Positions 1-64,000 of a stretch of 64,000 nt of DNA are shown here, piece after piece. The translations under genes were made by a program, and so were the position numbers. Every line of letters starts with the position of its first letter. Positions within the stretch are counted from its first letter, which is position 1. The stretch is from Rhodopseudomonas palustris. Its GTDB lineage: Bacteria; Pseudomonadota; Alphaproteobacteria; Rhizobiales; Xanthobacteraceae. The notes beneath the pieces are model-generated. The model was not told where the DNA came from and ran no database searches. It worked only from the letters and a program-made list of their open reading frames with translations. The stretch spans positions 1,550,001-1,614,000 of the forward strand of contig NZ_CP058907.1 of NCBI RefSeq assembly GCF_013415845.1. Reading direction: 5' to 3'.

Positions 1-702
1 CTTGTCGTTACGCTCCATGATCACTTCGGTGCCGGCGGTCCACTTCACCACGCGATATGCGCCGGAGCCGGCGGTGTTCTGCTTGGTGTATTCGAGACCC
101 CACGGATCCTTCTCGCTGGCGTTCTTCTTCACCAGTTCGGAGTTGACGACGCAGGGCACGATCACCGCGAGATCCGGGATCGTGAGCTTGTCCTTCTTCA
201 GGAAGTCGACCCGCACGGTGTGATCGTCGACCACCACGAACTGCTCGGGCTTGGTCAGCGAGCCTGCGCTCATCTGGAAGGTCGGAAAGCCGCCGACGCT
301 AACGGAGCGGTCGAGCGACCACTTCACGTCCTTGGCGGTGACCGGGGTGCCGTCCTGGAAGGTGGCGTTCTTCTTCAGCTTGAAGGTCGCAGACATGTCG
401 CCGATGACCATGTCGTCGGCGAGCTCGCCCTTGAACTTGTCCTTGTCGTAGTAGGGAACGCCGCCGGGGCCTTCCTTCATTTCGTGGGTGATCAGCCGGT
501 CGTAGCAATTCCACGACACCTCGTAGCCGGGCACGTTGGTGCCGACGCCGTGGATGTCGAGGTTGTTCGGGCCGCTCTCGGAGACAACCAGCAGGGTTTC
601 GGACCGGGCGTCGGCCTTGGCGGCCGACCAAATCGCCGGTGCTGGCACCATCGCGCCGGCGGCGAGGGCTGTAGCGGACTTGAGGAAATCACGACGCTTC
701 AT
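1..702 (-). CDS. ABC transporter substrate-binding protein, family 5 (peptide/opine type), partial
   Basis: Periplasmic solute-binding component of a peptide-type ABC importer; only the N-terminal 234 codons lie in the window, and the gene runs off the left edge. The start at 702 is chosen because it opens a twin-arginine signal (MKRRDFLKSATALAAGA) ending near an AxA-like site (PAIWSA), so export is probably through Tat. The following part (ETLLVVSESGPNNLDIHG, then TFKLKKNATFQDGTPVTAKD) is typical of SBP_bac_5 proteins. Ligand cannot be read from the sequence. Partner permease genes would lie to the left, outside the window. Confidence 0.85.
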   Translation of the reverse strand, partial: MKRRDFLKSATALAAGAMVPAPAIWSAAKADARSETLLVVSESGPNNLDIHGVGTNVPGYEVSWNCYDRLITHEMKEGPGGVPYYDKDKFKGELADDMVIGDMSATFKLKKNATFQDGTPVTAKDVKWSLDRSVSVGGFPTFQMSAGSLTKPEQFVVVDDHTVRVDFLKKDKLTIPDLAVIVPCVVNSELVKKNASEKDPWGLEYTKQNTAGSGAYRVVKWTAGTEVIMERNDK

Positions 703-1011
703 ATGCGGCTCCAAAAGCAGCGAGGATGAGTAGCTGATGGAACTCGTTCGCAAGCTTCGTGCCAGACACCTAAATTGACCTAACCATCTGAAATGTTTCG
801 ATATTATCCTGAATGGTGATTAGGCCACCTGCCTCGGCTCCGCCCAATTGCATACAAAGCGCAGATTTTGCATAAATAATGTGCATGCTCCGAGCGCTGG
901 GTCGCTGGCGAGCATCAGCCGAACGGCGCCGCACTGGCGCAGCCTGCGGAAGTCGGCCTTCGAAAGTGGCTGCGGCGGGACCAGTCCCATGGTCGCCGAC
1001 GGCTAGCGGCC
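703..1011. other. Intergenic region upstream of the peptide-binding protein gene
   Basis: No credible gene on either strand. An AT-richer patch around 850-890 contains several TGCAT repeats (gcatacaaag, tttgcataaa, gtgcatgctc) and probably holds the leftward promoter of the binding-protein gene. I could not assign a regulator. Confidence 0.4.
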
Positions 1012-1042
1012 AAAACAAAAGCGGCGGGGAAATCCCCGCCGC
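1012..1042 (-). terminator. Rho-independent terminator of the 1081-1545 gene
   Basis: A perfect GCGGCGGGG/CCCCGCCGC stem (1021-1042) with a three-base loop. On the minus strand it is followed by TTTTGTTTT, directly after the minus-strand gene that ends at 1081. Confidence 0.8.
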
Positions 1043-1080
1043 CTGCGTCGTCAGTGGCTCGAACGATCCGCCAGAGGCGA

Positions 1081-1545
1081 TCAGTTAATCTTGGCGCTCT
1101 CGTTGCGGACCTGGGTGTACAGCACGCTGTCGTTGGCCGGCTTGGCTTCGATTGCGGTGGTCGGGCGAACCACCGGACGGTGGCTGCGATAGACTTCGAA
1201 CGCGTACCACGCGGCGACCACGGCAGCGATCAGCGCGACCTGGCTTGGCGGCAGGATCAGCGATAGCGCGATCAGCGCGGTAGCCACCGTGCCGGCCTTC
1301 ACCACGCTCTCACCGTCGTGGAACATGGCGTTGAAGCGTTCCCAGTTCTCGCCCTTCCAGAACGGAGCGGAGAACCGATCCAGAGCGAACCGCGTCCACG
1401 CGCCAGCGAAGCCCAGCTTGCGCGCCCACATCAGATACAGTGAGCCCGCGAAAGCGAGCAGCGAGACCAGCGCGCCGACCGGACCGGCGGCGTAACCGAT
1501 GACCACGACCAGCGCGGCCGTGAATGCAATGATCCAGTATTGCAT
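1081..1545 (-). CDS. Hypothetical membrane protein, 154 aa
   Basis: I do not recognise the family. The protein is small and hydrophobic: segments at about residues 3-20 and 22-40 and a long one at about 88-118 look membrane-spanning. A charged WKGENWERFNAMFHDGES stretch lies between them, and the C-terminal tail of about 35 residues is polar. The start ATG at 1545 is preceded by a plausible AAGGGT ribosome site. It stands alone, ends 39 bases before a strong terminator, and has normal GC content and codon use for the region. Confidence 0.65.
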   Translation of the reverse strand: MQYWIIAFTAALVVVIGYAAGPVGALVSLLAFAGSLYLMWARKLGFAGAWTRFALDRFSAPFWKGENWERFNAMFHDGESVVKAGTVATALIALSLILPPSQVALIAAVVAAWYAFEVYRSHRPVVRPTTAIEAKPANDSVLYTQVRNESAKIN

Positions 1546-1798
1546 TGTGTGACCCTTTCACCCGCTTGGCGGGCGCCTTTCAAATTTGATTCGATGGCGG
1601 CGTTAGCCGGCGCATTATGGGCTGTTTTCCACAGCGGCGCCGCAAAAAATTGGCGCGTTAGTTATTCATCCGATTAGCACTTTGGTCAAAGGTAATTAGT
1701 TATGGTGTGTCCTGACGTGGAACGATCGTCGGGTGCGACAGCCTGCCGCGACCGGGCGATCGGGCGCTGATTATCCAGGATGATCGTACCGCAGAAAG

Positions 1799-2038
1799 TC
1801 AGCGCGCGAGGCGGCTTTCGGCTTCGGCAATCTTGGCGTTGCGGATGCGCTTGGCATCGCGGCTGGCCATGAACGGCATGCCGAGCTTGCGTGCCTTTAC
1901 CTGCACCGATGAGCGCGCGCGCTTCAGAGCGGCTGCCGCGCGCACCGCCGATGCGCCGCTGGCAATCAGCTCCTTCAACCGCTCGACCTGTTCGTCGTCC
2001 CACGGTCTGCAAGCATTGCTCTTGGCGGACGTCGGCAT
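1799..2038 (-). CDS. Small SANT/GcrA-like helix-turn-helix protein, 79 aa
   Basis: Short basic protein with one recognisable unit, from WDDEQVERLKELIASGAS to SSVQVKARKLGMPF. This resembles the Myb/SANT-like or GcrA-type N-terminal DNA-binding helix set common in Bradyrhizobiaceae. The start at 2038 is preferred over an upstream in-frame ATG because AAAGGAG lies 7 bases before it. Role unknown; probably a small DNA-binding protein. It is transcribed away from the ABC importer operon that begins at 2364. Confidence 0.7.
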   Translation of the reverse strand: MPTSAKSNACRPWDDEQVERLKELIASGASAVRAAAALKRARSSVQVKARKLGMPFMASRDAKRIRNAKIAEAESRLAR

Positions 2039-2269
2039 CAGCAGCTCCTTTCGCTGTCGGGCCCGCTCGCCGGTGGAAGCGTGCGGGCAGGGCATGTGAA
2101 GGTTGGTGCGCGAAGCTCTGCGGCTGGCGGGTCGGTGATCGATGGTCGCAGCACAGGTTCGGCGATCGGACTGGCCCGGATGCGATGGGCCCTCGCGCAG
2201 TTGTTCGCCTCTCAATCGTTTTCAACAGTGAAAGTTCCTGACGGTGGCTCTCGGCACCGGTTACCGGCG

Positions 2270-2287
2270 CTGTCGCAAACCTGTCAT
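2270..2287 (+). promoter_or_regulatory. Putative Pho box (PhoB site)
   Basis: CTGTCGC-AAAC-CTGTCAT matches the PhoB consensus of two CTGTCAT repeats separated by four bases at 12 of 14 positions. It lies 76 bases before the start of the ABC importer/phosphodiesterase operon. This fits phosphate-starvation control of uptake and cleavage of a phosphodiester. Confidence 0.6.
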
Positions 2288-2363
2288 CGGCGATCGATAG
2301 GGGAGGGCGCGCAGCGGCGGCCTTGCCGCCCGAGGCTGCGCTCAGTCGAAAACGAGGAAGCCG

Positions 2364-3371
2364 ATGAGACTGGTCCGGTTGATGACCGCGCTTTGTGCGC
2401 TGTCCGCATTTGCGTCGCTGCAGCCGGCGAAGGCTGCGGATGTGATCTGCTACAATTGCCCGCCGCAGTGGGCCGATTGGGCGACCATGCTGAAGCAGGT
2501 CAAGGCCGACCTCGGCTACGACATCCCGTTCGACAACAAGAACTCCGGCCAGGCGCTGTCGCAGCTGATCGCGGAGAAGAGCAATCCGGTCGCCGACATC
2601 GGCTACTTCGGCGTCAATTTCGGCATGAAGGCGAAGGCACAGGGCGTCACCCAGCCGTACAAGCCGGCGAAGTGGGACGAGGTCCCGGCCGGCCTGAAGG
2701 ATCCGGACGGCGAGTGGACCGCGATCCATTCCGGCACGCTCGGCCTGTTCGTTAACGTCGATGCGCTCGGCGGCAAGCCGGTTCCGGCATGCTGGAGGGA
2801 TCTGGAGAAGCCGGACTACAAGGGTATGGTCGGCTATCTCGATCCGCCCTCGGCGGCGGTCGGTTATGTCGGCGCGGTGGCGGTCAATCTCGCGCTTGGC
2901 GGCAGCGATCAGGACTTCTCGCCGGCGGTTTTGTTCTTCAAGAAGCTGCACGACAACGATGCGATCGTGCCGAAGCAAACCTCCTACGCCCGCGTGGTGT
3001 CGGGCGAGATCCCGATCCTGTTCGACTACGATTTCAACGCCTATCGGGCCAAGTACACCGAGAAGGGCAACTTCGCCTTCGTGATCCCGTGCGAGGGCTC
3101 GGTCGTGTTCCCCTATGTGGTCAGTCTGACGAAGGGCGCGCCGAATGCCGACAAGGCCAAGAAGGTGATGGACTATCTGCTGTCCGACAAGGGCCAGGCG
3201 ATCTGGACCAATGCGTATTTGCGCCCGGCGCGGCCGATCGCCCTGCCGCCTGAGGTCAAGGCCAAGTTCCTGCCGGACAGCGACTACGCGCGCGCCAAGA
3301 ACGTCGACTGGGCCAAGATGGAAGCGGCCCAGAAGGCGTTCACCGACCGTTACCTCGCCGAAGTCCGTTGA
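2364..3371 (+). CDS. ABC transporter extracellular solute-binding protein (Fbp/PotD-like), 335 aa
   Basis: Periplasmic binding protein of an importer encoded by the next three genes. The N-terminus (about 24 residues ending PAKAAD) is a Sec signal peptide. The body is of the type-II periplasmic binding fold used by iron, polyamine, 2-aminoethylphosphonate and glycerophosphodiester importers (for example GYLDPPSAAVGYVGAVAVNLA). A phosphodiesterase ends the operon and a Pho box precedes it, so a phosphodiester or phosphonate ligand is more likely than iron; this is inference. The ATG at 2364 follows a purine-rich GAGGAAGCC ribosome site. Confidence 0.85.
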   Translation: MRLVRLMTALCALSAFASLQPAKAADVICYNCPPQWADWATMLKQVKADLGYDIPFDNKNSGQALSQLIAEKSNPVADIGYFGVNFGMKAKAQGVTQPYKPAKWDEVPAGLKDPDGEWTAIHSGTLGLFVNVDALGGKPVPACWRDLEKPDYKGMVGYLDPPSAAVGYVGAVAVNLALGGSDQDFSPAVLFFKKLHDNDAIVPKQTSYARVVSGEIPILFDYDFNAYRAKYTEKGNFAFVIPCEGSVVFPYVVSLTKGAPNADKAKKVMDYLLSDKGQAIWTNAYLRPARPIALPPEVKAKFLPDSDYARAKNVDWAKMEAAQKAFTDRYLAEVR

Positions 3372-3382
3372 GTCGATCGGCT

Positions 3383-3406
3383 GTCCCGGCTGGCGACGGC
3401 CGGGAC
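3383..3406 (+). other. Intercistronic hairpin between binding protein and permease
   Basis: GTCCCGGC and GCCGGGAC form a perfect 8-bp stem in the 47-base gap. There is no T-run, so it is more likely an mRNA 3'-end stabiliser that raises binding-protein expression over the permeases than a full terminator. Confidence 0.5.
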
Positions 3407-3418
3407 GTCGTCTGAATC

Positions 3419-4234
3419 ATGAAGCATCACAAATTCCTATTGATCTGTCTGGCGCCCCTGGTCGTGCTGACCGTGGCGTTCTTCTTGCTGCCGATGGCGC
3501 GACTGGTGGTGATCGGGGCCGAAGGGCCGGAAGGGCCCGCCGGCTATCTCGCCATCCTGCTCGAGCCGCGCTACCGCGCCACGCTGATCAACACCGTGCT
3601 GCTTGCGGCCGCCACCACGATCGCGACGCTGATCGTCGCCACCATCGCCGGACTGTTCCTGCAGCGGCACCGGTTTCCCGGCCGTGCCGTGCTGATCGCG
3701 ATGCTGACCTTCCCGTTGGCGTTTCCGGGCGTGGTGATAGGCTTTCTGATCATCCTGCTCGCCGGACGGCAGGGCGTGATCGGCGATCTGACGCGGTTTG
3801 CCACCGGCACCAAGGTGGTGTTCGCCTATTCGATTTGGGGGCTGTTTCTCGGCTATCTATATTTCTCGATCCCGCGGGTGATCCTCACGATTATGGCGGC
3901 GGTGCAGAAGCTCGATCCAGGGCTCGAAGAGGCCGCTCGTTCGCTCGGCGCCAGCCCTTGGGCTGTGCAGCGCGACGTGGTGCTGCCAGCGCTGGTGCCG
4001 GCATTCGTCGCTTCCGGCGCGATCGCATTTGCGACTGCGATGGGCGCATTCGGCACCGCCTTCACGCTCGCCACCAACATCGATGTGCTGCCGATGCTGA
4101 TCTACACCGAGTTCACGCTGGCGGCGAACTTTGCCACCGCGGCGTCACTGTCGGTCGGCCTCGGCTTGATCTCCTGGGCGATGCTGGCGTTGGCGCGGTC
4201 ATTGACCGGCGGCACTGTGGCGGCGACGGGCTAG
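3419..4234 (+). CDS. ABC transporter permease, 271 aa
   Basis: Inner-membrane subunit of the importer. It has about six hydrophobic helices and the binding-protein-dependent permease EAA loop (LEEAARSLGASPWAVQRDVVLP, about residues 161-182) that docks on the ATPase. It resembles PotB/PhnU-type permeases. It follows the binding-protein gene by 47 bases and is followed by the second permease after 4 bases, so the two form a heterodimeric channel. Confidence 0.88.
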   Translation: MKHHKFLLICLAPLVVLTVAFFLLPMARLVVIGAEGPEGPAGYLAILLEPRYRATLINTVLLAAATTIATLIVATIAGLFLQRHRFPGRAVLIAMLTFPLAFPGVVIGFLIILLAGRQGVIGDLTRFATGTKVVFAYSIWGLFLGYLYFSIPRVILTIMAAVQKLDPGLEEAARSLGASPWAVQRDVVLPALVPAFVASGAIAFATAMGAFGTAFTLATNIDVLPMLIYTEFTLAANFATAASLSVGLGLISWAMLALARSLTGGTVAATG

Positions 4235-4238
4235 GGCG

Positions 4239-5024
4239 ATGCGCGACCGCCTGATCTTCATCGGACAACTGCTGTTCACGCTGCTGGTCGCCGCATTCCT
4301 GGTGGTGCCGGCGCTGCTGTCGATCGCTGCCGGCGTCACGGCGAACTACTTCCGCGGCATCTCCTCCGGCGTCACCCTGCAATGGGTGGTCCAGGTGTGG
4401 ACACTGTATGCCGACAGCATCGTGTTGTCGTTCGTGATCGCACTGGCGACGCTGGCCGTGACGCTGGTCGTCGGCGTGCCAGCTGCGTACGCGCTGCATA
4501 TCCGCGGCGGAGCCTGGTCGCGGCTGATCGAAGAGGTGATCACCCTGCCGCTGGCGATCCCGGGCTTGGCAATTGCGCTGGCGCTGCTGCTGACCTATGG
4601 CGGCTTCGGCGACTTCCGGCGGTCCTGGCTGTTCATTTTGGTCGGCCATGTGGTGTTCACCATGCCGTTCATGGTGCGCTCGGTAATGGCGGTGTTCGCC
4701 ACCATCGACATCCGTACCCTCGACGAAGGCGCGGCCTCGCTCGGCGCATCGCCGGCGCGGCGGTTCGTCAATATCATCGTGCCGAATGCGAGGCCGGGAA
4801 TTCTGGCCGGTGCCCTGATGGTGGTGACGCTGTCGCTTGGTGAGTTCAATCTTACCTGGATGCTGCACACGCCGCTGACCAAGACGCTGCCGGTCGGGCT
4901 CGCGGACAGCTACGCGTCGATGCGGCTCGAAGTCGCCTCGGCCTACACGCTGATCTTCTTCATCATGATCGTCCCTTTGCTGGTGGCGATGCAATTGCTC
5001 GCGGAGCGGGAGCCGAAACGATGA
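4239..5024 (+). CDS. ABC transporter permease, 261 aa
   Basis: Second inner-membrane subunit, of PotC/PhnV type. It has a first hydrophobic helix at about residues 8-30, further helices, and an EAA motif (LDEGAASLGASPARRFVNIIVP). The stop overlaps the start of the ATPase gene (ATGA at 5021-5024), which implies translational coupling and stoichiometric synthesis. Confidence 0.88.
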   Translation: MRDRLIFIGQLLFTLLVAAFLVVPALLSIAAGVTANYFRGISSGVTLQWVVQVWTLYADSIVLSFVIALATLAVTLVVGVPAAYALHIRGGAWSRLIEEVITLPLAIPGLAIALALLLTYGGFGDFRRSWLFILVGHVVFTMPFMVRSVMAVFATIDIRTLDEGAASLGASPARRFVNIIVPNARPGILAGALMVVTLSLGEFNLTWMLHTPLTKTLPVGLADSYASMRLEVASAYTLIFFIMIVPLLVAMQLLAEREPKR

Positions 5025-6085
5025 CGGCGGATGACGGACACGGCGTCGCGGTCGAGGTCGCGGCCTGCGGCAAGACCTTTTCGGATGGGACGCGTGCGCT
5101 GGAGCCGGCGAGCCTCAGCATCGCGCGCGGCGAAACGCTGGTGCTGCTCGGTCCGTCCGGCTGCGGCAAGACCACGATGCTGCGGATCATCGCCGGGCTG
5201 GAGAGCCCGGATGCCGGCGGGCGCGTGCTGTTCGACGGCGTGGACGTGACCTCGGTGCCGATCGAGAAACGCAATGTCGGCATGGTGTTTCAGTCCTACG
5301 CGCTGTTTCCCAACATGACGGTGGCCGACAACATCGGCTACGGGCTCAAGATCCGCGGCGTCGCCAAGGCGGAGCGCGCCGCGCGGATCGCCGAACTGGT
5401 GGCGCTGACCAACATCGCCGGGCTTGAGCATCGGCGGATCGATCAGCTCTCCGGCGGTCAGCGCCAGCGTGTCGCGCTGGCCCGCGCCGTGGCGATCCGT
5501 CCCGCCGTGCTGCTGCTCGACGAGCCGCTGACCGCGCTCGATGCGGCGCTCCGTGAACGGCTCCGCGGCGAGCTCGATCGGCTGCTGCGCTCGCTCGGCA
5601 TCACCACGATCTATGTCACCCACGACCAGGCCGAGGCGATGGCGCTCGGGGACCGGATCGTGGTGATGAGCAAGGGCGCGATCGCGCAGGTGGGCACGCC
5701 GCGCGAGATCTATTTTCGCCCGGCGACTCGGTTCGTTGCCGAGTTCGTCGGCGCCGCCAATATCATCGAGGCCGAGATTGCCGATGGTGCGCTGCGATTG
5801 CCGGGCGGGCATTTGCGCATCGCCGACAGCATCAGCCGCAGTCGCGCGGTCGCGATGATCCGCCCGGAGACGATCCGGATCGCTGCGACCGAGGCCGCGA
5901 CGCTGCAGGGCGTTGTCGAGAGCGTCAGTTTCGTTGGCGACCGTCAGCGCGTCGTTGTGTCCGGCGCGACCGCGAGGCCGCTGGCGATCGATGCCCCGAG
6001 TGCGTTGCCGATCCGGGGCGGCGACCGCGTCGGTCTCGTGGCCGATCCCGAAGCCATCCGGCTGCTGCCCGAGCACCTGGGATGA
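5021..6085 (+). CDS. ABC transporter ATP-binding protein with TOBE domain, 354 aa
   Basis: ATPase that powers the importer. It shows Walker A (GPSGCGKTT, about residues 44-52), the ABC signature LSGGQRQRVALARA, Walker B (AVLLLDEPLTALD) and the switch histidine in VTHDQAEAM. The C-terminal 110 residues form a TOBE-like regulatory domain (MIRPETIRI, near 285). It is of PotA/FbpC/PhnT size. Its stop overlaps the start of the phosphodiesterase gene by four bases (6082-6085), tying hydrolysis to uptake. Confidence 0.9.
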   Translation: MTADDGHGVAVEVAACGKTFSDGTRALEPASLSIARGETLVLLGPSGCGKTTMLRIIAGLESPDAGGRVLFDGVDVTSVPIEKRNVGMVFQSYALFPNMTVADNIGYGLKIRGVAKAERAARIAELVALTNIAGLEHRRIDQLSGGQRQRVALARAVAIRPAVLLLDEPLTALDAALRERLRGELDRLLRSLGITTIYVTHDQAEAMALGDRIVVMSKGAIAQVGTPREIYFRPATRFVAEFVGAANIIEAEIADGALRLPGGHLRIADSISRSRAVAMIRPETIRIAATEAATLQGVVESVSFVGDRQRVVVSGATARPLAIDAPSALPIRGGDRVGLVADPEAIRLLPEHLG

Positions 6086-6936
6086 ACCAGAACGAGAGAT
6101 CGACCATGCCGCCGAAGCCGATTCTGATCGCTCAGATTTCCGACCTGCATATCAAGGCGCCGGGCGAACTCGCCTATGGCAAGGTCGACACCGCGGCCGC
6201 GCTGACCCGTTGCGTCGCGGCGCTGAACGCGCTGGCGCCGCGGCCCCACGTAGTGGTGATCTCCGGCGATCTCGTCGATAGCCCGAGCGCTGAAGAGTAC
6301 GCGCATCTGGAACGGCTGCTGGCGCCGCTGCAGATTCCGCTCGTTGCCGTACCGGGCAATCACGATTCCCGCGAGCTGATGCGCACTGCTTTCGCGCAGC
6401 CGACCTTCCCGGCCGAAGGACCGCTCAATCAGCTCTACCCGGTCGATGGGATAGATATCGTGTTGCTCGACTCCAATGTTCACGGCCAGCCGCATGGCGA
6501 GCTCGACGCCGGGACGTTGCAGTGGCTCGAGGCGGTGCTGTCGTCGTCGGATCACCGGCCTGCATTGCTGTTCCTGCATCATCCGCCATTCGCCACCGGC
6601 ATCTGGCACATGGACCGCCAGAACCTGCGCAATGCCGCCGAGTTCGCGCTCCTTGTCGAGCGCTATCCGTGGGTGCGGCTGGTCGCGGCGGGCCACGTGC
6701 ACCGCGCGACTGTGACCGGCTTTGCCGGCACCTTGGCGACGATCTGTCCGGCTCCCAACCATGCCGTGGCGCTGGATCTCGGAGAACAGCTCGCGCCTTC
6801 TTTCTGCGTCGAACCGCCAGCGTTTCATCTGCACGCCTGGTTCGCCGAGCGCGGCGAGCTTGTCACGCATCAGGTCCCGATCGGATCGTTCGACGGCCCG
6901 CATCCGTTTTTTGGGGCGGATGGTAAACTGCTGTAA
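6082..6936 (+). CDS. GpdQ-like metallophosphoesterase (glycerophosphodiesterase/cyclic nucleotide phosphodiesterase family), 284 aa
   Basis: Two-metal calcineurin-like phosphodiesterase. The conserved metal motifs are in order: DLH in the ISDLHI strand, ISGDLVDSP, PGNHDSREL, LFLHHPPFATG and AAGHVHRATVT. The spacing and flanking text resemble GpdQ of Enterobacter, an enzyme that hydrolyses glycerophosphodiesters and other phosphodiesters. No signal peptide is seen, so it acts in the cytoplasm on imported substrate. It is translationally coupled to the ATPase gene. I infer that the operon imports a phosphodiester and cleaves it for phosphate under PhoB control. A cAMP phosphodiesterase (CpdA) role is the alternative. 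Confidence 0.82.
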   Translation: MNQNERSTMPPKPILIAQISDLHIKAPGELAYGKVDTAAALTRCVAALNALAPRPHVVVISGDLVDSPSAEEYAHLERLLAPLQIPLVAVPGNHDSRELMRTAFAQPTFPAEGPLNQLYPVDGIDIVLLDSNVHGQPHGELDAGTLQWLEAVLSSSDHRPALLFLHHPPFATGIWHMDRQNLRNAAEFALLVERYPWVRLVAAGHVHRATVTGFAGTLATICPAPNHAVALDLGEQLAPSFCVEPPAFHLHAWFAERGELVTHQVPIGSFDGPHPFFGADGKLL

Positions 6937-7039
6937 AAGCCGTTGGAACCCTGCGTCGTTAACGACATCGCTCGAATTAGGAACAATTTTACCGAGGGAA
7001 ACTCCGTATGACCGGAACGATCGTGGGGTTGAGCCCTTG

Positions 7040-7435
7040 ATGATCGGTCGTGTCGACGAGAGGATGACTGAGGTGAGCAGGGGACCGGTTGTATTGGTGG
7101 TCGAAGACGAACCGCTCCTGCGCATGAACGCCGTCGACATGATTGAGGCAGCTGGCTTTCACGTGCTGGAGGCTGGCTCGGCCGACGACGCAATCGAGGT
7201 CCTGGAAAAACGGGACGACATCTGCCTGGTGTTTACCGACATCCAGATTCCAGGCTCGATGGATGGCCTGAAGCTGGCGCGTGCAGTGCGGGGACGGTGG
7301 CCGCCGATCAAGATCATCACCACCTCTGGACGGGTGCAGGTTGCAGCGGACGACCTGCCGGACGGCGGGCGCTTTGTACCAAAGCCGTACACTCAGGCGC
7401 AGATTACCGGACTGCTGCGGGAAATGTTGGTCTGA
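7040..7435 (+). CDS. Single-domain response regulator (CheY-like), 131 aa
   Basis: Receiver domain only. It shows the acidic pair (VVEDEPLLR), phospho-acceptor Asp in VFTDIQIPG, the Thr/Ser position in IKIITTSGR and the Lys in FVPKPYTQ. There is no output domain. The ATG at 7040 is used; an in-frame ATG at 7064 is preceded by GAGAGG and is equally possible. No kinase gene is adjacent, so the partner is unknown. Confidence 0.82.
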   Translation: MIGRVDERMTEVSRGPVVLVVEDEPLLRMNAVDMIEAAGFHVLEAGSADDAIEVLEKRDDICLVFTDIQIPGSMDGLKLARAVRGRWPPIKIITTSGRVQVAADDLPDGGRFVPKPYTQAQITGLLREMLV

Positions 7436-7565
7436 GTACGGCTTCGCTCGTTTTGGCGCTTGCCCCGGCGCTTTCCAAAATTTAATCGTATCATTCTAGA
7501 AACAGGTCTTTTCGAGCTATCCTCCCGTCCCAGCTAAAGAATAAGGGAGGACGGACTAGGATATC

Positions 7566-8411
7566 ATGAAACGGCCACTGATCATTTTCTGCCTGCTGAG
7601 CGTGGTCGCCGCCGCGGCGTACTTTTCATTCAGCCATTGGGCAATCAGACACGAGACGCTGACCTTCTTCGACGAGTCGCGGGGGCGTCCGGTCGCGATC
7701 GATCTCGCAGTGCGGCGAGACGCCGAGATGAAGGCCGAGGCCGGAATGGTCACGCTGCCGGTCGCGGTTGTCAGCCATGGCAACACCGTCAAGAACACCG
7801 AGTACTCGTTCCTGGCCAACGTACTCGCAGCCCGCGGCTATCTGGTCGCAAGCATCCAGCACGATCTTCCCGACGACAAGCCGCTGATGACGGTGGCCGG
7901 CTCTCTCTATGTGGGGCGCCTCGCGGTGTACGAGCGCGGTGAGAAGAACATCTTCTTCGCGCTGAACGAGCTGAAGAAGCTCGAGCCGAATGCGGACTAC
8001 GATCATCTCACCCTGGTCGGCCACTCCAACGGCGGCGACATCTCGATGTTCTTCGCCCAGCAGCACCCCGAAATGGTGCGGCGCGTGGTGACGCTGGACA
8101 ATCTGCGGGTGCCGTTTGTCACCTCCGGCTTCGCCAAGATCCTGTCTTTCCGCTCCAAGGATCCGCAGTTCAAGACCGATCCAGGCGTGCTGCCCGATCC
8201 GAAGACCGCCAAGGAGGCGGGAATCGAGATCATCGACACCGGCGCTCAGCACACCGAAATGAGCGATCGCGGCCCCGACAGCGTCAAGGCGCGGATTCAG
8301 TCGACGCTCGACAAGTTCCTGTCGGACGAGGGCAGCAGCAAGCTGCAGCCGCTCGACGTCCAGAAGGACATCAAGCGGATGTACAACGATCCGCGGGCAA
8401 TGGGGCCGTAG
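7566..8411 (+). CDS. Alpha/beta hydrolase, membrane-anchored or exported, 281 aa
   Basis: An N-terminal hydrophobic segment (about residues 4-22, IIFCLLSVVAAAAYFSF) acts as signal or anchor. The body is an alpha/beta hydrolase with the nucleophile elbow GHSNGGD (Ser at about residue 154), an oxyanion-region VSHGNT, and a likely catalytic His in the C-terminal GAQHTE. It resembles the dienelactone hydrolase/chlorophyllase-like PF12740 group. Substrate unknown. The start is supported by an upstream AGGAC/AGGA purine stretch. Confidence 0.75.
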   Translation: MKRPLIIFCLLSVVAAAAYFSFSHWAIRHETLTFFDESRGRPVAIDLAVRRDAEMKAEAGMVTLPVAVVSHGNTVKNTEYSFLANVLAARGYLVASIQHDLPDDKPLMTVAGSLYVGRLAVYERGEKNIFFALNELKKLEPNADYDHLTLVGHSNGGDISMFFAQQHPEMVRRVVTLDNLRVPFVTSGFAKILSFRSKDPQFKTDPGVLPDPKTAKEAGIEIIDTGAQHTEMSDRGPDSVKARIQSTLDKFLSDEGSSKLQPLDVQKDIKRMYNDPRAMGP

Positions 8412-8421
8412 GGGCGTTGCC

Positions 8422-9657
8422 TCAGACCGGCGAGCGGTCGAGCGCGAAGTGGTCGAGTGCCGGTAGCCGCTCGCCGTCGATCAGCCGGCCGATCAATCGG
8501 CTCGCGAGATAGCTGAACGTGATTCCGTTGCCGCCGTAGCCGTAGGCGGCGTAGATCCGCGGCTGGCCGGGCACTGGGCCGATCAGAGGCAGGCCGTCCA
8601 CCGTGGTCGAAAATGCACCGGACCAGACGTATTCCGGGATCGGCGCCGCCTGCGGCCACAGCCGATGCAGCTTGTCGAGCAGGATTTTCGCCTTCTCCGG
8701 CATCAAGGCGTCGCGCGCGTCCGGGTCGGTCACCTGATCGTCGTCCTCACCACCGATGATGATGCGGTCTTCCGCCGTGGTCCGCGCGTACAGATAGTCG
8801 GACGACGCTTCCCAGATCAGCGCGCGATCCCGCCACAGTTGCTCCGGCGGCTGCGGCAGCGTCGCCACCACCCAACTCGATGCGGTCTTATGCAAGTCCG
8901 AGGTCACGATCTCGGGCAGGATGTAGCCGGTCGCCAGCACGACGTGTGCGGCTTCGATGCAGCAGCCATTGTCGGTTGCCACATGCACGCCGCGGCCGAA
9001 GCTGTCATAAGCTGTGGCCTCGGCGTCAAACAGCGAGGCGCCGCGCTCTGCGGCGGCGCTCAGCAGTCCGTGCGACAGCAGAAGTGGATCGACCTCGGCC
9101 GACCCCGGCGAGACGATCGCTGCCTCGCGATCGAAGCCGTATTCGGATCGGAGCTCGCGATAACCCAAAAAGGCGCCGGGCAGGCCGGCGCGTTTGCGAA
9201 GTTCGTGCTCTTCGAGCAGCTCTTTCGCGCCGTGATCTCCGGCGGCGAGATAGACCGTGTCGCGCGGTCGTAGCGCGCTCGGAAGCCGCAGCGAGTGGGC
9301 CAACCGGTACAGTCCCGCCACTGCGCTGTGGCTGAGTTGATATACGTCGGCGGCACGCTCGAAGCCGTAGAACGCCGACAATTCAGTCAAGGACCGGTCG
9401 ATTTCCCACTCCAGCATCGCGGTCGATGCTGCCGTGCTGCCGAAGCCGGGGCGTTCACGGTCGATGATGCAGACCTTGCGGTCCTGCCTTGCCAGGTGCT
9501 CGGCCATCATCGAGCCGGTGATGCCGCCGCCGACGATCAGCACGTCGACGGCCAGATTGCGGTCGAGCGGTTGGCGGATCGGCCGTGTCAGGCCGGCCGC
9601 CCACGGCGCGACTCCGCCGCGTAGTTCGCTTTGCCGAGAGGCACGGAACTGATCCAT
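8422..9657 (-). CDS. FAD-dependent oxidoreductase of the DAO (glycine/D-amino acid oxidase) family, 411 aa
   Basis: Flavoprotein with an N-terminal dinucleotide-binding motif (VDVLIVGGGITGSMMAEHLA, residues 37-56). The C-terminal DAO signature is GLPLIGPVPGQPRIYAAYGYGGNG. The family oxidises amines or amino acids such as gamma-glutamylputrescine or glycine derivatives. The substrate is not visible. It is convergent with the hydrolase upstream (10-base gap). Confidence 0.82.
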   Translation of the reverse strand: MDQFRASRQSELRGGVAPWAAGLTRPIRQPLDRNLAVDVLIVGGGITGSMMAEHLARQDRKVCIIDRERPGFGSTAASTAMLEWEIDRSLTELSAFYGFERAADVYQLSHSAVAGLYRLAHSLRLPSALRPRDTVYLAAGDHGAKELLEEHELRKRAGLPGAFLGYRELRSEYGFDREAAIVSPGSAEVDPLLLSHGLLSAAAERGASLFDAEATAYDSFGRGVHVATDNGCCIEAAHVVLATGYILPEIVTSDLHKTASSWVVATLPQPPEQLWRDRALIWEASSDYLYARTTAEDRIIIGGEDDDQVTDPDARDALMPEKAKILLDKLHRLWPQAAPIPEYVWSGAFSTTVDGLPLIGPVPGQPRIYAAYGYGGNGITFSYLASRLIGRLIDGERLPALDHFALDRSPV

Positions 9658-9700
9658 TGCTCATCATTTCCCGAGGCCGAAATCGATCGGCCGATCGTGA

Positions 9701-9737
9701 AAAAGGTCTCGCACCGCCGACACGGCCGAGACCTTTT
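9701..9737 (-). terminator. Terminator downstream of the 27-codon ORF
   Basis: AAAAGGTCTCG and CGAGACCTTTT form an 11-bp perfect stem. Read leftward it ends in CCTTTTTC, 28 bases beyond the stop of the small gene at 9765. Confidence 0.7.
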
Positions 9738-9764
9738 CCGATTGCTGAAGCTGGTGCGCCGGAC

Positions 9765-9848
9765 TTAGCGCCAGAACAACGCCAGCAGAATAATGATCGG
9801 CAGCGGGATCCCGATCAGCCACATCAACGCGCCTTTTCCGAACGTCAT
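9765..9848 (-). CDS. 27-residue membrane peptide
   Basis: Translation starts [19 protein letters not shown] and continues ILLALFWR, a single hydrophobic helix with basic ends. GGAGG lies 7 bases before the ATG, and a strong terminator follows the stop. Gene function is unknown; similar one-helix peptides with an [15 protein letters not shown] core occur, from memory, in other Rhizobiales. It lies between an amine oxidase-like gene and phosphoglucomutase but need not be linked to either. Confidence 0.6.
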
Positions 9849-10006
9849 GTCTCATCCTCCAGTCATCCAACTGGGGCGATAACCGTGTCACTCGCGAACG
9901 GTTCCGCGCTGGCGTTTCGGTTCGGGCTGCTCATCCGGATGCCGTCTTGACGGCCGCCCCGCGCCGGGCGAGGGATCGGACCTGGTTCGAAGGCATGGAG
10001 TGCAAG

Positions 10007-11659
10007 ATGGCTGCGAAGGTGAGCCCGCTGGCGGGCAAGACCGTCGATCCGAACAGTCTGGTCAACGTCCCGCGGCTGGTGACGGCATATTTCGTCGGCA
10101 AGCCGGACCCGGCGGTCGCGACCGAGCGTGTGGCGTTCGGTACCTCGGGGCATCGCGGCTCGTCGCTGAACAACGCCTTCAACGAAAGTCACATCGTGGC
10201 AGTCAGCCAGGCGGTGTGCGATCATCGCCGCGCTGCCGGCATCACCGGCCCGCTGTATATCGGCATCGACACCCATGCGCTGGCCGAGCCGGCCCTGGTC
10301 AGCGCGCTCGAAGTGTTCGCCGCCAACGAGATCGACGTGGTGATCGACGAACGCGGCGGCTACACCCCGACGCCGGTGATCTCGCACGCGATCCTCACCC
10401 ACAATCGCGGCCGCACCGACGGTCTTGCGGACGGCGTGGTGGTGACGCCGTCGCACAATCCGCCCGAGGACGGCGGCTTCAAGTACAATCCGCCAAACGG
10501 CGGCCCGGCCGACACCGACATCACCTCGGCGGTGGAAAAGGCTGCGAATGCCATGCTCGAAAACGGGCTGAAGGGCGTCAAGCGGATCTCCTACGATCGC
10601 GCCCGCAAGGCGAGTTGCGTGCATCGCCGCGACTACATCACGCCGTATGTGGAAGACCTCGCCCATGTGGTCGACATGGAGGCAATCCGGTCGAGCGGAG
10701 TGAAGCTCGGCATCGATCCGCTCGGCGGCGCCGCGGTGCATTACTGGCAGCCGATCATCGAGCGCTACAAGCTCGACGCCAAGGTCGTCAGCGACGCTGT
10801 CGATCCCACGTTCCGCTTTATGACCGCGGATTGGGACGGCAAGGTGCGGATGGACTGCTCGTCGCCTTACGCGATGGCGCGGCTGATCGGGATGCGCAAC
10901 GACTTCGACGTTGCGTTCGCCAACGACACTGACGCCGACCGTCATGGCATCGTCACCCGTTCCAGCGGGCTGATGAATCCGAACCATTATCTATCGGTGG
11001 CGATCGCCTATCTGTTTGCGCACCGGCCGCATTGGGGGCGCGACGCCGCGATCGGCAAGACCGCAGTGTCGAGCGCGATGATCGATCGCGTCGCCAGCAA
11101 GATCGGCCGCAAGGTGGTCGAGACCCCGGTCGGTTTCAAATGGTTCGTAGACGGGCTGATCGGCGGCAGCTTCGGCTTCGCCGGTGAAGAGAGCGCCGGC
11201 GCGTCGTTCCTGCGCCGCGACGGCAGCGTCTGGACCACCGACAAGGACGGCATCATCCTCGGTCTGCTCGCGGCGGAGATCACCGCCGTGAGCAAGGCCG
11301 ACCCGGGCGAATTGTATCAGCGGCTCACCGCCGAGCTCGGCGCGCCGTTCTACGCGCGGATCGATGCGGCGGCATCGCCGGCCCAGAAAGCACTGTTCAA
11401 GACGCTGACCGCGGAGAAGCTCGGCGTCAAGCAGCTCGCCGGCGAGCCGGTCACCGCAACGCTGACCAAAGCGCCCGGCAACGGCCAATCAATCGGCGGC
11501 GTCAAGGTCACCACCGCCAACGGCTGGTTCGCTGCGCGGCCGTCCGGCACCGAGGATGTTTACAAAATCTACGCCGAGAGCTTCGTCAGCGCTGACCATC
11601 TCAGCAAGATTCAACACGAAGCCCAGGCAGCCCTCAGCGCAATGTTCGCCGCAGGTTGA
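10007..11659 (+). CDS. pgm: Phosphoglucomutase (alpha-D-glucose phosphate-specific), 550 aa
   Basis: Interconverts glucose 1-phosphate and glucose 6-phosphate in the cytoplasm, feeding glycogen and exopolysaccharide synthesis. Family marks: [10 protein letters not shown] near residue 45, the phosphoserine loop [13 protein letters not shown], the metal loop NDTDADRHG and the sugar loop FAGEESAG. The C-terminal phosphate loop is [17 protein letters not shown]. The start at 10007 is chosen over 9947 because the N-terminus then matches E. coli Pgm and GGAG lies 6 bases upstream. Confidence 0.95.
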
Positions 11660-11725
11660 CGCACGACAACGTTGGAACTGGTCGGGCGGGCGATGTGTGG
11701 CGAATAACCTGTCCTCGCTTCACTC

Positions 11726-11808
11726 CGTCATTGCGAGCGGAGCGAAGCAATCCAGACCTCCGTGTGGGACGCTGGATTGCTTCGTTGCTTTGCTCCTCGC
11801 AATGACGG
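11726..11808. repeat. Dispersed palindromic repeat, copy 1
   Basis: An imperfect inverted repeat: gtcattgcgagcggagcg and aagcaatccag on the left, ctggattgcttcg and ctcgcaatgacgg on the right. It is intergenic and could fold into a long hairpin. It is the dispersed attgcgagc/gaagcaatcc element family of Bradyrhizobium/Rhodopseudomonas. A second copy is at 12547. Confidence 0.8.
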
Positions 11809-11824
11809 ACTGCGTCGCCAACGT

Positions 11825-12529
11825 GTGAGGTCGACCTTGTCCGGCTGGACTGAATTCGTCGCCGCCTTCGCCGTGTTCCTGCTCAGCCACGCGATTCCGG
11901 CACGGCCGGCGGTGCGGGCGAGACTGGTCGGCGCGCTCGGCGAGCGCGGCTTTCTGATCGCCTACAGCAGCGAGTCGTTGCTCGTTCTGACTTGGCTGAT
12001 CGTCGCCACCGAGCGAGCGCCGTTCGTTGAGCTGTGGCCGTTCGAGACCTGGCAGATGTGGGTGCCTAACCTGGCGCTGCCGCTCGCCTGTCAGTTTGCG
12101 GCGTTCGGCATCGGCGCCGCCAATCCGCTATCGTTCGGCGGCAATCCGCGGACACCCTTCAATCCGCATCACCCCGGCGTGGTCGGCATCGTCCGGCATC
12201 CGCTGCTGTGGGCGATCGGGCTGTGGGCAGGCGCACATGTCGTGCCGAACGGTGACCTCGCGCATGTACTGTTGTTCGGTTTCTTCGCGATGATCGCGGT
12301 AATCGGCATGCTGATCATCGATCGCCGCAAGCGCCGCCAGCTCGGCGCCGAGCGCTGGGCCGAGCTTGCGGCGCGGACCTCGTTCTGGCCGTTCGCGGCC
12401 CTGATCAGCGGCCGCTTCAGGCCGCAGACTTGGCGGATCAGTTCGCTGCGGCTGTGCATCGGCTTAGCCGCGTGGCTCTCGCTGCTGCTGCTGCATCCGC
12501 TGGTGATCGGCGTCTCACCGCTGCCCTGA
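11825..12529 (+). CDS. NnrU family membrane protein, 234 aa
   Basis: Integral membrane protein with about six hydrophobic segments and the motif NPHHPGVVGIVRHPLLWAIGLW, typical of NnrU/isoprenylcysteine methyltransferase-like membrane folds. NnrU proteins accompany nitric oxide and nitrite reduction genes; the biochemical role is unsettled. GTG at 11825 is taken as start (TTG at 11837 is possible), because upstream codons fall in the dispersed repeat. It precedes an NnrS gene on the same strand. Confidence 0.75.
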   Translation: MRSTLSGWTEFVAAFAVFLLSHAIPARPAVRARLVGALGERGFLIAYSSESLLVLTWLIVATERAPFVELWPFETWQMWVPNLALPLACQFAAFGIGAANPLSFGGNPRTPFNPHHPGVVGIVRHPLLWAIGLWAGAHVVPNGDLAHVLLFGFFAMIAVIGMLIIDRRKRRQLGAERWAELAARTSFWPFAALISGRFRPQTWRISSLRLCIGLAAWLSLLLLHPLVIGVSPLP

Positions 12530-12546
12530 CAAGCAGTTCCTGGCGC

Positions 12547-12624
12547 CATTGCGAGCGAAACGAAGCAATCCGGCTCCGTGCCCTGAGCCGGATTGCTTTT
12601 CGGCAGCGCCTCCTCGCAGTGATG
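12547..12624. repeat. Dispersed palindromic repeat, copy 2
   Basis: The left arm cattgcgagcgaaacgaagc with aatccggctc is inverted against gagccggattgctt and cctcgcagtgatgg. It is the same family as the copy at 11726 but more degenerate. It lies between the NnrU and NnrS genes. Confidence 0.75.
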
Positions 12625-12744
12625 GAAGACGTGGTTCCCTGCAAATCGTTCGCGAGTTTGCGCTGGCACAACCAGCCCTGGACGCCGCGCTCCTAGACAG
12701 AATGAGCCGGTCACAACCGCCGGTGCCAGTTCCGGTGGAGCGCG

Positions 12745-13971
12745 ATGAGCAGCACGACGATCGAATCTTCCCCAGCCGGCCCCGCCAAGCGCAAGCCGGT
12801 GCCGCGCTATCCGTTGCAGAGCCGCTGGACCGTCCTGTCGGCCGGGTTCCGTCCGTTCTTCCTGCTCGGCGCGATCTTCGCCGCGGTCGCAGTGCTGCTG
12901 TGGCTGCCGGTGTATCACGGCGAGCTGACGCTGCAGACCGCCTTTGTGCCGCGCGACTGGCACGTCCACGAGATGCTGTACGGCTATTTGCCGGCGGTGA
13001 TCACCGGCTTCCTGCTCACTGCGATCCCGAACTGGACCGGACGCCTGCCGCTGCAGGGCGCGCCGCTGGCGACGCTCGCGGTGGTGTGGCTCGCTGGACG
13101 GCTGGCCGTGACGTTCTCGGCCGACACCGGCTGGCTCGCTGCGTTGCTGATCGATGCCTGTTTCCTGCTGCTGGTGGCGCTTGCGGCGCTGCGCGAGATC
13201 ATCTCGGGGCGTAACTGGCGCAACCTCAACGTCGTCGCCCTGCTGACGCTGCTGCTGATCGGCAACGTCGCGTTCCATCTTGAGGCGCATTTCGGCGACT
13301 CCGCCGATTACAGCATCCGCATTGGCATCGCGGTGGTGATCATGCTGATCTCGCTGATCGGCGGCCGCATCACCCCAAGCTTCACCCGCAACTGGCTGGT
13401 GCGCGCAAATCCCGGCCGGCTGCCGCAACCGTTCAACAAGCTCGACATGGTGATCGTTGCGTTCAGCGGCCTGACGCTGGTGCTGTGGGTTTCGATGCCG
13501 TTGAGCCCGATCAGCGGCTTTGCGCTGCTGATTGCCGGCGTGCTGCATCTCGTCCGGCTGGCGCGCTGGGCCGGCGATCGCACCGTCAAGGAGAAGCTGC
13601 TGCTGGTGCTGCACGTCGGCTATCTGTTCATCCCGCTCGGCTTCCTGCTCACGTCGGCGGCGGCGTTCGGGCTGATGCCGGTCAGCGCCGGCATTCACGC
13701 CTGGATGGTCGGCGGCGCCGGCGTGATGACGCTGGCGGTGATGACCCGCGCCTCGCTCGGCCACACCGGCCAGCAACTCACCGCCTCGCTGCCGACGCAG
13801 GGGATCTATCTGGCGGCGCTGTTTGCCGTCACCGCGCGGATCGCGGCGGCGCTGCTGCCGGCCTGGAGCGACCCGCTGCTGCATCTGGCTGCGCTCAGCT
13901 GGGCGGTCGCCTTCCTCGGCTTCGCGCTGAGCTACGGCCCGACGCTGCTCGTCCGCGGCAAGCCGCGCTGA
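12745..13971 (+). CDS. NnrS family protein, 408 aa
   Basis: Heme/copper-containing membrane protein family linked to nitric oxide stress and denitrification. About 12 hydrophobic helices are visible. Typical NnrS marks are GFRPFFLLGAIFA near residue 35, HVHEMLYGYLPAVITGFLLTAIPNW, and MTRASLGHTG in the C-terminal third. The histidines in these are candidate metal ligands. It is followed after 38 bases by a DUF2249 gene, so the three genes 11825-14258 probably work together in NO tolerance or nitrogen oxide respiration. Confidence 0.88.
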   Translation: MSSTTIESSPAGPAKRKPVPRYPLQSRWTVLSAGFRPFFLLGAIFAAVAVLLWLPVYHGELTLQTAFVPRDWHVHEMLYGYLPAVITGFLLTAIPNWTGRLPLQGAPLATLAVVWLAGRLAVTFSADTGWLAALLIDACFLLLVALAALREIISGRNWRNLNVVALLTLLLIGNVAFHLEAHFGDSADYSIRIGIAVVIMLISLIGGRITPSFTRNWLVRANPGRLPQPFNKLDMVIVAFSGLTLVLWVSMPLSPISGFALLIAGVLHLVRLARWAGDRTVKEKLLLVLHVGYLFIPLGFLLTSAAAFGLMPVSAGIHAWMVGGAGVMTLAVMTRASLGHTGQQLTASLPTQGIYLAALFAVTARIAAALLPAWSDPLLHLAALSWAVAFLGFALSYGPTLLVRGKPR

Positions 13972-14009
13972 TCCGCCGAGCCTTCACCACCTCCAACCAG
14001 GACAGGGCC

Positions 14010-14258
14010 ATGACCGAAGCCGCCGCCACCGCCGAACGCGTGCTCGACGTCCGCGAGATCCCGCCATATCAGCGCCACGAGATCATCCCGCGGCTGTTCG
14101 ATCATTTGGCCCCGGGGCAGGCGATGCAGATCGTGGTCGATCACGATCCGCGGCCGCTGCGCCAGTTCTTCGCATCGGTCCATGGCGATGATTGCCAGTG
14201 GACCTATCTGGAGCAGGGACCCGCGGTGTGGCGTGTACGGCTGCGCCGCGCCGCGTAG
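14010..14258 (+). CDS. DUF2249 domain protein, 82 aa
   Basis: Small soluble protein with the DUF2249 pattern LDVREIPPYQRHEIIPRLFD, then DHDPRPLRQFF and WRVRLRR. Such domains are small alpha/beta folds that occur next to denitrification, hemerythrin and NO-response genes. The start at 14010 is preceded by GGACAGGG. Function unknown. Confidence 0.78.
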   Translation: MTEAAATAERVLDVREIPPYQRHEIIPRLFDHLAPGQAMQIVVDHDPRPLRQFFASVHGDDCQWTYLEQGPAVWRVRLRRAA

Positions 14259-14261
14259 TGC

Positions 14262-15464
14262 TCAGCGTGCGCCGAACCGGGCGATGTCCTCGTCCGAATA
14301 GCCGGCCTGTTGCAGCACCGTCTTGGTGTGCTCGCCGAGCCGCGCCACGCGCGGGTTCGGCGACGGATTGGCCGCCGACATCCGGAACGGCAGATTGAGC
14401 ACCTTGAAGCTGCCGGCATCGTCGTGCACTTCTGCGAGCGCTTGGCGGTGCGCGGTCTGCGGATCGGCCATTGCCTCGGCCACGGTGCGATAGGCCGAGC
14501 AGGGCACGCCGAATTTGTCGAGCGCGGCAAGGCACTGCTTCGACGTCAGCTTGCGCGACCAGCTCGTCTCGATGGTGTCCATCAGTTCGCCCCAGGCGAG
14601 GCGGCGGTCGGCGTACTTCTCGAACCGTGGATCGGTGATCAGGTCCGGGCGCTCGGCCGCCAGCATGAAGCTGCGGAACGATTTCTCGCTGGCGACGGCG
14701 ATCATCACGTACCCGTCGGAGGTTTCGACAGGGCCGAACTGCGGCCGCCCCGGCAGCGTCACCGGAAACTGCGACCACTGCATCTCGTTCAACGTCAGCG
14801 TCAGCATCGCTTCCAGCATCGACACGTCGATGTGCTGGCCCTCGCCGGTGCGCACCCGCTGATACAACGCCGAGGTAATCGCCCCATAGGCGTAGATCCC
14901 GCTGACGACGTCGGCGAGATAGATGCCGCAGTAGTCCGGGCGGTCGCGGCCGGGCTGATAGGCGAGGTGCGCGAGGTCGAAACCGGACGCGGCATGGATC
15001 GCAGGCGCATAGGCGGGCAGTTCCGCCGACGGCCCGGTCTGGCCGTAGCCGGAGATCGAGCAGTAGATCAGTTCGGGATTGAAGCCGCGCAGCGACGCGT
15101 AGTCCATCTGCAGCCGCTGCATCACGCCGGGGCGGAAGTTCTCGACCAGGATATCGGCGCCGGCGACCAGCCGCTGCACTGCCTCGAGGCCGTCGGGCGA
15201 TTTCAGGTCGAGCACGATGCTCTTCTTGCCGACGTTGAGCTGTCCGAACGCGGTGCTGCAGGCCTCGCGCACCGGCGGCCGGTTGCGCATGGTGTCGCCG
15301 TCGGCGGCTTCGATCTTGATCACCTCGGCGCCCATGTCGGACAGCATCCGGGTGCAGTGCGGGCCAGCGATGGTGGTGGAGAAATCGAGCACGCGGAGCC
15401 CGTCGAGGGCCCTGGCGTTAGCGGTGGTGGCCAGCGGTTTCTGTGTCCGCGTTTCGACGGTCAT
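14262..15464 (-). CDS. Family III CoA-transferase (CaiB/BaiF), 400 aa
   Basis: Transfers CoA between organic acids. The N-terminus has GLRVLDFSTTIAGPHCTRMLSDMGAEVIKIE, with the family's catalytic-Asp region later in the chain. CSISGYGQTGP is the other conserved stretch. It is of normal family length. The ATG at 15464 is preceded by GGGGAG and is preferred over an upstream in-frame ATG. It converges on the DUF2249 gene with 3 bases between stops. Substrate unknown. Confidence 0.85.
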   Translation of the reverse strand: MTVETRTQKPLATTANARALDGLRVLDFSTTIAGPHCTRMLSDMGAEVIKIEAADGDTMRNRPPVREACSTAFGQLNVGKKSIVLDLKSPDGLEAVQRLVAGADILVENFRPGVMQRLQMDYASLRGFNPELIYCSISGYGQTGPSAELPAYAPAIHAASGFDLAHLAYQPGRDRPDYCGIYLADVVSGIYAYGAITSALYQRVRTGEGQHIDVSMLEAMLTLTLNEMQWSQFPVTLPGRPQFGPVETSDGYVMIAVASEKSFRSFMLAAERPDLITDPRFEKYADRRLAWGELMDTIETSWSRKLTSKQCLAALDKFGVPCSAYRTVAEAMADPQTAHRQALAEVHDDAGSFKVLNLPFRMSAANPSPNPRVARLGEHTKTVLQQAGYSDEDIARFGAR

Positions 15465-15598
15465 TCGGTCTCCCCTGATCCCTCCCGTTCTTGACGCGGC
15501 GCGTAAAGCACCAGCGCCCGCGGGAAGTTGCTTGCCCAATGAAGGTGCAGGCTAGCGGGTCGATCGGACCGGATCAACGGGGCGAAATGGTACGGACG

Positions 15599-16285
15599 CT
15601 ATGGGTCCGACAGCCAGCCCATGCTGAGCGCGAACCGCACCACCTCGACACGATTGTGGAAGCCGAGCTTTGCCATGCCGCGCGCCTTGTAGGTTTCGAC
15701 GCTCTTGGCGCCGATCTGCAGCTTGGCGGCGATGGTCTTATTGCTATGGCCGATCGCGGCGAGCCGCAGCACCTCGATCTCGCGCGTCGACAGTTCCGAC
15801 ACCGCATTGTGCTCGTCGCCATTGTGCAGATGCGGCGTGGTGCGTCCGATGGCGCGGCCGGCGATCGCCGGATCGAGATAGATGCCGCCGCTGCCGACCG
15901 CGTGGATGCCGCGGATCAGTTCTTCGGTGGCGGAGCGTTTCAGCACGTAGCCGGCGACGCCGAGATCGAGCAATTGCCGCAAGTAAGCGCCGTCTTCGTG
16001 CACGGTCAGCACCAGCACGCGGCAGTCCGGACAGGCGGCGAGGAACTTGCGTGCCACCTCGATGCCGTTGAGGCCGGGCATCGACAGATCGAGCACGGCG
16101 ACGTCCGGCTTCAATTCCGTGGCGCGGCGCAAGGCGTTCGGACCGTCGCTGGCCTCGCCCACCACTTCGAGCCCGGGATCGCCTGCGACCAGCGCCTTCA
16201 TTCCGCTGAGCACCACCGGGTGATCGTCGGCGATAAACACCCGCAGTCGGGAAGGGGATTGCTGGTCCATCGCGGTTGCTTTCAT
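15599..16285 (-). CDS. NarL/LuxR-type response regulator, partner of the BphP4-like kinase
   Basis: Receiver domain at about residues 10-125 (FIADDHPVVLSG, phospho-Asp in VAVLDLSMPGLNG, Lys in YVLKRSATEE). A LuxR-type helix-turn-helix lies at about 155-215 (LSTREIEVLRLAAIGHSNKTIA). It begins 4 bases after the stop of the kinase gene, so the pair is co-transcribed and coupled; an internal ATG at 16270 could be the true start. In R. palustris CGA009 the equivalent pair controls LH2 synthesis with BphP4 (from memory of published work). The LH2 operon here lies just beyond the kinase. Confidence 0.85.
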   Translation of the reverse strand: MKATAMDQQSPSRLRVFIADDHPVVLSGMKALVAGDPGLEVVGEASDGPNALRRATELKPDVAVLDLSMPGLNGIEVARKFLAACPDCRVLVLTVHEDGAYLRQLLDLGVAGYVLKRSATEELIRGIHAVGSGGIYLDPAIAGRAIGRTTPHLHNGDEHNAVSELSTREIEVLRLAAIGHSNKTIAAKLQIGAKSVETYKARGMAKLGFHNRVEVVRFALSMGWLSDP

Positions 16286-16289
16286 CTGG

Positions 16290-18602
16290 TCACAGCGGAA
16301 TGCGCGCGTACAGCGCAGTGCCCTTGCCGGGCGCGGATTCGATTTCGAGCGAGCCGCCGACCAGCGACAGCCGCTCACGGATGCCGAGCAAGCCCAGCCG
16401 CCCGGACGGCTGCTTACGGCCGGCGGTGACGAAGCCGCAGCCGTCATCCTCGACGATCATCGTCACCTGGTCGTCGCCGAGCTGCAGAATGACGCTGACA
16501 TGGCGGGCCGAGGCATGGCGCACCACGTTGGTGAGCGCTTCCTGCAGCACGCGGTACAGCGTGGTCTCGACCGGGGACGGCAGCCGGCGCGAGCCGAGCG
16601 TCATGTGCAGGTCGAACTCGATGCTCGACTTCTCGCTCCAGGAGTCGAGCAGGTTCTGGATCGCGGTCTGGATGCCCAGGTCGTCGAGTGCGGTCGGGCG
16701 GATTTCCCAGGCGAGGCGGTTGGCCTGGCGGCCGACGTCGGCGGTCAGGCTCTTCATCTCAGCGATGCGCTGCTGCAATTCGGGATTGTCGCCGGCGGCT
16801 TGGCCGAGCTTGTCGAAGCCGAGCTGCAACAGGGTCAGCGACTGGCCGAGCGTGTCGTGCAGTTCGCGGGCGATCCGTAGGCGTTCGGCTTCCTGATCTT
16901 CGACTGTCCGACGCAGCACCTTCGATAGGTCGGCCTCGACCAGCACCCGCCGCCGCTTCTCTTCCTGCAGCGTCTTGGCGACGTCTTTGGAGCGGCTCAG
17001 GCCGAGCTCGACCTGACGCATCAACTGTTCCTGCAGCAACTGCGCCGACCGTCGCTCGCGGGCGATGCCGTCGATCCGCCGCAGCACGACGTCGAGCAGC
17101 GACTCGCGCAACCGGTGCGCTGCATCGACATCCGTGTCGAGCCACGGCTCGCCATGCAGCCGCACCGATTCTTGCCAGCTCGACGCGCAGCCTTTCGGCG
17201 TTCGGGGCGCGCCTGCATCGACGCCGACCGGCTTGTTGGGCATGCCTGCCCAGGTGACGACGCGGACAACTTCAGGGCGGAACCACAGCACGTAGTTGTG
17301 CGGCGTGTTGGAAAGCGACAGCGCCAGGAGGCCGCTGGCGCAGCCGGCGAACGCCTTGGCGGGCGGATACGCCAGCGCCAGGCAATCGGTGTGGTACACG
17401 CCGTCGTGCGGGACGCCGTGCAACCATCCCATCATCGCGGCCACTTGTGCAGGCCCCGGTGTCGCACCGATTCCGGTGAACTGGCCGTCGATCCACAGAC
17501 CGACGCCGGCGGCCGGGATGAAGTCGAGCAGATTCGGATAGAACCGGATCAGCCCTTCGGCGAGATCCGACTCCTGGCTCATCCGCGTGACCAGCTCTTC
17601 GTGGATGCGCGTGCTGCGCAGCCGGGCGGCGAGCTGATCGGCGGCAAGCCGCGTCTCGAGCTGCAGCGATGCCATCTCGGCGAACAGCGCGCAGGCTTCG
17701 CGCATCCGGTAAGGCAGAAACCGTGGGGTGGCGTGATGGCAGACGATCAGGCCCCACAACTCGCCTTCGACCACTAGCGACAGCGAAAGCGACGCGGCGA
17801 CGCCGAGTTGGGCCAGATACAGCCGGTGTTCGGGGGAGGCGCTGCGGGTCGCGCTGAACGACAGATCAAGCGCGAGGCCGTTGCGCGGACTGTGCGCCGG
17901 CCACAGCGGTGCAGCGGGAGCATGAACGTCGGGCTGCACCCGGATCCGGCTGACGGACCCCGGCTGATTTGAGATGTCCGGTTGCGGATCGCGCAAGCCG
18001 AGGAACGGACTGGTTTCGGGACCGCGCGCTTCGGCGATCACGTCGGCGCTGCCGTCCGGCGCAAAGCGGTACACCATCACCCGGTCGAAGCCGGTCATGC
18101 TGCGCAGCTCGGCGGCCATCGCGTCGCAGAAGCCTTGGAGGTTTGGCGCCGGCCGTGCCCGCCGGATCATCGACTGCACCAGCGCCAGCGAATTTTCCGG
18201 CGCTGGTTCGCGGCGCGGATCGAGCTCTACCACCAAGAGCCCCGAGGCATGATGGACGATGACGTCGATCGGGGTGGCGTCCGGCGCATTCAGTGTGAAG
18301 GCGTGTTGCGGCCGCTCGATCCAGCGATCGGTAGTGGCAAGCGCCTGCAGCCTCGCAATCTGGTCGGACGAAAAGGCCGTGGAGGCTGCGGTGCCCGGCA
18401 ACAACTCCGCCGCCGCGCCGAGCAGCGATGCGGTCGCACCGGCGGCGTGGATGATGGTCAAATCCGCCGGAGCCAGCGCCAACAGAGCGGCGTGGGGCTG
18501 AATCGCACCGGGCAGGACCTCTGTACGCGTCCCACCGGCGAGGGTGATCGGGTCGAAGTCCGAAGCCCTGAGCTCGGCAGAATTGTCAAGGCCAGAGTGC
18601 AT
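16290..18602 (-). CDS. bphP4: Bacteriophytochrome-like histidine kinase without chromophore Cys (RpBphP4 type), 770 aa
   Basis: Domain order: PAS (about 15-120), GAF (about 135-310), PHY (about 325-500), coiled linker, then an HPK7/HisKA_3 dimerisation box with phospho-His in RIARELHDTLGQSL and a HATPase domain (TNVVRHASARHV, VEDDGCGF). The bilin-binding Cys expected about 8 residues before PGAIQPH is absent (Gly in GGTRTEVLPG), and no other Cys lies in the N-terminus. The PASDIP motif is degraded to PQPDIS. It should therefore not bind biliverdin covalently. In strain CGA009 this lineage was reported to have become a redox sensor. ATG at 18602 is used; GTG at 18605 is possible. It is divergent from pucBA. 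Confidence 0.88.
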   Translation of the reverse strand: MHSGLDNSAELRASDFDPITLAGGTRTEVLPGAIQPHAALLALAPADLTIIHAAGATASLLGAAAELLPGTAASTAFSSDQIARLQALATTDRWIERPQHAFTLNAPDATPIDVIVHHASGLLVVELDPRREPAPENSLALVQSMIRRARPAPNLQGFCDAMAAELRSMTGFDRVMVYRFAPDGSADVIAEARGPETSPFLGLRDPQPDISNQPGSVSRIRVQPDVHAPAAPLWPAHSPRNGLALDLSFSATRSASPEHRLYLAQLGVAASLSLSLVVEGELWGLIVCHHATPRFLPYRMREACALFAEMASLQLETRLAADQLAARLRSTRIHEELVTRMSQESDLAEGLIRFYPNLLDFIPAAGVGLWIDGQFTGIGATPGPAQVAAMMGWLHGVPHDGVYHTDCLALAYPPAKAFAGCASGLLALSLSNTPHNYVLWFRPEVVRVVTWAGMPNKPVGVDAGAPRTPKGCASSWQESVRLHGEPWLDTDVDAAHRLRESLLDVVLRRIDGIARERRSAQLLQEQLMRQVELGLSRSKDVAKTLQEEKRRRVLVEADLSKVLRRTVEDQEAERLRIARELHDTLGQSLTLLQLGFDKLGQAAGDNPELQQRIAEMKSLTADVGRQANRLAWEIRPTALDDLGIQTAIQNLLDSWSEKSSIEFDLHMTLGSRRLPSPVETTLYRVLQEALTNVVRHASARHVSVILQLGDDQVTMIVEDDGCGFVTAGRKQPSGRLGLLGIRERLSLVGGSLEIESAPGKGTALYARIPL

Positions 18603-18681
18603 CACTATCTACTCAATTTTCCGTGTCCGGGACTCGTCGGACCGGTTTGAGGATGTCCGGTATGACACGGACAGTCGTCAG

Positions 18682-18725
18682 TGTCATGTTAAATTGACAA
18701 AGATGTGTGTCAGGATAGTCTTACA
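18682..18725 (+). promoter_or_regulatory. Two PpsR/CrtJ operators upstream of pucBA
   Basis: TGTcatgttaaattgACA (18682-18699) and TGTcaggatagtcttACA (18708-18725) are both perfect TGT-N12-ACA palindromes, separated by 8 bases. TTGACA at 18694 overlaps the first site and could be a -35 box. The sites lie between the divergent bphP4 and pucB genes, so they may repress both. Confidence 0.8.
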
Positions 18726-18947
18726 ATCACTCGGATGTGATCAGGACGTGAGTCCTCGTCAGCCGAGGGCTGGAAGCATCCACATCGGTCCGCTCCAACG
18801 CGAGGCGACTCGTCGTTGTCCGGCGGATGGGTGCAGGAGCGAACAGGGAATGCTGAGACCAAGCGAACAAATGTTCGGCGTAGCAGCAATCAACCTACGT
18901 GCAGGTTCAGCACGACACTGATCGTAAGTCTCTCAGGAGGATTTACT

Positions 18948-19103
18948 ATGGCAGACGATCCCAACAAGGTCTGGCCGACCGGTCTGACGATCGCGGAATC
19001 GGAAGAGCTCCACAAGCATGTGATCGACGGCACGCGCATCTTCGGCGCGATCGCCATCGTCGCCCACTTCCTGGCGTATGTTTACTCGCCCTGGCTGCAC
19101 TAA
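18948..19103 (+). CDS. pucB: Light-harvesting 2 beta polypeptide, 51 aa
   Basis: Single-helix LH2 (B800-850) subunit binding bacteriochlorophyll. The polar N-terminus has the usual [16 protein letters not shown] with the conserved His. The helix is [15 protein letters not shown], where the His of AHFLA ligands B850 BChl, and the protein ends SPWLH. AGGAGG lies 7 bases before the ATG. Its location beside a BphP4-type kinase suggests the pucBAe pair of R. palustris. Confidence 0.95.
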
Positions 19104-19115
19104 GGAGTACGTAAG

Positions 19116-19295
19116 ATGAATCAAGGTCGTATTTGGACTGTTGTGAAGCCGACCGTTGGTCTTCCGCTCCTGCTCGGCAGCGTGACCGTGATCGCGATCC
19201 TGGTGCACTTCGCTGTTCTCAGCAACACCACCTGGTTCTCGAAGTACTGGAACGGCAAGGCCGCGGCGATCGAGAGCTCGGTCTCCATCGGCTAA
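19116..19295 (+). CDS. pucA: Light-harvesting 2 alpha polypeptide, 59 aa
   Basis: Partner of PucB, opening [20 protein letters not shown]. The transmembrane helix contains the BChl ligand His in [18 protein letters not shown]. The aromatic residues after it, where residues tuning B850 absorption lie, are FSKYW. TAAGGAG precedes the ATG by 9 bases. It follows pucB after 12 bases, and expression should be co-controlled from the PpsR operators upstream. Confidence 0.95.
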
Positions 19296-19298
19296 TTC

Positions 19299-19348
19299 AG
19301 CTTCTTTCGAAGCTGTCGTGGCTGGACCGGGATCCAAGGGTCCCGGTC
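19299..19348 (+). terminator. Two hairpins after pucA (mRNA stabiliser or partial terminator)
   Basis: AGCTTC-tttc-GAAGCT (19299-19314) and GACCGGGA-N8-TCCCGGTC (19325-19348). There is no clear T-run. They probably protect the pucBA message and lower read-through into pucC, as is known for puc operons. Confidence 0.65.
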
Positions 19349-19481
19349 GCTTGCTTTGTAGCCCGAGCGGGGTGCGGACATTTGATCTGCCGCAGTTCAT
19401 CTTTGGTCGCAAAGTGGTGCTGTTCGATCGGACACCGGCGGATCTGACCGCCGGGCTCACGCAAGCTGGAATTGCTGCACG

Positions 19482-20918
19482 ATGAACACAGTCAGCCAAA
19501 AGATGATGAAAGTCTGGTCCTCGCTTGGGCCGCGCTTTCTGCCTTTCGCGGATGCGGCCACGCCGGATCTGCCGTTGTCCCGGTTGCTGCGCCTGTCGCT
19601 TTTTCAGGTCGCGGTCGGCATGTCGCTGGTGCTGCTGGTCGGCACCCTGAACCGGGTGATGATCGTCGAACTCAACGTGCCGGCCTCGATCGTCGGCGTA
19701 ATGGTTTCGTTGCCTTTGATCTTTGCGCCGTTCCGGGCGCTGATCGGCTTCAAATCCGACGTTCATAAATCTGCGCTGGGCTGGCGCCGCGTACCGTTCC
19801 TGTACAAGGGCACGATGGTGCAGTTCGGCGGTCTCGCCATTCTGCCGTTCGCGCTGCTGGTGCTGTCCGGCGGCGGTGACTCGGCGCAGGCCCCCGTCTG
19901 GGTTGGACAAGTTGCGGCCGCCGCGGCATTCCTGCTGATTGGCGCCGGTGTGCACACCACCCAGACCGTCGGCCTCGCGCTCGCGACCGATCTGTCGCCG
20001 CCGGAGTCGCGGCCGAAGGTGGTCGGCCTGATGTACACCATGCTGATGTTCGGCATGATCGCGAGCGCCATCATCTTCGGCGTGCTGCTCGCCGAATTTT
20101 CACCGGGACGCCTCATTCAGGTGATCCAGGGCTCTGCCGTCGTCACCATCGTGCTCAACGGCATCGCGTCCTGGAAGATGGAAGCGCGCCGCCGCGACAA
20201 TCCCAATCAGGTGACCGCACATCCCGAGGCACCGAGCAGTGGTTTCCGCGAATCGTGGGACGCCTTCATTCAAGGTCCGAACGCGATGCGCCGGCTGATC
20301 GCCGTCGGCTTCGGCACCATGGCGTTCAGCATGGAAGACGTGCTGCTCGAACCTTATGGCGGCCAGATCCTGCATCTGAGCGTCGGCGACACCACGAAGC
20401 TCACCGCGGCACTCGCGGTAGGCGGTCTGTTCGGCTTCGGCTACGCCTCGCGCGTACTCAGCCGCGGCGCTGATCCGTTCCGGATGGCGAGCTTCGGTGC
20501 GCTGGTCGGTATTCCGGCATTCCTCGCGGTGATCTTCTCCGCCGACTTGTCGTCGAGTACGGCCTCCGCGTTGGTGTTCGGTTTCGGTACGCTGATGATC
20601 GGCTTCGGTGCCGGTCTGTTCGGCCACGGCACGCTGACCGCGACGATGAACGCGGCGCCGAAGGATCAGGTCGGTCTCGCGCTCGGCGCCTGGGGCGCTG
20701 TGCAGGCTTCGGCCGCCGGTATCGCTATCGCGCTCGGTGGTATTCTTCGCGACGTGGTAACCGCTTATGCGCCGCACGGTTGGGGCGGGGCCGCGGCAGG
20801 TTATCACTTTGTCTATTACCTCGAACTAGTGTTGCTCATTGCCACGCTGGTGACGATGTTCCCTCTGACACGGCGGCGGGAACCGATTCTGATGCAGGGC
20901 CAGTTGCGCGGGTCCTGA
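19482..20918 (+). CDS. pucC: PucC family MFS protein (LH2 assembly factor), 478 aa
   Basis: Member of the BCD (bacteriochlorophyll delivery) family of 12-helix MFS-like proteins needed for LH assembly. Marks seen: LFQVAVGMSLVLLVGTLNRVMIVEL near residue 45, FRALIGFKSD, and SMEDVLLEPYGGQIL, which match the related gene at 63116. Length is usual for PucC. It sits downstream of pucBA after the hairpins and upstream of two repeat-protein genes. Confidence 0.92.
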   Translation: MNTVSQKMMKVWSSLGPRFLPFADAATPDLPLSRLLRLSLFQVAVGMSLVLLVGTLNRVMIVELNVPASIVGVMVSLPLIFAPFRALIGFKSDVHKSALGWRRVPFLYKGTMVQFGGLAILPFALLVLSGGGDSAQAPVWVGQVAAAAAFLLIGAGVHTTQTVGLALATDLSPPESRPKVVGLMYTMLMFGMIASAIIFGVLLAEFSPGRLIQVIQGSAVVTIVLNGIASWKMEARRRDNPNQVTAHPEAPSSGFRESWDAFIQGPNAMRRLIAVGFGTMAFSMEDVLLEPYGGQILHLSVGDTTKLTAALAVGGLFGFGYASRVLSRGADPFRMASFGALVGIPAFLAVIFSADLSSSTASALVFGFGTLMIGFGAGLFGHGTLTATMNAAPKDQVGLALGAWGAVQASAAGIAIALGGILRDVVTAYAPHGWGGAAAGYHFVYYLELVLLIATLVTMFPLTRRREPILMQGQLRGS

Positions 20919-20936
20919 GAGTGAGACGGAGTAGCT

Positions 20937-21587
20937 ATGACCCACATCATTACCCGCTTGTATGACTCGAGCAGCCGCCTGTCGGCACTCGAGAGCGATT
21001 TGAAGAGCAGTTCCTTCAAATACGCGGTGGTCACGGCCAGCCGTTCTTCCGCCGAAGAAACCGCTGCCGCGCTTCTCAAGGCCGGCGTGTCGCGCGCGGA
21101 AGCCGCGACTCTTGCCGATTATCTCAAGAAGGGTGGCGTCGTCGTCGCAGCGCAGGCCGAGTTCGGCTACGGCGCGAAACTCACCAAGATTCTCGACGGC
21201 TACGGGCCGAACCCGATCAGCCTGAAGTCGTCGTCCTCGTCGCGTGCCGCCGAACAGAGCGATGCCGCGCCGTTCTCGAATTTGATCCACGCGCCGGTGC
21301 TGCTCGAGACCTCCGGCCCGTACAAATCCTATTCCGGTGACTTGCTGCTGGTCGACAGCGACAAGACCTTCTCTGGTACGCCGCTGGTTATCAGCAGCGA
21401 TGGCCCGTATCAGTCGTTCTCCGGAACACCGTTGTTGCTCGACAGCAGCGGCCCATACAAGTCCTTCTCAGGGACTCCTCTGTTGCTGGACACCAGCGGT
21501 CCGTACAAGTCGTACTCGGGCGAACCGCTGTTGATCAACAACTCCACACCCTTCTCCTCCTGGCTGGGCCTGCCAGTGCTACTCTAA
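20937..21587 (+). CDS. Two-domain protein: stress-protein-like head plus seven LH2-gamma-like 16-residue repeats, 216 aa
   Basis: Residues 1-95 look like a small alpha/beta domain resembling YflT/general-stress 17M domains (LLKAGVSRAEAATLADYL followed by KKGGVVVAAQAEFG, then KILDGYGP). This is a resemblance judged by eye. A Ser-rich linker follows (98-110). Residues 112-216 carry seven units of the pattern PYKSFSGTPLLLDSSG, with the Gly/His anchor at 118, 134, 147, 163, 179, 195 and 211. One unit is 3 residues short, and the first and last are degenerate. The repeats match those of the next gene. It starts 18 bases after pucC. I infer a light-harvesting antenna accessory or assembly protein; no described family is known to me. 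Confidence 0.75.
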   Translation: MTHIITRLYDSSSRLSALESDLKSSSFKYAVVTASRSSAEETAAALLKAGVSRAEAATLADYLKKGGVVVAAQAEFGYGAKLTKILDGYGPNPISLKSSSSSRAAEQSDAAPFSNLIHAPVLLETSGPYKSYSGDLLLVDSDKTFSGTPLVISSDGPYQSFSGTPLLLDSSGPYKSFSGTPLLLDTSGPYKSYSGEPLLINNSTPFSSWLGLPVLL

Positions 21588-21602
21588 GTAAAGGAATCGA
21601 CC

Positions 21603-21896
21603 ATGAGCGAAGAATACAAAGGACACTCTGGACATCCGCTGATCCTGAAGCAGGAAGGCGAATACAAGGGCTATTCCGGTGAACCGCTGATCCTGAAGCA
21701 GGAAGGCGAGTACAAGGGTTACTCCGGTACTCCGCTGATCCTCGAGCAGAAGGGCGAGTATCAGAGCTTCTCCGGCACTCCGCTGATCCTGAAGCAGGAA
21801 GGCGAATACCGGGGCTTCTCCGGTGCGCCGCTGATCCTGAAGCAGGACGGCGAGTACAAGTCGTTCTCCGGCTATCCGCTGCTGCTCAACATCTGA
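21603..21896 (+). CDS. Six-repeat protein, probable LH2 gamma subunit, 97 aa
   Basis: Almost the whole protein is six 16-residue units of the form EYKGYSGTPLILKQEG, starting at residue 4, encoded by 48-base tandem repeats (21612-21893). Cryo-EM of R. palustris LH2 (published 2022, from memory) found a gamma polypeptide that runs as an undulating ribbon around six of nine alpha-beta units and binds six extra BChls. Six repeats here, directly in a puc operon, fit that well. The assignment to this gene is inference. AAAGGA precedes the start. It is preceded by a longer paralogue and followed by a terminator. Confidence 0.85.
   Translation: MSEEYKGHSGHPLILKQEGEYKGYSGEPLILKQEGEYKGYSGTPLILEQKGEYQSFSGTPLILKQEGEYRGFSGAPLILKQDGEYKSFSGYPLLLNI
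21612..21893 (+). repeat. Coding tandem repeat, 48-bp period
   Basis: Five full and one slightly short copies of a 48-base unit (gaatacaaagg...ctgatcctgaagcaggaaggc type), inside the gamma-like gene. Third positions vary between copies while the peptide is kept, which shows selection on the protein. Confidence 0.85.
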
Positions 21897-21922
21897 GCCA
21901 GCCGGCCCTACAGGTCCCATGA

Positions 21923-21957
21923 CGCCGCGGGCAGTAATGTCCGCGGCGCCGTGCTTT
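21923..21957 (+). terminator. Probable terminator of the puc operon
   Basis: CGCCGCGG (21923-21930) and CCGCGGCG (21941-21948) form a stem with a 10-base loop, followed by ccgtgctttt. It lies 27 bases after the six-repeat gene. Confidence 0.65.
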
Positions 21958-22036
21958 TGGGTCGCAAGAAAATGCTGGGCAAACGCGCGCCCAGCGGTCA
22001 ATCTGTTTCCAACGACACAAAAAAAGTCGAGGAAAC

Positions 22037-23578
22037 ATGACCCACTCTGCCTCCGCTGCGCCCAGCAGCGCCGCGGCGTCCACGCCGTTCAGCGACCCCG
22101 CTCCCAATCCCGATTGCGAACATGTCGACGTGCTGATCGTCGGCGCTGGCATTTCCGGCATTGGTGCCGCCTACCACCTGACGACGCAGTGTCCCGGCAC
22201 CCGCTTCGTCGTGCTCGAAGCCCAGGACGGCTTCGGCGGCACCTGGCGAACCCACCGCTATCCCGGCATTCGCTCCGACAGCGATCTGTACACCTTCGGC
22301 TATCGCTTCAAGCCCTGGACCGGCAAGCCGATCGCGACGGCTGCTGAAATCCGCGATTATCTCGGCGAGGTGATCGCCGAGCACGATCTCGCCCGCCACA
22401 TCCGCTACCGCCACCGCATCGTTTCGGCGAACTGGTCGAACGAGGATGCGTGCTGGACGATCGAGGCGTTGCGCGGCGAGGGCGGCGAGACCGTGCTCTT
22501 CACCGCCAACTTCCTTTGGATGTGCCAGGGCTACTACCGCCACAGTGAAGGCTATACCCCCGAATGGCCGGGCATGGCCGAGTTCAAGGGGCGGATCGTC
22601 CACCCGCAGACCTGGCCGGACGATCTCGACGTTGCCGGCAAGCGGGTGATCGTGATCGGGTCGGGCGCGACGGCTGCGACGCTGGTGCCGTCGATCGCCC
22701 CCAAGGCTGAGCACGTGACCGTCCTGCAGCGCTCGCCGACCTATTTCATTCCCGGTCGCAACAAGATCGAGATCGCCGACACGCTGCGCGAGCTCGGAAT
22801 CTCCGAAGATTGGATTCACGAGATCGTCCGCCGCAAGATCCTATTCGATCAGGCGACCTTCACCCGCCGCTCGATGAGTGAGCCCGAGGTGGTGAAGCAG
22901 GAGCTGCTCGCGGGCGTTCGCGCTCATCTCGGCCCGGATGCCGATCTCGATCCGCACTTCACGCCGAGCTATCGGCCGTGGCGGCAGCGTATCGCCTTCG
23001 TTCCCGATGGCGATCTGTTCAGGGCGATCGCATCGGGCAAAGCCTCGGTGGTCACCGATGAGATTGACTGCTTCACCGAGCAAGGTGTCCGGCTGAAGTC
23101 CGGCGAGACGCTTGAGGCCGACATCGTTGTCACCGCGACCGGCTTCAATCTCAACGTGCTCGGCGACATCGCATTCTCGATCGACGGCAAGCCGCTCAAT
23201 TTCGCCGAGACCGTGACCTATCGCGGCATGATGTTCACTGGCGTACCGAACATGGCGTGGGTGTTCGGTTATTTCCGCGCCAGCTGGACGCTACGGGCCG
23301 ATCTGGTCGCCGACTTCGTCTGTCGTCTGCTCAGCCACATGAAGCAGACCGGCCATCGCAGCGTGGTGCCGGCGTTGCGCCCGGAAGACCGCGACATGGC
23401 GCTGCTGCCGTGGATCGATCCGGAGAACTTCAACCCCGGTTATCTGATGCGCGGCATGCACCTGTTGCCGAAGCGCGGCGACAAGCCGGAGTGGCAGCAC
23501 AGCCAGGACTATTGGACCGAGAAGGATCAGTTCCCTGCGATCGATCTCGACGATCCGGCGTTCGTCTACAGCAGGTAG
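22037..23578 (+). CDS. Flavin-containing/Baeyer-Villiger-type monooxygenase, 513 aa
   Basis: FAD- and NADPH-dependent monooxygenase. The FAD motif VLIVGAGISGIGAAYHL lies at about residues 33-49. The Baeyer-Villiger fingerprint FKGRIVHPQTWP fits FxGxxxHxxxWP exactly. The NADP motif is VIVIGSGATAATLVP, and a DIVVTATGFN motif is near the end. Length is normal. GAGGAAAC lies just before the ATG. Substrate unknown; the position after the puc operon may be chance, because a terminator separates them. Confidence 0.88.
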   Translation: MTHSASAAPSSAAASTPFSDPAPNPDCEHVDVLIVGAGISGIGAAYHLTTQCPGTRFVVLEAQDGFGGTWRTHRYPGIRSDSDLYTFGYRFKPWTGKPIATAAEIRDYLGEVIAEHDLARHIRYRHRIVSANWSNEDACWTIEALRGEGGETVLFTANFLWMCQGYYRHSEGYTPEWPGMAEFKGRIVHPQTWPDDLDVAGKRVIVIGSGATAATLVPSIAPKAEHVTVLQRSPTYFIPGRNKIEIADTLRELGISEDWIHEIVRRKILFDQATFTRRSMSEPEVVKQELLAGVRAHLGPDADLDPHFTPSYRPWRQRIAFVPDGDLFRAIASGKASVVTDEIDCFTEQGVRLKSGETLEADIVVTATGFNLNVLGDIAFSIDGKPLNFAETVTYRGMMFTGVPNMAWVFGYFRASWTLRADLVADFVCRLLSHMKQTGHRSVVPALRPEDRDMALLPWIDPENFNPGYLMRGMHLLPKRGDKPEWQHSQDYWTEKDQFPAIDLDDPAFVYSR

Positions 23579-23589
23579 CGGCGTGTCTT

Positions 23590-23637
23590 CGAGCGCCTGC
23601 GGGGGCGGACACGCGGTCTTGCAGGCGCTCGTCTTTA
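23590..23637 (+). terminator. Terminator after the monooxygenase gene
   Basis: CGAGCGCCTGC (23590-23600) pairs perfectly with GCAGGCGCTCG (23621-23631), then TCTTTAACTTT. It lies 12 bases after the stop codon. Confidence 0.8.
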
Positions 23638-23923
23638 ACTTTGGATTAACTCAGTTGCTGGGAACGCGGTGTCTCTTATCACTTCGTAGTCCTCCGATTC
23701 ACACAGCCGTGAGGCGGTGAAAGCACAACGACTTCATGCGGTTCCGTACCGTGTGACATTGCGCCGCCGCCGCACGATGTTGTGCCGCACAATTCCGCGA
23801 TTAATTTCCATTCATCAAGCGTGTCCACGATCGCGTTGTTGCGATCGGTAGCCGACGGTCGGCTGCGCATGACGAGGCGTCGATGCCTCGGATGACACGA
23901 GTCGGATTGAAGAGGTTATTTTG
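23638..23923. other. Intergenic region before the efflux operon
   Basis: No supported gene. It should hold the promoter of the RND operon. Short dyads are visible (tgcgccgccgccgcacg; cgatcgcgttgttgcgatcg near 23827-23846), the latter a possible regulator site, but no regulator gene is adjacent. Confidence 0.35.
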
Positions 23924-25123
23924 ATGCGGGGATGGACCAAGCTGGGTTGGACGGCCGTTGCGCTCGCCGTCTTGGCACCGGCGCTTGCCGGGTGCAAGGA
24001 ACCGTCCGCCGCCAACGCTTCGGCGGCAGAGAAACCCGAAGTCAGCATTGTGACCGTGAAGCCGCAGCCGCGCTCGATCGTGCGCGAACTGCCGGGCCGG
24101 ATCGCGCCGATCCGGGTTGCGGACGTGCGGCCGCGCGTCTCAGGCATCATTCTGCGCCGGACGTTCCAGCAGGGCAGCGAGGTGAACGCTGGCGACCCCT
24201 TGTATCAGATCGATCCGCGCCCGTTCGAGGTTGAGCTGCAGGCTGCTGAAGCCGCGCTGGCCAAGGCCACGGCCGCCCGCGATCAGGCCGACATGCACGC
24301 CAAGCGCGTCTCGATGCTGGCGAACGAGCAGGCGGCGTCGCGTGCCGCCAATGAAGTCGCGATCACCAATCTGCGTCAGGCTGCGGCCGAAGTCGCGGTC
24401 CGCGAAGCGGAAGTCGCGCGCGCCAAGCTCAATCTGGAATACGCCACCATCCGCGCGCCGATCAGCGGCCGGATCGGTGCGGCGCTGGTCAGCGAAGGCG
24501 CTCTCGTGGTGCAGAACGATGCCACCAGCCTTGCGACGATTCAGCAGCTCGACCACGTCTATGCCGACTTCACCCAGCCGGTGTCCGAGATGGCGCGGCT
24601 TCGCCGCGCGTTTGATTCCGGCGAGCTCGACCAGATCGCGGCCGATGCGGTGCGCGCTCACCTCGTGCTCGACGACGGCACACACTATCCGGAGCACGGC
24701 AAGCTGCTGTTCTCGGATGCCAAGGTCGATGCCTACACCGGCCAAGTGACGCTGCGCGCTGAGTTCGACAATCCGAAGCGCGAGCTGCTGCCGGGCATGT
24801 ATGTGCGGGTGCGGATCGAGCAGGGCATCGACGCCGACGCCCTCGCAGTGCCGGAGCAGGCGGTTCAGCGCAACAACGGCGGCGGCAGCGAAGTGTTCGT
24901 CGTCAAGGACGATAATCGCATCGCCGTGCAGGCGGTACGGGTCGGCGCACAGCAGGATGGCCATTATCTGGTGCTCGACGGCCTGAAGCCGGGCGAGCGA
25001 GTGGTGGTCGAAGGCTTCCAGAAATTCGCTGCAGGCGACACCGTGGTGCCGGTGAACGTTGCCGATCGCCGGTCGGCGGCCGCCGTTCCGACCACCACGG
25101 GTTCGGCGAACGCGGTGCGATAG
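23924..25123 (+). CDS. RND efflux periplasmic adaptor lipoprotein (AcrA/MexA type), 399 aa
   Basis: Membrane-fusion protein linking the inner-membrane pump to an outer-membrane channel. The N-terminus ends in a lipobox (LAPALAGC, lipid Cys at about residue 24). It has the usual barrel-sandwich text RVSGIILRRTFQQGSEVNAGDPLYQI, a helical hairpin (about 95-160), and the second lipoyl half YATIRAPISGRIGAALVSEGALV. The ATG at 23924 follows AGAGG. The pump gene starts 10 bases after the stop. No outer-membrane factor gene is present here. Confidence 0.92.
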   Translation: MRGWTKLGWTAVALAVLAPALAGCKEPSAANASAAEKPEVSIVTVKPQPRSIVRELPGRIAPIRVADVRPRVSGIILRRTFQQGSEVNAGDPLYQIDPRPFEVELQAAEAALAKATAARDQADMHAKRVSMLANEQAASRAANEVAITNLRQAAAEVAVREAEVARAKLNLEYATIRAPISGRIGAALVSEGALVVQNDATSLATIQQLDHVYADFTQPVSEMARLRRAFDSGELDQIAADAVRAHLVLDDGTHYPEHGKLLFSDAKVDAYTGQVTLRAEFDNPKRELLPGMYVRVRIEQGIDADALAVPEQAVQRNNGGGSEVFVVKDDNRIAVQAVRVGAQQDGHYLVLDGLKPGERVVVEGFQKFAAGDTVVPVNVADRRSAAAVPTTTGSANAVR

Positions 25124-25133
25124 GCGCCGCCCG

Positions 25134-28100
25134 ATGCCCGCGTTTTTTATCGACAGGCCGATCTTCGCCTGGGTGATCGCGCTGTTCATCTGCTTGATCG
25201 GCGCGATCTCGATTCCGTTCCTCCCGGTCGCGCAATATCCGATCATCGCGCCGCCTTCGATCTCGGTGTCGACGCAATATCCCGGCGCCTCGCCGGAGAA
25301 CCTCTACAACAGCGTCACCCGGCTGATCGAAGAAGAGCTCAACGGCGCCAACGGCATTCTGAATTTCGAGTCGACCTCCGACTCGCTCGGCCAGGTCGAA
25401 ATCATCGCCAACTTCGAGCCGGGCACCGACACCGAAATGGCGTCGGTGAACGTCCAGAACCGCATCAAGCGCATCGAGGCACGTCTGCCGCGCGCCGTGC
25501 TGCAGCAGGGCATCCTGGTCGAGGAAGCCTCGAGCGCGGTGCTGCAGATCATCACGCTGACGTCGACCGACGGCTCGCTCGACGAAGTCGGCCTCGGCGA
25601 CTTCATGATCCGCAACGTGCTCGGCGAAATCCGGCGTATCCCGGGCGTCGGCCGTGCGACGCTGTATTCGACCGAGCGCGCGCTCCGGATCTGGATCGAT
25701 CCGGCCAAGCTGATCGGCTACAATCTCACCGCCGACGACGTCACCAAGGCGATCGAGGCCCAGAACGCCCAGGTAGCTTCCGGCAGCATCGGCGCCGAGC
25801 CGACACCGAAGGGCCAGAAGATCTCCGCGCTGGTGCTGGTGAAGGGCCAGCTCTCGTCCGCCGACGAATTCGGCGCCGTGGTGCTGCGCGCGAACTCAGA
25901 CGGCTCGACGGTGCGGCTACGCGACGTGGCGCGGATCGAGATCGGCGGCTTTTCCTACCAGTTCAACACCCGCCTCAACGGCAAGCCGACCGCAGGTCTG
26001 TCGGTGCTGATGTCGCCGACCGGCAACGCGCTCGCCACCGCGAGCGCAGTCGAGGCCAAGATGAAGGAGCTGTCGCGCTTCTTCCCGGCCAACATCAAAT
26101 ACGAGATCCCCTACAACATCACCCCGGTGGTCGAGGCCTCGATCACCAAGGTGCTGCACACCCTGGTCGAAGCGGTGGTGCTGGTGTTCGTGGTGATGTT
26201 CCTGTTCCTGCAGAACATCCGCTACACCATCATCCCGACCATCGTGGTGCCGGTGGCGCTGCTCGGCACCTGCGCGTCGCTGCTGATGTTCGGCTATTCG
26301 ATCAACATGCTGTCGATGTTCGGCATGGTGCTAGCGATCGGCATTCTGGTCGACGACGCCATCGTCGTGGTCGAGAACGTCGAACGCATCATGGCCGAGG
26401 AGGGGCTGCCGCCGAAGGAAGCGACCCGCAAGGCGATGTCGCAGATCACCTCGGCGATCATCGGCATCACCCTGGTGCTGATAGCGGTGTTCCTGCCGAT
26501 GGCATTCTTCCCCGGCTCGGTCGGCATCATCTATCGGCAGTTCTCGGTGACGATGGTGTCGGCGATCGCGTTCTCGGCGCTGATGGCGCTGTCGCTGACG
26601 CCGGCGCTGTGCGCCACGCTGCTGAAGCCGGTGACCAAAGGCCATGCCCACGCCGAGCGCGGCGTGTTCGGCTGGTTCAACCGCACGCTGGACACCGTCC
26701 GCGAGCGCTATTCCGGCATCGTGCGCTGGAATCTCGGCCGCACCGGCCGGTTGATGCTGATCTACGCCGTGCTGGTCGGCGTGCTCGGCTTCGCGATGGC
26801 GCGGATGCCGGGTGGCTTCCTGCCGATCGATGACCAGGGCTTCGTCACCGTCGACGTACAGACGCCGTCGGATTCGTCCTACAACCGAACCTACGATGTG
26901 GTGAAGCAGGTCGAGGACTATCTGCTGAAGCGCGATGGCGTGCAGAACGTCACCTTCCTCACCGGCTTCAGCTTCCTCGGCCAGGGCATGAACGCCGCGC
27001 AGGCGTTCGTGACGCTGAAGGATTGGGGCGAGCGTGACGCGAACTCGTCCGCCGCTGCGATCGTCGACGACGCCAACCGCAAGCTCGGCAGCATCCGCGA
27101 CGCGCGGATCTCGGCGCTGCAGCCGCCGCCGGTCGACAACCTCGGCAACTCATCGGGCTTCAGTTTCCGGCTGCAGGACCGCGGCCAGAAGGGGCACGCT
27201 GCGCTGGTTCAGGCGAGCGAACAGCTCGTCGCCGCCGCCAATGCGAGCCCGGTGCTGCAGAAGGTCTATGTCGAGGGCCTGCCGCCGGCGCCTGTGCTCA
27301 ATCTGATGATCGACCGCGAGAAGGCCGGCGCATTCGGCGTCACCTTCGAGGACATCAACACCACGATCTCGACCAATCTCGGCTCCGCCTACATCAACGA
27401 CTTCCCCAACCGCGGCCGCATGCAGCGCGTGATCGTGCAGGCCGACGCAGAAGGGCGCATGAACGCCGACGACATCCTCGGCTACACGGTGAAGAACAGC
27501 CGCGGCCAGCTGGTGCCGTTCTCATCCTTCGCCACGGTGGAATGGGCGAAGGGCCCGACCCAGATCGTCGGCTTCAACTACTATCCGGCGATCCGCATCA
27601 GCGGCGAAGCGCGGCCGGGCTTCACCTCGGGCGATGCGATCGCCGAGATGGAACGGCTCGCCGATCAGCTGCCGCGTGGCTTCGGCTACGATTGGACCGG
27701 CCAGTCGCTGCAGGAAAAGTTGTCGGGCTCCCAGGCACCGATCATCCTGGCGTTGTCGGCGCTGGTGGTGTTCCTGGTGCTGGCGGCGCTGTACGAAAGT
27801 TGGACGATCCCGCTGTCGGTGCTGCTGACGGTGCCGCTTGGCATCGCCGGCGCGGTGATCGCCGCGACGATGCGGTCGCTGCCGAACGACGTGTACTTCA
27901 CCGTCGGTCTGATCACGATCATCGGTCTGGCCGCCAAAGACGCGATCCTGATCGTCGAGTTCGCCAAGGATCTCCGCAAGGAGGGCAAGTCCCTGCGCGA
28001 GGCGACGATGGAGGCGTGTCACCTCCGGTTCCGCCCGATTCTGATGACCGGTCTGGCGTTCTGTTCGGGCGTGCTGCCGATGGTGATTGCCAGCGGCGCA

Positions 28101-28301
28101 GGCGGAAAGAGCCAGCAGGCGCTCGGCACCGGCGTGATGGGCGGCATGATCGCGGTGGTGATCCTGGCGTTGCTGTTTGTTCCGGTGTTCTTCGTCGCGG
28201 TGCAGCGGCTGTTCGGACGCGACCGCTCGGACGATCCCGTCGGGGAAACCTTGACGCATCAAGTTCCGCTGCATCCGCAGTTGCCGCACGATCCAGCCTG
28301 A
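25134..28301 (+). CDS. RND efflux inner-membrane transporter (AcrB/MexB, HAE1 family), 1055 aa
   Basis: Proton-driven drug/solute exporter. It begins MPAFFIDRPIFAWVIALF, as AcrB does, and has 12 hydrophobic helices with two large periplasmic loops. The helix-4 proton-relay motif GILVDDAIVVVENVERIM carries both key Asp residues, and the helix-10 Lys lies in GLAAKDAILIVEFAKDL. Length is normal for the family. The start at 25134 is chosen by homology to AcrB over an upstream in-frame ATG. Substrates cannot be read from the sequence. Confidence 0.94.
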   Translation: MPAFFIDRPIFAWVIALFICLIGAISIPFLPVAQYPIIAPPSISVSTQYPGASPENLYNSVTRLIEEELNGANGILNFESTSDSLGQVEIIANFEPGTDTEMASVNVQNRIKRIEARLPRAVLQQGILVEEASSAVLQIITLTSTDGSLDEVGLGDFMIRNVLGEIRRIPGVGRATLYSTERALRIWIDPAKLIGYNLTADDVTKAIEAQNAQVASGSIGAEPTPKGQKISALVLVKGQLSSADEFGAVVLRANSDGSTVRLRDVARIEIGGFSYQFNTRLNGKPTAGLSVLMSPTGNALATASAVEAKMKELSRFFPANIKYEIPYNITPVVEASITKVLHTLVEAVVLVFVVMFLFLQNIRYTIIPTIVVPVALLGTCASLLMFGYSINMLSMFGMVLAIGILVDDAIVVVENVERIMAEEGLPPKEATRKAMSQITSAIIGITLVLIAVFLPMAFFPGSVGIIYRQFSVTMVSAIAFSALMALSLTPALCATLLKPVTKGHAHAERGVFGWFNRTLDTVRERYSGIVRWNLGRTGRLMLIYAVLVGVLGFAMARMPGGFLPIDDQGFVTVDVQTPSDSSYNRTYDVVKQVEDYLLKRDGVQNVTFLTGFSFLGQGMNAAQAFVTLKDWGERDANSSAAAIVDDANRKLGSIRDARISALQPPPVDNLGNSSGFSFRLQDRGQKGHAALVQASEQLVAAANASPVLQKVYVEGLPPAPVLNLMIDREKAGAFGVTFEDINTTISTNLGSAYINDFPNRGRMQRVIVQADAEGRMNADDILGYTVKNSRGQLVPFSSFATVEWAKGPTQIVGFNYYPAIRISGEARPGFTSGDAIAEMERLADQLPRGFGYDWTGQSLQEKLSGSQAPIILALSALVVFLVLAALYESWTIPLSVLLTVPLGIAGAVIAATMRSLPNDVYFTVGLITIIGLAAKDAILIVEFAKDLRKEGKSLREATMEACHLRFRPILMTGLAFCSGVLPMVIASGAGGKSQQALGTGVMGGMIAVVILALLFVPVFFVAVQRLFGRDRSDDPVGETLTHQVPLHPQLPHDPA

Positions 28302-28438
28302 GCCGGGATTACTGGCGCAAATTACCAGCTCAGGCACCTGCGTCTCCGAGCACATGGTCCTGGAACTAATCGAACTATCTCCGGTTGGTTGTCGACAGGA
28401 ACGACAACTCAATCACTCGAACACCGGAGGCACTCCTC

Positions 28439-28891
28439 ATGAACGGAGACCAACCCATCAGCTGGCTGATGTTTTTCACATTGGCGGCTGGCATCGTTAT
28501 CGTCGGATTCGTTTTCCTCAACTTCATTCGCTCGCGCTCCAACCGTGAAGTCGCGGCGAACACGCTGGAAGGCAACGCGCCGGCCCGCGGTGCCGCGGCA
28601 GATGGCGCCTTGCCGGAACTGGCCGGCCTCACCGTGTTCGCCCTGATCGCCATGAGCCTGCTGACCGCCGGCTTCGCTTACAATCCGGGTGAGAAGGTTG
28701 CTGCCGAAGCCTCCACCCCGGCCGCGAGCAATAGCGGTACGACGACTGGCATGTCGCAGCCGAAGAACATTCAGAATGAGCCGAAGCGCTATCAGCCGAA
28801 CAACCCTGGCACCGACACCCGCACCTCACCGACGGGTTCGGATACTGGCGTGGGTAACTCGCCCGGTTCGACCGGCACTCTGACCAAGTAA
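28439..28891 (+). CDS. Hypothetical two-helix membrane protein with disordered Ser/Thr/Asn/Gly tail, 150 aa
   Basis: Two hydrophobic segments (about residues 7-28 and 61-82) flank a short charged loop. The C-terminal 60 residues are low-complexity (NNPGTDTRTSPTGSDTG) with no hydrophobic core. I do not recognise the family. GGAGG lies 9 bases before the ATG, and a strong terminator follows 22 bases after the stop, so it is a real single-gene transcript. Confidence 0.7.
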   Translation: MNGDQPISWLMFFTLAAGIVIVGFVFLNFIRSRSNREVAANTLEGNAPARGAAADGALPELAGLTVFALIAMSLLTAGFAYNPGEKVAAEASTPAASNSGTTTGMSQPKNIQNEPKRYQPNNPGTDTRTSPTGSDTGVGNSPGSTGTLTK

Positions 28892-28912
28892 TTCACATCA
28901 GTCTAAACGTCG

Positions 28913-28944
28913 AAGGCCCCGGTTCTCAAGAACCGGGGCCTTTT
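28913..28944 (+). terminator. Rho-independent terminator
   Basis: AAGGCCCCGGTTCT and AGAACCGGGGCCTT form a 14-bp perfect stem with a short loop, ending in a T-run (ccttttgctg). Confidence 0.92.
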
Positions 28945-29027
28945 GCTGTCGCGAGGCGCCGCGGAAAGATCGCTCGAGAAATCAATTTTGTGTGCGGCCA
29001 GCCATCATTTTGCCGCCGGAAACGAGA

Positions 29028-29050
29028 ATGGCCGGGACAAGCCCGGCCAT
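29028..29050. repeat. Short palindromic repeat (ATGGCCGGG/CCCGGCCAT)
   Basis: A 9-bp perfect stem with a 5-base loop in intergenic DNA. From memory this atggccgggacaagcccggc element is a frequent dispersed palindrome in Bradyrhizobium/Rhodopseudomonas genomes. Confidence 0.6.
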
Positions 29051-29147
29051 CATGGAATTTTGATTGATGCGACTGCAGAACCTGCAGTCAGGCTGATGAG
29101 GCACCGCGTCTCGGAAGCGCCATAGCCGCTTCGATCGATGAAGCGCC

Positions 29148-29597
29148 TTAGGTCGCCGCCTCGTAGGCCGCCTTCTGCTGCTCCATCAGCGCGATCTTTT
29201 CGCTGATCTTGGCGCGCTGCGCCGACAGCGTCGACGATATCGACGGAATGCCGGCAATCGCCTTCAGCGCGTCGTCGTATTTTGACAGATTGCGCTTCTC
29301 GCCATCAATCAGGCCCGGCAGCACGCTGCCGTCGAGGCCGTCGAACAGAGAGCGCACGCTCATGATGGTGCGGTGAACCACGCTCATAAACGAGCCGGAA
29401 TCGTCAGCGGTTTCGCCGGCGTTGATCAGCATGCCAGCGAGTTCTTCGGCGTTGCCGTGATGTAGCGCGATCATATCCCGGAACAGCGAGGTCAGGCCTT
29501 TGCCTTCCGCGTCTTCCAGCGCTTCCTCGTAGCCGTTGCGGGCGTCGATCTCGCTGGTGTACAGCGTCTTCAGATGGTCGATAATATCGGTGTCCAC
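29148..29597 (-). CDS. DUF2383/PA2169-family four-helix protein, 149 aa
   Basis: Ferritin-like helical bundle of unknown role: IIDHLKTLYTSEIDARNGYEEALEDAEGKGL, later FRDMIALHHGNAEELAGML and a GSFMSVVHRTIM stretch. GTG at 29597 is chosen because GGAGG sits 5 bases before it; the ATG at 29609 overlaps that ribosome site. In other bacteria such proteins are stress-linked. It is followed upstream on the same strand by bciB with a 114-base gap. Confidence 0.72.
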   Translation of the reverse strand: MDTDIIDHLKTLYTSEIDARNGYEEALEDAEGKGLTSLFRDMIALHHGNAEELAGMLINAGETADDSGSFMSVVHRTIMSVRSLFDGLDGSVLPGLIDGEKRNLSKYDDALKAIAGIPSISSTLSAQRAKISEKIALMEQQKAAYEAAT

Positions 29598-29711
29598 GTC
29601 AGCCTCCATGCTCGGTTGATCGATCGGCGAGCGGCGACGCCGCACACCTCGCGCGCGATAACCTGGATCCGGAAACTCGGTTCCGGGTAGGAACCGTGGC
29701 ACGGAAAGTTA

Positions 29712-30941
29712 TTAGTCGCGGCGTTCGCCGTCTTGCGGCGCGAGCCCATAGGGCTTTACCAGGGCCCAGACATGGGCCGGTATCATGTTCTTCATTTTGT
29801 GTTTGTAGTGCCGGCGCAGATGCAGCACGGTCTCGACCGCCTTCATCTCGACACGCGCACGCGCGAATTCGATTCCGCGCGGGCCGACTTTCGGCATTAG
29901 CCATCCCATGAACGGCCGCAGCCAGTTCGGCATGCCGCGCACAGGCAGTCCGCCGGCAGCGAGTTCGGTGTTCTTCAAGAAGCCCTTCACCGGCGCGACG
30001 CGATTGCCCGCGCTTGTCGGCTCGCTTAGGCGAACGTCGTTGCCGAGCAGCTTCAGCAGCTCCTCGCCGCGCTCGTTGCGCACCAGCAGCCACTGCTCGC
30101 CGCGTCCACCCATATAGCCGACGGTGATGTCGGCGAGCGTATTGGTGTAGTCGACGCAGGTGCGGCAGGTGATCGGGAAGAAGTCCGGTGGCAGTTTCGA
30201 GATCGGCAGCAGCAGGAACGGGATCGCCTTGACGTTGCCGTCGTCGAACCGCAGCTCGACGTGATAGTCGGCGCGGAATTCCAGATAGGTGATGGTTTCG
30301 GGCTTGTCGGACAGCAGATCCAGGAAGCCGTGAAACGCTTCGGTGGTGGTGTTGTCCGAGCAGGGCGTGCCGATCACATAGAGCTTTTCGAGGCCGAGCT
30401 GATCCTGCAGCCGGCGCAGCGCGTAGATCTGGCAGGGCACGCCGATCACCGCGAGCCGCTTGTAGCCGGCCGCGATTGCCGGTTCGATCAGCGCCAGCGA
30501 CGGTGCGTAGCCCATTCGCATCCCGCGGCACTGCGCCATGCCTTCCGGCTTGGTCACCAGCACCGGCATCGGTTTCCATTTGTCGGACGGGTCCGGCGCC
30601 ATCGCGATCACCGCGTCGACCGCACCGGTCTCCAGCAGCCGCTGCGCGATCGTGGTGGTGATGCCGGTCCACTGCGCCCCTTCACGCGGCTGTTTCATCG
30701 CCGCCTGCACCATGCGGCGATACGGGCCGAAGAACGCTTCGTCCCCGGTCGCGGCATCGCGGTTGCGGCCATGCACCCGTCGTTCCATCGCCGGATAGTC
30801 CGGCTTGATGAATTGGCAGGCTTGGCCGCACTGCTTCGGATCGCTCATCCGCGACACGCCGCAGTCGGTGCACAGTTCTCGCTCCGCCGGCGCGTTCAGC
30901 GGCGGCGTCCACAGCGCAGACGGGGTGTTGCGATCGTGCAT
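29712..30941 (-). CDS. bciB: Ferredoxin-dependent 3,8-divinyl (proto)chlorophyllide 8-vinyl reductase, BciB type, 409 aa
   Basis: Belongs to the coenzyme F420 hydrogenase/dehydrogenase beta-subunit family. The Cys-rich N-terminus (ELCTDCGVSRMSDPKQCGQAC), VIGVPCQIYALRRL, VIGTPCSDNTTTEAF and ITCRTCVDYTNTLADITVGYMG fit the Fe-S and FAD sites of BciB (the Slr1923 type). The enzyme reduces the C8 vinyl group during bacteriochlorophyll synthesis. It lies on the left flank of the bch genes, which supports the role. No unrelated bciA or other vinyl reductase is visible in the window. Confidence 0.85.
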   Translation of the reverse strand: MHDRNTPSALWTPPLNAPAERELCTDCGVSRMSDPKQCGQACQFIKPDYPAMERRVHGRNRDAATGDEAFFGPYRRMVQAAMKQPREGAQWTGITTTIAQRLLETGAVDAVIAMAPDPSDKWKPMPVLVTKPEGMAQCRGMRMGYAPSLALIEPAIAAGYKRLAVIGVPCQIYALRRLQDQLGLEKLYVIGTPCSDNTTTEAFHGFLDLLSDKPETITYLEFRADYHVELRFDDGNVKAIPFLLLPISKLPPDFFPITCRTCVDYTNTLADITVGYMGGRGEQWLLVRNERGEELLKLLGNDVRLSEPTSAGNRVAPVKGFLKNTELAAGGLPVRGMPNWLRPFMGWLMPKVGPRGIEFARARVEMKAVETVLHLRRHYKHKMKNMIPAHVWALVKPYGLAPQDGERRD

Positions 30942-31001
30942 GGGCGCGTCTTGTAGGAACCGGCCAATGGCCTCGCCATTCGCCTTAAGTTGCTCTCTCG
31001 A

Positions 31002-31490
31002 TCAATAGAGCCAAAGCTGGGCGACCGATAGATCTGCGTCAAACTCGCGGCCGATCGCCACCAGCCCGACCCGCCGCAGTCGGCGGGGGGCGAACGGCAC
31101 ATCGGTGCGGTGCCGCGTGAGCGCGGCGAACGGGAACTCGAACACCTGCCAGCGCGGTGTCGCCTGGAACGGCTGCCGATAGGACTGCTGCGGCCGTGTC
31201 AGATCTGTGGTGCGAAGATGCAGGCCGTAAGCCTGGTCGTTGCCGAACAGTTCCGCGGCGATACCTTCGAAGCCGCCGGCATCGAAGGCGCCGCCGTCCG
31301 GCGCCAGGTCCATCGCGATCTGGATGAAGCCGCTATTGTTCTCGGTCGATACCGCGCCGCGCATTCGCGCAGCCGTCCGGCCCTCAACCTCGACAAGCTG
31401 CACGGTGCCCTGCGACACGCCGCCCATCACGGTGTCGGTGATCACCCTCCAGCGCCGCTGTCCTTCCGCCGGCCACAGCTCGTGCTGCAT
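31002..31490 (-). CDS. CIA30/complex I intermediate-associated protein family, 162 aa
   Basis: Beta-sandwich domain with WRVITDTVMGGVSQG at residues 14-28, then the typical FIQIAMDL and YGLHLRTTDLTRPQQSYRQPF strings. Bacterial members are of unknown function, some near photosynthesis or NADH dehydrogenase genes. Its ATG overlaps the upstream stop (TGATG at 31488-31492), making it the third gene of a coupled operon (34407 to 31002). Confidence 0.78.
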   Translation of the reverse strand: MQHELWPAEGQRRWRVITDTVMGGVSQGTVQLVEVEGRTAARMRGAVSTENNSGFIQIAMDLAPDGGAFDAGGFEGIAAELFGNDQAYGLHLRTTDLTRPQQSYRQPFQATPRWQVFEFPFAALTRHRTDVPFAPRRLRRVGLVAIGREFDADLSVAQLWLY

Positions 31491-33094
31491 CAGCGGATCA
31501 CCATTGGGAACGTCACCGCAATTGCCCAGGCGAACAGCACCGCGTTGGCGAGCGCACCGGGCAGCGGGTGATTGGTCGCCTTGTAGGTCCAGTTGCTGAT
31601 CAGGCCGAAGGCCAGGAATAGCAGCAGGATCGCCGGCACGATGATGATCAGGAAGAACAGCTTCTGTAGATTAAGCGCGACCGCCGCCGCCAGCGAAGCC
31701 AGAAAGCAGAACTTCGCCAGCGCGTAGGCGCCGCGCTTGGAGCTCTGGCCGTGTGCCATCCATTCCGCGGTGACGAAATACGGGATCGTGCCGCAGGCGA
31801 CCGCTGCGATTAGGTGGATGCGGGATTCGATGGGCATGAACGAGAACAGATAGCTGTCGAGCGCGATGCCGAAGCCGAAAATGTTGTAGGCGATCGCCGC
31901 CACGGCGCCGATCGCCAGCGCCCCGATCGCGACGCGCGGGTGGGCGGGATCGGGCAGGGCGCCGAGCGCGGCCAGTTCCTGCGCGTGCGGCCGTGCGGGA
32001 TGCGGCGCTGAACGGCGGCTGCGCAGCCGGATCAGCACCAGGATCGTGGCCGTAAGCAGGCCGTACAGCAGGAAGTGCAGCGTCAGATAGTCGCCAAGCA
32101 GGATGATCAGGAAGTCAGTCGGCGCCTTCCATAGCAGCAGCGGCGTCAGCACCGCCGGCACGATCGCTGTCACCAGAAGCTGCTTCCACGTCAGGCTGGC
32201 GCCCATCGGTGCGGCGGCCGCGCGCGGCAGCAGCTTCGACAGCGGCCAGGCCAGCGCGATCAGGCCGCCGAACAAGAGCGCCAGCCAGCGCGGCCGCTGG
32301 TCGATCCAGCCGGAGCTGGTGCGGCCGAACGCATCGTTTATCCAATGCAGCGACTCGCGCATCGAGTCCTGGCTGTACAGCACGCCGATGTGCTCGACGC
32401 CGGATGAGAGCACGAAACGGCGCGCGGTGCCGTCTGCGAAGCTGCCATAGGTGCGTCCCTCGACGGCATTGCCGCCGGCGACCTGATTGACGATGCGCAG
32501 GCCCTCGTCCTTCAGCATCTGCGGCTCGAGCCCGCCGACGATCACCAGCAGATTGTGCGGCAGCGTCGCGGTCGATTTCCGCGTGAACACCGAGACCGCG
32601 ACGGTGGCGATGATCTCGGGATGTTCCACCGCGTAGGCCACCACGATGTCCGAGGCCATTGAATGGCCCAGCACCGCGGCGCGGCCGTCGCTCTCCGGCA
32701 ATTTGCGGGCGTAGTCGGTGACCCGGCCGAGTTCGTCGACCAGTACGCCGGTGATCTTGGTCGGCTCGTCGACGTCGCCCTGCATCGTCAGCGGATTGCG
32801 GCCGTGGCCGGTGAAATCGAAGGTCACCGCGATGTAGCCGTTGCGCGCCAGCGTCTGCGCGAACGGCTGCATCAATTGCTGCGAGCCGGCGAAGCCGTGC
32901 GCGATCACCACCACCGGAGCGCTGGTGACGGACGGCTGCCGGAACACCGTGACGGGCGTGGCTCCGACCTCGGTGTGGGTAATGATCAAGCCGTCTTTGC
33001 CGGCCTGCAGCTGCCAGAGGGCCACCGCGATCGCGATCATAGCGACAAGGGCGACGATGATCCGAAGCGGCTTCAGCCCGCGGCGCATGGCCAT
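31490..33094 (-). CDS. Alpha/beta hydrolase fused to a multi-helix membrane domain, 534 aa
   Basis: N-terminal anchor (about residues 10-28) followed by an alpha/beta hydrolase: VVVIAHGFAGSQQLM, TFDFTGHGRNP and the nucleophile elbow AVLGHSMASD, with a candidate His in SSGVEHIGVLY. After about residue 265 there are seven or eight hydrophobic segments to the end. This fusion is unusual; I know no function. It is coupled at both ends by one-base stop/start overlaps. Confidence 0.75.
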   Translation of the reverse strand: MAMRRGLKPLRIIVALVAMIAIAVALWQLQAGKDGLIITHTEVGATPVTVFRQPSVTSAPVVVIAHGFAGSQQLMQPFAQTLARNGYIAVTFDFTGHGRNPLTMQGDVDEPTKITGVLVDELGRVTDYARKLPESDGRAAVLGHSMASDIVVAYAVEHPEIIATVAVSVFTRKSTATLPHNLLVIVGGLEPQMLKDEGLRIVNQVAGGNAVEGRTYGSFADGTARRFVLSSGVEHIGVLYSQDSMRESLHWINDAFGRTSSGWIDQRPRWLALLFGGLIALAWPLSKLLPRAAAAPMGASLTWKQLLVTAIVPAVLTPLLLWKAPTDFLIILLGDYLTLHFLLYGLLTATILVLIRLRSRRSAPHPARPHAQELAALGALPDPAHPRVAIGALAIGAVAAIAYNIFGFGIALDSYLFSFMPIESRIHLIAAVACGTIPYFVTAEWMAHGQSSKRGAYALAKFCFLASLAAAVALNLQKLFFLIIIVPAILLLFLAFGLISNWTYKATNHPLPGALANAVLFAWAIAVTFPMVIR

Positions 33095-34407
33095 CAATCG
33101 ACGTCCGGGATGTGTTTCTTGCGGATTCGGCGGATCGTCCACCAGATCACCAGTGCGGCAATCGGAACAAACCCAGCGGTCAGGAGATTCGGATCGATCC
33201 TCAACCGGCCGGCCTCGGCGGCCCCCTTCACCATGTAGCCGAACAGGCCGACCACGTAATAGGTGATCGCCGCCGTCGACAGGCCTTCGACGGTGGTCTG
33301 CAGCCGAAGCTGCAGCCGCGTCCGGGCGTTCATCGACTTCAGCAGTTCCTGATTCTGCTGTTCGACTTCCACGTCGACCCGGGTGCGCAGCAGATTGGCG
33401 GCGCGAGCGAGCTTCAGCGAAAGGTCGGACTGCCGTGCCTCGGTGGTGGCGCAGGTGCGCATCGCCGGTTTCATTCGGCGGGCCAGGAACGACGACCAGG
33501 TCGGCAATCCGCCGACTTTGCGTTCGCCGAGCGTCGCGAGCCGGCCGTTCATGATCTCGTCATAGGCGCGGCTGGCGCCGAACCGATACAGGCTCGCGGC
33601 GGCACCGGCCTCGACTTCGGCGGCGAGTTCGGTGAGTTCCTGCAGCAGCTTGTTGTTGTTGGCGAGATCGCCGGCGCGGCGCATCTCCGCGGTCACCTCG
33701 GCGAGGCGCCGTTCGCTGGCAGCGATCGACGGCGCCAGCCGCTGCGCCTCGGGCAGGCCAAGCAGCGCCAATGTCCGATAGGTTTCGACTTCGAGCACGC
33801 GCTGCACCAGCGCGCCGGCGCGTTCCGCCGACATGCCGCGATCGATCACCAGCACCCGCACGAAGCCGGACGGTCCGGGCTGGAAATCCGTGGCGAACAG
33901 CGCGGCGCCGTCCGAGTTCTCCGCGACCGCGAGGCTGGCCCGATCGAACAGGCGCTCTGGCGATGTCCGCGGCGGGTCTTCCGGCATCGCGTGCAGATCG
34001 ACCGCGACGAGCAGGGGGCCGGGCTGTGGCAGCAGCCGCATCGGCGAGGCCAGCGAGGACGCTTCCGGATGGAACGGCACGCCGGCCGGGTCGGCCGGGA
34101 TTTCCCAGGTGTAAGTGGTGAACTCGGAGTGCTGCTCCCAGCGTAGCATGGTGGTGCCGAAGTTGGCGCGGTGGTGCTTCTCGCCGGGCGGTGGCGGCTG
34201 CAAGCCACGGGACTCACAGAAGCTGATCATTGCAGCGCGGTCGGCGGCCGCGCGTTGTCCCGATGTGTCGAATGCGAAGTGCAGAACGCGCGCCGGCAGG
34301 CTCAGTGCCGTGAACGGACGTGCGTGAACTTCGCCGAGAACGATCGCGCGCAATGGATGCGGCGAAAGTCGAACGTCGCCATCTCCAATCAGAACTTCAG
34401 CCGTCAT
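33094..34407 (-). CDS. DUF3422 family membrane protein, 437 aa
   Basis: DUF3422 member, recognised by LRAIVLGEVHARPFTALSLPARVLHFAF near the N-terminus and the C-terminal pair of hydrophobic segments (TTVEGLSTAAITYYVVGLFGYMVKG and LLTAGFVPIAALVIWW). A helical, partly coiled-coil region (about 215-400) precedes them. Function unknown. ATG at 34407 is first in a three-gene coupled operon. It is divergent from hemC. Confidence 0.8.
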   Translation of the reverse strand: MTAEVLIGDGDVRLSPHPLRAIVLGEVHARPFTALSLPARVLHFAFDTSGQRAAADRAAMISFCESRGLQPPPPGEKHHRANFGTTMLRWEQHSEFTTYTWEIPADPAGVPFHPEASSLASPMRLLPQPGPLLVAVDLHAMPEDPPRTSPERLFDRASLAVAENSDGAALFATDFQPGPSGFVRVLVIDRGMSAERAGALVQRVLEVETYRTLALLGLPEAQRLAPSIAASERRLAEVTAEMRRAGDLANNNKLLQELTELAAEVEAGAAASLYRFGASRAYDEIMNGRLATLGERKVGGLPTWSSFLARRMKPAMRTCATTEARQSDLSLKLARAANLLRTRVDVEVEQQNQELLKSMNARTRLQLRLQTTVEGLSTAAITYYVVGLFGYMVKGAAEAGRLRIDPNLLTAGFVPIAALVIWWTIRRIRKKHIPDVD

Positions 34408-34657
34408 CCCGCTTTTGACCTTGCTCAATATTGCGCCTAGTTGACTTGAGTACCATTGCATGGCGATAGACAGAAGCTGAAAGGTTCCGCGAAAGGCTGT
34501 CGCAGGCGCCGGAATTGTCCGAGATCAACGACCCCTGGCCCCCCGCCGGGCTTCTACGCGACATCGGTGTCATCCGTTTGCAATCTGGCTCGGGCTGGTC
34601 ATAAGGTTCGGCCGAACTTCGCCGCGGGCCCGTCGCGGTTGTCGAATGGAGCGTGTG

Positions 34658-35638
34658 GTGAAATTTCCAGTCCGTATTGGTACGCGCAAGAGCGTGATGG
34701 CGCTTGCCCAGACTGAAGACATCGCCAAGCAGCTGAGCGCAGCTGCGAGTGAGCTCGATCCCCAGATCATCAAGTTCGAGACTGTCGGCGATAGCGATCA
34801 GATCAGCAAGCTGCTTCCGCACGGCGGCAAGGGCGGCGCGTTTGTCGCCGAGATCCGCGCCGCGATGCTGCGCGGCGAACTGCATTGCGCGATGCACTCG
34901 CTCAAGGACATGCCGGCCAACGAAGAAACGCCTGGCCTGATCGTCGCTGCCACGCTGGCGCGCGATCCTGCCTGCGACTCGCTGGTGCTGCGCAAGGGGC
35001 TGACCCTCGAAGAGCTGAAGAAATCCCGCGGCAAGGGCTACACCATCGGCACCAACGCGGTGCGTCGTGCGGCCTATGCCAAGCGGCTGTTTCCGGAAGT
35101 CGAGGTGATCCATTTCCGCGGCGCGGCCGACAGCCGGATGCGTAAGCTCGACAATCGCGAAAAGCAGCGGATGCCGGACGGCAGCGAGGTCGGTCCCGCC
35201 GATGCGCTGATCATGGCGCGTGCCGGCATCGAGCGCGTCGGCTTCGTCGATCGCATCGCTCATGACTTCACGCCGGAAGAAATGCTGCCCGCAGCGGGCC
35301 AGGGCATCGTCGCGGTGGAATGCCCCGTGCACGAGTGGAAGACCCGTCAGTATCTGGCGCTGATCGATAATCACCAGTCGCGGCTATGCTGCGACGCCGA
35401 GCGCGAAGTGCTGTGGGTGCTCAACGGCCATTGCAACTCTCCGATCGCGGCGCACTCGGTCATCACCGGCGACGAGATGACGTTGCGCGCCTCGGTTCTC
35501 GATCTGGAGGGCGGGATGTTCATCGAGGCGGCCCGCACCGGCCCGGCCAATCGGCCGCGCGAACTCGGCCGTACGGTCGGCCTCGAATTGCTCGACAAGG
35601 GCGCCGCCGCGGTGATCGAAAAGACCCGGCCGGAGTAA
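34658..35638 (+). CDS. hemC: Porphobilinogen deaminase (hydroxymethylbilane synthase), divergent PGC copy, 326 aa
   Basis: Condenses four porphobilinogens into hydroxymethylbilane, the linear tetrapyrrole precursor of heme and bacteriochlorophyll. Seen: RIGTRKSVMALAQ, catalytic Asp in HCAMHSLKDMP, the GTNAVRR arginines and the dipyrromethane Cys in LNGHCNSPIAA. RGAADSRMRKLD replaces the usual RGNVxTRLxKLD. GTG at 34658 is preferred because GGAG lies 6 bases upstream; ATG at 34646 is possible. It precedes bchI by 5 bases, so it belongs to the pigment programme and may be a second copy beside a housekeeping hemC elsewhere. Confidence 0.88.
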   Translation: MKFPVRIGTRKSVMALAQTEDIAKQLSAAASELDPQIIKFETVGDSDQISKLLPHGGKGGAFVAEIRAAMLRGELHCAMHSLKDMPANEETPGLIVAATLARDPACDSLVLRKGLTLEELKKSRGKGYTIGTNAVRRAAYAKRLFPEVEVIHFRGAADSRMRKLDNREKQRMPDGSEVGPADALIMARAGIERVGFVDRIAHDFTPEEMLPAAGQGIVAVECPVHEWKTRQYLALIDNHQSRLCCDAEREVLWVLNGHCNSPIAAHSVITGDEMTLRASVLDLEGGMFIEAARTGPANRPRELGRTVGLELLDKGAAAVIEKTRPE

Positions 35639-35643
35639 TCGCA

Positions 35644-36666
35644 ATGGCCACAGTGTTTCCGTTCTCCGCGATCGTCGGCCAGGAAGAGATGAAGCTGGCT
35701 CTGCTGATCGCAGCTGTCGATCAGAAGGTCGGCGGCGTGCTGGCGTTCGGCGATCGCGGTGCCGGCAAGTCGACCGCCGTGCGCGCTCTCGCAGCGCTGC
35801 TGCCGAAGATGAAGACCGTAGTCGGCTGCCGCTACAATTGCGATCCCGATCAGCCCGATCGTTACTGCGAAGAGTGCAAGGAAAAGGTCAAGCACGGCAA
35901 GGTCAAGACCGCGCAGGTGCCGGTGCCGGTGGTCGATCTGCCGCTCGGCGCGACCGAAGACCGCGTCGTCGGCGCGCTCGACCTGGAGCGTGCGCTCGCC
36001 AAGGGCGAGAAGGCGTTTGAGCCCGGCCTGCTGGCGCGGGCACATCGCGGCTTCCTTTACATCGACGAAGCCAACCTGCTGGAAGACCATCTGGTCGACC
36101 TGCTGCTCGACGTCGCCGCCTCCGGCGAGAACGTGGTCGAGCGTGAAGGCCTCAGCATTCGTCACCCGGCGCGGTTCGTGCTGGTCGGTACCGGCAACCC
36201 CGAAGAGGGCGAACTGCGTCCGCAGTTGCTCGACCGCTTCGGCATGTCGGTGGAAGTGAAGACGCCGGACACGTTGCCGGAGCGCATCGAAGTGGTGCGC
36301 CGCCGTGATTCGTTCGAGAACGATCCTGCTGCCTTCGTGGCCGATTGGTCGAAGGAAGAGGCCAAGCTGCGCCGCAAGATTTCGCAGGCCAAGGAACGGC
36401 TGCCCGAAGTCACTGTGAGCGACGCGGCGCTGGAGCGTGCCGCCAAGCTGTGTATGACGCTCGGCACCGACGGCCTGCGCGGCGAACTGACCTTGATGCG
36501 CGCCGCGCGTGCGCTCGCCGCGCTCGAACACGACAAGACCGTGACCGATGAACACCTGAAGCGGATCGCGCCCTCTGCCTTGCGGCACCGGTTGCGCCGC
36601 AATCCGCTCGACGATGCCGGCTCTAGCGTGCGTGTCGACCGCGCGCTCGCCGAAATCTTCGGATGA
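35644..36666 (+). CDS. bchI: Magnesium chelatase ATPase subunit I, 340 aa
   Basis: AAA+ ATPase that, with BchD and BchH, inserts Mg into protoporphyrin IX. Walker A GDRGAGKST (about residues 37-45), the Cys-containing CRYNCDPDQPDRYCEEC insertion, Walker B/ISLID-type RGFLYIDEANLL, and the arginine finger region PARFVLVGTGNPEEGELRPQLLDRFG are all present. Length is normal. The stop overlaps the bchD start (36663-36666), which suggests balanced I/D subunit synthesis. Confidence 0.96.
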   Translation: MATVFPFSAIVGQEEMKLALLIAAVDQKVGGVLAFGDRGAGKSTAVRALAALLPKMKTVVGCRYNCDPDQPDRYCEECKEKVKHGKVKTAQVPVPVVDLPLGATEDRVVGALDLERALAKGEKAFEPGLLARAHRGFLYIDEANLLEDHLVDLLLDVAASGENVVEREGLSIRHPARFVLVGTGNPEEGELRPQLLDRFGMSVEVKTPDTLPERIEVVRRRDSFENDPAAFVADWSKEEAKLRRKISQAKERLPEVTVSDAALERAAKLCMTLGTDGLRGELTLMRAARALAALEHDKTVTDEHLKRIAPSALRHRLRRNPLDDAGSSVRVDRALAEIFG

Positions 36667-38435
36667 GCATCGCGCTCGCATGGTCCGATGCGGTGACCGC
36701 GGCGCAGTTGTTCGCGGTCGATCCGGTCGGTACCGGCGGTGTGTTGTTGCGCTCGCGCGCCGGCCCGGTGCGCGATCGCTGGCTCGCAATGATGCGGGCC
36801 GCGCTGCCGCCTGAACAACCCTATAAGCATCTGCCGCTGCATATCGCCGACGGCCGCCTGCTCGGTGGACTGGATCTGTCTGCGACGCTGCTCGCCGGCC
36901 GGCCGGTCGCCGAGCGGGGCCTGCTGTCGGAAGCCGACGGCGGCGTGCTGGTGGTGGCGATGGCCGAGCGGCTGCAGTCCTCGACCAACGTTTATCTGAC
37001 CGCAGCTATGGACGCGCACGAAACCGCGGTGGAGCGCGACGGCCTGTCGCTGCGGATGCCGGCGCGGTTCGGTGTGGTCGCGCTCGACGAAGGCCTCGAG
37101 GACGAGTTCTCGCCGGCAGGTCTGCGCGACCGGCTAGGCTTCCATCTCGATCTCGATCAGTTCGCCTGGCGCGAGACCGACGACTTCCCGATCTCGCTCG
37201 ACGACATCCGCGCCGCTCGCGCGCGGCTCGCCGATATCAAGGTCGAGAGTGAGCAGATCGAGGCCGTGTGCACGGCGGCCGCAGCGCTCGGCATCATCTC
37301 GCTGCGAGCGCCGCTGCTGGCGATCCGCGCCGCCAAGGCGAGCGCTGCTCTGTTCGATCGCACCAAGATCGAACAGGACGACATCACGCTCGCCGCGCGC
37401 CTGGTGCTGGCGCCGCGTGCGACGATCTTCCCGCAGCAGGAGCAGCCGGATCAGGCCGACGAGCCGCCGCCGCCCGAGCCGCCTCCGCCGGAAGACGACA
37501 ATCAGGACAACAACGATCAGGAACAGCAGACGCCTGATATCGACAAGGCGCTGGACGAGGTGATCCTCGCCGCCGTCAAGGCTGCGATGCCGCCCGGCGT
37601 GCTGGAGGCGATGCGCGCCTCGGCCGGACGGGCGCGTGCCCGCTCGGCCGGCAAGGCCGGCGAACTGCAGAAGTCGAAGAAGCGTGGCCGCCCCGCCGGC
37701 AGCATCCGCGGCGAACTGCGCGACGGCTCCAAGCTCAACGTGATCGAGACGCTGCGGGCCGCAGCGCCGTGGCAGCCGCTGCGGCGGCGCCAGGCCGAGG
37801 GACGCAACGGCAGCGCGCCGCGCATCCTGGTCGAGAAGGACGATTTCCGGATTGCGCGCTTCAAGCAGCGCACCGAGACCATCACCATCTTCGTGGTCGA
37901 TGCGTCGGGGTCTGCGGCTTTGCACCGGCTCGCCGAAGCCAAGGGCGCGGTCGAGTTGTTACTTGCGGATTGCTATGTCCGCCGCGATCAGGTGGCGATG
38001 ATCTCGTTCCGCGGCACCATCGCCGAGATCCTTCTGCCGCCGACGCGGTCGCTCGCGCGCGCCAAGCGCAGCCTCGCCGGCCTGCCGGGCGGCGGCGGCA
38101 CGCCGCTGTCGGCTGGGCTCGACTGTGCGTTCATGCTGGCGGATTCGATCAAGCGCAAAGGCCAGACGCCGACGGTGATCGTGCTTACCGACGGCCGTGC
38201 CAACATCGCGCGCGACGGTGCACCGGGCCGGCCGCAGGCCGAGGAAGACGCCAAGTCGTCGGCGCGGCAGTTCCGCGTCGCCGGAATCAGCTCTGTGGTG
38301 ATCGACATGTCGCCGCGTCCGGGGCCGCAGGCGGAAGCCTTCGCCAAGGAAATGGACGCGCGCTATCTGCCGATGCCGCATGCCGACGCCACCGTACTGG
38401 CGCAGGCGGTGACGGCCGCGACCCGGCAGGACTGA
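36663..38435 (+). CDS. bchD: Magnesium chelatase subunit D, 590 aa
   Basis: Second AAA+ subunit, lacking a normal Walker A. It has an acidic Pro-rich linker (about residues 260-300, PPPPEPPPPEDDNQDNND) and a C-terminal von Willebrand A domain. The MIDAS residues appear in FVVDASGSAALHRL and VLTDGRANIARDG. It forms the I-D platform for BchH. Coupled to bchI. bchH is not in the window. Confidence 0.95.
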   Translation: MSIALAWSDAVTAAQLFAVDPVGTGGVLLRSRAGPVRDRWLAMMRAALPPEQPYKHLPLHIADGRLLGGLDLSATLLAGRPVAERGLLSEADGGVLVVAMAERLQSSTNVYLTAAMDAHETAVERDGLSLRMPARFGVVALDEGLEDEFSPAGLRDRLGFHLDLDQFAWRETDDFPISLDDIRAARARLADIKVESEQIEAVCTAAAALGIISLRAPLLAIRAAKASAALFDRTKIEQDDITLAARLVLAPRATIFPQQEQPDQADEPPPPEPPPPEDDNQDNNDQEQQTPDIDKALDEVILAAVKAAMPPGVLEAMRASAGRARARSAGKAGELQKSKKRGRPAGSIRGELRDGSKLNVIETLRAAAPWQPLRRRQAEGRNGSAPRILVEKDDFRIARFKQRTETITIFVVDASGSAALHRLAEAKGAVELLLADCYVRRDQVAMISFRGTIAEILLPPTRSLARAKRSLAGLPGGGGTPLSAGLDCAFMLADSIKRKGQTPTVIVLTDGRANIARDGAPGRPQAEEDAKSSARQFRVAGISSVVIDMSPRPGPQAEAFAKEMDARYLPMPHADATVLAQAVTAATRQD

Positions 38436-38477
38436 GCGGCGTCCTGTCTTCCCTTGTGCTGCTGATAGTGTTGCGCG

Positions 38478-39197
38478 TCAGGCGTCGAGCACGAACGCGT
38501 CGTCGTCTTCGGCGGCAAGGGGCTGGATCGGCGCTAGTGGTGGCGGTGCCTCGATCGTTGCGAGCCGTTCGACCCGAGCGCCGACCGTCGAATTCCGCTG
38601 CGGCGGGCGGGCTATGCGCCATTCCAACTCGCTGCGGTTTTGCAGTTCGGTGAACTTCACCGCAAATCCATCCGGCCGGTGCCGCACCACGCGGCCGACA
38701 CAGCTGCCGACCGCGAGCGGCGTTCCGATCTCGGGCTGCAGATCTGCGGACACCGCGGCGCCGGAGATCGACATGTCGATCACGAAGCAGGTGTGCGAGG
38801 AGCCGTCGGCGAGCGTCAGGCTGGAGTGCGGGCACACCGGCACCACGCGCGCGTCCTTGATCGCCGGATCGAGCATCTTCTTTTCGAGCCAGCTCAGCTG
38901 ATTCGACAGCCGCTCGCGCATCGCGCGGGTCACCGCCAGTTCGAGCAGGAAGCCGCCGGGCAAGGTGTCGCTGATATGCCCGTCCAGCTTGCCGAATTCG
39001 CTGAAGTAGGACGAGATGTGGTCGCCGACGCGCCCGATCACCGGAACGTCGACGATCATCCGGAACGGCGACACCCGGCTGGTGCGGCAGGCAAATTGTC
39101 GCAGCTTGCCGTTCTGGTCGTACCAGTTCGCCAGCGAGTACTTGCCACCAACGGTGACGTTGACGGCGCGCTGCTTCAGAAATCGCTGGACGGACAC
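38478..39197 (-). CDS. PilZ-domain protein, 239 aa
   Basis: Soluble protein with a PilZ-like C-terminal half: VIDMSISGAAVSAD resembles the D/NxSxxG motif, followed by VGRVVRHRPDGFAVKF. An N-terminal second PilZ-like half contains RTSRVSPFRMIVDVP and VGDHISSYFSEFG. PilZ domains bind cyclic-di-GMP, but the upstream RxxxR motif is not clear here, so binding is uncertain. It converges on bchD and is probably not part of the pigment pathway. Confidence 0.72.
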   Translation of the reverse strand: MSVQRFLKQRAVNVTVGGKYSLANWYDQNGKLRQFACRTSRVSPFRMIVDVPVIGRVGDHISSYFSEFGKLDGHISDTLPGGFLLELAVTRAMRERLSNQLSWLEKKMLDPAIKDARVVPVCPHSSLTLADGSSHTCFVIDMSISGAAVSADLQPEIGTPLAVGSCVGRVVRHRPDGFAVKFTELQNRSELEWRIARPPQRNSTVGARVERLATIEAPPPLAPIQPLAAEDDDAFVLDA

Positions 39198-39517
39198 GGC
39201 GGTTCGGCCCCCGGGGAAATACCTGTCGATCAGTAACGCACTCGCCCTCGCGGAGATCTTCTGGATTGCTCATTACACGCCAATGATTCCAACCTTGGTT
39301 ATCGAAATCTTGTGGCTGCGAATAAGCTTGTTCTGGAACCTGGAACCCAAGCGTTTCAAGGCGTTCCCAGCGCCTGCGAGCTAAAAACCTGGGGGGCTGA
39401 CCAATGCCGATTATCAGGCGCAATGAGTTCAAAAACGGGAACTAAGCGTCTGTACAACCTGGTTGTTAGATTGGCTTCGAGAGTTGTGGTGATTGCTCGT
39501 CGCAATCCGCAAAGCAA
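39198..39517. other. Intergenic region between the PilZ gene and hemE
   Basis: No supported gene. Only a 33-codon reading frame from 39283 (without a ribosome site) exists. The region should contain the leftward promoter of the PilZ gene; it is AT-richer than its surroundings. Confidence 0.4.
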
Positions 39518-39545
39518 AAGAGCCGGTGCGGCTGCACCGGCTCTT
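39518..39545 (-). terminator. Terminator of hemE
   Basis: AAGAGCCGGTGC and GCACCGGCTCTT form a 12-bp stem. On the minus strand it is followed by a T-rich CTTTTGCTTTG, 34 bases after the hemE stop. Confidence 0.88.
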
Positions 39546-39578
39546 CGATCAGGTCGGACGGCGAGAAGCGAGGGCGCC

Positions 39579-40625
39579 TCAGGCCTTGTAGTCGCGGACG
39601 CGCTTGATCATCTGCTCGACGTGAGCGATCGGCGCGTCCGGCGTGATGCCGTGGCCGAGATTGAAGATGTGACGGCCCGACGAGAAGTTGTTCAGGACGT
39701 CGTCGACCCCTTGGTCGAGCGCCGAGCCGCCTGCGATCAGCAGCAGCGGATCGAGGTTGCCCTGAATTGCGACCTTGGTCTGCACCTTCTCGCGCACGAA
39801 CGCCGGTTCGGCGGTCCAGTCGATGCTGACGGCGTCGACGCCGGTGCGTTCGACGAACGCCGGCAGCAGCGCGCCGGCGCCGCGCGGGAAGCCGATGATC
39901 TTGGTGCCCGGCTTGACCTTGCGGATGCCCTCGACGATCCGGCGGGTCGGCTCGATGCACCACTTCTCGAATTCGCGCGGCGGCAGGATGCCGGCCCAGG
40001 TGTCGAAGATCTGCAGCACGTCGGCGCCGGCATCGAGCTGCTTGAGCAGATACTGAATCGAGCTCTCGACCAGCACGTCGATGATCTTGGCGAACGCGCC
40101 AGGGTGCTGATACGCCATCAGTCGTGCCGGATGTTGATCCGAGGTGCCCTGGCCGGCCACCATGTAGGTCGCGACCGTGAACGGTGAGCCGCAGAAGCCG
40201 ATCAGCGTGGTCTCCGGCTTCAGTTCGCGGCGAACGATGCGCAGCGCTTCGAATACCGGCTCAAGCTTGGAGAGATCGATCGCGTTGTTCAGCGTGCCGA
40301 CCAGATCAGGCGAATTCAGCGGGTCGAGCCGCGGGCCTTCGCCGACTTCGAACCGCACCGAGCGGCCGAGCGCGTAAGGCACCACCAGGATGTCGGAGAA
40401 GATGATCGCCGCGTCGAAGCCGAATCGCCGGATCGGCTGCAGCGTCACCTCGGCGGCGAGCTCCGCATTAAAGCACAGATCGAGGAAACTACCGGCTTGC
40501 GCCCGCGTTGCGCGGTATTCCGGCAGGTAACGTCCGGCCTGCCGCATCATCCACATCGGAGGAGAGGCCTGCCGGTTGCCGGAAAGCACTTCCATGAACG
40601 GTTTGGTCACCAGATTCTGTGTCAA
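39579..40625 (-). CDS. hemE: Uroporphyrinogen decarboxylase, 348 aa
   Basis: Decarboxylates uroporphyrinogen III to coproporphyrinogen III, upstream of heme and BChl. Family signatures: [17 protein letters not shown] near residue 20, [25 protein letters not shown], and [18 protein letters not shown]. No ATG fits; TTG at 40625 (giving [10 protein letters not shown]) is taken as start, matching the usual length, with an upstream GGGTAG. A TTG start may limit expression. It lies divergent from the hydrolase/bchO operon. Confidence 0.93.
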
Positions 40626-40735
40626 GAGAGCTACCCACTGTTGTACGACAAGTCTTCTTGACGGTCTGATACACTGCGCGCACCGTCTTGACCACGCCGA
40701 CCTGCGGCGGAGATGCCGCGAATAGGAATTTCGAG

Positions 40736-41689
40736 ATGAATGCAACCGCACCCACCCCCGCTTCGTCCGAGACGCTCAGCGGAAATCCGGCGCTTCCGCC
40801 GCCGGTCCCGGGCGAACGTCACGATATCGACAGTTTCGGCGGTCGGCTGACCTACTGGTCCGCAGCGCCGGCGGAGCCGACGTCCGAGCCTCCTCTACTG
40901 CTGATCCACAGCGTCAATGCCGCAGGATCGGCCTACGAGGTCCGGCCGATCTTCGAGCACTACGCACGGAGCCGACCGGTTTATGCGATCGAATTGCCGG
41001 GTTTTGGTCATTCGTCGCGCGCAAAGCGTCAATACACCATTCGGATGATGACGGATGCGGTGCATTCCGTAGTCGCCGAGATTCAGAAGGTGCACGCCGA
41101 CAAGCGGATCGACGCGCTGGCGCTGTCGCTCGGCAGCGAATTCCTCGCACGCGCCGCGAGCGAAACGCCGCAGGCGTTTCGCAGCCTGGCGCTGGTGGCG
41201 CCGACCGGATTCGACAAGAAGAACCAGCGCTGGACCGCCGGTTCGCGGGCGATTCCGTGGCTGCATTCGTTCTTCGAAAATCCGGTGTGGAGCGAAAGCA
41301 TCTTCAAGCTGCTGACGATGAAGCCGGTGATCGGCTGGTTCTTGAAGAAGGCGTTCGGCTCGCCCAGCATCGATCAGGGCATGCTCGACTACGACTATCT
41401 GACGACGCATCAGCCGGGCGCCCAGCACGCACCGTATTACTTCGTGTCCGGCTATCTGTTCAGCCAGGACATCCTGCGGATTTATCAGGACCTGCCGATG
41501 CCGGTGTGGTTCAGCCATGGCGTGCGCGGCGACTTCGTCGACTACACCTTGAAGACCACGGTGGAGGGCCGGCCGAACTGGACCGTCACGGTGTTTCAGA
41601 CCGGCGCGATGCCGCATTTCGAGGTGCCGGGCGAATTCATGCGGGCCTATGACGAGTTTCTCGGCCGGGTGACCAAGGCCGGGACCTGA
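40736..41689 (+). CDS. Alpha/beta hydrolase of the BchO neighbourhood, 317 aa
   Basis: Soluble alpha/beta hydrolase: [32 protein letters not shown] and a nucleophile elbow [11 protein letters not shown] (Ser after LAL), with His in [10 protein letters not shown]. It has no close match that I can name. It is 10 bases upstream of bchO, a homologue, suggesting a paralogous pair in tetrapyrrole or carotenoid handling. ATG at 40736 is preceded by AGGA. Confidence 0.75.
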
Positions 41690-41699
41690 GGCTGCCGCG

Positions 41700-42587
41700 A
41701 TGTCCGACCTGGTCTGGAGTCGCGATGGCCTGGATTGGCCTCATCGCGAGGCCAGCCGCTTCATCGAAGCCGGCGGCTTCCGCTGGCATGTGCAACGCAT
41801 GGGATCGCCGGCCGCGCCGGCGATCCTGCTGATCCACGGCACCGGTGCGGCCTCGCACTCCTGGCGCGGTTTGGCGCCGCTCTTGTCGCGGCATTATCAC
41901 GTCGTCGCGCCGGATCTGCCCGGGCACGGCTTCACTCAAACGCCGCGCGGCCATCGGATGTCGCTGCCCGGCATGGCATCCGATCTCGCCGCGCTACTGC
42001 GTGTGCTCCAGGTCGCGCCGCAATTGGTGGTCGGGCACTCCGCCGGCGCCGCGATCCTGACGCGGATGTGCCTCGACGGTGCGATCGATCCGAAGATCCT
42101 GTTCAGCCTCAATGGCGCGTTTTTGCCCTATGGCGGCCCGGCGGCGAGCTTCTTCTCGCCGCTCGCCAAGATGCTGGTGATGAACCCCTTCGTGCCGAGC
42201 CTGTTTGCCTGGCAGGCCGGGCATCGCGGCGCGGTCGAGCGCCTGATCGGCAACACCGGCTCCATCATCGATCCGGCCGGCATCAAGCTCTACGGGAAGC
42301 TGGTCTCCAGCCCAAATCATGTGGCTGCAGCGCTGCGGATGATGGCGAACTGGGATCTCGAACCGCTGTTGAAAGCGTTACCCAATCTGAAGCCGCTGCT
42401 GGTGCTGGTGGCGGCCGAGGGGGACCGCGCGATCCCGCCATCGGTCGCGGTTAAGGTGCGGGAAATCCTGCCGAAAGCCGTGATCGAGCGGATTCCGGCG
42501 CTCGGCCATCTGGCCCATGAAGAGCGTCCGGCGCTGATTGCCGCCCTGATCGAACGCTACGCGGAAAAACTGGAGAATATCGAATAG
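41700..42587 (+). CDS. bchO: BchO, putative Mg-chelatase accessory alpha/beta hydrolase, 295 aa
   Basis: Alpha/beta hydrolase found in purple bacterial PGCs next to bchD/crtI; its exact function is not settled. Seen: ILLIHGTGAASHSWRGLAPLL, VVAPDLPGHGFTQ, the nucleophile elbow VVGHSAGAAI and the C-terminal His in ALGHLAHEERP. The position directly before crtI and near bchD is the same as in other purple bacteria. Confidence 0.9.
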   Translation: MSDLVWSRDGLDWPHREASRFIEAGGFRWHVQRMGSPAAPAILLIHGTGAASHSWRGLAPLLSRHYHVVAPDLPGHGFTQTPRGHRMSLPGMASDLAALLRVLQVAPQLVVGHSAGAAILTRMCLDGAIDPKILFSLNGAFLPYGGPAASFFSPLAKMLVMNPFVPSLFAWQAGHRGAVERLIGNTGSIIDPAGIKLYGKLVSSPNHVAAALRMMANWDLEPLLKALPNLKPLLVLVAAEGDRAIPPSVAVKVREILPKAVIERIPALGHLAHEERPALIAALIERYAEKLENIE

Positions 42588-42600
42588 ATCAAAGACGGCT

Positions 42601-42653
42601 TGTCAGGATCTGCTTACAGATTGCCGCTAGCCCTCTGTCAATTTTTTGTTACA
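42601..42653 (+). promoter_or_regulatory. Two PpsR/CrtJ operators upstream of crtI
   Basis: TGTcaggatctgcttACA (42601-42618) and TGTcaattttttgttACA (42636-42653) are perfect TGT-N12-ACA sites, in the 75-base gap between bchO and crtI. They are 17 bases apart, unlike the 8 bases seen at the other operators. Confidence 0.8.
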
Positions 42654-42662
42654 GTGGTACCC

Positions 42663-44198
42663 ATGCTCGATCCTGGCCCCAATCCTGCTCCCCGTCCTTC
42701 TCGCGATCGTGCCCCGCATGCGGTGGTGATCGGCTCCGGCTTCGGCGGCTTGGCCGCGGCGGTGCGTCTTGGCGCCAAGGGGTATCGGGTAACCGTTCTT
42801 GAAAAGCTCGATAAGGCCGGCGGCCGCGCTTACGTCCACAAGCAGGACGGCTTCTCATTCGACGCCGGTCCGACCATCGTCACCGCGCCGTATCTGTTCG
42901 AAGAGCTGTGGAAGCTGTGCGGCAAGCGGATGTCGGACGACATCACCTTGAAGCCGATGTCGCCGTTCTATCGCATCCGCTTCGACGACGGCACGCACTT
43001 CGATTACTCCGACGACCGCGACGCGGTGCTCGACCAGATCGCCAAGTTCTGCCCGGACGACGTGCCGGCCTATGACCGCTTCATGGCGGCCTCGCACGAG
43101 ATTTTCAAAGTCGGTTTCGAGCAGCTCGGCGATCAGCCATTCAGTCACTTCACCGACATGCTGAAAATCGCGCCGGCGATGATCAAGCTGGAGAGCTATC
43201 GCAGCGTTTATGGCCTCGTCGCCAAGCACTTCAAGGATCCGAAGCTGCGCCAGGTGTTCAGCTTCCATCCGCTGCTGATCGGCGGCAACCCGTTCATGTC
43301 CAGCTCGGTGTACTGCCTGATCACCTATCTGGAAAAGCAGTGGGGCGTGCATTCGGCGATGGGTGGCACCGGCGCGCTCGTCACCGGTCTGGTCAACCTG
43401 ATCGAGGGCCAGGGCAATACGATCCGCTACAATCAGGATGTCCGCCAGATCGTCGTGGAAAACGGCACCGCATGCGGCGTCAAGCTCGCCGATGGCGAGT
43501 TGATTAAGGCCGATATCGTGGTGTCCAACGCCGATTCGGCCTCGACTTATCGCTATCTGCTGCCGCCGGAGACGCGCAGGCGTTGGACCGACGCCAAGAT
43601 CGAGAAGTCGCGCTATTCGATGAGCCTGTTCGTCTGGTACTTCGGCACGAAGCGCCGTTACGAAGACGTCAAGCACCACACCATTCTGCTCGGGCCGCGC
43701 TACAAGGAACTGATCAGCGACATCTTCAGCCGGAAGGTGGTCGCCGAGGATTTCAGCCTGTATCTGCATCGCCCGACTGCGACCGACCCGTCGCTCGCGC
43801 CGCAGGGCTGCGACACTTTCTACGTCTTGTCGCCGGTGCCGAATCTGCTCGGTGATACTGATTGGCACACCAAGGCCGAGACTTATCGCGCCTCGATCGC
43901 CAAGATGCTCGGTGCGACCGTTCTGCCCGATCTGGAAAACCAGATCGCGACCTCCAAGATCACCACGCCGATCGATTTCCAGGACCGGCTGTCGTCGTTC
44001 CGCGGCGCGGCGTTCGGTCTGGAGCCGGTGTTGTGGCAGAGCGCCTGGTTCAGGCCGCACAATCAGAGCGAAGACGTCAAACGCCTTTATCTCGTCGGCG
44101 CCGGAACGCATCCCGGCGCTGGCCTGCCCGGGGTGCTGTCCTCGGCGCGGGTACTCGATGCGCTGGTCCCCGAGGCCGACAGTCTGGTGACATCATGA
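42663..44198 (+). CDS. crtI: Phytoene desaturase, 511 aa
   Basis: Membrane-associated flavoenzyme converting phytoene to neurosporene/lycopene in the spirilloxanthin pathway. FAD motif HAVVIGSGFGGLAAAVRLGA at about residues 19-38, YVHKQDGFSFDAGPTIVTAPYLFEELW, and the CrtI signature VGAGTHPGAGLPGVLSSARV near the C-terminus. Start at 42663 gives the usual length; no clear ribosome site is seen. The stop overlaps the crtB start (ATGA at 44195-44198). Controlled by the paired PpsR sites upstream. Confidence 0.95.
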   Translation: MLDPGPNPAPRPSRDRAPHAVVIGSGFGGLAAAVRLGAKGYRVTVLEKLDKAGGRAYVHKQDGFSFDAGPTIVTAPYLFEELWKLCGKRMSDDITLKPMSPFYRIRFDDGTHFDYSDDRDAVLDQIAKFCPDDVPAYDRFMAASHEIFKVGFEQLGDQPFSHFTDMLKIAPAMIKLESYRSVYGLVAKHFKDPKLRQVFSFHPLLIGGNPFMSSSVYCLITYLEKQWGVHSAMGGTGALVTGLVNLIEGQGNTIRYNQDVRQIVVENGTACGVKLADGELIKADIVVSNADSASTYRYLLPPETRRRWTDAKIEKSRYSMSLFVWYFGTKRRYEDVKHHTILLGPRYKELISDIFSRKVVAEDFSLYLHRPTATDPSLAPQGCDTFYVLSPVPNLLGDTDWHTKAETYRASIAKMLGATVLPDLENQIATSKITTPIDFQDRLSSFRGAAFGLEPVLWQSAWFRPHNQSEDVKRLYLVGAGTHPGAGLPGVLSSARVLDALVPEADSLVTS

Positions 44199-45262
44199 GT
44201 TTGCAATCCGATATGTTGGCCCAATCCGACATGCTGGCCTGCCGTGAGATGATCAAGGAAGGCTCGCACACCTTTCACGCGGCCTCCAAGGTGCTACCGC
44301 GGCGGATCAGTGATCCGGCGATCGCGCTGTACGCGTTCTGCCGCGTCGCCGACGACGCCGTGGATCTCGGTCTCGACCGCGCCGCCGCGGTCGAAGTGCT
44401 GAAGGACCGGCTCGATCGCGCCTGCCGCGGCGTGCCGCGCGCCTATCCGTCCGACCGCGCCTTCGCCGATGTGGTGGCGCGGTTTTCGATTCCGCCGGCA
44501 ATTCCCGAGGCGCTGATCGAGGGCCTGGAATGGGATGCGCAGGGCCGCCGCTTCGAGACGCTGTCGGATCTGTATTCGTATTGCGCTCGCGTCGCCGGCA
44601 CCGTCGGCGTGATGATGACGCTGGTGATGGGCCAGCGCAAACCCGACATCGTGGCGCGTGCCTGCGATCTCGGCTGCGCGATGCAGCTCACCAATATCGC
44701 TCGCGACATCGGCGAGGATGCCCGTAACGGGCGCATCTATATGCCGCTGTCGTGGATGCGCGAAGCTGGCCTCGATCCGGAGACCTGGCTCGCCAATCCG
44801 AAGTTCACGCCGGAGATCGCCAGCATCGTCAAGCGGCTGATCGACACCGCGGATGCGCTCTACGATCGCGCGACGCTCGGCATCGCCAACCTGCCGCGGG
44901 CCTGCCGTCCCGGCATCTTCGCGGCGCGCGCGCTGTACGCCGAGATCGGCCGCGAGGTCGAGCGCTCCGGCCTCGACTCGGTGTCGAGCCGAGCAGTGGT
45001 CTCAACCGGCCGCAAGCTCGCCGTGCTGGCGCGGCTGCTGGCGTTCCAGGAAACCGAATGGGCGCCGGCGAAGTATCTGCCGGCCAAGTTCGGCGACATG
45101 GAAGAGACCAAGTTTCTGGTCGACGCGGTGATCGCGCATCCGGTGCGCGAACTGCCGGCGCGCCAGAAGGTCAAGCCGATTGAGCAGAAGGTCGCCTGGC
45201 TGGTCGACCTGTTCACCCGCCTCGAACGCCGCGACCAGATGCTGCAACGCAGCCGGGTGTAG
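44195..45262 (+). CDS. crtB: Phytoene synthase, 355 aa
   Basis: Condenses two geranylgeranyl diphosphates into phytoene. Both Asp motifs are visible: DDAVDLG and NIARDIGEDARNGRIYMP. HAASKVLPRRISDPAIALYAFCRVADD is the typical N-terminal signature. Coupled to crtI. Length is normal. Confidence 0.95.
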   Translation: MSLQSDMLAQSDMLACREMIKEGSHTFHAASKVLPRRISDPAIALYAFCRVADDAVDLGLDRAAAVEVLKDRLDRACRGVPRAYPSDRAFADVVARFSIPPAIPEALIEGLEWDAQGRRFETLSDLYSYCARVAGTVGVMMTLVMGQRKPDIVARACDLGCAMQLTNIARDIGEDARNGRIYMPLSWMREAGLDPETWLANPKFTPEIASIVKRLIDTADALYDRATLGIANLPRACRPGIFAARALYAEIGREVERSGLDSVSSRAVVSTGRKLAVLARLLAFQETEWAPAKYLPAKFGDMEETKFLVDAVIAHPVRELPARQKVKPIEQKVAWLVDLFTRLERRDQMLQRSRV

Positions 45263-45311
45263 TTGCTGTCTGCTGCGTCGGCGTACGCGTGGCGCGCGCC
45301 GACGCTCGTTG

Positions 45312-45454
45312 CCCATGGTTCGAGGACGGCGCTGGGCGCCTCCTCACCATGAGGAGCACTGTGCGTAGCGACACTCCACGAGGCCCAGTTTCGTGCATCC
45401 GCTCGCCTTAGCCTCATCCTGAGGGGCCGCGTAGCGGCCGTCTCGAAGGATGGG
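45312..45454. repeat. Dispersed inverted-repeat element
   Basis: Left arm cccatggttcgaggacgg to cctcctcaccatgagg, right arm cctcatcctgaggggccgcg to ctcgaaggatggg, in opposite orientation. It is of the cctcatcctgagg family abundant in Bradyrhizobium/Rhodopseudomonas. It fills most of the gap between crtB and hemF and carries no reading frame of its own. Confidence 0.7.
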
Positions 45455-45564
45455 CTGCGAGCCCCAGGGCGGCGCGCAGATCAAACGCAACTGATTTGCA
45501 AAAACTCTCGAAGCCGCCACGATGGCGTGATACCGATGCAGACCTTGCGCAACGGATCACGGCC

Positions 45565-46476
45565 ATGACCATCGACACTGACCTCGACCGCACGCCCGCT
45601 GCTTCCTCTGAAAATCCCGTCGAGGCTCGCCGGACTCAGGCGCGGGCCTGGTTCGAGGGGCTGCGCGACAGGATCTGCGCCGAGATCGAAACGCTGGAGC
45701 GCGAAGCGCCGGCGGAGCTGTTTCCCGGTGAGCCGGCTACCTTCACCTACAAGCCGTGGCAGCGGAAGACCGGTGCCGGCGGCGGTGTCGGCGGCTTCTT
45801 GTCGAACGGGCGGCTGTTCGAAAAGATCGGCATCCACACCTCGTCGGCGAACGGCAAGCTGACCCCGGAGATGGCCAAGAACGTGCCGGGCGACGGCAGC
45901 CTGGACTACGTCTCCACCAGCATCAGCCTGATCATGCATCCGCGTAGCCCGCGGGTGCCGACCGTGCATATGAATACGCGATTTTTGTCGACCTCGCAGG
46001 GGTGGTTCGGCGGCGGTGCCGACCTGACGCCGATGCTGCCGGAGCAGCGCAGCCAGGACGCCGAAGACGCGGTGATCTTCCACACCGCGATGAAGCACGC
46101 CTGCGACGCTCACGATCCGGCCTATTATGACAAGTTCAAGCCCTGGGCCGACACCTACTTCTTCCTGCCGCATCGCGGCGTCGCACGCGGCGTCGGCGGA
46201 ATCTTCTTCGACTATCTCAACAGTGGCGATTTCGATCGCGACTTTGCCTTCACCCGCGCCGTCGGTTCGGCGCTGCTCGACGTCTATCCCAAGATCGTGC
46301 GCAAGCGCATGATCGAACCGTGGACCGACGCGGAGCGGGCGCAGCAGCTCGCCTGCCGCGGGCTCTATGTCGAGTTCAACCTGCTCTACGATCGCGGCAC
46401 GATGTTCGGTTTGCAGACCGGCGGCAATACCGAGACCATCATGAGCTCGATGCCGCCGCTGGTGAGCTGGAGCTGA
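45565..46476 (+). CDS. hemF: Aerobic coproporphyrinogen III oxidase, 303 aa
   Basis: Oxygen-dependent oxidative decarboxylation of coproporphyrinogen III to protoporphyrinogen IX. HemF signatures: GGGVGGFLSNGRLFEKIG, VHMNTRFLSTSQGWFGGGADLTP, PHRGVARGVGGIFFDY and LYDRGTMFGLQTGGNTETI. ATG at 45565 is used although the ribosome site is weak. Its presence in the PGC fits microaerobic pigment synthesis. Confidence 0.94.
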   Translation: MTIDTDLDRTPAASSENPVEARRTQARAWFEGLRDRICAEIETLEREAPAELFPGEPATFTYKPWQRKTGAGGGVGGFLSNGRLFEKIGIHTSSANGKLTPEMAKNVPGDGSLDYVSTSISLIMHPRSPRVPTVHMNTRFLSTSQGWFGGGADLTPMLPEQRSQDAEDAVIFHTAMKHACDAHDPAYYDKFKPWADTYFFLPHRGVARGVGGIFFDYLNSGDFDRDFAFTRAVGSALLDVYPKIVRKRMIEPWTDAERAQQLACRGLYVEFNLLYDRGTMFGLQTGGNTETIMSSMPPLVSWS

Positions 46477-46525
46477 CGCCGACGACCGGCGCCGTCGCGT
46501 TCAAGCGGCGGTGCGATCTGTCGCG

Positions 46526-47362
46526 TCAGTGATACAGAAACAGCGCGCAGGGCGGGGTGTCGACCAGCGCATCCGTGGTCGAGCCGAACAGCGCTTCGCG
46601 GAATCCGCGATTTCCGTACGCGCCCATCACCACCGTGCCGATGTTGCGCTCGGCAACGGCAGAGCGGATCAGGTCCGCAGGGTCGTCGCCCGACGAGCTC
46701 GGTACGGCTTGCGCCGCGTGTCCGTGAATCTTCAGAAACTCCGCAGCGGCGTTGGCCTTGCGAACGGCCGCAGCCTCGTCGCGGTCGATCGCCAGCACGC
46801 AGATCTGTTTGCCGTCGCCGAGGCCCAGCAGCGCGAACACCTGCAGCGCGCGCATCGCCGGAAGACTACCGTCATAGGCGATCAGCACCGCGTCGCCCGC
46901 CGGTAGTTCGTCAGGACAGACGATCAGAGGCCGCGGCGTTCGCACCACCAGCTTGGCGATCACCGCCGACAGCGGCTCCTGGCTGCCGCCGAATCCGGTG
47001 TCGTGGCCGGCGATGGCGAGATCGCGGGTTTCTGTCGCGAGGCGAAAGCCGTCGGCCGCGTCGCCCTCGAACGACAGCGCTGCGCATGCGATCGACCGGC
47101 TGCGGCATTCGTCCGAGAACGCTGCCTGCAGGCGCTCGCGCGTGGCATCGGCTTGGCGTTTCAACTCGGTCTGCAGCTGGGTCTGGTAGGCCGACATGCC
47201 GATGCCGCCGAGCATCGGCGCTTCGATCTCGCCGAGATCGACGCCGGCGAGCCCCGTAAGGTCAGTGCCGGTCTGCTGCACCAGGCGGAACGCATAAGCG
47301 CGCGCCGCCAGCGACGACGGCGTATCGCCGAGCAAGACCAGGGTTCGCTTGAGCATGGACAT
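46526..47362 (-). CDS. Universal stress protein family, two-domain, 278 aa
   Basis: Two tandem UspA-like halves: residues 1-145 (KRTLVLLGDTPSSLAARAYAF) and 150-278 (AVLIAYDGSLPAMRALQVFALL). The ATP-binding motif is best kept in the second half (GAYGNRGFREALFGSTTDALV). GGGAG lies 8 bases before the ATG at 47362. Its role beside hemF is unknown; the family answers to stress such as oxygen or light. Confidence 0.82.
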   Translation of the reverse strand: MSMLKRTLVLLGDTPSSLAARAYAFRLVQQTGTDLTGLAGVDLGEIEAPMLGGIGMSAYQTQLQTELKRQADATRERLQAAFSDECRSRSIACAALSFEGDAADGFRLATETRDLAIAGHDTGFGGSQEPLSAVIAKLVVRTPRPLIVCPDELPAGDAVLIAYDGSLPAMRALQVFALLGLGDGKQICVLAIDRDEAAAVRKANAAAEFLKIHGHAAQAVPSSSGDDPADLIRSAVAERNIGTVVMGAYGNRGFREALFGSTTDALVDTPPCALFLYH

Positions 47363-47662
47363 GTTGGATCTCCCATTCCGGCCGTCTGAAGAGTGTTGGC
47401 CGCTGCTGTACGACGATCGTGGGTCGTCGGACGGCATGCCGGGCCGAGCTAGCTCGGGACACCACCATTGGCGAGATTGCCGCCCCCTTCGATGTGTCGC
47501 GATGACGCACGAGCGGCATTCGATCGCAGTCAACTCACCATGCGGCCGGAGACGAGGTCGGCTGCGGTTCCGCGTTGCGCCGATTGAAGAACGCGATGGG
47601 AGAATCTCGAGAGTCAGTTATTCTGCTACCTCTTGGGTATCAGCCATCGATGGAGGCCTGCC
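47363..47662. other. Intergenic region between the stress gene and the small ORFs
   Basis: No gene supported here. It should hold divergent promoters for the universal stress gene and the two-gene small-ORF operon. No TGT-N12-ACA PpsR site was found. Confidence 0.4.
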
Positions 47663-47797
47663 GTGGAGGAGTATTACGGACTGATCGAACTGATCCTGGT
47701 CGTGCTCTGCGTGGCAGTCGGCTGGCTGGTGCTGGAGCGCCAAGGCAAACGCCTCGACCGCGCCCGCGCCGAGCGCGACAAGGACCCCGCGCAATGA
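47663..47797 (+). CDS. Small membrane protein A, 44 aa
   Basis: One hydrophobic helix, LIELILVVLCVAVGWLVL, followed by a basic heptad (ERQGKRLDRARAERDK). GTG start, with GGAGG 6 bases upstream. The stop overlaps the next start (ATGA at 47794-47797). The same plan and pattern GWxVLExQGxRLDR are found in the next ORF, so the two are paralogues. Confidence 0.65.
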   Translation: MEEYYGLIELILVVLCVAVGWLVLERQGKRLDRARAERDKDPAQ

Positions 47798-47946
47798 ACA
47801 GTGACAGCGCCTTCAATTACTTCGAAATCCTGATGCTCGGACTGTTCGCCGCCGGCTGGGCCGTGCTCGAGTGGCAGGGGCGGAGGCTGGATCGTAAGCG
47901 CGAGGCGGAGAGGGAAAGAACAACCACCGAGCACGAACGCACCTAG
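47794..47946 (+). CDS. Small membrane protein B, 50 aa
   Basis: Single helix LMLGLFAAGWAVL after FNYFEI, then the charged tail LEWQGRRLDRKREAERERTT. It shares G-W-x-V-L-E-x-Q-G-x-R-L-D-R with the preceding ORF at equal spacing. It is probably translated by coupling. Function unknown; a subunit of a membrane complex in the PGC is one possibility. Confidence 0.65.
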   Translation: MNSDSAFNYFEILMLGLFAAGWAVLEWQGRRLDRKREAERERTTTEHERT

Positions 47947-47972
47947 CCCCGTCATGGCGTTAGTTGTGGCAA

Positions 47973-48926
47973 CTACCTCCGCCGCGGCATCCGGAACGGC
48001 AGCATCGCTTGCACCACCGGCATGCGGAATCGGTCGAGGGAGAGGCTTTCGTGTACCAGCGTCACCTTCTCGCCGAGCAACGTCGTTTCCACCATCGAGC
48101 GGGCGTAGAACGGAGTGTCTTCGAGGGTGCGGACCAGCTTGACACTGGCTTCGCTGCGGGCGCTGCGGTCGACCTTCCAGCCTGAGCGCGGCAGCGGCAA
48201 CAGTTGCGGCGGGGTGAATTCCTGCTTGTTGCCTTCGGCGTCGAACGTGACGGCGAGGTCGACCCGACTGCCGTCGCGGCGCTCGGCCTCGTACAGGATC
48301 ACGGTCTTGTCGCGCATCGCGCCGCGCGCCCATTCCCAATGCCGGAATCCCGTCTCGATCGGCTCGTCGCCAGCGTTGGTGTCGAGATAGCCTTCGCCTC
48401 GCCACGACAGATTTGGCCGGCGCAGATCGACTTCGACCCGCGCGCGCGGCGCGATCGGCCACCAGCGATGATTGCCCTGTGGATTGAGGACGAAGAAATC
48501 CTTGGTGATCGCGACCGGCGTCACCCGGACGCGGCCTTCGATCCGGCCCGGCACCGGCGCGCCGGTTTCGCGGATGTTGATGGTCAGCGTCTTGCCGTCC
48601 CAGCCGAGATCGCTCGGCCCGATCAGGAAGGAGTTGACGTTGCGCGCGACGCGGCCGCGGCCGCGCTCGGTCATCGTCCAGCGCTTGCCGGCCTCGTGAT
48701 ACAGCGCGGCGTTGATGGCGCAGTGATCGAGCGGATCGGCCGGCGCACGGCGCCGCGCGAACGCGTAGTACGGCGAGAACACGCTGCCGATAAAGGCGAT
48801 GATGGTGAGCCCTTCGCGGCCATCGTCGCTGATCGCGTCGATGTACCACCAGGCGTAGCCGTTGTGCGGAATGTCGACATTGAATCCGGCGCGGCGTTCG
48901 TCGGTTTCGTTAGGCCAGGCAATCAT
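47973..48926 (-). CDS. crtC: Hydroxyneurosporene 1,2-hydratase, 317 aa
   Basis: Adds water to the terminal double bond of lycopene/neurosporene in spirilloxanthin and spheroidene pathways. CrtC marks include the N-terminal GFNVDIPHNGYAWWYIDAISDDGREGLTII (about residues 14-43), AFARRRAPADPLDHCAINAALY, WAMTE-type WTMTERG and WEWARGAMRDKT. It starts 4 bases after the crtD stop, so the two form an operon transcribed leftward. Confidence 0.93.
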   Translation of the reverse strand: MIAWPNETDERRAGFNVDIPHNGYAWWYIDAISDDGREGLTIIAFIGSVFSPYYAFARRRAPADPLDHCAINAALYHEAGKRWTMTERGRGRVARNVNSFLIGPSDLGWDGKTLTINIRETGAPVPGRIEGRVRVTPVAITKDFFVLNPQGNHRWWPIAPRARVEVDLRRPNLSWRGEGYLDTNAGDEPIETGFRHWEWARGAMRDKTVILYEAERRDGSRVDLAVTFDAEGNKQEFTPPQLLPLPRSGWKVDRSARSEASVKLVRTLEDTPFYARSMVETTLLGEKVTLVHESLSLDRFRMPVVQAMLPFRMPRRR

Positions 48927-48930
48927 AATC

Positions 48931-50490
48931 TCACGTCGTCTTGGAAGCAGCCGGGCGAAGCGCAGGCTTCGGGCTGGCGGGTGTGAAGCCGAGATCGGCG
49001 AACAGGGTCGCCGCCGCAGCGCGACCCGACAGGGCGGCCATCGGCACGCCGGGGCCCGGGTGGGTGCTGCCGCCGGCCAGATAAAGGCCGGCGATCTTTG
49101 TACCCGCTCCGGGACGTTCGAACGAGGCACTCCAGCCGTGCGAGGCGCGACCATACAGCGCGCCGCCGGTGGCCGGGAACAGCCGGTTGAAATCTGCCGG
49201 CGTGGTCACCTGGGTCTTGCCCGGATCGGCATCGATCCGCAGGCCGCAACGCTGCAGCACGCCGAACGCGCGTTCGGCGGCTCGCGCGACCTCGGCTTGA
49301 TCGAAGCTCTTGCGATCGCCGACCGGCGGCGCGTTGATCAGCACCAGCAATTCCTCTTCGCCGCCTGCCGCCAAGCGTGCCTCGTCGTCGATGCGGTCCT
49401 GCGCGCAGACATACACGGTCGGCTCGCTCGGCACCTCGCCGCGGCCGAAGATCTCGGTGAACTCCCGTGGATAATCCCGCGAGAAGAACACCGAATGGCG
49501 GCTCAGTGGGAAGCCCTCAGTTTTCGCCACCATGCTCCAGGTCATGGCCGACAGCGATCGCAACCGCGGCGCCAACGGTGCGGCCGCAGAGCGCACCGCT
49601 TCGCCGAACAGTCCGGCCGGCAGCGCACCGACATCGGCGTTGACGATCACCGAATGCGCTTCGATCCGCTCGCCGCTTTCCAGGACCACGCCGGCAGCGC
49701 GTCCGCCGGAAACCATCACCTCGCGCACGCTCTGCTCGTAGCGAATCGTGGCGCCGAAGCTGGTGGCGCAATCGGCGAGCGCCTGCGCCAGGGCATGCAT
49801 GCCGCCTTCGATGATCCAGACGCCTTCGTGTTCGACATGGGCGACCAGCATCAGCGTCGCGGGCGCATCGAAGGGGGAGGAACCGCAATAGGTCGCATAG
49901 CGGCCGAACAACTGCCGCATCCGCGGATCGTGGAAGTAATCGCCGAGCGCTTTCCACATCGTAGTGAACGGGCGGATCTTGCGCAGCTCGAGCAGGCCGC
50001 TGAGGCCGCCGGCGGTCGCCAGCTTCGGCAGGCTCGGCGCGGTGGCGCGCAGGAATGGCTTTTCCAGAATCTCGTAGATGCGCCGGCTGTCGGCGCAAAA
50101 CTGCCGATAACGCTTCGCTTCCGCAGCACCGGCGAACGCGCCGATCGCATCGGCCGAGCGGGCCTCATCGGCGAACAGGTCGAGATGCTGGGTGTCGTCC
50201 CAGGCGTGGCGGGCCAGGACCGACAAAGGTCGTAGGCGCACATGGTCGGAGAAGTTCAGGCCGATGCCGGCGAACAGCTCCTCGAACACCCAGCGCATCG
50301 TGAACACGGTCGGGCCGCTGTCGATCCGCGCCGGACCGATGGCCACTTCGCGCATTTTGCCGCCGGGGGCGGCGGCGCGTTCAAGCACGGTGACGTCGAA
50401 GCCGCGTGCGGCCAGCGTCAGCGCAGACGTCAGTCCCGCGACGCCGGCGCCGATCACTATGACGCGATTCCTCGCGGTCTGGTCTCGCAT
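48931..50490 (-). CDS. crtD: Hydroxyneurosporene 3,4-desaturase (methoxyneurosporene dehydrogenase), 519 aa
   Basis: CrtI-family flavoenzyme introducing the C3,4 double bond. FAD motif VIVIGAGVAGLTSALTLAARG near residue 10; C-terminal GLYLAGGSTHPGPGVPMAALSGRAAA. ATG at 50490 is used; GTG at 50502 lies just upstream in frame. Divergent from crtE, with PpsR sites in the shared 121-base region. Confidence 0.92.
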   Translation of the reverse strand: MRDQTARNRVIVIGAGVAGLTSALTLAARGFDVTVLERAAAPGGKMREVAIGPARIDSGPTVFTMRWVFEELFAGIGLNFSDHVRLRPLSVLARHAWDDTQHLDLFADEARSADAIGAFAGAAEAKRYRQFCADSRRIYEILEKPFLRATAPSLPKLATAGGLSGLLELRKIRPFTTMWKALGDYFHDPRMRQLFGRYATYCGSSPFDAPATLMLVAHVEHEGVWIIEGGMHALAQALADCATSFGATIRYEQSVREVMVSGGRAAGVVLESGERIEAHSVIVNADVGALPAGLFGEAVRSAAAPLAPRLRSLSAMTWSMVAKTEGFPLSRHSVFFSRDYPREFTEIFGRGEVPSEPTVYVCAQDRIDDEARLAAGGEEELLVLINAPPVGDRKSFDQAEVARAAERAFGVLQRCGLRIDADPGKTQVTTPADFNRLFPATGGALYGRASHGWSASFERPGAGTKIAGLYLAGGSTHPGPGVPMAALSGRAAAATLFADLGFTPASPKPALRPAASKTT

Positions 50491-50539
50491 CCGTTTTCTC
50501 ACTCCGGCTCAGCTGTCTTTGAGCCATATCATTGACAGG

Positions 50540-50583
50540 TGTCCACAATAACTTACAGTTTGGCATGACAAGTTAAACTGACA
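50540..50583 (+). promoter_or_regulatory. PpsR/CrtJ operators in the crtD-crtE divergent region
   Basis: TGTccacaataacttACA (50540-50557) is perfect. TGAcaagttaaactgACA (50566-50583) differs by one base in the outer triplet. They are 8 bases apart (26-bp offset). Both the crtDC and crtEF operons could be repressed from here. Confidence 0.72.
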
Positions 50584-50611
50584 CTTGTGCCTGAAGCGCG
50601 GGAGTGTGGCC

Positions 50612-51478
50612 ATGGACGTGACCAATCGGATCGAGCGTGCTCTGACAGAAGCGCTCAATCAGGCCGACATGGCCGGATGTCCGCCGCGGCTGGCGGCAGC
50701 AATGCGCAGCGCGGTGTTCCCGCGCGGGGCGCGCGTTCGTCCGCGGCTCTGCCACAGCGTGGCGCTTGCTTGCGGCGAAGACAATCCGGGAATTACCGAA
50801 GCGGCCGGTGCCGCACTTGAGCTGATGCACTGTGCCTCGCTGATCCATGACGATCTTCCGTGCTTCGATGGTGCCGACCTGCGTCGCGGCCGCCCGTCGG
50901 TGCACAAGGCGTTCGGGGAACCGCTCGCGGTGCTTGCCGGTGACGCGATGATCGTGCTGGCGTTTCAGACCATCGCGCGGGCCGAAGGCCCGGCGGACCG
51001 CCTGCTGAAGCTGACCCAGATCATCGGCGGCGCCGTCGGCGTGCCGTTCGGCATCGTCGCCGGTCAGGCCTGGGAATGTGAGACCGAAATCAATCTCGCC
51101 CATTATCACCGCTCCAAGACCGGCGCGCTGTTCGTGGCCGCCACCGCTATGGGCGCGGCTTCGGCCGGCTCCGATCCGGAGCCGTGGCGGATGGTCGGTG
51201 AGAAGATCGGCGAAGCCTATCAGGTTGCCGACGATTTGCGTGACGCTGCCGCCGATGTCGAAGAGATCGGCAAACCGGTTGGGCAGGACGTCGCCCACGA
51301 TCGCCCCAGTGCGGTGCGCGAGATGGGTATCGATGGCGCGATCTACCACCTGAAGTCGCTGGTGCGCGGCGCCGTCGAGGCGATGCCGGAATGCACCAAT
51401 GGCAACGAGCTGCGGTCGCTGATCATGTCGGAAGCGACACGCCTGGTGCCGGCGAAACTGGCCGCGACTGCGGCCTGA
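50612..51478 (+). CDS. crtE: Geranylgeranyl diphosphate synthase, 288 aa
   Basis: Makes C20 GGPP for carotenoids and the BChl tail. The first Asp-rich motif is HDDLPCFDGADLRRGRPSVH (DDxxxxD pattern) and the second is YQVADDLRDAAADVEE. The ATG at 50612 has GGAG 7 bases upstream. It is followed by crtF after 49 bases. Confidence 0.92.
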   Translation: MDVTNRIERALTEALNQADMAGCPPRLAAAMRSAVFPRGARVRPRLCHSVALACGEDNPGITEAAGAALELMHCASLIHDDLPCFDGADLRRGRPSVHKAFGEPLAVLAGDAMIVLAFQTIARAEGPADRLLKLTQIIGGAVGVPFGIVAGQAWECETEINLAHYHRSKTGALFVAATAMGAASAGSDPEPWRMVGEKIGEAYQVADDLRDAAADVEEIGKPVGQDVAHDRPSAVREMGIDGAIYHLKSLVRGAVEAMPECTNGNELRSLIMSEATRLVPAKLAATAA

Positions 51479-51527
51479 CGCGGCCGCCGGCTTGGCCTTC
51501 GCGGCTGGCCGGTGGTAGCACACCCAG

Positions 51528-52649
51528 ATGGTCTCATTGAGCCTGCGTGACCGGCTGCTCGGCTGGCGCGATTCGATCCTGTCGAATCCGCGCTTTCAGC
51601 GCTTTGCAGCGGTGTTTCCGTTGATGCGTCCGGTCGCGCGCCGGCGTGCCGTGGCGATGTTCGACCTCGTCGCCGGCTTCGTCTATTCACAGATCCTGCT
51701 GGCCTGCGTGCAGCTCCGGCTGTTCGACATTGTCGCTGAGCGCCCGGCCACCGCCGAAGACCTTGCGGTGCGGCTGGGGCTGCCTGTGGACTCGTTGCGC
51801 GTGTTGCTCGATGGGGCGGTTGCGCTTCGGCTGCTCCAGATGCGCAGCGGCCAACGCTACGGCCTCGGCCAGCTCGGCGCCGAACTGCGCGGCAATCCGG
51901 GGGTGCTGGCGCTCGTGGCGCATCACGCCATGCTATATCGGGATCTTGCCGATCCGGTGGCGCTGCTGCGCGCGCCGCGCGGTGGGGGGGAACTCGCCGC
52001 GTATTGGGCGTATGTCCGGGGCGAGCGGCCGGGCGAACTGCCGGCCGATGCGATCGCGTCCTATACCGCGCTGATGGCGGCGTCCCAGCCGATGATCGCC
52101 CGCGAGGTGCTGCACGTCTATTCGTTCCGCGATCACCGCTGCCTGCTCGACGTCGGCGGCGGCGACGGCTCGTTCCTGTCGGCGGTCGCCGCGCAGGCGC
52201 CGCAGCTGCGCTGCATGCTGTTCGACCTGCCGGCGGTAGCCGAGAAGGCGGCCGCCCGGTTCGAGGCGAACGGCCTGAAGGGCAGGGCGACCGCGGTCGG
52301 GGGCAGTTTCACCACCGACCCGCTCCCCGAAGGCGCCGACATCGTTTCGCTGGTCCGGGTGATCCACGACCACGACGACGAGGTCGTCGAAGCGCTGCTG
52401 CGCGCCGTCCACAAGGCTTTGCCCGACAACGGGAAATTGCTGATCGCCGAGCCGATCGCCGGGCTTCCCGGGACGGCTGCGATCTCCGACGCCTATTTCG
52501 CCTTTTACCTTTACGCCATGGGCTCCGGGAAAGCCCGGAGCTTCCCTCGACTGCAGGCGATGTTGGAGAATGCGGGCTTCTCCCAGGTCACTTTGCACCC
52601 GGTTCCGATGCCGCTGGTTGCTTCCGTAATTACCGCATCCAAACGGTAG
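51528..52649 (+). CDS. crtF: Hydroxyneurosporene O-methyltransferase, 373 aa
   Basis: SAM-dependent methylation of the 1-hydroxy group of carotenoids (spirilloxanthin methoxy groups). N-terminal dimerisation helices, then CLLDVGGGDGSFLSAVA (SAM loop), and the family's general-base region VSLVRVIHDHDDE. Length is normal. Its stop is 88 bases before bchC, and the gap holds the bchC operators. Confidence 0.92.
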   Translation: MVSLSLRDRLLGWRDSILSNPRFQRFAAVFPLMRPVARRRAVAMFDLVAGFVYSQILLACVQLRLFDIVAERPATAEDLAVRLGLPVDSLRVLLDGAVALRLLQMRSGQRYGLGQLGAELRGNPGVLALVAHHAMLYRDLADPVALLRAPRGGGELAAYWAYVRGERPGELPADAIASYTALMAASQPMIAREVLHVYSFRDHRCLLDVGGGDGSFLSAVAAQAPQLRCMLFDLPAVAEKAAARFEANGLKGRATAVGGSFTTDPLPEGADIVSLVRVIHDHDDEVVEALLRAVHKALPDNGKLLIAEPIAGLPGTAAISDAYFAFYLYAMGSGKARSFPRLQAMLENAGFSQVTLHPVPMPLVASVITASKR

Positions 52650-52652
52650 TTG

Positions 52653-52696
52653 TGTTAATCTGGCTTGACACTGTGATCCGTCAGTTTAGCATGACA
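52653..52696 (+). promoter_or_regulatory. PpsR/CrtJ operators upstream of bchC
   Basis: TGTtaatctggcttgACA (52653-52670) is perfect. CGTcagtttagcatgACA (52679-52696) has one mismatch. Their offset is 26 bp. TTGACA (52665) as -35 and TAGCAT (about 52687) as -10 overlap the two sites, so PpsR would block polymerase. Confidence 0.78.
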
Positions 52697-52737
52697 GTCG
52701 GCGGCAGAGCTCTGCCGTTCGGAATTTGGAGTAAGCG

Positions 52738-53676
52738 ATGGACACCATCGCGGTCGTACTCAAGCAGCCACAACAGGTCGAACTCAGTCGCTTGAGCCTT
52801 ACGGCGCCGACTGACGACGACATCGTTGTCGATGTGGCTTGGAGTGGCGTCAGCACCGGTACGGAGCGGCTGTTGTGGTCGGGCCGGATGCCGCAATTCC
52901 CCGGAATGGGTTACCCGCTGGTCCCCGGCTACGAGTCGGTTGGCGAGGTCGTTGAGGCTGGATCGGCCACCGACCTGAAGCCGGGCCAGATGGTGTTCGT
53001 GCCCGGCGCGAAGTGCTTTGGCGAAGTGCGCGGCTTGTTCGGCGCCTCGGCGTCGCGGCTGGTGGTGCCCGCCAAGCGCGTGGTGCCGCTCGATTCGAAG
53101 CTCGGCGAGCGCGGCATTCTGATCGCGCTGGCTGCGACTGCTTATCATGCGATCGCCGCGCGCGGCGCGACACCGCCCGACTGCATCGTCGGTCACGGCG
53201 TGCTCGGTCGTCTGTTGGCGCGGATTTCGATCGCGCTCGGCAATCCGCCGCCGGTGGTGTGGGAGAAGAACCCGATCCGCTCCGGCGGTGCCGAAGGTTA
53301 TGCGGTGGTCGATCCCGCATCCGACGAACGTCGCGACTATCGCAGCATCTACGATGTCAGCGGCGATCCAAAATTACTCGACACTTTGATCTCGCGCATC
53401 GCGGCCACCGGCGAGATCGTGCTCGCTGGGTTTTACAGCGAGCCGCTGTCGTTCTCGTTCCCGCCCGCTTTCATGCGTGAAGCACGCATTCGGGTTGCGG
53501 CGGAATGGCAGCCGCCGGACATCGGCGCCACCAAGGCGCTGATCGAAAGCGGCAAGCTCTCGCTCGATGGACTGATCACGCACCACCAGGAGGCGGCGTC
53601 GGCACCTGACGCCTATCGGATCGCTTTCGAAGACCCTGCCTGCCTCAAAATGGTTCTGAATTGGAGACCGAGCTGA
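52738..53676 (+). CDS. bchC: Bacteriochlorophyllide a dehydrogenase (3-hydroxyethyl), 312 aa
   Basis: Zn-less MDR-type dehydrogenase oxidising the 3-hydroxyethyl side chain to 3-acetyl in BChl a synthesis. Seen: MDTIAVVLKQPQQVELSRL, VAWSGVSTGTERLLWSG, and FPGMGYPLVPGYESVGEV, all typical. Starts the bchCXYZ-puf series. The stop TGA overlaps the bchX start by one base (53676). Confidence 0.93.
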   Translation: MDTIAVVLKQPQQVELSRLSLTAPTDDDIVVDVAWSGVSTGTERLLWSGRMPQFPGMGYPLVPGYESVGEVVEAGSATDLKPGQMVFVPGAKCFGEVRGLFGASASRLVVPAKRVVPLDSKLGERGILIALAATAYHAIAARGATPPDCIVGHGVLGRLLARISIALGNPPPVVWEKNPIRSGGAEGYAVVDPASDERRDYRSIYDVSGDPKLLDTLISRIAATGEIVLAGFYSEPLSFSFPPAFMREARIRVAAEWQPPDIGATKALIESGKLSLDGLITHHQEAASAPDAYRIAFEDPACLKMVLNWRPS

Positions 53677-54674
53677 TGAACGTCGTTCCGCAGATCAGCC
53701 TGCAAGACGCACAACTCCGGGCCGAGGCGTCGGTTGAACCCGATGCCCCGGTGACGACTCCCGTCACCAAAGAAACCCAGATCATTGCGATCTACGGCAA
53801 AGGCGGCATCGGCAAGAGCTTCACGCTCGCCAACCTGTCTTACATGATGGCGCAGCAGGGCAAGAAAGTGCTGCTGATCGGCTGTGATCCGAAGAGCGAC
53901 ACCACTTCGCTGCTGTTCGGCGGCAAGGCCACTCCCACCATCATCGAGACCTCGTCGAAGAAGAAGCTCGCCGGCGAGGAAGTCACCATCAGCGATGTCT
54001 GCTTCAAGCGCGACGGCGTGTTCGCGATGGAGCTCGGCGGTCCGGAAGTCGGCCGCGGCTGCGGCGGTCGCGGCATCATCCACGGCTTCGAGACGCTGGA
54101 GAAGCTCGGCTTCCACGAGTGGGGCTTCGACTACGTGCTGCTCGACTTCCTGGGCGACGTGGTGTGCGGCGGATTCGGCCTGCCGATCGCCCGCGACATG
54201 TGTCAGAAGGTGATCATCGTCGGCTCCAACGACCTGCAGTCGCTGTACGTTGCCAACAACGTCTGCTCGGCGGTCGAATACTTCCGCAAGCTCGGCGGCA
54301 ATGTCGGCGTCGCCGGCATGGTGATCAACAAGGATGACGGCACCGGCGAAGCTCAGGCGTTCGCCAAGGCGGCCGGCATTCCGGTGCTGTCGGCGATTCC
54401 CGCCGACGAAGGCATCCGCCGCAAGAGCGCCAACTACGAAATCGTCGGTCTACCGGACGGGCAGTGGGGTCCGCTGTTCGCCACGCTCGCCGAGAACGTC
54501 GCCACGGCACCGCCGGTCCGGCCGAAGCCGCTGACTCAGGACGGGTTGCTCGGCCTGTTCTCCAGCGACGTCACCGGGCGTGATGTCGTGCTCGAGCCGG
54601 CGACGATGGCAGATATGTGCGGCGCTGCGGTGCTGAACAAGCCGTCGCTCGAAGTGATCTACGACGAGGTCTGA
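53676..54674 (+). CDS. bchX: Chlorophyllide reductase iron protein, 332 aa
   Basis: NifH-like ATPase delivering electrons to BchYZ, which reduces ring B of chlorin to bacteriochlorin. P-loop IYGKGGIGKSFTLANL, the Cys ligands in GRGCGGRGI and DVVCGGFGLPIARD, and MVINKDDGTGEAQ are as expected. Coupled to bchC; 23 bases before bchY. Confidence 0.96.
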   Translation: MNVVPQISLQDAQLRAEASVEPDAPVTTPVTKETQIIAIYGKGGIGKSFTLANLSYMMAQQGKKVLLIGCDPKSDTTSLLFGGKATPTIIETSSKKKLAGEEVTISDVCFKRDGVFAMELGGPEVGRGCGGRGIIHGFETLEKLGFHEWGFDYVLLDFLGDVVCGGFGLPIARDMCQKVIIVGSNDLQSLYVANNVCSAVEYFRKLGGNVGVAGMVINKDDGTGEAQAFAKAAGIPVLSAIPADEGIRRKSANYEIVGLPDGQWGPLFATLAENVATAPPVRPKPLTQDGLLGLFSSDVTGRDVVLEPATMADMCGAAVLNKPSLEVIYDEV

Positions 54675-54697
54675 GATCGGGTGATCGGGAGTTCGTC

Positions 54698-56284
54698 ATG
54701 AGCGTCATGTCTCGCTATTCCGGCCCCGTCGCCGGATCGATCGTCGATGATGCGGCCGAGTTTTCGGACGTCGATACGTCGTCGATCAATCAGGCTGCGA
54801 CGAAGAACGACGGCCTCGGCTGCCATGCCGGTGCCGCGCAGATGAAGGCGGCGGCGGAAGCCGCCGGCAAGAGCGACGTGCTCGAACGCTACGCCGCCGA
54901 CTATCCGAAGGGGCCGCACGATCAGCCGCAGAGCATGTGCCCGGCGTTTGGTTCGCTGCGCGTCGGTTTGCGCATGCGCCGCACCGCGACCGTGCTGTCC
55001 GGCTCGGCCTGCTGCGTGTACGGACTGACCTTCGTGTCGCACTTCTACGGCGCCCGCCGCACCGTCGGCTACGTGCCGTTCAGTTCGGAAACGCTGGTCA
55101 CCGGCAAGCTGTTCGAAGACATCCGCGAGGCGGTCTACAAGCTGGCCGATCCGTCGCAGTACGACACCATCATCATTACTAACCTCTGCGTGCCGACGGC
55201 GTCGGGCGTACCGCTCGATCTGCTGCCGAAGGAGATCAACGGCGTCCGCATCATCGGCATCGACGTGCCGGGCTTCGGCGTGCCGACTCACGCCGAGGCT
55301 AAGGACGTGCTGGCCGGTGCGATGCTCGAATACGCCCGCAAGGAAGCGGAGCAGGGCCCGGTGCAGGCGCCGCGCGGCGGCCGCAGCGAGCGCCCGACCG
55401 TGACGCTGCTGGGTGAAATGTTCCCGGCCGATCCGGTTGGTATCAACCTGATGCTCGATCCGCTCGGCCTCGCCGTGGGTCCGGTGGTGCCGACCCGCGA
55501 GTGGCGCGAGCTCTATGCGGCGCTCGACTGCCAGGTCGTTGCGGCGATTCACCCGTTCTACAAATCGTGCATTCGCCAGTTCGATCTCGCCGGCCGCAAG
55601 GTCGTCGGCTCGGCGCCGGTCGGTCACGACGGCACCGAGGCGTGGCTGGAAGCGATCGGCACAGCCTGCAACGTCGAACGCTCTAAGATCGACGCCGCCA
55701 AGAATCGCTTCCTGCCGGCCATCAAGGCCGCGCTCGCCGCCAAGCCGATCAATGCCCGTATCACTGTCTCCGGCTACGAAGGCTCGGAGCTCTTGGTCGC
55801 GCGGCTGCTGATCGAGAGCGGCGCGAATGTGCCGTATGTCGGCACCGCGGTGCCGCGCACGCAGTGGTCGGATCCGGATCGCGAATGGCTCGAGGCCAAG
55901 GGCGTGCGGGTGCAGTACCGCGCCTCGCTCGAGCAGGACTTCGCTGCGGTCGACGAATTCATGCCGGATCTCGCCATCGGGACCACCCCGGTGGTGCAGA
56001 AGGCGAAGACGATGTCGATCCCGGCCTTGTACTTCACCAACCTGATCTCGGCGCGGCCGCTGTTCGGTCCCGCCGGCGCCGGCTCGCTGGCGCAAGTGAT
56101 CAATGCCGCGCTCGGCAACAAGGCGCGATTCGACGAGATGAAGGAGTTCTTCGGCGACGTCGGGCAGGGCTATGCCGCCGGCGTTTGGGAAGACACTCCG
56201 AAGGACGTTCCTGCCTATCGCGAGAAGTACAAGAAGCAGATCGAAGCCGCAGCCAAGAAGCGCAAGGCGGAGGAGATGATCTGA
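54698..56284 (+). CDS. bchY: Chlorophyllide reductase subunit Y, 528 aa
   Basis: One half of the NifDK-like catalytic component. N-terminal Cys-containing signature [36 protein letters not shown] carries Fe-S ligands. Further Cys are in [12 protein letters not shown]. Start at 54698 ([10 protein letters not shown]). The stop overlaps bchZ by one base. Confidence 0.95.
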
Positions 56285-57732
56285 TGCTCGTCCTCGATCA
56301 CGATCGCGCCGGCGGCTATTGGGGCGCCGTGTACGCCTTCACCGCGGTGAAGGGCCTGCAGGTGATTATCGACGGTCCGGTCGGTTGCGAAAACCTGCCG
56401 GTGACCTCGGTGCTGCACTACACCGATGCGCTGCCGCCGCACGAACTGCCGATCGTCGTCACCGGCCTCGGCGAAGAAGAACTCGGCAAGCTCGGCACCG
56501 AAGGCGCGATGCACCGCGCCCACAAGGCCCTTGATCCCTATCTGCCGGCAGTCGTCGTCACCGGCTCGATCGCCGAGATGATCGGCGGCGGCGTCACGCC
56601 CGAAGGCACCGGCATCAAGCGCTTCCTGCCGCGCACGATCGACGAAGATCAGTGGCAGAGCGCCGACCGCGCGATCTCGTGGCTGTGGAAAGAATACGGC
56701 CCGAAGAAGATTCCCGAGCGCAAGCGCAAGGACGGCGAGAAGCCGCGGGTCAACATCATCGGACCGATCTACGGCACCTTCAACATGCCGTCCGATCTCG
56801 CCGAAATCCGCCGGCTGATCGAAGGCATCGGCGCCGAAGTCAACATGGTGTTCCCGCTCGGGACTCACCTCGCTGATATTCCCAAGCTGGTGAATGCCGA
56901 CGTCAACGTCTGCATGTATCGCGAGTTCGGTCGGCTGCTGTGCGAATCATTGGAGCGCCCGTACCTGCAGGCGCCAATCGGCCTGCATTCGACGACGCGC
57001 TTCCTGCGCAAGCTCGGTGAGCTCACCGGCCTCGATCCCGAGCCGTTCATCGAGCGCGAGAAGAACACCACCATCAAGCCGCTGTGGGATCTGTGGCGGT
57101 CGGTGACCCAGGACTTCTTCGGCACCGCCAGCTTCGCGGTCGTCGCCACGGATACCTACGCCCGCGGCGTGCGGCATTTCCTCGAAGACGAGATGGGGCT
57201 GCCGTGCACCTTCGCGGTCTCGCGCTGCGTCGGCAAGAAGACCGATAACGGAGCGGTGCGTGCGGCGATTCGCCAGACTCCGCCGCTGATCATGTTCGGC
57301 AGCTACAACGAAAGAATGTACTTGGCCGAGACCGGTGGTCGCGCCGTGTACATTCCGGCGTCATTCCCGGGTGCTGTGATCCGCCGTCACACCGGCACGC
57401 CGTTCATGGGGTATTCCGGCGCCACTTATCTGGTGCAGGAAGTCTGCAACGCGCTATTCGACGCGCTTTTCAACATCCTGCCGCTCGGCAGCGACCTCGA
57501 TCGCGTCGATCCGACGCCGGCTCGCCGGCATGAAGAATTGCTGTGGAGCGATGAAGCCAAGGCGCTGCTCGACGAAGTGCTCGAGCAGCACCCGGTGCTG
57601 GTGCGGATCTCTGCGGCAAAACGTCTGCGCGATGCCGCTGAAAACAGCGCGCGTCGTGCCGGACAGGAAAAAGTCACTACCGAGTTCGTCAGTAAAGCGC
57701 GTGCGGCGCTGCTCGACGGGCAATCGGTGTAA
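56284..57732 (+). CDS. bchZ: Chlorophyllide reductase subunit Z, 482 aa
   Basis: Second NifDK-like half. It begins [19 protein letters not shown] and has [48 protein letters not shown] with the Cys ligand. The BchZ tail has GQEKVTTEF. It ends the bch part; the puf part begins 78 bases later on the same strand. Confidence 0.95.
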
Positions 57733-57809
57733 CGATGATTTGAGCTAGAACAATGCGCTTCACAATGTCGCGACCAATTATGAGCAATCCAAGAGTGAGG
57801 AGATGATCG

Positions 57810-58034
57810 ATGTCCGACTATGTCCACACCGGCCGTCGCTCGAGGGTTCTTCCGGATAGTGCTGCGTTCGAATGTCGGTTGATGTTCGGTGCGTGCTACG
57901 CGCTGTTTCTGACCCGCGCGATCGTGGCTCGTGCCATGCCGTGGCGCAAGAAATCCGGCTCCCAGGAATCGGTATTTAGCGAGGCTCACAACGCCGCGAG
58001 CGTGCTGGTGACGTCGTCGTTCATGGGAATGTAA
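57810..58034 (+). CDS. Small protein in the pufQ position, 74 aa
   Basis: Contains a hydrophobic segment (about residues 24-38, RLMFGACYALFLTR) followed by VARAMPWRKKSG and a C-terminal AHNAASVLVTSSFMGM. In R. capsulatus pufQ occupies this site between bchZ and pufB, but identity to known PufQ is weak by eye. GAGGAG lies 7 bases before the ATG. Possibly a PufQ-type factor in BChl or LH1 assembly. Confidence 0.6.
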   Translation: MSDYVHTGRRSRVLPDSAAFECRLMFGACYALFLTRAIVARAMPWRKKSGSQESVFSEAHNAASVLVTSSFMGM

Positions 58035-58045
58035 TTCGGGAATTT

Positions 58046-58168
58046 CGTCCGGCCTCCGCCGGACGGAAGGCTGCCGTTTTGGAGACGAAACGGTAAATCG
58101 CTGTCGTTTCGGAAACGATACGGCAATCGTTGCTGCCCTCGCTCGGGCAGCGTGTCGGCCGAAAGGCC
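58046..58168 (+). other. Five consecutive hairpins in the pufB leader
   Basis: Stems at 58046-58065 (CGTCCGGC/GCCGGACG), 58074-58093 (CCGTTT/AAACGG), 58104-58118 (TCGTTTC/GAAACGA), 58132-58151 (GCTGCCC/GGGCAGC) and 58157-58168 (GGCC/GGCC). They lie between the upstream small gene and the pufB ribosome site, and end about 20 bases before pufB. Likely RNA structures that set stability or processing of the pufBA message. Confidence 0.7.
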
Positions 58169-58187
58169 ATCACTAGGAGGTGACCAA

Positions 58188-58385
58188 ATGAGTGACGGTT
58201 CCATCTCGGGACTTTCCGAAGCGGAAGCCAAGGAATTCCACTCGATCTTCGTGACCAGCTTCTTCCTCTTCATCGTCGTTGCGGTTGTCGCTCACATCCT
58301 CGCCTGGATGTGGCGTCCGTGGCTGCCCAAAGCGACCGGCTACGCGATGGACAGCGTTCATCAACTGACCTCGTTCCTGTGCTAA
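58188..58385 (+). CDS. pufB: Light-harvesting 1 beta polypeptide, 65 aa
   Basis: LH1 (B875) subunit. N-terminal [19 protein letters not shown], helix with the BChl His in [16 protein letters not shown] perfect AGGAGGTGA ribosome site sits 4 bases before the ATG, so translation should be strong. Followed by pufA after 15 bases. Confidence 0.96.
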
Positions 58386-58400
58386 GGGGAGACGACTACT

Positions 58401-58592
58401 ATGTGGCGAATTTGGCTTCTGTTTGATCCGCGTCGCGCGCTGGTCCTGCTGTTCGTGTTCCTGTTCGGCCTGGCCATCATCATCCACTTCATCCTGCTGA
58501 GCACCAGCCGGTTCAACTGGCTCGATGGTCCGCGTGCGGCGAAGGCGGCGTCGATCTCGCTGCCGTTCACTCCGCCGAGCATGCCGGTCTAA
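58401..58592 (+). CDS. pufA: Light-harvesting 1 alpha polypeptide, 63 aa
   Basis: Begins [20 protein letters not shown]; BChl His in [16 protein letters not shown]; Pro-rich end. GGGGAG precedes the ATG by about 9 bases. Pairs with PufB around the reaction centre. Confidence 0.96.
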
Positions 58593-58606
58593 TGGCGTGA
58601 CTCACT

Positions 58607-58665
58607 GCTTGCCGGAAGGGCTGGGAAACGGACCGATCTGCCGGGCCCACACCCTTCCGGGAAGC
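58607..58665 (+). other. pufA-pufL intercistronic hairpin
   Basis: GCTTGCCGGAAGGG (58607-58620) pairs with CCCTTCCGGGAAGC (58652-58665) with one mismatch, across a 31-base loop that has its own GGG/CCC pairing. In other purple bacteria such a structure stabilises the pufBA fragment and lowers pufLM expression relative to LH1. Confidence 0.78.
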
Positions 58666-58723
58666 GACATGGACTGGACGACGACGATGGATTTTCCCTG
58701 GCTCGCACGCGGAGGAACGATCG

Positions 58724-59557
58724 ATGGCAATGCTCAGCTTTGAGAAGAAATACCGCGTTCGTGGCGGAACGCTAATCGGGGGCGACCTGTTCGATTTTTG
58801 GGTTGGCCCGTTCTACGTTGGGATCTTCGGGGTGATGACCGTGTTCTTCGCGCTGATCGGCATCGCGCTGATCGCGTGGAATACCGCGCTCGGCCCCACC
58901 TGGAATCTCTGGCAGATCAGCGTCAACCCGCCGGACGCGAAGTACGGTCTGGGATTTGCGCCGCTCGCCGAGGGCGGCATTTGGCAGTGGGTGAGCATCT
59001 GCGCGACTGGCGCGTTCGTCACCTGGGCGCTGCGTGAGGTCGAAATCTGCCGCAAGCTCGGCATTGGCTTCCACGTTCCGTTCGCCTTCAGCTTCGCGAT
59101 CTTCGCTTACGTTACGCTGGTGGTGATCCGTCCGGTCCTGATGGGCTCCTGGAGCTACGGCTTCCCCTACGGCATCTTTACGCATCTCGATTGGGTGTCG
59201 AACACCGGCTACTCCTACGGCCAGTTCCACTACAATCCCGCGCACATGATCGCGATCACGTTCTTCTTCACCACCTGTCTGGCGCTCGCGCTGCATGGCG
59301 GCCTGGTGTTGTCGGCGCTCAATCCCGACCGTGGCGAACCTGTGAAGTCTCCGGAACATGAGAACACCGTGTTTCGTGATCTCGTCGGCTACTCGATTGG
59401 TACCATCGGCATTCACCGCCTCGGTTTGTTCCTGGCGTTGTCGGCTGTGTTCTTCAGCGCGGTCTGCATGATCATCAGCGGTCCGGTGCTGGCGGAAGGT
59501 GGTTCGTGGCCCGATTGGTGGAATTGGTGGCGCAACCTGCCGATCTGGAATCCGTAA
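58724..59557 (+). CDS. pufL: Reaction centre L subunit, 277 aa
   Basis: Five-helix core protein of the photosynthetic reaction centre. Helix signatures include [12 protein letters not shown] (BChl-binding region), [15 protein letters not shown] (His of L190 type) and [10 protein letters not shown] (Fe-ligand His of L230 type). Glu in SPEHEN corresponds to the L212 proton path residue. GGAGGAACG precedes the ATG. Length is usual for PufL. Confidence 0.97.
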
Positions 59558-59584
59558 TTCAACCGGTCACAAGAGAGTCTTGTC

Positions 59585-60508
59585 ATGGCCCAATACCAGA
59601 ACATCTTTACGCAGGTCCAGGTTGAAGGACCTGCCTATGCGGGGGTGCCGCTACGTCCCGGCAGCTCTCCTCGCGAAACGCAGACGACCTTCAACTACTG
59701 GCTCGGCAAAATCGGTGACGCGCAGGTTGGCCCTGTCTATCTCGGGTTCACCGGTGTGTGCTCCTTGCTCTGCGGGTTCGTCGCGATCGAGATCATCGGC
59801 CTCAACATGTTGGCGTCGGTGGACTGGAGCCCGATCGAGTTCCTGCGCCAGTTCTGCTGGCTGGCACTCGAACCGCCGAAGCCGGAATACGGTCTGACCA
59901 TTCCGCCGCTGAAGGAAGGTGGCTGGTGGCTGATGGCCGGGTTCTTCCTGACCGTCTCGATCGCCCTGTGGTGGGTTCGCACCTATCGGCGCTCGCGGGC
60001 GCTCGGGATGGGCACCCACGTGTCGTGGGCGTTCGCTTCCGCGATCCTGCTGTACCTGGCGCTCGGCTTCATTCAGCCGCTGCTGATGGGCTCCTGGAGT
60101 GAAGCACCGCCGTTCGGCGTCTTCCCGCACCTGGACTGGACCAACAACTTCTCGATCAAGTACGGTAACCTGTACTACAACCCCTTCCACTGTCTCTCGA
60201 TCGCCTTCCTGTATGGCTCGGCCCTGCTGTTCGCCATGCATGGTGCGACCATCCTCGCTGTGAGCCGCTACGGTGGCGAGCGCGAAATCGAGCAGATGCT
60301 GGACCGTGGTACTGCACTTGAACGCGCTGCTCTGTTCTGGCGCTGGACGATGGGCTTCAACGCGACGGCCGAATCGATCCATCGTTGGGCTTGGTGGTTC
60401 GCGGTGCTCTGCCCGCTGACCGGTGCCATCGGCATCATCCTGACCGGTCCGGTTGTTGACAACTGGTTCGATTGGGGCGTGAAGCACGGCCTGGCGCCGC
60501 CGCGGTAA
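59585..60508 (+). CDS. pufM: Reaction centre M subunit, 307 aa
   Basis: Partner of Puf[43 protein letters not shown] (Fe-ligand His) and [16 protein letters not shown] (Fe-ligand His and quinone site) are seen. The gene is not followed by pufC, in line with R. palustris centres lacking a bound tetraheme cytochrome. No pufX is visible either. Confidence 0.97.
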
Positions 60509-60540
60509 TACAACCGCACGTCTATCTGAACGAATGATGC

Positions 60541-60574
60541 GCGCGCCTGATGGTATAAATCCAATCAGGCGCGC
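60541..60574 (+). terminator. Hairpin after pufM
   Basis: GCGCGCCTGAT and ATCAGGCGCGC form an 11-bp perfect stem with a 12-base loop, 33 bases after pufM. It has no strong T-run, so it may be a 3' stabiliser or weak terminator. The remaining 60575-60793 holds the ppsR upstream region; I see no gene in it. Confidence 0.7.
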
Positions 60575-60793
60575 GTTGCTGCTTTCGGCTCCCGAGAAAG
60601 GCAGAGGCGGGCGGTTCTTTTGTACCGCTAGCTGATGACGAGGGAAGCGACCTGCTGTAAACGAAGCGCCTCCAACTCCGCCTGAGAGGCCAACAAACAA
60701 AGCCTGAGAAGACTTCAAACAATAGGGCTGAACTTGTAAGGACGCAGACGCCGGAGTGGAGGGACGAGTTCTTGCTGGAGGATATTTGCCCTG

Positions 60794-62227
60794 GTGCAAG
60801 TGTTCAAATCTCCGAAGGAGTCGCTGGGGGATCTCGGTGCACAATCTGCCGCGAAGCTGATCGCCGCTGCGACCGATGTCGCGCTGGTGGTCGATCCGCA
60901 GGGTGTGATCCGGGACGTAGCGTTTACTAGAGAGGAACTGGCCCACGAGCTGGACGGCCAGAGCCGTTGGCTCGGCGCGCGGCTCGTTGACATCGTCACC
61001 TCTGATACCCAGCCGAAGATCCGCGAATTGCTGCTCGACGCCACCGTGCGCGACGCCCCGACCTGGCGGCAGGTCAACCATCCTTCGCCGAACGGCGAAG
61101 ACATTCCCGTGCTGTATTCCGCGATCAACTTTGGGCGAGACGATCGCCTGTTGGTGGTAGGGCGTGATCTGCGTCAACTCGCCATGATGCAGCAGCGGCT
61201 AATCAACGCGCAGCAATCGATGGAGCGCGACTACATCCGGCTGCGGCACGCCGAGACGCGATATCGGCTGTTGTTCCAGGTGTCTTCTGAAGCGGTGATG
61301 ATCGTGGATGCGGCGAGTGAACTGATCGTCGACGCCAATCCGGCGACGCTGGCCATGTTCGATACCAGCGCGCCCGAGGCGTTGAATGCGCCGGTGATTG
61401 GATTCGTCGACGGCGCCGATCAGCAGACTGTGTTGAACCTGTTCGCCGATGTGCGCTCCACCGGCCGCGACGGACGCGCCCGAATCAAGCTGGCCGATGG
61501 CCGCCGCGAATGTGAGTTGTCGGCGTCGCTGTTCCGCCAGGAAAACGCATCGCTGTATCTGGTGCGGCTGGCGTCGCACGGCGCGCCGCCCGAGGCCGGC
61601 AGCGCCAAGACCGCGTCGCTGCTGCTCAACTATTTCGAATCCGCCGCCGATGCGCTGGTGATTACGCAATATGACGGCCGGGTGGTCCGCGCCAATCTGG
61701 CGTTCCTGGAGATGGCGCAGCTCGGCAGCGCCGAGCAGGCGCGCGGCGAGCTGCTCGATCGCTGGCTCGGCCGCACCGGCGTCGACCTGTCGGTGGCGCT
61801 CGCCAATCTGCGCCAGAGCGGGACGATCAAACTGTTCGCCACCGTACTTCGCGGCGAGTACGGCGCGGTCGCCGAAGTCGAAGTTTCGGCGGTCGCCCTC
61901 AAGGATAGTGACGACAAGCCTTGCTTCGGCTTTGCGATCCGCAATGTCGAGAAGCGGCTGACCACGGCGGCGACGTCGAAGCGCGAACTGCCGCGCTCGG
62001 TGGCGCAGCTCACCGAACTGATCGGCCGGGTTCCGTTGCGCGACCTCGTCCGCGAGACCACCGACGTGATCGAAAAATTGTCGATCGAGGCGGCGCTGGA
62101 ATTGACCGGCGACAATCGCGCTTCGGCTGCGGATATGCTCGGACTGAGCCGCCAGAGCCTCTACGTGAAATTGCGCCGGTACGGTCTGGCGGAACATGCG
62201 CCGGAAGGAGACGGAGCCGATGAGTAA
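60794..62227 (+). CDS. ppsR: PpsR/CrtJ photosynthesis repressor, 477 aa
   Basis: Redox-sensing transcription factor binding TGT-N12-ACA, the sites found four times in this window. Domains: N-terminal PAS-like region with Gln-rich helix (about 15-150), PAS 1 (about 155-262), PAS 2 (about 275-390) and a Fis-type helix-turn-helix at about 430-465 (LELTGDNRASAADMLGLSRQSLYVKL). Only two Cys occur, 240 and 377. No Cys lies in the linker just before the helix-turn-helix, where R. sphaeroides PpsR has Cys424. GTG start at 60794 with GGAGG about 13 bases upstream. bchG overlaps its end. Confidence 0.93.
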   Translation: MQVFKSPKESLGDLGAQSAAKLIAAATDVALVVDPQGVIRDVAFTREELAHELDGQSRWLGARLVDIVTSDTQPKIRELLLDATVRDAPTWRQVNHPSPNGEDIPVLYSAINFGRDDRLLVVGRDLRQLAMMQQRLINAQQSMERDYIRLRHAETRYRLLFQVSSEAVMIVDAASELIVDANPATLAMFDTSAPEALNAPVIGFVDGADQQTVLNLFADVRSTGRDGRARIKLADGRRECELSASLFRQENASLYLVRLASHGAPPEAGSAKTASLLLNYFESAADALVITQYDGRVVRANLAFLEMAQLGSAEQARGELLDRWLGRTGVDLSVALANLRQSGTIKLFATVLRGEYGAVAEVEVSAVALKDSDDKPCFGFAIRNVEKRLTTAATSKRELPRSVAQLTELIGRVPLRDLVRETTDVIEKLSIEAALELTGDNRASAADMLGLSRQSLYVKLRRYGLAEHAPEGDGADE

Positions 62228-63113
62228 CAGTGTGGCCGTGCGTCCAGCGCCCTCGGCGGTGCTCGAGGTGCTGCACCCGATCACCTGGTTTCCGCCGATG
62301 TGGGCGTTCGGCTGCGGCGTGGTGTCGTCCGGCGTGCCGATCTCGTCGCGCTGGGTGGAAGTGATTGCCGGCATCGTGCTGTGCGGCCCGCTGCTGGTCG
62401 CCACTAGCCAGGTCGTCAACGACTGGTTCGATCGCGACGTCGACGCCATCAACGAACCGAACCGTCCGATTCCGTCGGGCCGCATTCCGGGTCGCTGGGG
62501 CCTGTATCTGTCGTTCCTGTGGACCGCGGCCTCGCTGCTGGTCGCCAGCCAGCTCGGCGCCTGGGTGTTCGGCGCCGCTGTGCTCGGCCTGGTGCTGGCC
62601 TGGATGTATTCGATGCCGCCGTTCCGCCTGAAGCAGAACGGCTGGCTCGGCAACGGTGCCTGCGCGATCACCTATGAGGGCTTCGCGTGGTTCACCGGCG
62701 CCGCGGTGATGCTCGGCGGCCTGCCGCCGTGGTGGATCGTCACGCTCGCGCTGCTCTACAGCGCCGGCGCTCACGGCATCATGACGCTCAACGACTTCAA
62801 GTCGATCGAAGGCGACATCAAGACCGGCGTCGGCTCGCTGCCGGTCAAGCTCGGCGTCGACAACGCCGCGCGGGTGCTCTGTGCCGTGATGGCGATCCCG
62901 CAGGTGATCGTGGTGGCGCTGCTGCTGTCGTGGGATCGGCCGATCCAGGCCGGCATCGTCGGCTTCGTGCTCGCCGTCCAGCTCGCCTTGATGGTGCGGT
63001 TTCTGCGCTCGCCGGTCGAGCGCGCCACCTGGTTCTCGGGCCTCGGCGTCGCGCTGTATGTTTCCGGCATGATGGCCAGCGCCGTCGCCGTTTCATCGTT
63101 CGGAGCAGCTTGA
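62220..63113 (+). CDS. bchG: Bacteriochlorophyll a synthase (geranylgeranyl transferase), 297 aa
   Basis: UbiA-family membrane prenyltransferase esterifying bacteriochlorophyllide a. First Asp motif NDWFDRDVDAINEPNRPIPSGRIPG at about residues 70-94, second DFKSIEGDIKTG; about eight helices. The ATG at 62220 has GGAGACGGAG upstream and overlaps the ppsR stop by 8 bases, so regulator and pigment enzyme are co-transcribed. Confidence 0.95.
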   Translation: MSNSVAVRPAPSAVLEVLHPITWFPPMWAFGCGVVSSGVPISSRWVEVIAGIVLCGPLLVATSQVVNDWFDRDVDAINEPNRPIPSGRIPGRWGLYLSFLWTAASLLVASQLGAWVFGAAVLGLVLAWMYSMPPFRLKQNGWLGNGACAITYEGFAWFTGAAVMLGGLPPWWIVTLALLYSAGAHGIMTLNDFKSIEGDIKTGVGSLPVKLGVDNAARVLCAVMAIPQVIVVALLLSWDRPIQAGIVGFVLAVQLALMVRFLRSPVERATWFSGLGVALYVSGMMASAVAVSSFGAA

Positions 63114-63115
63114 TC

Positions 63116-64000
63116 ATGATGCGACCGCTGTCGTGGCTCGGCATTATTCGGATGGGGCTGGTGCAGACCGGCCTCGGTGCGATCGTGGTGCTGACCACCT
63201 CGACGCTGAACCGGGTGATGGTGGTGGAGCTGGCGCTGCCGGCGATGCTGCCCGGCGCGCTGGTCGCGATTCACTACGCGCTGCAGGTCTTCCGTCCCGC
63301 CTGGGGCCACGGTTCGGATCGCGGCTCGCGCCGCACGCCGTGGATCATCGGCGGCATGGCGGTGCTGGCGCTCGGCGGCTTCCTGGCTGCGGTCGCCACC
63401 GCCTGGATGACGGTGCAACCGCTGTTCGGGACGGCGCTCGCGATCGTCGCGTTCTGTCTGATCGGCGGCGGCGTCGGCGCGGCCGGCACTTCGCTGCTGG
63501 TGCTGCTGGCCAAGCGCACTGACGAGAAACGCCGCGCGGCGGCGGCCACGATCGTCTGGGTGATGATGATCGCAGGCTTCATCGTCACCACCGCGATCGC
63601 CGGCCAGTTGCTCGACCCGTTCTCGCCGCAGCGCCTGATCGCGGTGTCAGGCGGCGTGTCGCTGATCGCGATGGTGCTGACCTTCGCGGGTGTGTGGGGC
63701 GTCGAAGGCCGCGCCGCGGTCGCGGCGCCCGCGGCTGCGCCGAAGGGCTCGTTCCGCAAGGCCTTCCTCGAGGTCTGGCACGAGCCGCAGGCGCGGCGGT
63801 TCGCGATCTTCGTGTTCGTGTCGATGCTCGCCTATAGCGCGCAGGATCTGATCCTGGAGCCGTTTGCCGGTGCGGTGTTCGGCTTCACGCCGGGCGAGAC
63901 CACCAAGCTGTCGAGCGTGCAGCACGGCGGCACGCTGATCGGCATGGCGATGGTGCCGATCATCGGCGCGCTGTTCCCGAAAACGCGCGGCAATCTGCAG
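63116..64000 (+). CDS. BCD-family MFS protein (ORF428/Bch2/PucC-like), partial
   Basis: The first 295 codons of a bacteriochlorophyll delivery MFS protein, running off the right edge. It has LGAIVVLTTSTLNRVMVVELALPA and YSAQDLILEPFAGAVFGF, parallel to the pucC gene at 19482. In R. capsulatus the equivalent gene lies between bchG and bchP, so bchP probably follows outside the window. ATG at 63116 lies 2 bases after the bchG stop. Confidence 0.9.
   Translation, partial: MMRPLSWLGIIRMGLVQTGLGAIVVLTTSTLNRVMVVELALPAMLPGALVAIHYALQVFRPAWGHGSDRGSRRTPWIIGGMAVLALGGFLAAVATAWMTVQPLFGTALAIVAFCLIGGGVGAAGTSLLVLLAKRTDEKRRAAAATIVWVMMIAGFIVTTAIAGQLLDPFSPQRLIAVSGGVSLIAMVLTFAGVWGVEGRAAVAAPAAAPKGSFRKAFLEVWHEPQARRFAIFVFVSMLAYSAQDLILEPFAGAVFGFTPGETTKLSSVQHGGTLIGMAMVPIIGALFPKTRGNLQ

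What the first reader, a model, noticed from the sequence alone, without database searches (positions are those of the whole stretch)
20937..21587. Undescribed two-domain protein: globular head plus seven LH2-gamma-like repeats
A 216-residue protein in the puc operon has an alpha/beta head (residues 1-95) and seven 16-residue units (anchors at 118, 134, 147, 163, 179, 195, 211) of the same family as the six-repeat neighbour. Seven units instead of six, plus a head, suggests a related ribbon that wraps a different antenna ring, or an assembly template/ruler for LH2. I know of no characterised homologue.
Basis: partly seen in the sequence, partly recalled or inferred. Interest (0 to 1): 0.87.

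Follow-up and report, generated by a model that had tools for sequence, protein, structure and literature searches.

The report
Headed antenna-ring ribbon beside pucC
A small undescribed protein gene in a purple bacterium's antenna operon joins a folded head to a chain of short repeats like those of a known chlorophyll-binding belt around the antenna ring; relatives sit among antenna genes of other photosynthetic bacteria, mostly without the chlorophyll-binding residue, which suggests that the belt is older than its pigment-binding use.

Summary
The gene (216 aa; "HR") lies between pucC and the LH2-gamma gene, whose product is identical to the PDB chain. HR has a predicted alpha/beta head and seven tail units; only five carry the Ser-Gly that ligates bacteriochlorophyll in gamma. 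Those five are kept in 59 of 59 aligned homologues; the last unit has Leu in 57 of the 57 rows reaching it, and the first is Ser-less in 51 of 59. Spacing is 16,13,16,16,16,16.

In the window's family all 23 pucC loci found at 74% identity or more have HR next door. Of 80 named pucC loci, 34 hold an HR, 22 of them outside Rhodopseudomonas. There the ligand position is Ser in only 2 of 116 units. The head is a YflT (PF11181) relative. Gamma thus looks like a headless, pigment-binding offshoot of a wider puc-linked family.

Best reading: a cytoplasmic-face LH2 ring-binding protein working with PucC in assembly, in Rhodopseudomonas able to carry up to five BChls. Ring binding, pigment binding and the assembly role are inferred. 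Against it: 45 of 80 pucC loci show no HR nearby, and no experiment on HR was found.

The parts
20937..21587 (+). HR gene (216 aa; 22.6 kDa; by position RPA1494 in CGA009, inferred from RPA1495 being gamma)
20937..21221 (+). head, residues 1-95: YflT-like alpha/beta domain without the Gly-rich insert
   Evidence: AF2 block means 75-90 over residues 1-90; hhalign of the HR family to YflT-type proteins prob 98.3, E 1.4e-14
21222..21269 (+). Ser-rich linker, residues 96-111
   Evidence: sequence; residues 98-109 under pLDDT 50
21270..21305 (+). unit 1 (residues 112-123, PFSNLIHAPVLL), no ligand Ser (Ile117)
21318..21353 (+). unit 2 (128-139), Ser133-Gly
   Evidence: Ser in 59/59
21357..21392 (+). 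unit 3 (141-152), Ser146-Gly; 13 residues after unit 2
   Evidence: Ser in 59/59
21405..21440 (+). unit 4 (157-168), Ser162-Gly
   Evidence: Ser in 59/59
21453..21488 (+). unit 5 (173-184), Ser178-Gly
   Evidence: Ser in 59/59
21501..21536 (+). unit 6 (189-200), Ser194-Gly
   Evidence: Ser in 59/59
21549..21584 (+). unit 7 / C-cap (205-216, PFSSWLGLPVLL), no ligand Ser (Leu210)
   Evidence: Leu in 57 of the 57 rows that reach it, of 59
21603..21896 (+). LH2-gamma gene (97 aa, six Ser-Gly units), product identical to PDB 7zcu chain S
19482..20918 (+). pucC (LH2 assembly factor family, PF03209)
18948..19103 (+). pucB (LH2 beta)
   Evidence: scanned within ORF 18816-19100
19116..19295 (+). pucA (LH2 alpha)
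21923..21948 (+). terminator-like hairpin after gamma; a second one lies between pucA and pucC (19325-19348); none found between pucC, HR and gamma
   Evidence: 3 found in the scan, mean 2.2 in shuffles
16290..18605 (-). bacteriophytochrome kinase, divergent from the puc genes

Best explanation
HR is a cytoplasmic protein whose YflT-like head is joined to a ribbon that lies on the cytoplasmic edge of LH2 alpha/beta subunits, as the gamma ribbon does, one unit to each alpha/beta pair. It acts mainly while LH2 is being assembled, together with PucC: the ribbon gathers or caps alpha/beta subunits, and the head docks on PucC or another membrane partner, or keeps the ribbon from staying bound. In Rhodopseudomonas five of the seven units gained the Ser ligand, so HR can also carry up to five BChls, which gamma (six units, no head, made from the next gene) may finally replace on the finished ring. 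Shown here: homology to gamma, kinship of the head to YflT, conservation of five ligand Ser, linkage to puc genes, the wider mostly Ser-less family. Inferred: ring binding, BChl binding, the role in assembly, the order of events, handover to gamma.
For: Tail homologous to gamma, E 1.9e-27. Ligand Ser-Gly of units 2-6 in 59 of 59 homologues. HR beside all 23 pucC loci of 74% identity or more found in 391 genomes of the family; gamma follows in 21 of the 23. In 80 named pucC loci HR lies within 400 bp downstream in 28 and elsewhere in the locus in 6; 22 of these 34 are outside Rhodopseudomonas. In class- and phylum-wide surveys the 16 further genomes whose match is not a plain YflT-type protein (judged by eye) all have it beside puc genes, five of them with strongly diverged tails. 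Of 22 tails outside Rhodopseudomonas, 9 have every unit step at 15-17 residues, and 6 more if steps of 31-32 count as a unit missed. No membrane helix (largest 19-residue hydropathy mean 1.04); PucC termini are proposed as cytoplasmic for Rba. capsulatus (PMC4949548, passage) and gamma sits towards the cytoplasmic side (PMC9618040, abstract and section 6). [quoted passage not shown] A position-matched paralogue, rpa3011, is induced with the LH4 operon in low light in at least 14 of 17 strains (PMC6879726, passages; gene order in L039).
Against: 45 of 80 pucC loci with at least 800 bp downstream have no HR detected in the locus (one of them, L164, shows an HR start at its edge), so HR is not a general need of LH2 assembly, unless diverged or distant copies were missed. 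R. palustris LH2 was made in Rba. sphaeroides without the gamma gene (PMC9618040). No experiment on HR was found. AF2 says nothing on the ribbon: tail block means 35-47, and the known ribbon gamma gives a mean of 33. 7 of 22 tails outside Rhodopseudomonas have other steps, from 12 to 59 residues (L139, L141, L147, L149, L155, L179, L199). Absence of HR from published LH2 lists is weak: an earlier MS study of PucD-LH2 reported only the two apoproteins (PMC5783997, passage), though gamma was later found there.
Confidence: 0.46

Rival explanations
1. HR is a structural accessory subunit: a second, headed gamma that stays on a minor class of LH2/LH4 rings and adds five BChls, with the head projecting into the cytoplasm to space complexes or bind partners.
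For: Invariant ligand Ser in 59/59; same gene cluster as gamma; paralogue rpa3011 co-induced with LH4. Published MS lists have missed gamma itself (PMC5783997, passage), so they could miss HR.
Against: The LH2 preparations described show an extra band around 10 kDa and one gamma density; the MS table in PMC9897067 lists gamma but not HR, although there only gel bands of 10 kDa and below were cut, besides MS of whole complexes (passages). Outside Rhodopseudomonas the ligand Ser is found in 2 of 116 units.
Confidence: 0.27
2. HR is a pigment-handling protein: it takes BChl from synthesis/PucC and loads gamma or the B800 sites, without itself wrapping a ring.
For: pucC neighbour; PucC/LhaA have been assigned to a BChl delivery family (PMC4949548, passage); five conserved ligand Ser.
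Against: The Ser are missing in 114 of 116 units of relatives in other pucC loci, so pigment handling by Ser cannot be the family's common task.
Confidence: 0.12
3. HR is a stress-related regulator or membrane organiser: the YflT-type head is the working part and the tail only anchors it to antenna membranes.
For: Head homologous to PF11181 'heat induced stress' proteins.
Against: The tail is the better conserved part inside Rhodopseudomonas (dN 0.009-0.098 against 0.058-0.299 in the head for four pairs), and gamma and gamma-long exist without a head.
Confidence: 0.1

Closest known systems
LH2-gamma of Rhodopseudomonas palustris (RPA1495; PDB 7ZCU, 7ZDI, 7ZE3, 7ZE8; Qian 2022, PMC9618040)
   Same: Tail units homologous (E 1.9e-27); same Ser-Gly ligand motif in five units; neighbouring gene.
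   Different: HR has a YflT-like head, seven units of which two lack the ligand Ser, 22.6 kDa instead of 10.8, and relatives beyond Rhodopseudomonas; the paper reports gamma only from Rhodopseudomonas (passage).
YflT / general stress protein 17M domain (PF11181; the second name is recalled)
   Same: The HR head profile aligns over 97 columns with six proteins from genomes of the window's own family, three of which were scanned and pass the Pfam cut-off.
   Different: The window protein has no PF11181 match at E 1 or below, lacks the Gly-rich insert and has a ribbon tail.
Rba. capsulatus PucD/PucE (recalled as products of genes downstream of pucC; PucE recalled as a 14 kDa LH2-associated polypeptide)
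   Same: pucDE are named with the puc operon in PMC4634722 (passage).
   Different: No named PucD/PucE sequence could be compared here; identity with HR is an untested idea.
LH1 gamma of Blastochloris viridis and gamma-like of Rhodopila globiformis
   Same: Extra polypeptide packing outside an LH ring (PMC10214105, passage).
   Different: There many separate copies per ring (16 and 11), not one repeat ribbon; no sequence comparison was made.

Membership tests
LH2-gamma | sequence homology to the PDB gamma chain | tested here: met
   E 1.9e-27, 99.6 bits, two stretches
LH2-gamma | Ser-Gly BChl ligand in every unit | tested here: not met
   5 of 7 units; unit 1 Ile, unit 7 Leu
LH2-gamma | small head-less ribbon of six units | tested here: not met
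   head of about 95 residues, seven units
LH2-gamma | present in purified LH2 | not testable with these tools
   published passages read here name only gamma as extra polypeptide; an earlier MS study had missed gamma too
LH2-gamma | extended ribbon on the alpha/beta ring | tested here: inconclusive
   AF2 tail block means 35-47; gamma itself 33
YflT domain (PF11181) | Pfam gathering score | tested here: not met
   no match at E 1 or below for the window protein; 3 of 26 HR-family proteins match, best E 0.023
YflT domain (PF11181) | profile-profile homology over the domain | tested here: met
   hhalign prob 98.3, E 1.4e-14, 97 columns
puc-linked head-plus-ribbon family (defined here) | YflT-like head | tested here: met
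puc-linked head-plus-ribbon family (defined here) | tail of tandem PxSSx(L/S)GxPxL units | tested here: met
   7 units; 0.11 per shuffled tail on average
puc-linked head-plus-ribbon family (defined here) | gene beside pucC/pucBA | tested here: met
   18 bp after pucC in the window
PII/PstA-like (ferredoxin-like) fold | clear fold match | tested here: inconclusive

The most novel reading that the evidence does not exclude
A widespread, unrecognised class of LH2 partner proteins in alpha- and betaproteobacterial phototrophs (gammaproteobacteria rest on one MAG protein without known context): a stress-type head carrying a ribbon whose repeat period matches the pitch of alpha/beta pairs and whose ring binding came before pigment binding. 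Gamma is a headless descendant in which one change per unit (hydrophobic residue to Ser) turned an assembly belt into an antenna. In some Rhodopseudomonas, head-less genes with eight Ser units plus the Ser-less cap (nine units) could close the belt round a whole nine-fold ring.
Probability: 0.35. Interest if true: 0.88.

Novelty: new variant of a known kind. Interest (0 to 1): 0.72.

Why it matters
Gamma was reported from Rhodopseudomonas only, and why it reaches only six of nine subunits was left open. Finding its headed relative in pucC loci from Bradyrhizobium to Burkholderiales gives it a likely ancestry, separates ring binding from pigment binding, and points to an untested candidate LH2 assembly partner in strains held under names such as Bradyrhizobium BTAi1, Roseiarcus fermentans and Aestuariivirga litoralis as well as R. 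palustris. Deleting one gene would test it directly.

Tried and rejected
Chance or low-complexity origin of the repeats: rejected. An order-wide hit of gamma in G392 is a different low-complexity repeat in the reading frames printed; a second weak hit, G705 (E 0.0035), was not looked at. NCBIfam hits (beta-lactamase and others) are weak (11) or above E 0.009 (102) and were dropped. Fold search gave no firm fold: Foldseek had no match at E 0.001 or below, and its top row is the gamma chain (E 0.035, TM 0.07), so by sequence rather than shape; VIA-align Z stayed below 8. AF2 as a test of the ribbon: uninformative, as the gamma control shows (mean 33, with short strands of no confidence). HR on plasmids: no match for the window HR or an f74 one; pucC on plasmids was found in 10 records, all under 60% identity. 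The head tree has 100 columns for 63 rows; its deep forks are open, so where the Rhodopseudomonas HR branch off is not settled. Rba. capsulatus PucD/PucE could not be compared: no named sequence was at hand and the 1989 paper is not held. In one search my script cut two gamma genes of L128 at an inner Met; their counts of 4 are not used. In G012 the HR locus is broken at contig ends and HR could not be counted there. For the 59-row alignment four of the 62 homologues (P0040, P0050, P0059, P0061: fragments or odd reading frames) were left out.

Full report
WHAT IS THERE. The ORF at 20937-21587 (+) codes for 216 residues. It starts 18 bp after pucC and is followed 15 bp on by the gene for LH2-gamma, whose 97 residues are identical to PDB 7zcu chain S (locus RPA1495 in PMC9618040, passage). 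Upstream are pucB, pucA and pucC and a divergent bacteriophytochrome kinase. No terminator-like site was found between pucC, HR and gamma; one follows gamma at 21923-21948 and one lies between pucA and pucC at 19325-19348, in a scan that found 3 sites with a mean of 2.2 in shuffles. That pucC, HR and gamma are transcribed together is an inference.

THE REPEATS. The tail matches gamma in the PDB at E 1.9e-27. A unit matrix built on the family finds seven units with spacing 16,13,16,16,16,16; shuffled tails, averaged over the 37 sequences scanned, give 0.11 hits each. In gamma each unit's Ser ligates a BChl (PMC9618040, section 6). In HR that Ser is present at 133, 146, 162, 178 and 194 in 59 of 59 aligned homologues, each followed by Gly. 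The position is Leu at 210 in 57 of the 57 rows that reach it, and at 117 it is hydrophobic in 51 of 59 and Ser in 8 (the rows are the window protein and 58 of the 62 proteins, four fragments or odd frames left out). So HR is Ser-less cap, five ligand units, Ser-less cap.

SELECTION. dN/dS of HR against five other Rhodopseudomonas is 0.14-0.33. For the four pairs split by part, the ribbon is the better conserved (dN 0.009-0.098) against the head (0.058-0.299).

LINKAGE IN THE FAMILY. A search of 391 genomes of the window's family with PucC gives 23 loci in 20 genomes at 74% identity or more, and a separate group at 61% or less, which I take for the LhaA type (inference); only the best candidates of each genome were scored. 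All 23 have HR at the adjoining position. Gamma follows in 21 of 23; the two without it are G150 and G331. G012, a Rhodopseudomonas, could not be counted: its contigs break inside the repeats. Within the genus 15 of 16 genomes have full-length HR.

BEYOND RHODOPSEUDOMONAS. PucC was used to fetch 80 named loci from genome contigs (88 encoded a relative, the best 80 were kept). HR proteins were sought in them by profile; the weakest two kept, L138 and L179, score 25 and 30 bits with the head. 28 of 80 have HR within 400 bp downstream of pucC, 6 have it elsewhere in the locus (in the two Rhodoblastus loci upstream on the other strand), 45 have at least 800 bp downstream and no HR detected, and 1 is too short. 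One of the 45, Rhodoblastus acidophilus MO (L164), shows the start of an HR at its edge. Of the 34, 12 are Rhodopseudomonas and 22 are not: Bradyrhizobium BTAi1 and STM 3809, Aestuariivirga, Roseiarcus, Rhodoblastus, and alpha- and betaproteobacterial MAGs. PMC3899966 (passage) places BTAi1 LH2 genes beside a bacteriophytochrome, as seen in L133 and L148. A protein search with the 26-row alignment gave 122 proteins at E 1e-5 or below among 7998 candidates scored, 120 of them listed, one named Chromatiaceae; the last two listed carry PF11181.

WIDER SURVEYS. In 385 genomes of the class, 16 match at E 1e-8 or below, the own genome included. Of the 15 others, 10 have an HR-like protein beside pucA/pucB, most with pucC in the locus too, and 5 have YflT-type proteins, judged by eye, with no ribbon and no pucBA or clear pucC beside them (L215 shows a 25% PucC-like stretch). 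In 398 genomes of the phylum, 8 match: own, G796 again, and six others, all with pucC beside the match; five of these six are of one family, f74, and their tails are strongly diverged.

THE SER-LESS RIBBON. Outside Rhodopseudomonas the unit reads roughly PxSSxLGLPxL, like the C-cap of the window protein. In the 22 tails scanned there the ligand position is Ser in 2 of 116 units (one each in L139 and L147), Thr in 1, Ala in 1, and Leu, Phe, Trp, Ile, Val or Met in the rest. Every unit step is 15-17 residues in 9 of the 22 tails, and in 6 more if steps of 31-32 count as a unit missed; 7 have other steps, from 12 to 59. Unit counts run from 2 to 10. The simplest reading is that the ribbon is older than its pigment sites and that gamma lost the head; the deep forks of the head tree are open, so this order is inferred, although the 16 Rhodopseudomonas puc HR form one clade (99/98).

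FURTHER FORMS. Head-less genes with eight Ser-Gly units plus the Ser-less cap follow gamma in L128 (1788-2222), L042, L045 and L048, and the metagenome protein P0061 has the same make-up. With one unit per alpha/beta pair, nine units could span a nonamer (inference). A second HR type with no C-cap lies between two pucBA pairs, next to a response regulator and a phytochrome (L039, L052). By gene order it is rpa3011, which PMC6879726 reports as induced with the LH4 operon in low light in at least 14 of 17 strains (passages). The window's own genome gave no match to it beyond HR, gamma and two chance-level hits.

HOW IT MAY WORK. PucC is important though not essential for LH2 assembly (PMC4949548, abstract), with cytoplasmic termini in the proposed topology (passage). 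Gamma sits towards the cytoplasmic side of the ring (PMC9618040, section 6). HR has no membrane helix. I therefore place the head in the cytoplasm and the ribbon on the ring's edge, acting with PucC during assembly. If bound as gamma is, seven units would span seven of nine pairs, so HR and gamma could not both lie fully on one ring; handover or separate rings would follow. On a stable subunit: purified LH2 is described with an extra band around 10 kDa, and an MS table lists gamma but not HR (PMC9897067, passages, where only gel bands of 10 kDa and below were cut, besides MS of whole complexes). Such lists are weak evidence, since an earlier MS study of PucD-LH2 reported only the two apoproteins (PMC5783997, passage). 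Against an obligate template: R. palustris LH2 was made in Rba. sphaeroides without the gamma gene (PMC9618040); HR's absence there is inferred.

NOVELTY. No work on HR appeared in the listings of ten searches of the open-licence PMC library; subscription papers, bioRxiv and supplements were not searched. Gamma is known; HR is a new variant of that ribbon with a new architecture and a wider family. Ring binding, pigment binding and an assembly role are all untested. On checking, I lowered the best explanation from 0.48 to 0.46 and raised the subunit rival from 0.25 to 0.27, because of the MS caveat.

Noticed in passing
L128:1788-2222 (+); L042 near 3579 (-); L045 near 3083 (+); L048 near 288 (+): Head-less 'gamma-long' genes with eight Ser-Gly units plus the Ser-less cap (nine units), after gamma; metagenome protein P0061 has the same make-up.
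   Followed up: partly
L039:4037-4660 (-); L052:4099-4722 (+): Second HR type between two pucBA pairs; by gene order rpa3011, reported as low-light induced with LH4.
   Followed up: partly
L004:1249-1782 (+) (own genome, C1 near 5.2347 Mb): Unlinked paralogue (P0064): short YflT-like head, diverged tail, same C-cap, beside a glycoside-hydrolase-like gene and a PRC-barrel-like gene (names by eye); 35 homologues found, those named are Rhodopseudomonas.
   Followed up: partly
L223 (own genome, C1 near 769304): A further unlinked relative with two units recognisable by eye, one of them Ser-Gly.
   Followed up: no
window 21270-21584 against 20937-21221: Synonymous divergence of the ribbon is far lower than that of the head in the two nearest pairs (dS 0.08 against 0.56-0.70): codon constraint or conversion between repeats.
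   Followed up: no
L139:4954-5568 (+): A Rhodospirillales MAG HR with one Ser-Gly unit (PFKGVSGAPLL) among Ser-less ones: gained alone or transferred.
   Followed up: no
L228, L230 (G1337): Two HR-like genes in tandem after pucC, one of about 345 residues with a different repeat around MANWPIPLISRRKP; possible link to pucDE untested.
   Followed up: no
L048:1-156 and L049:4110-4271 (G012): Contigs of G012 end inside gamma repeats, so draft genomes may miss this locus.
   Followed up: no
L042:4066-4272 (-) (G007): A gamma gene with only four units beside gamma-long.
   Followed up: no
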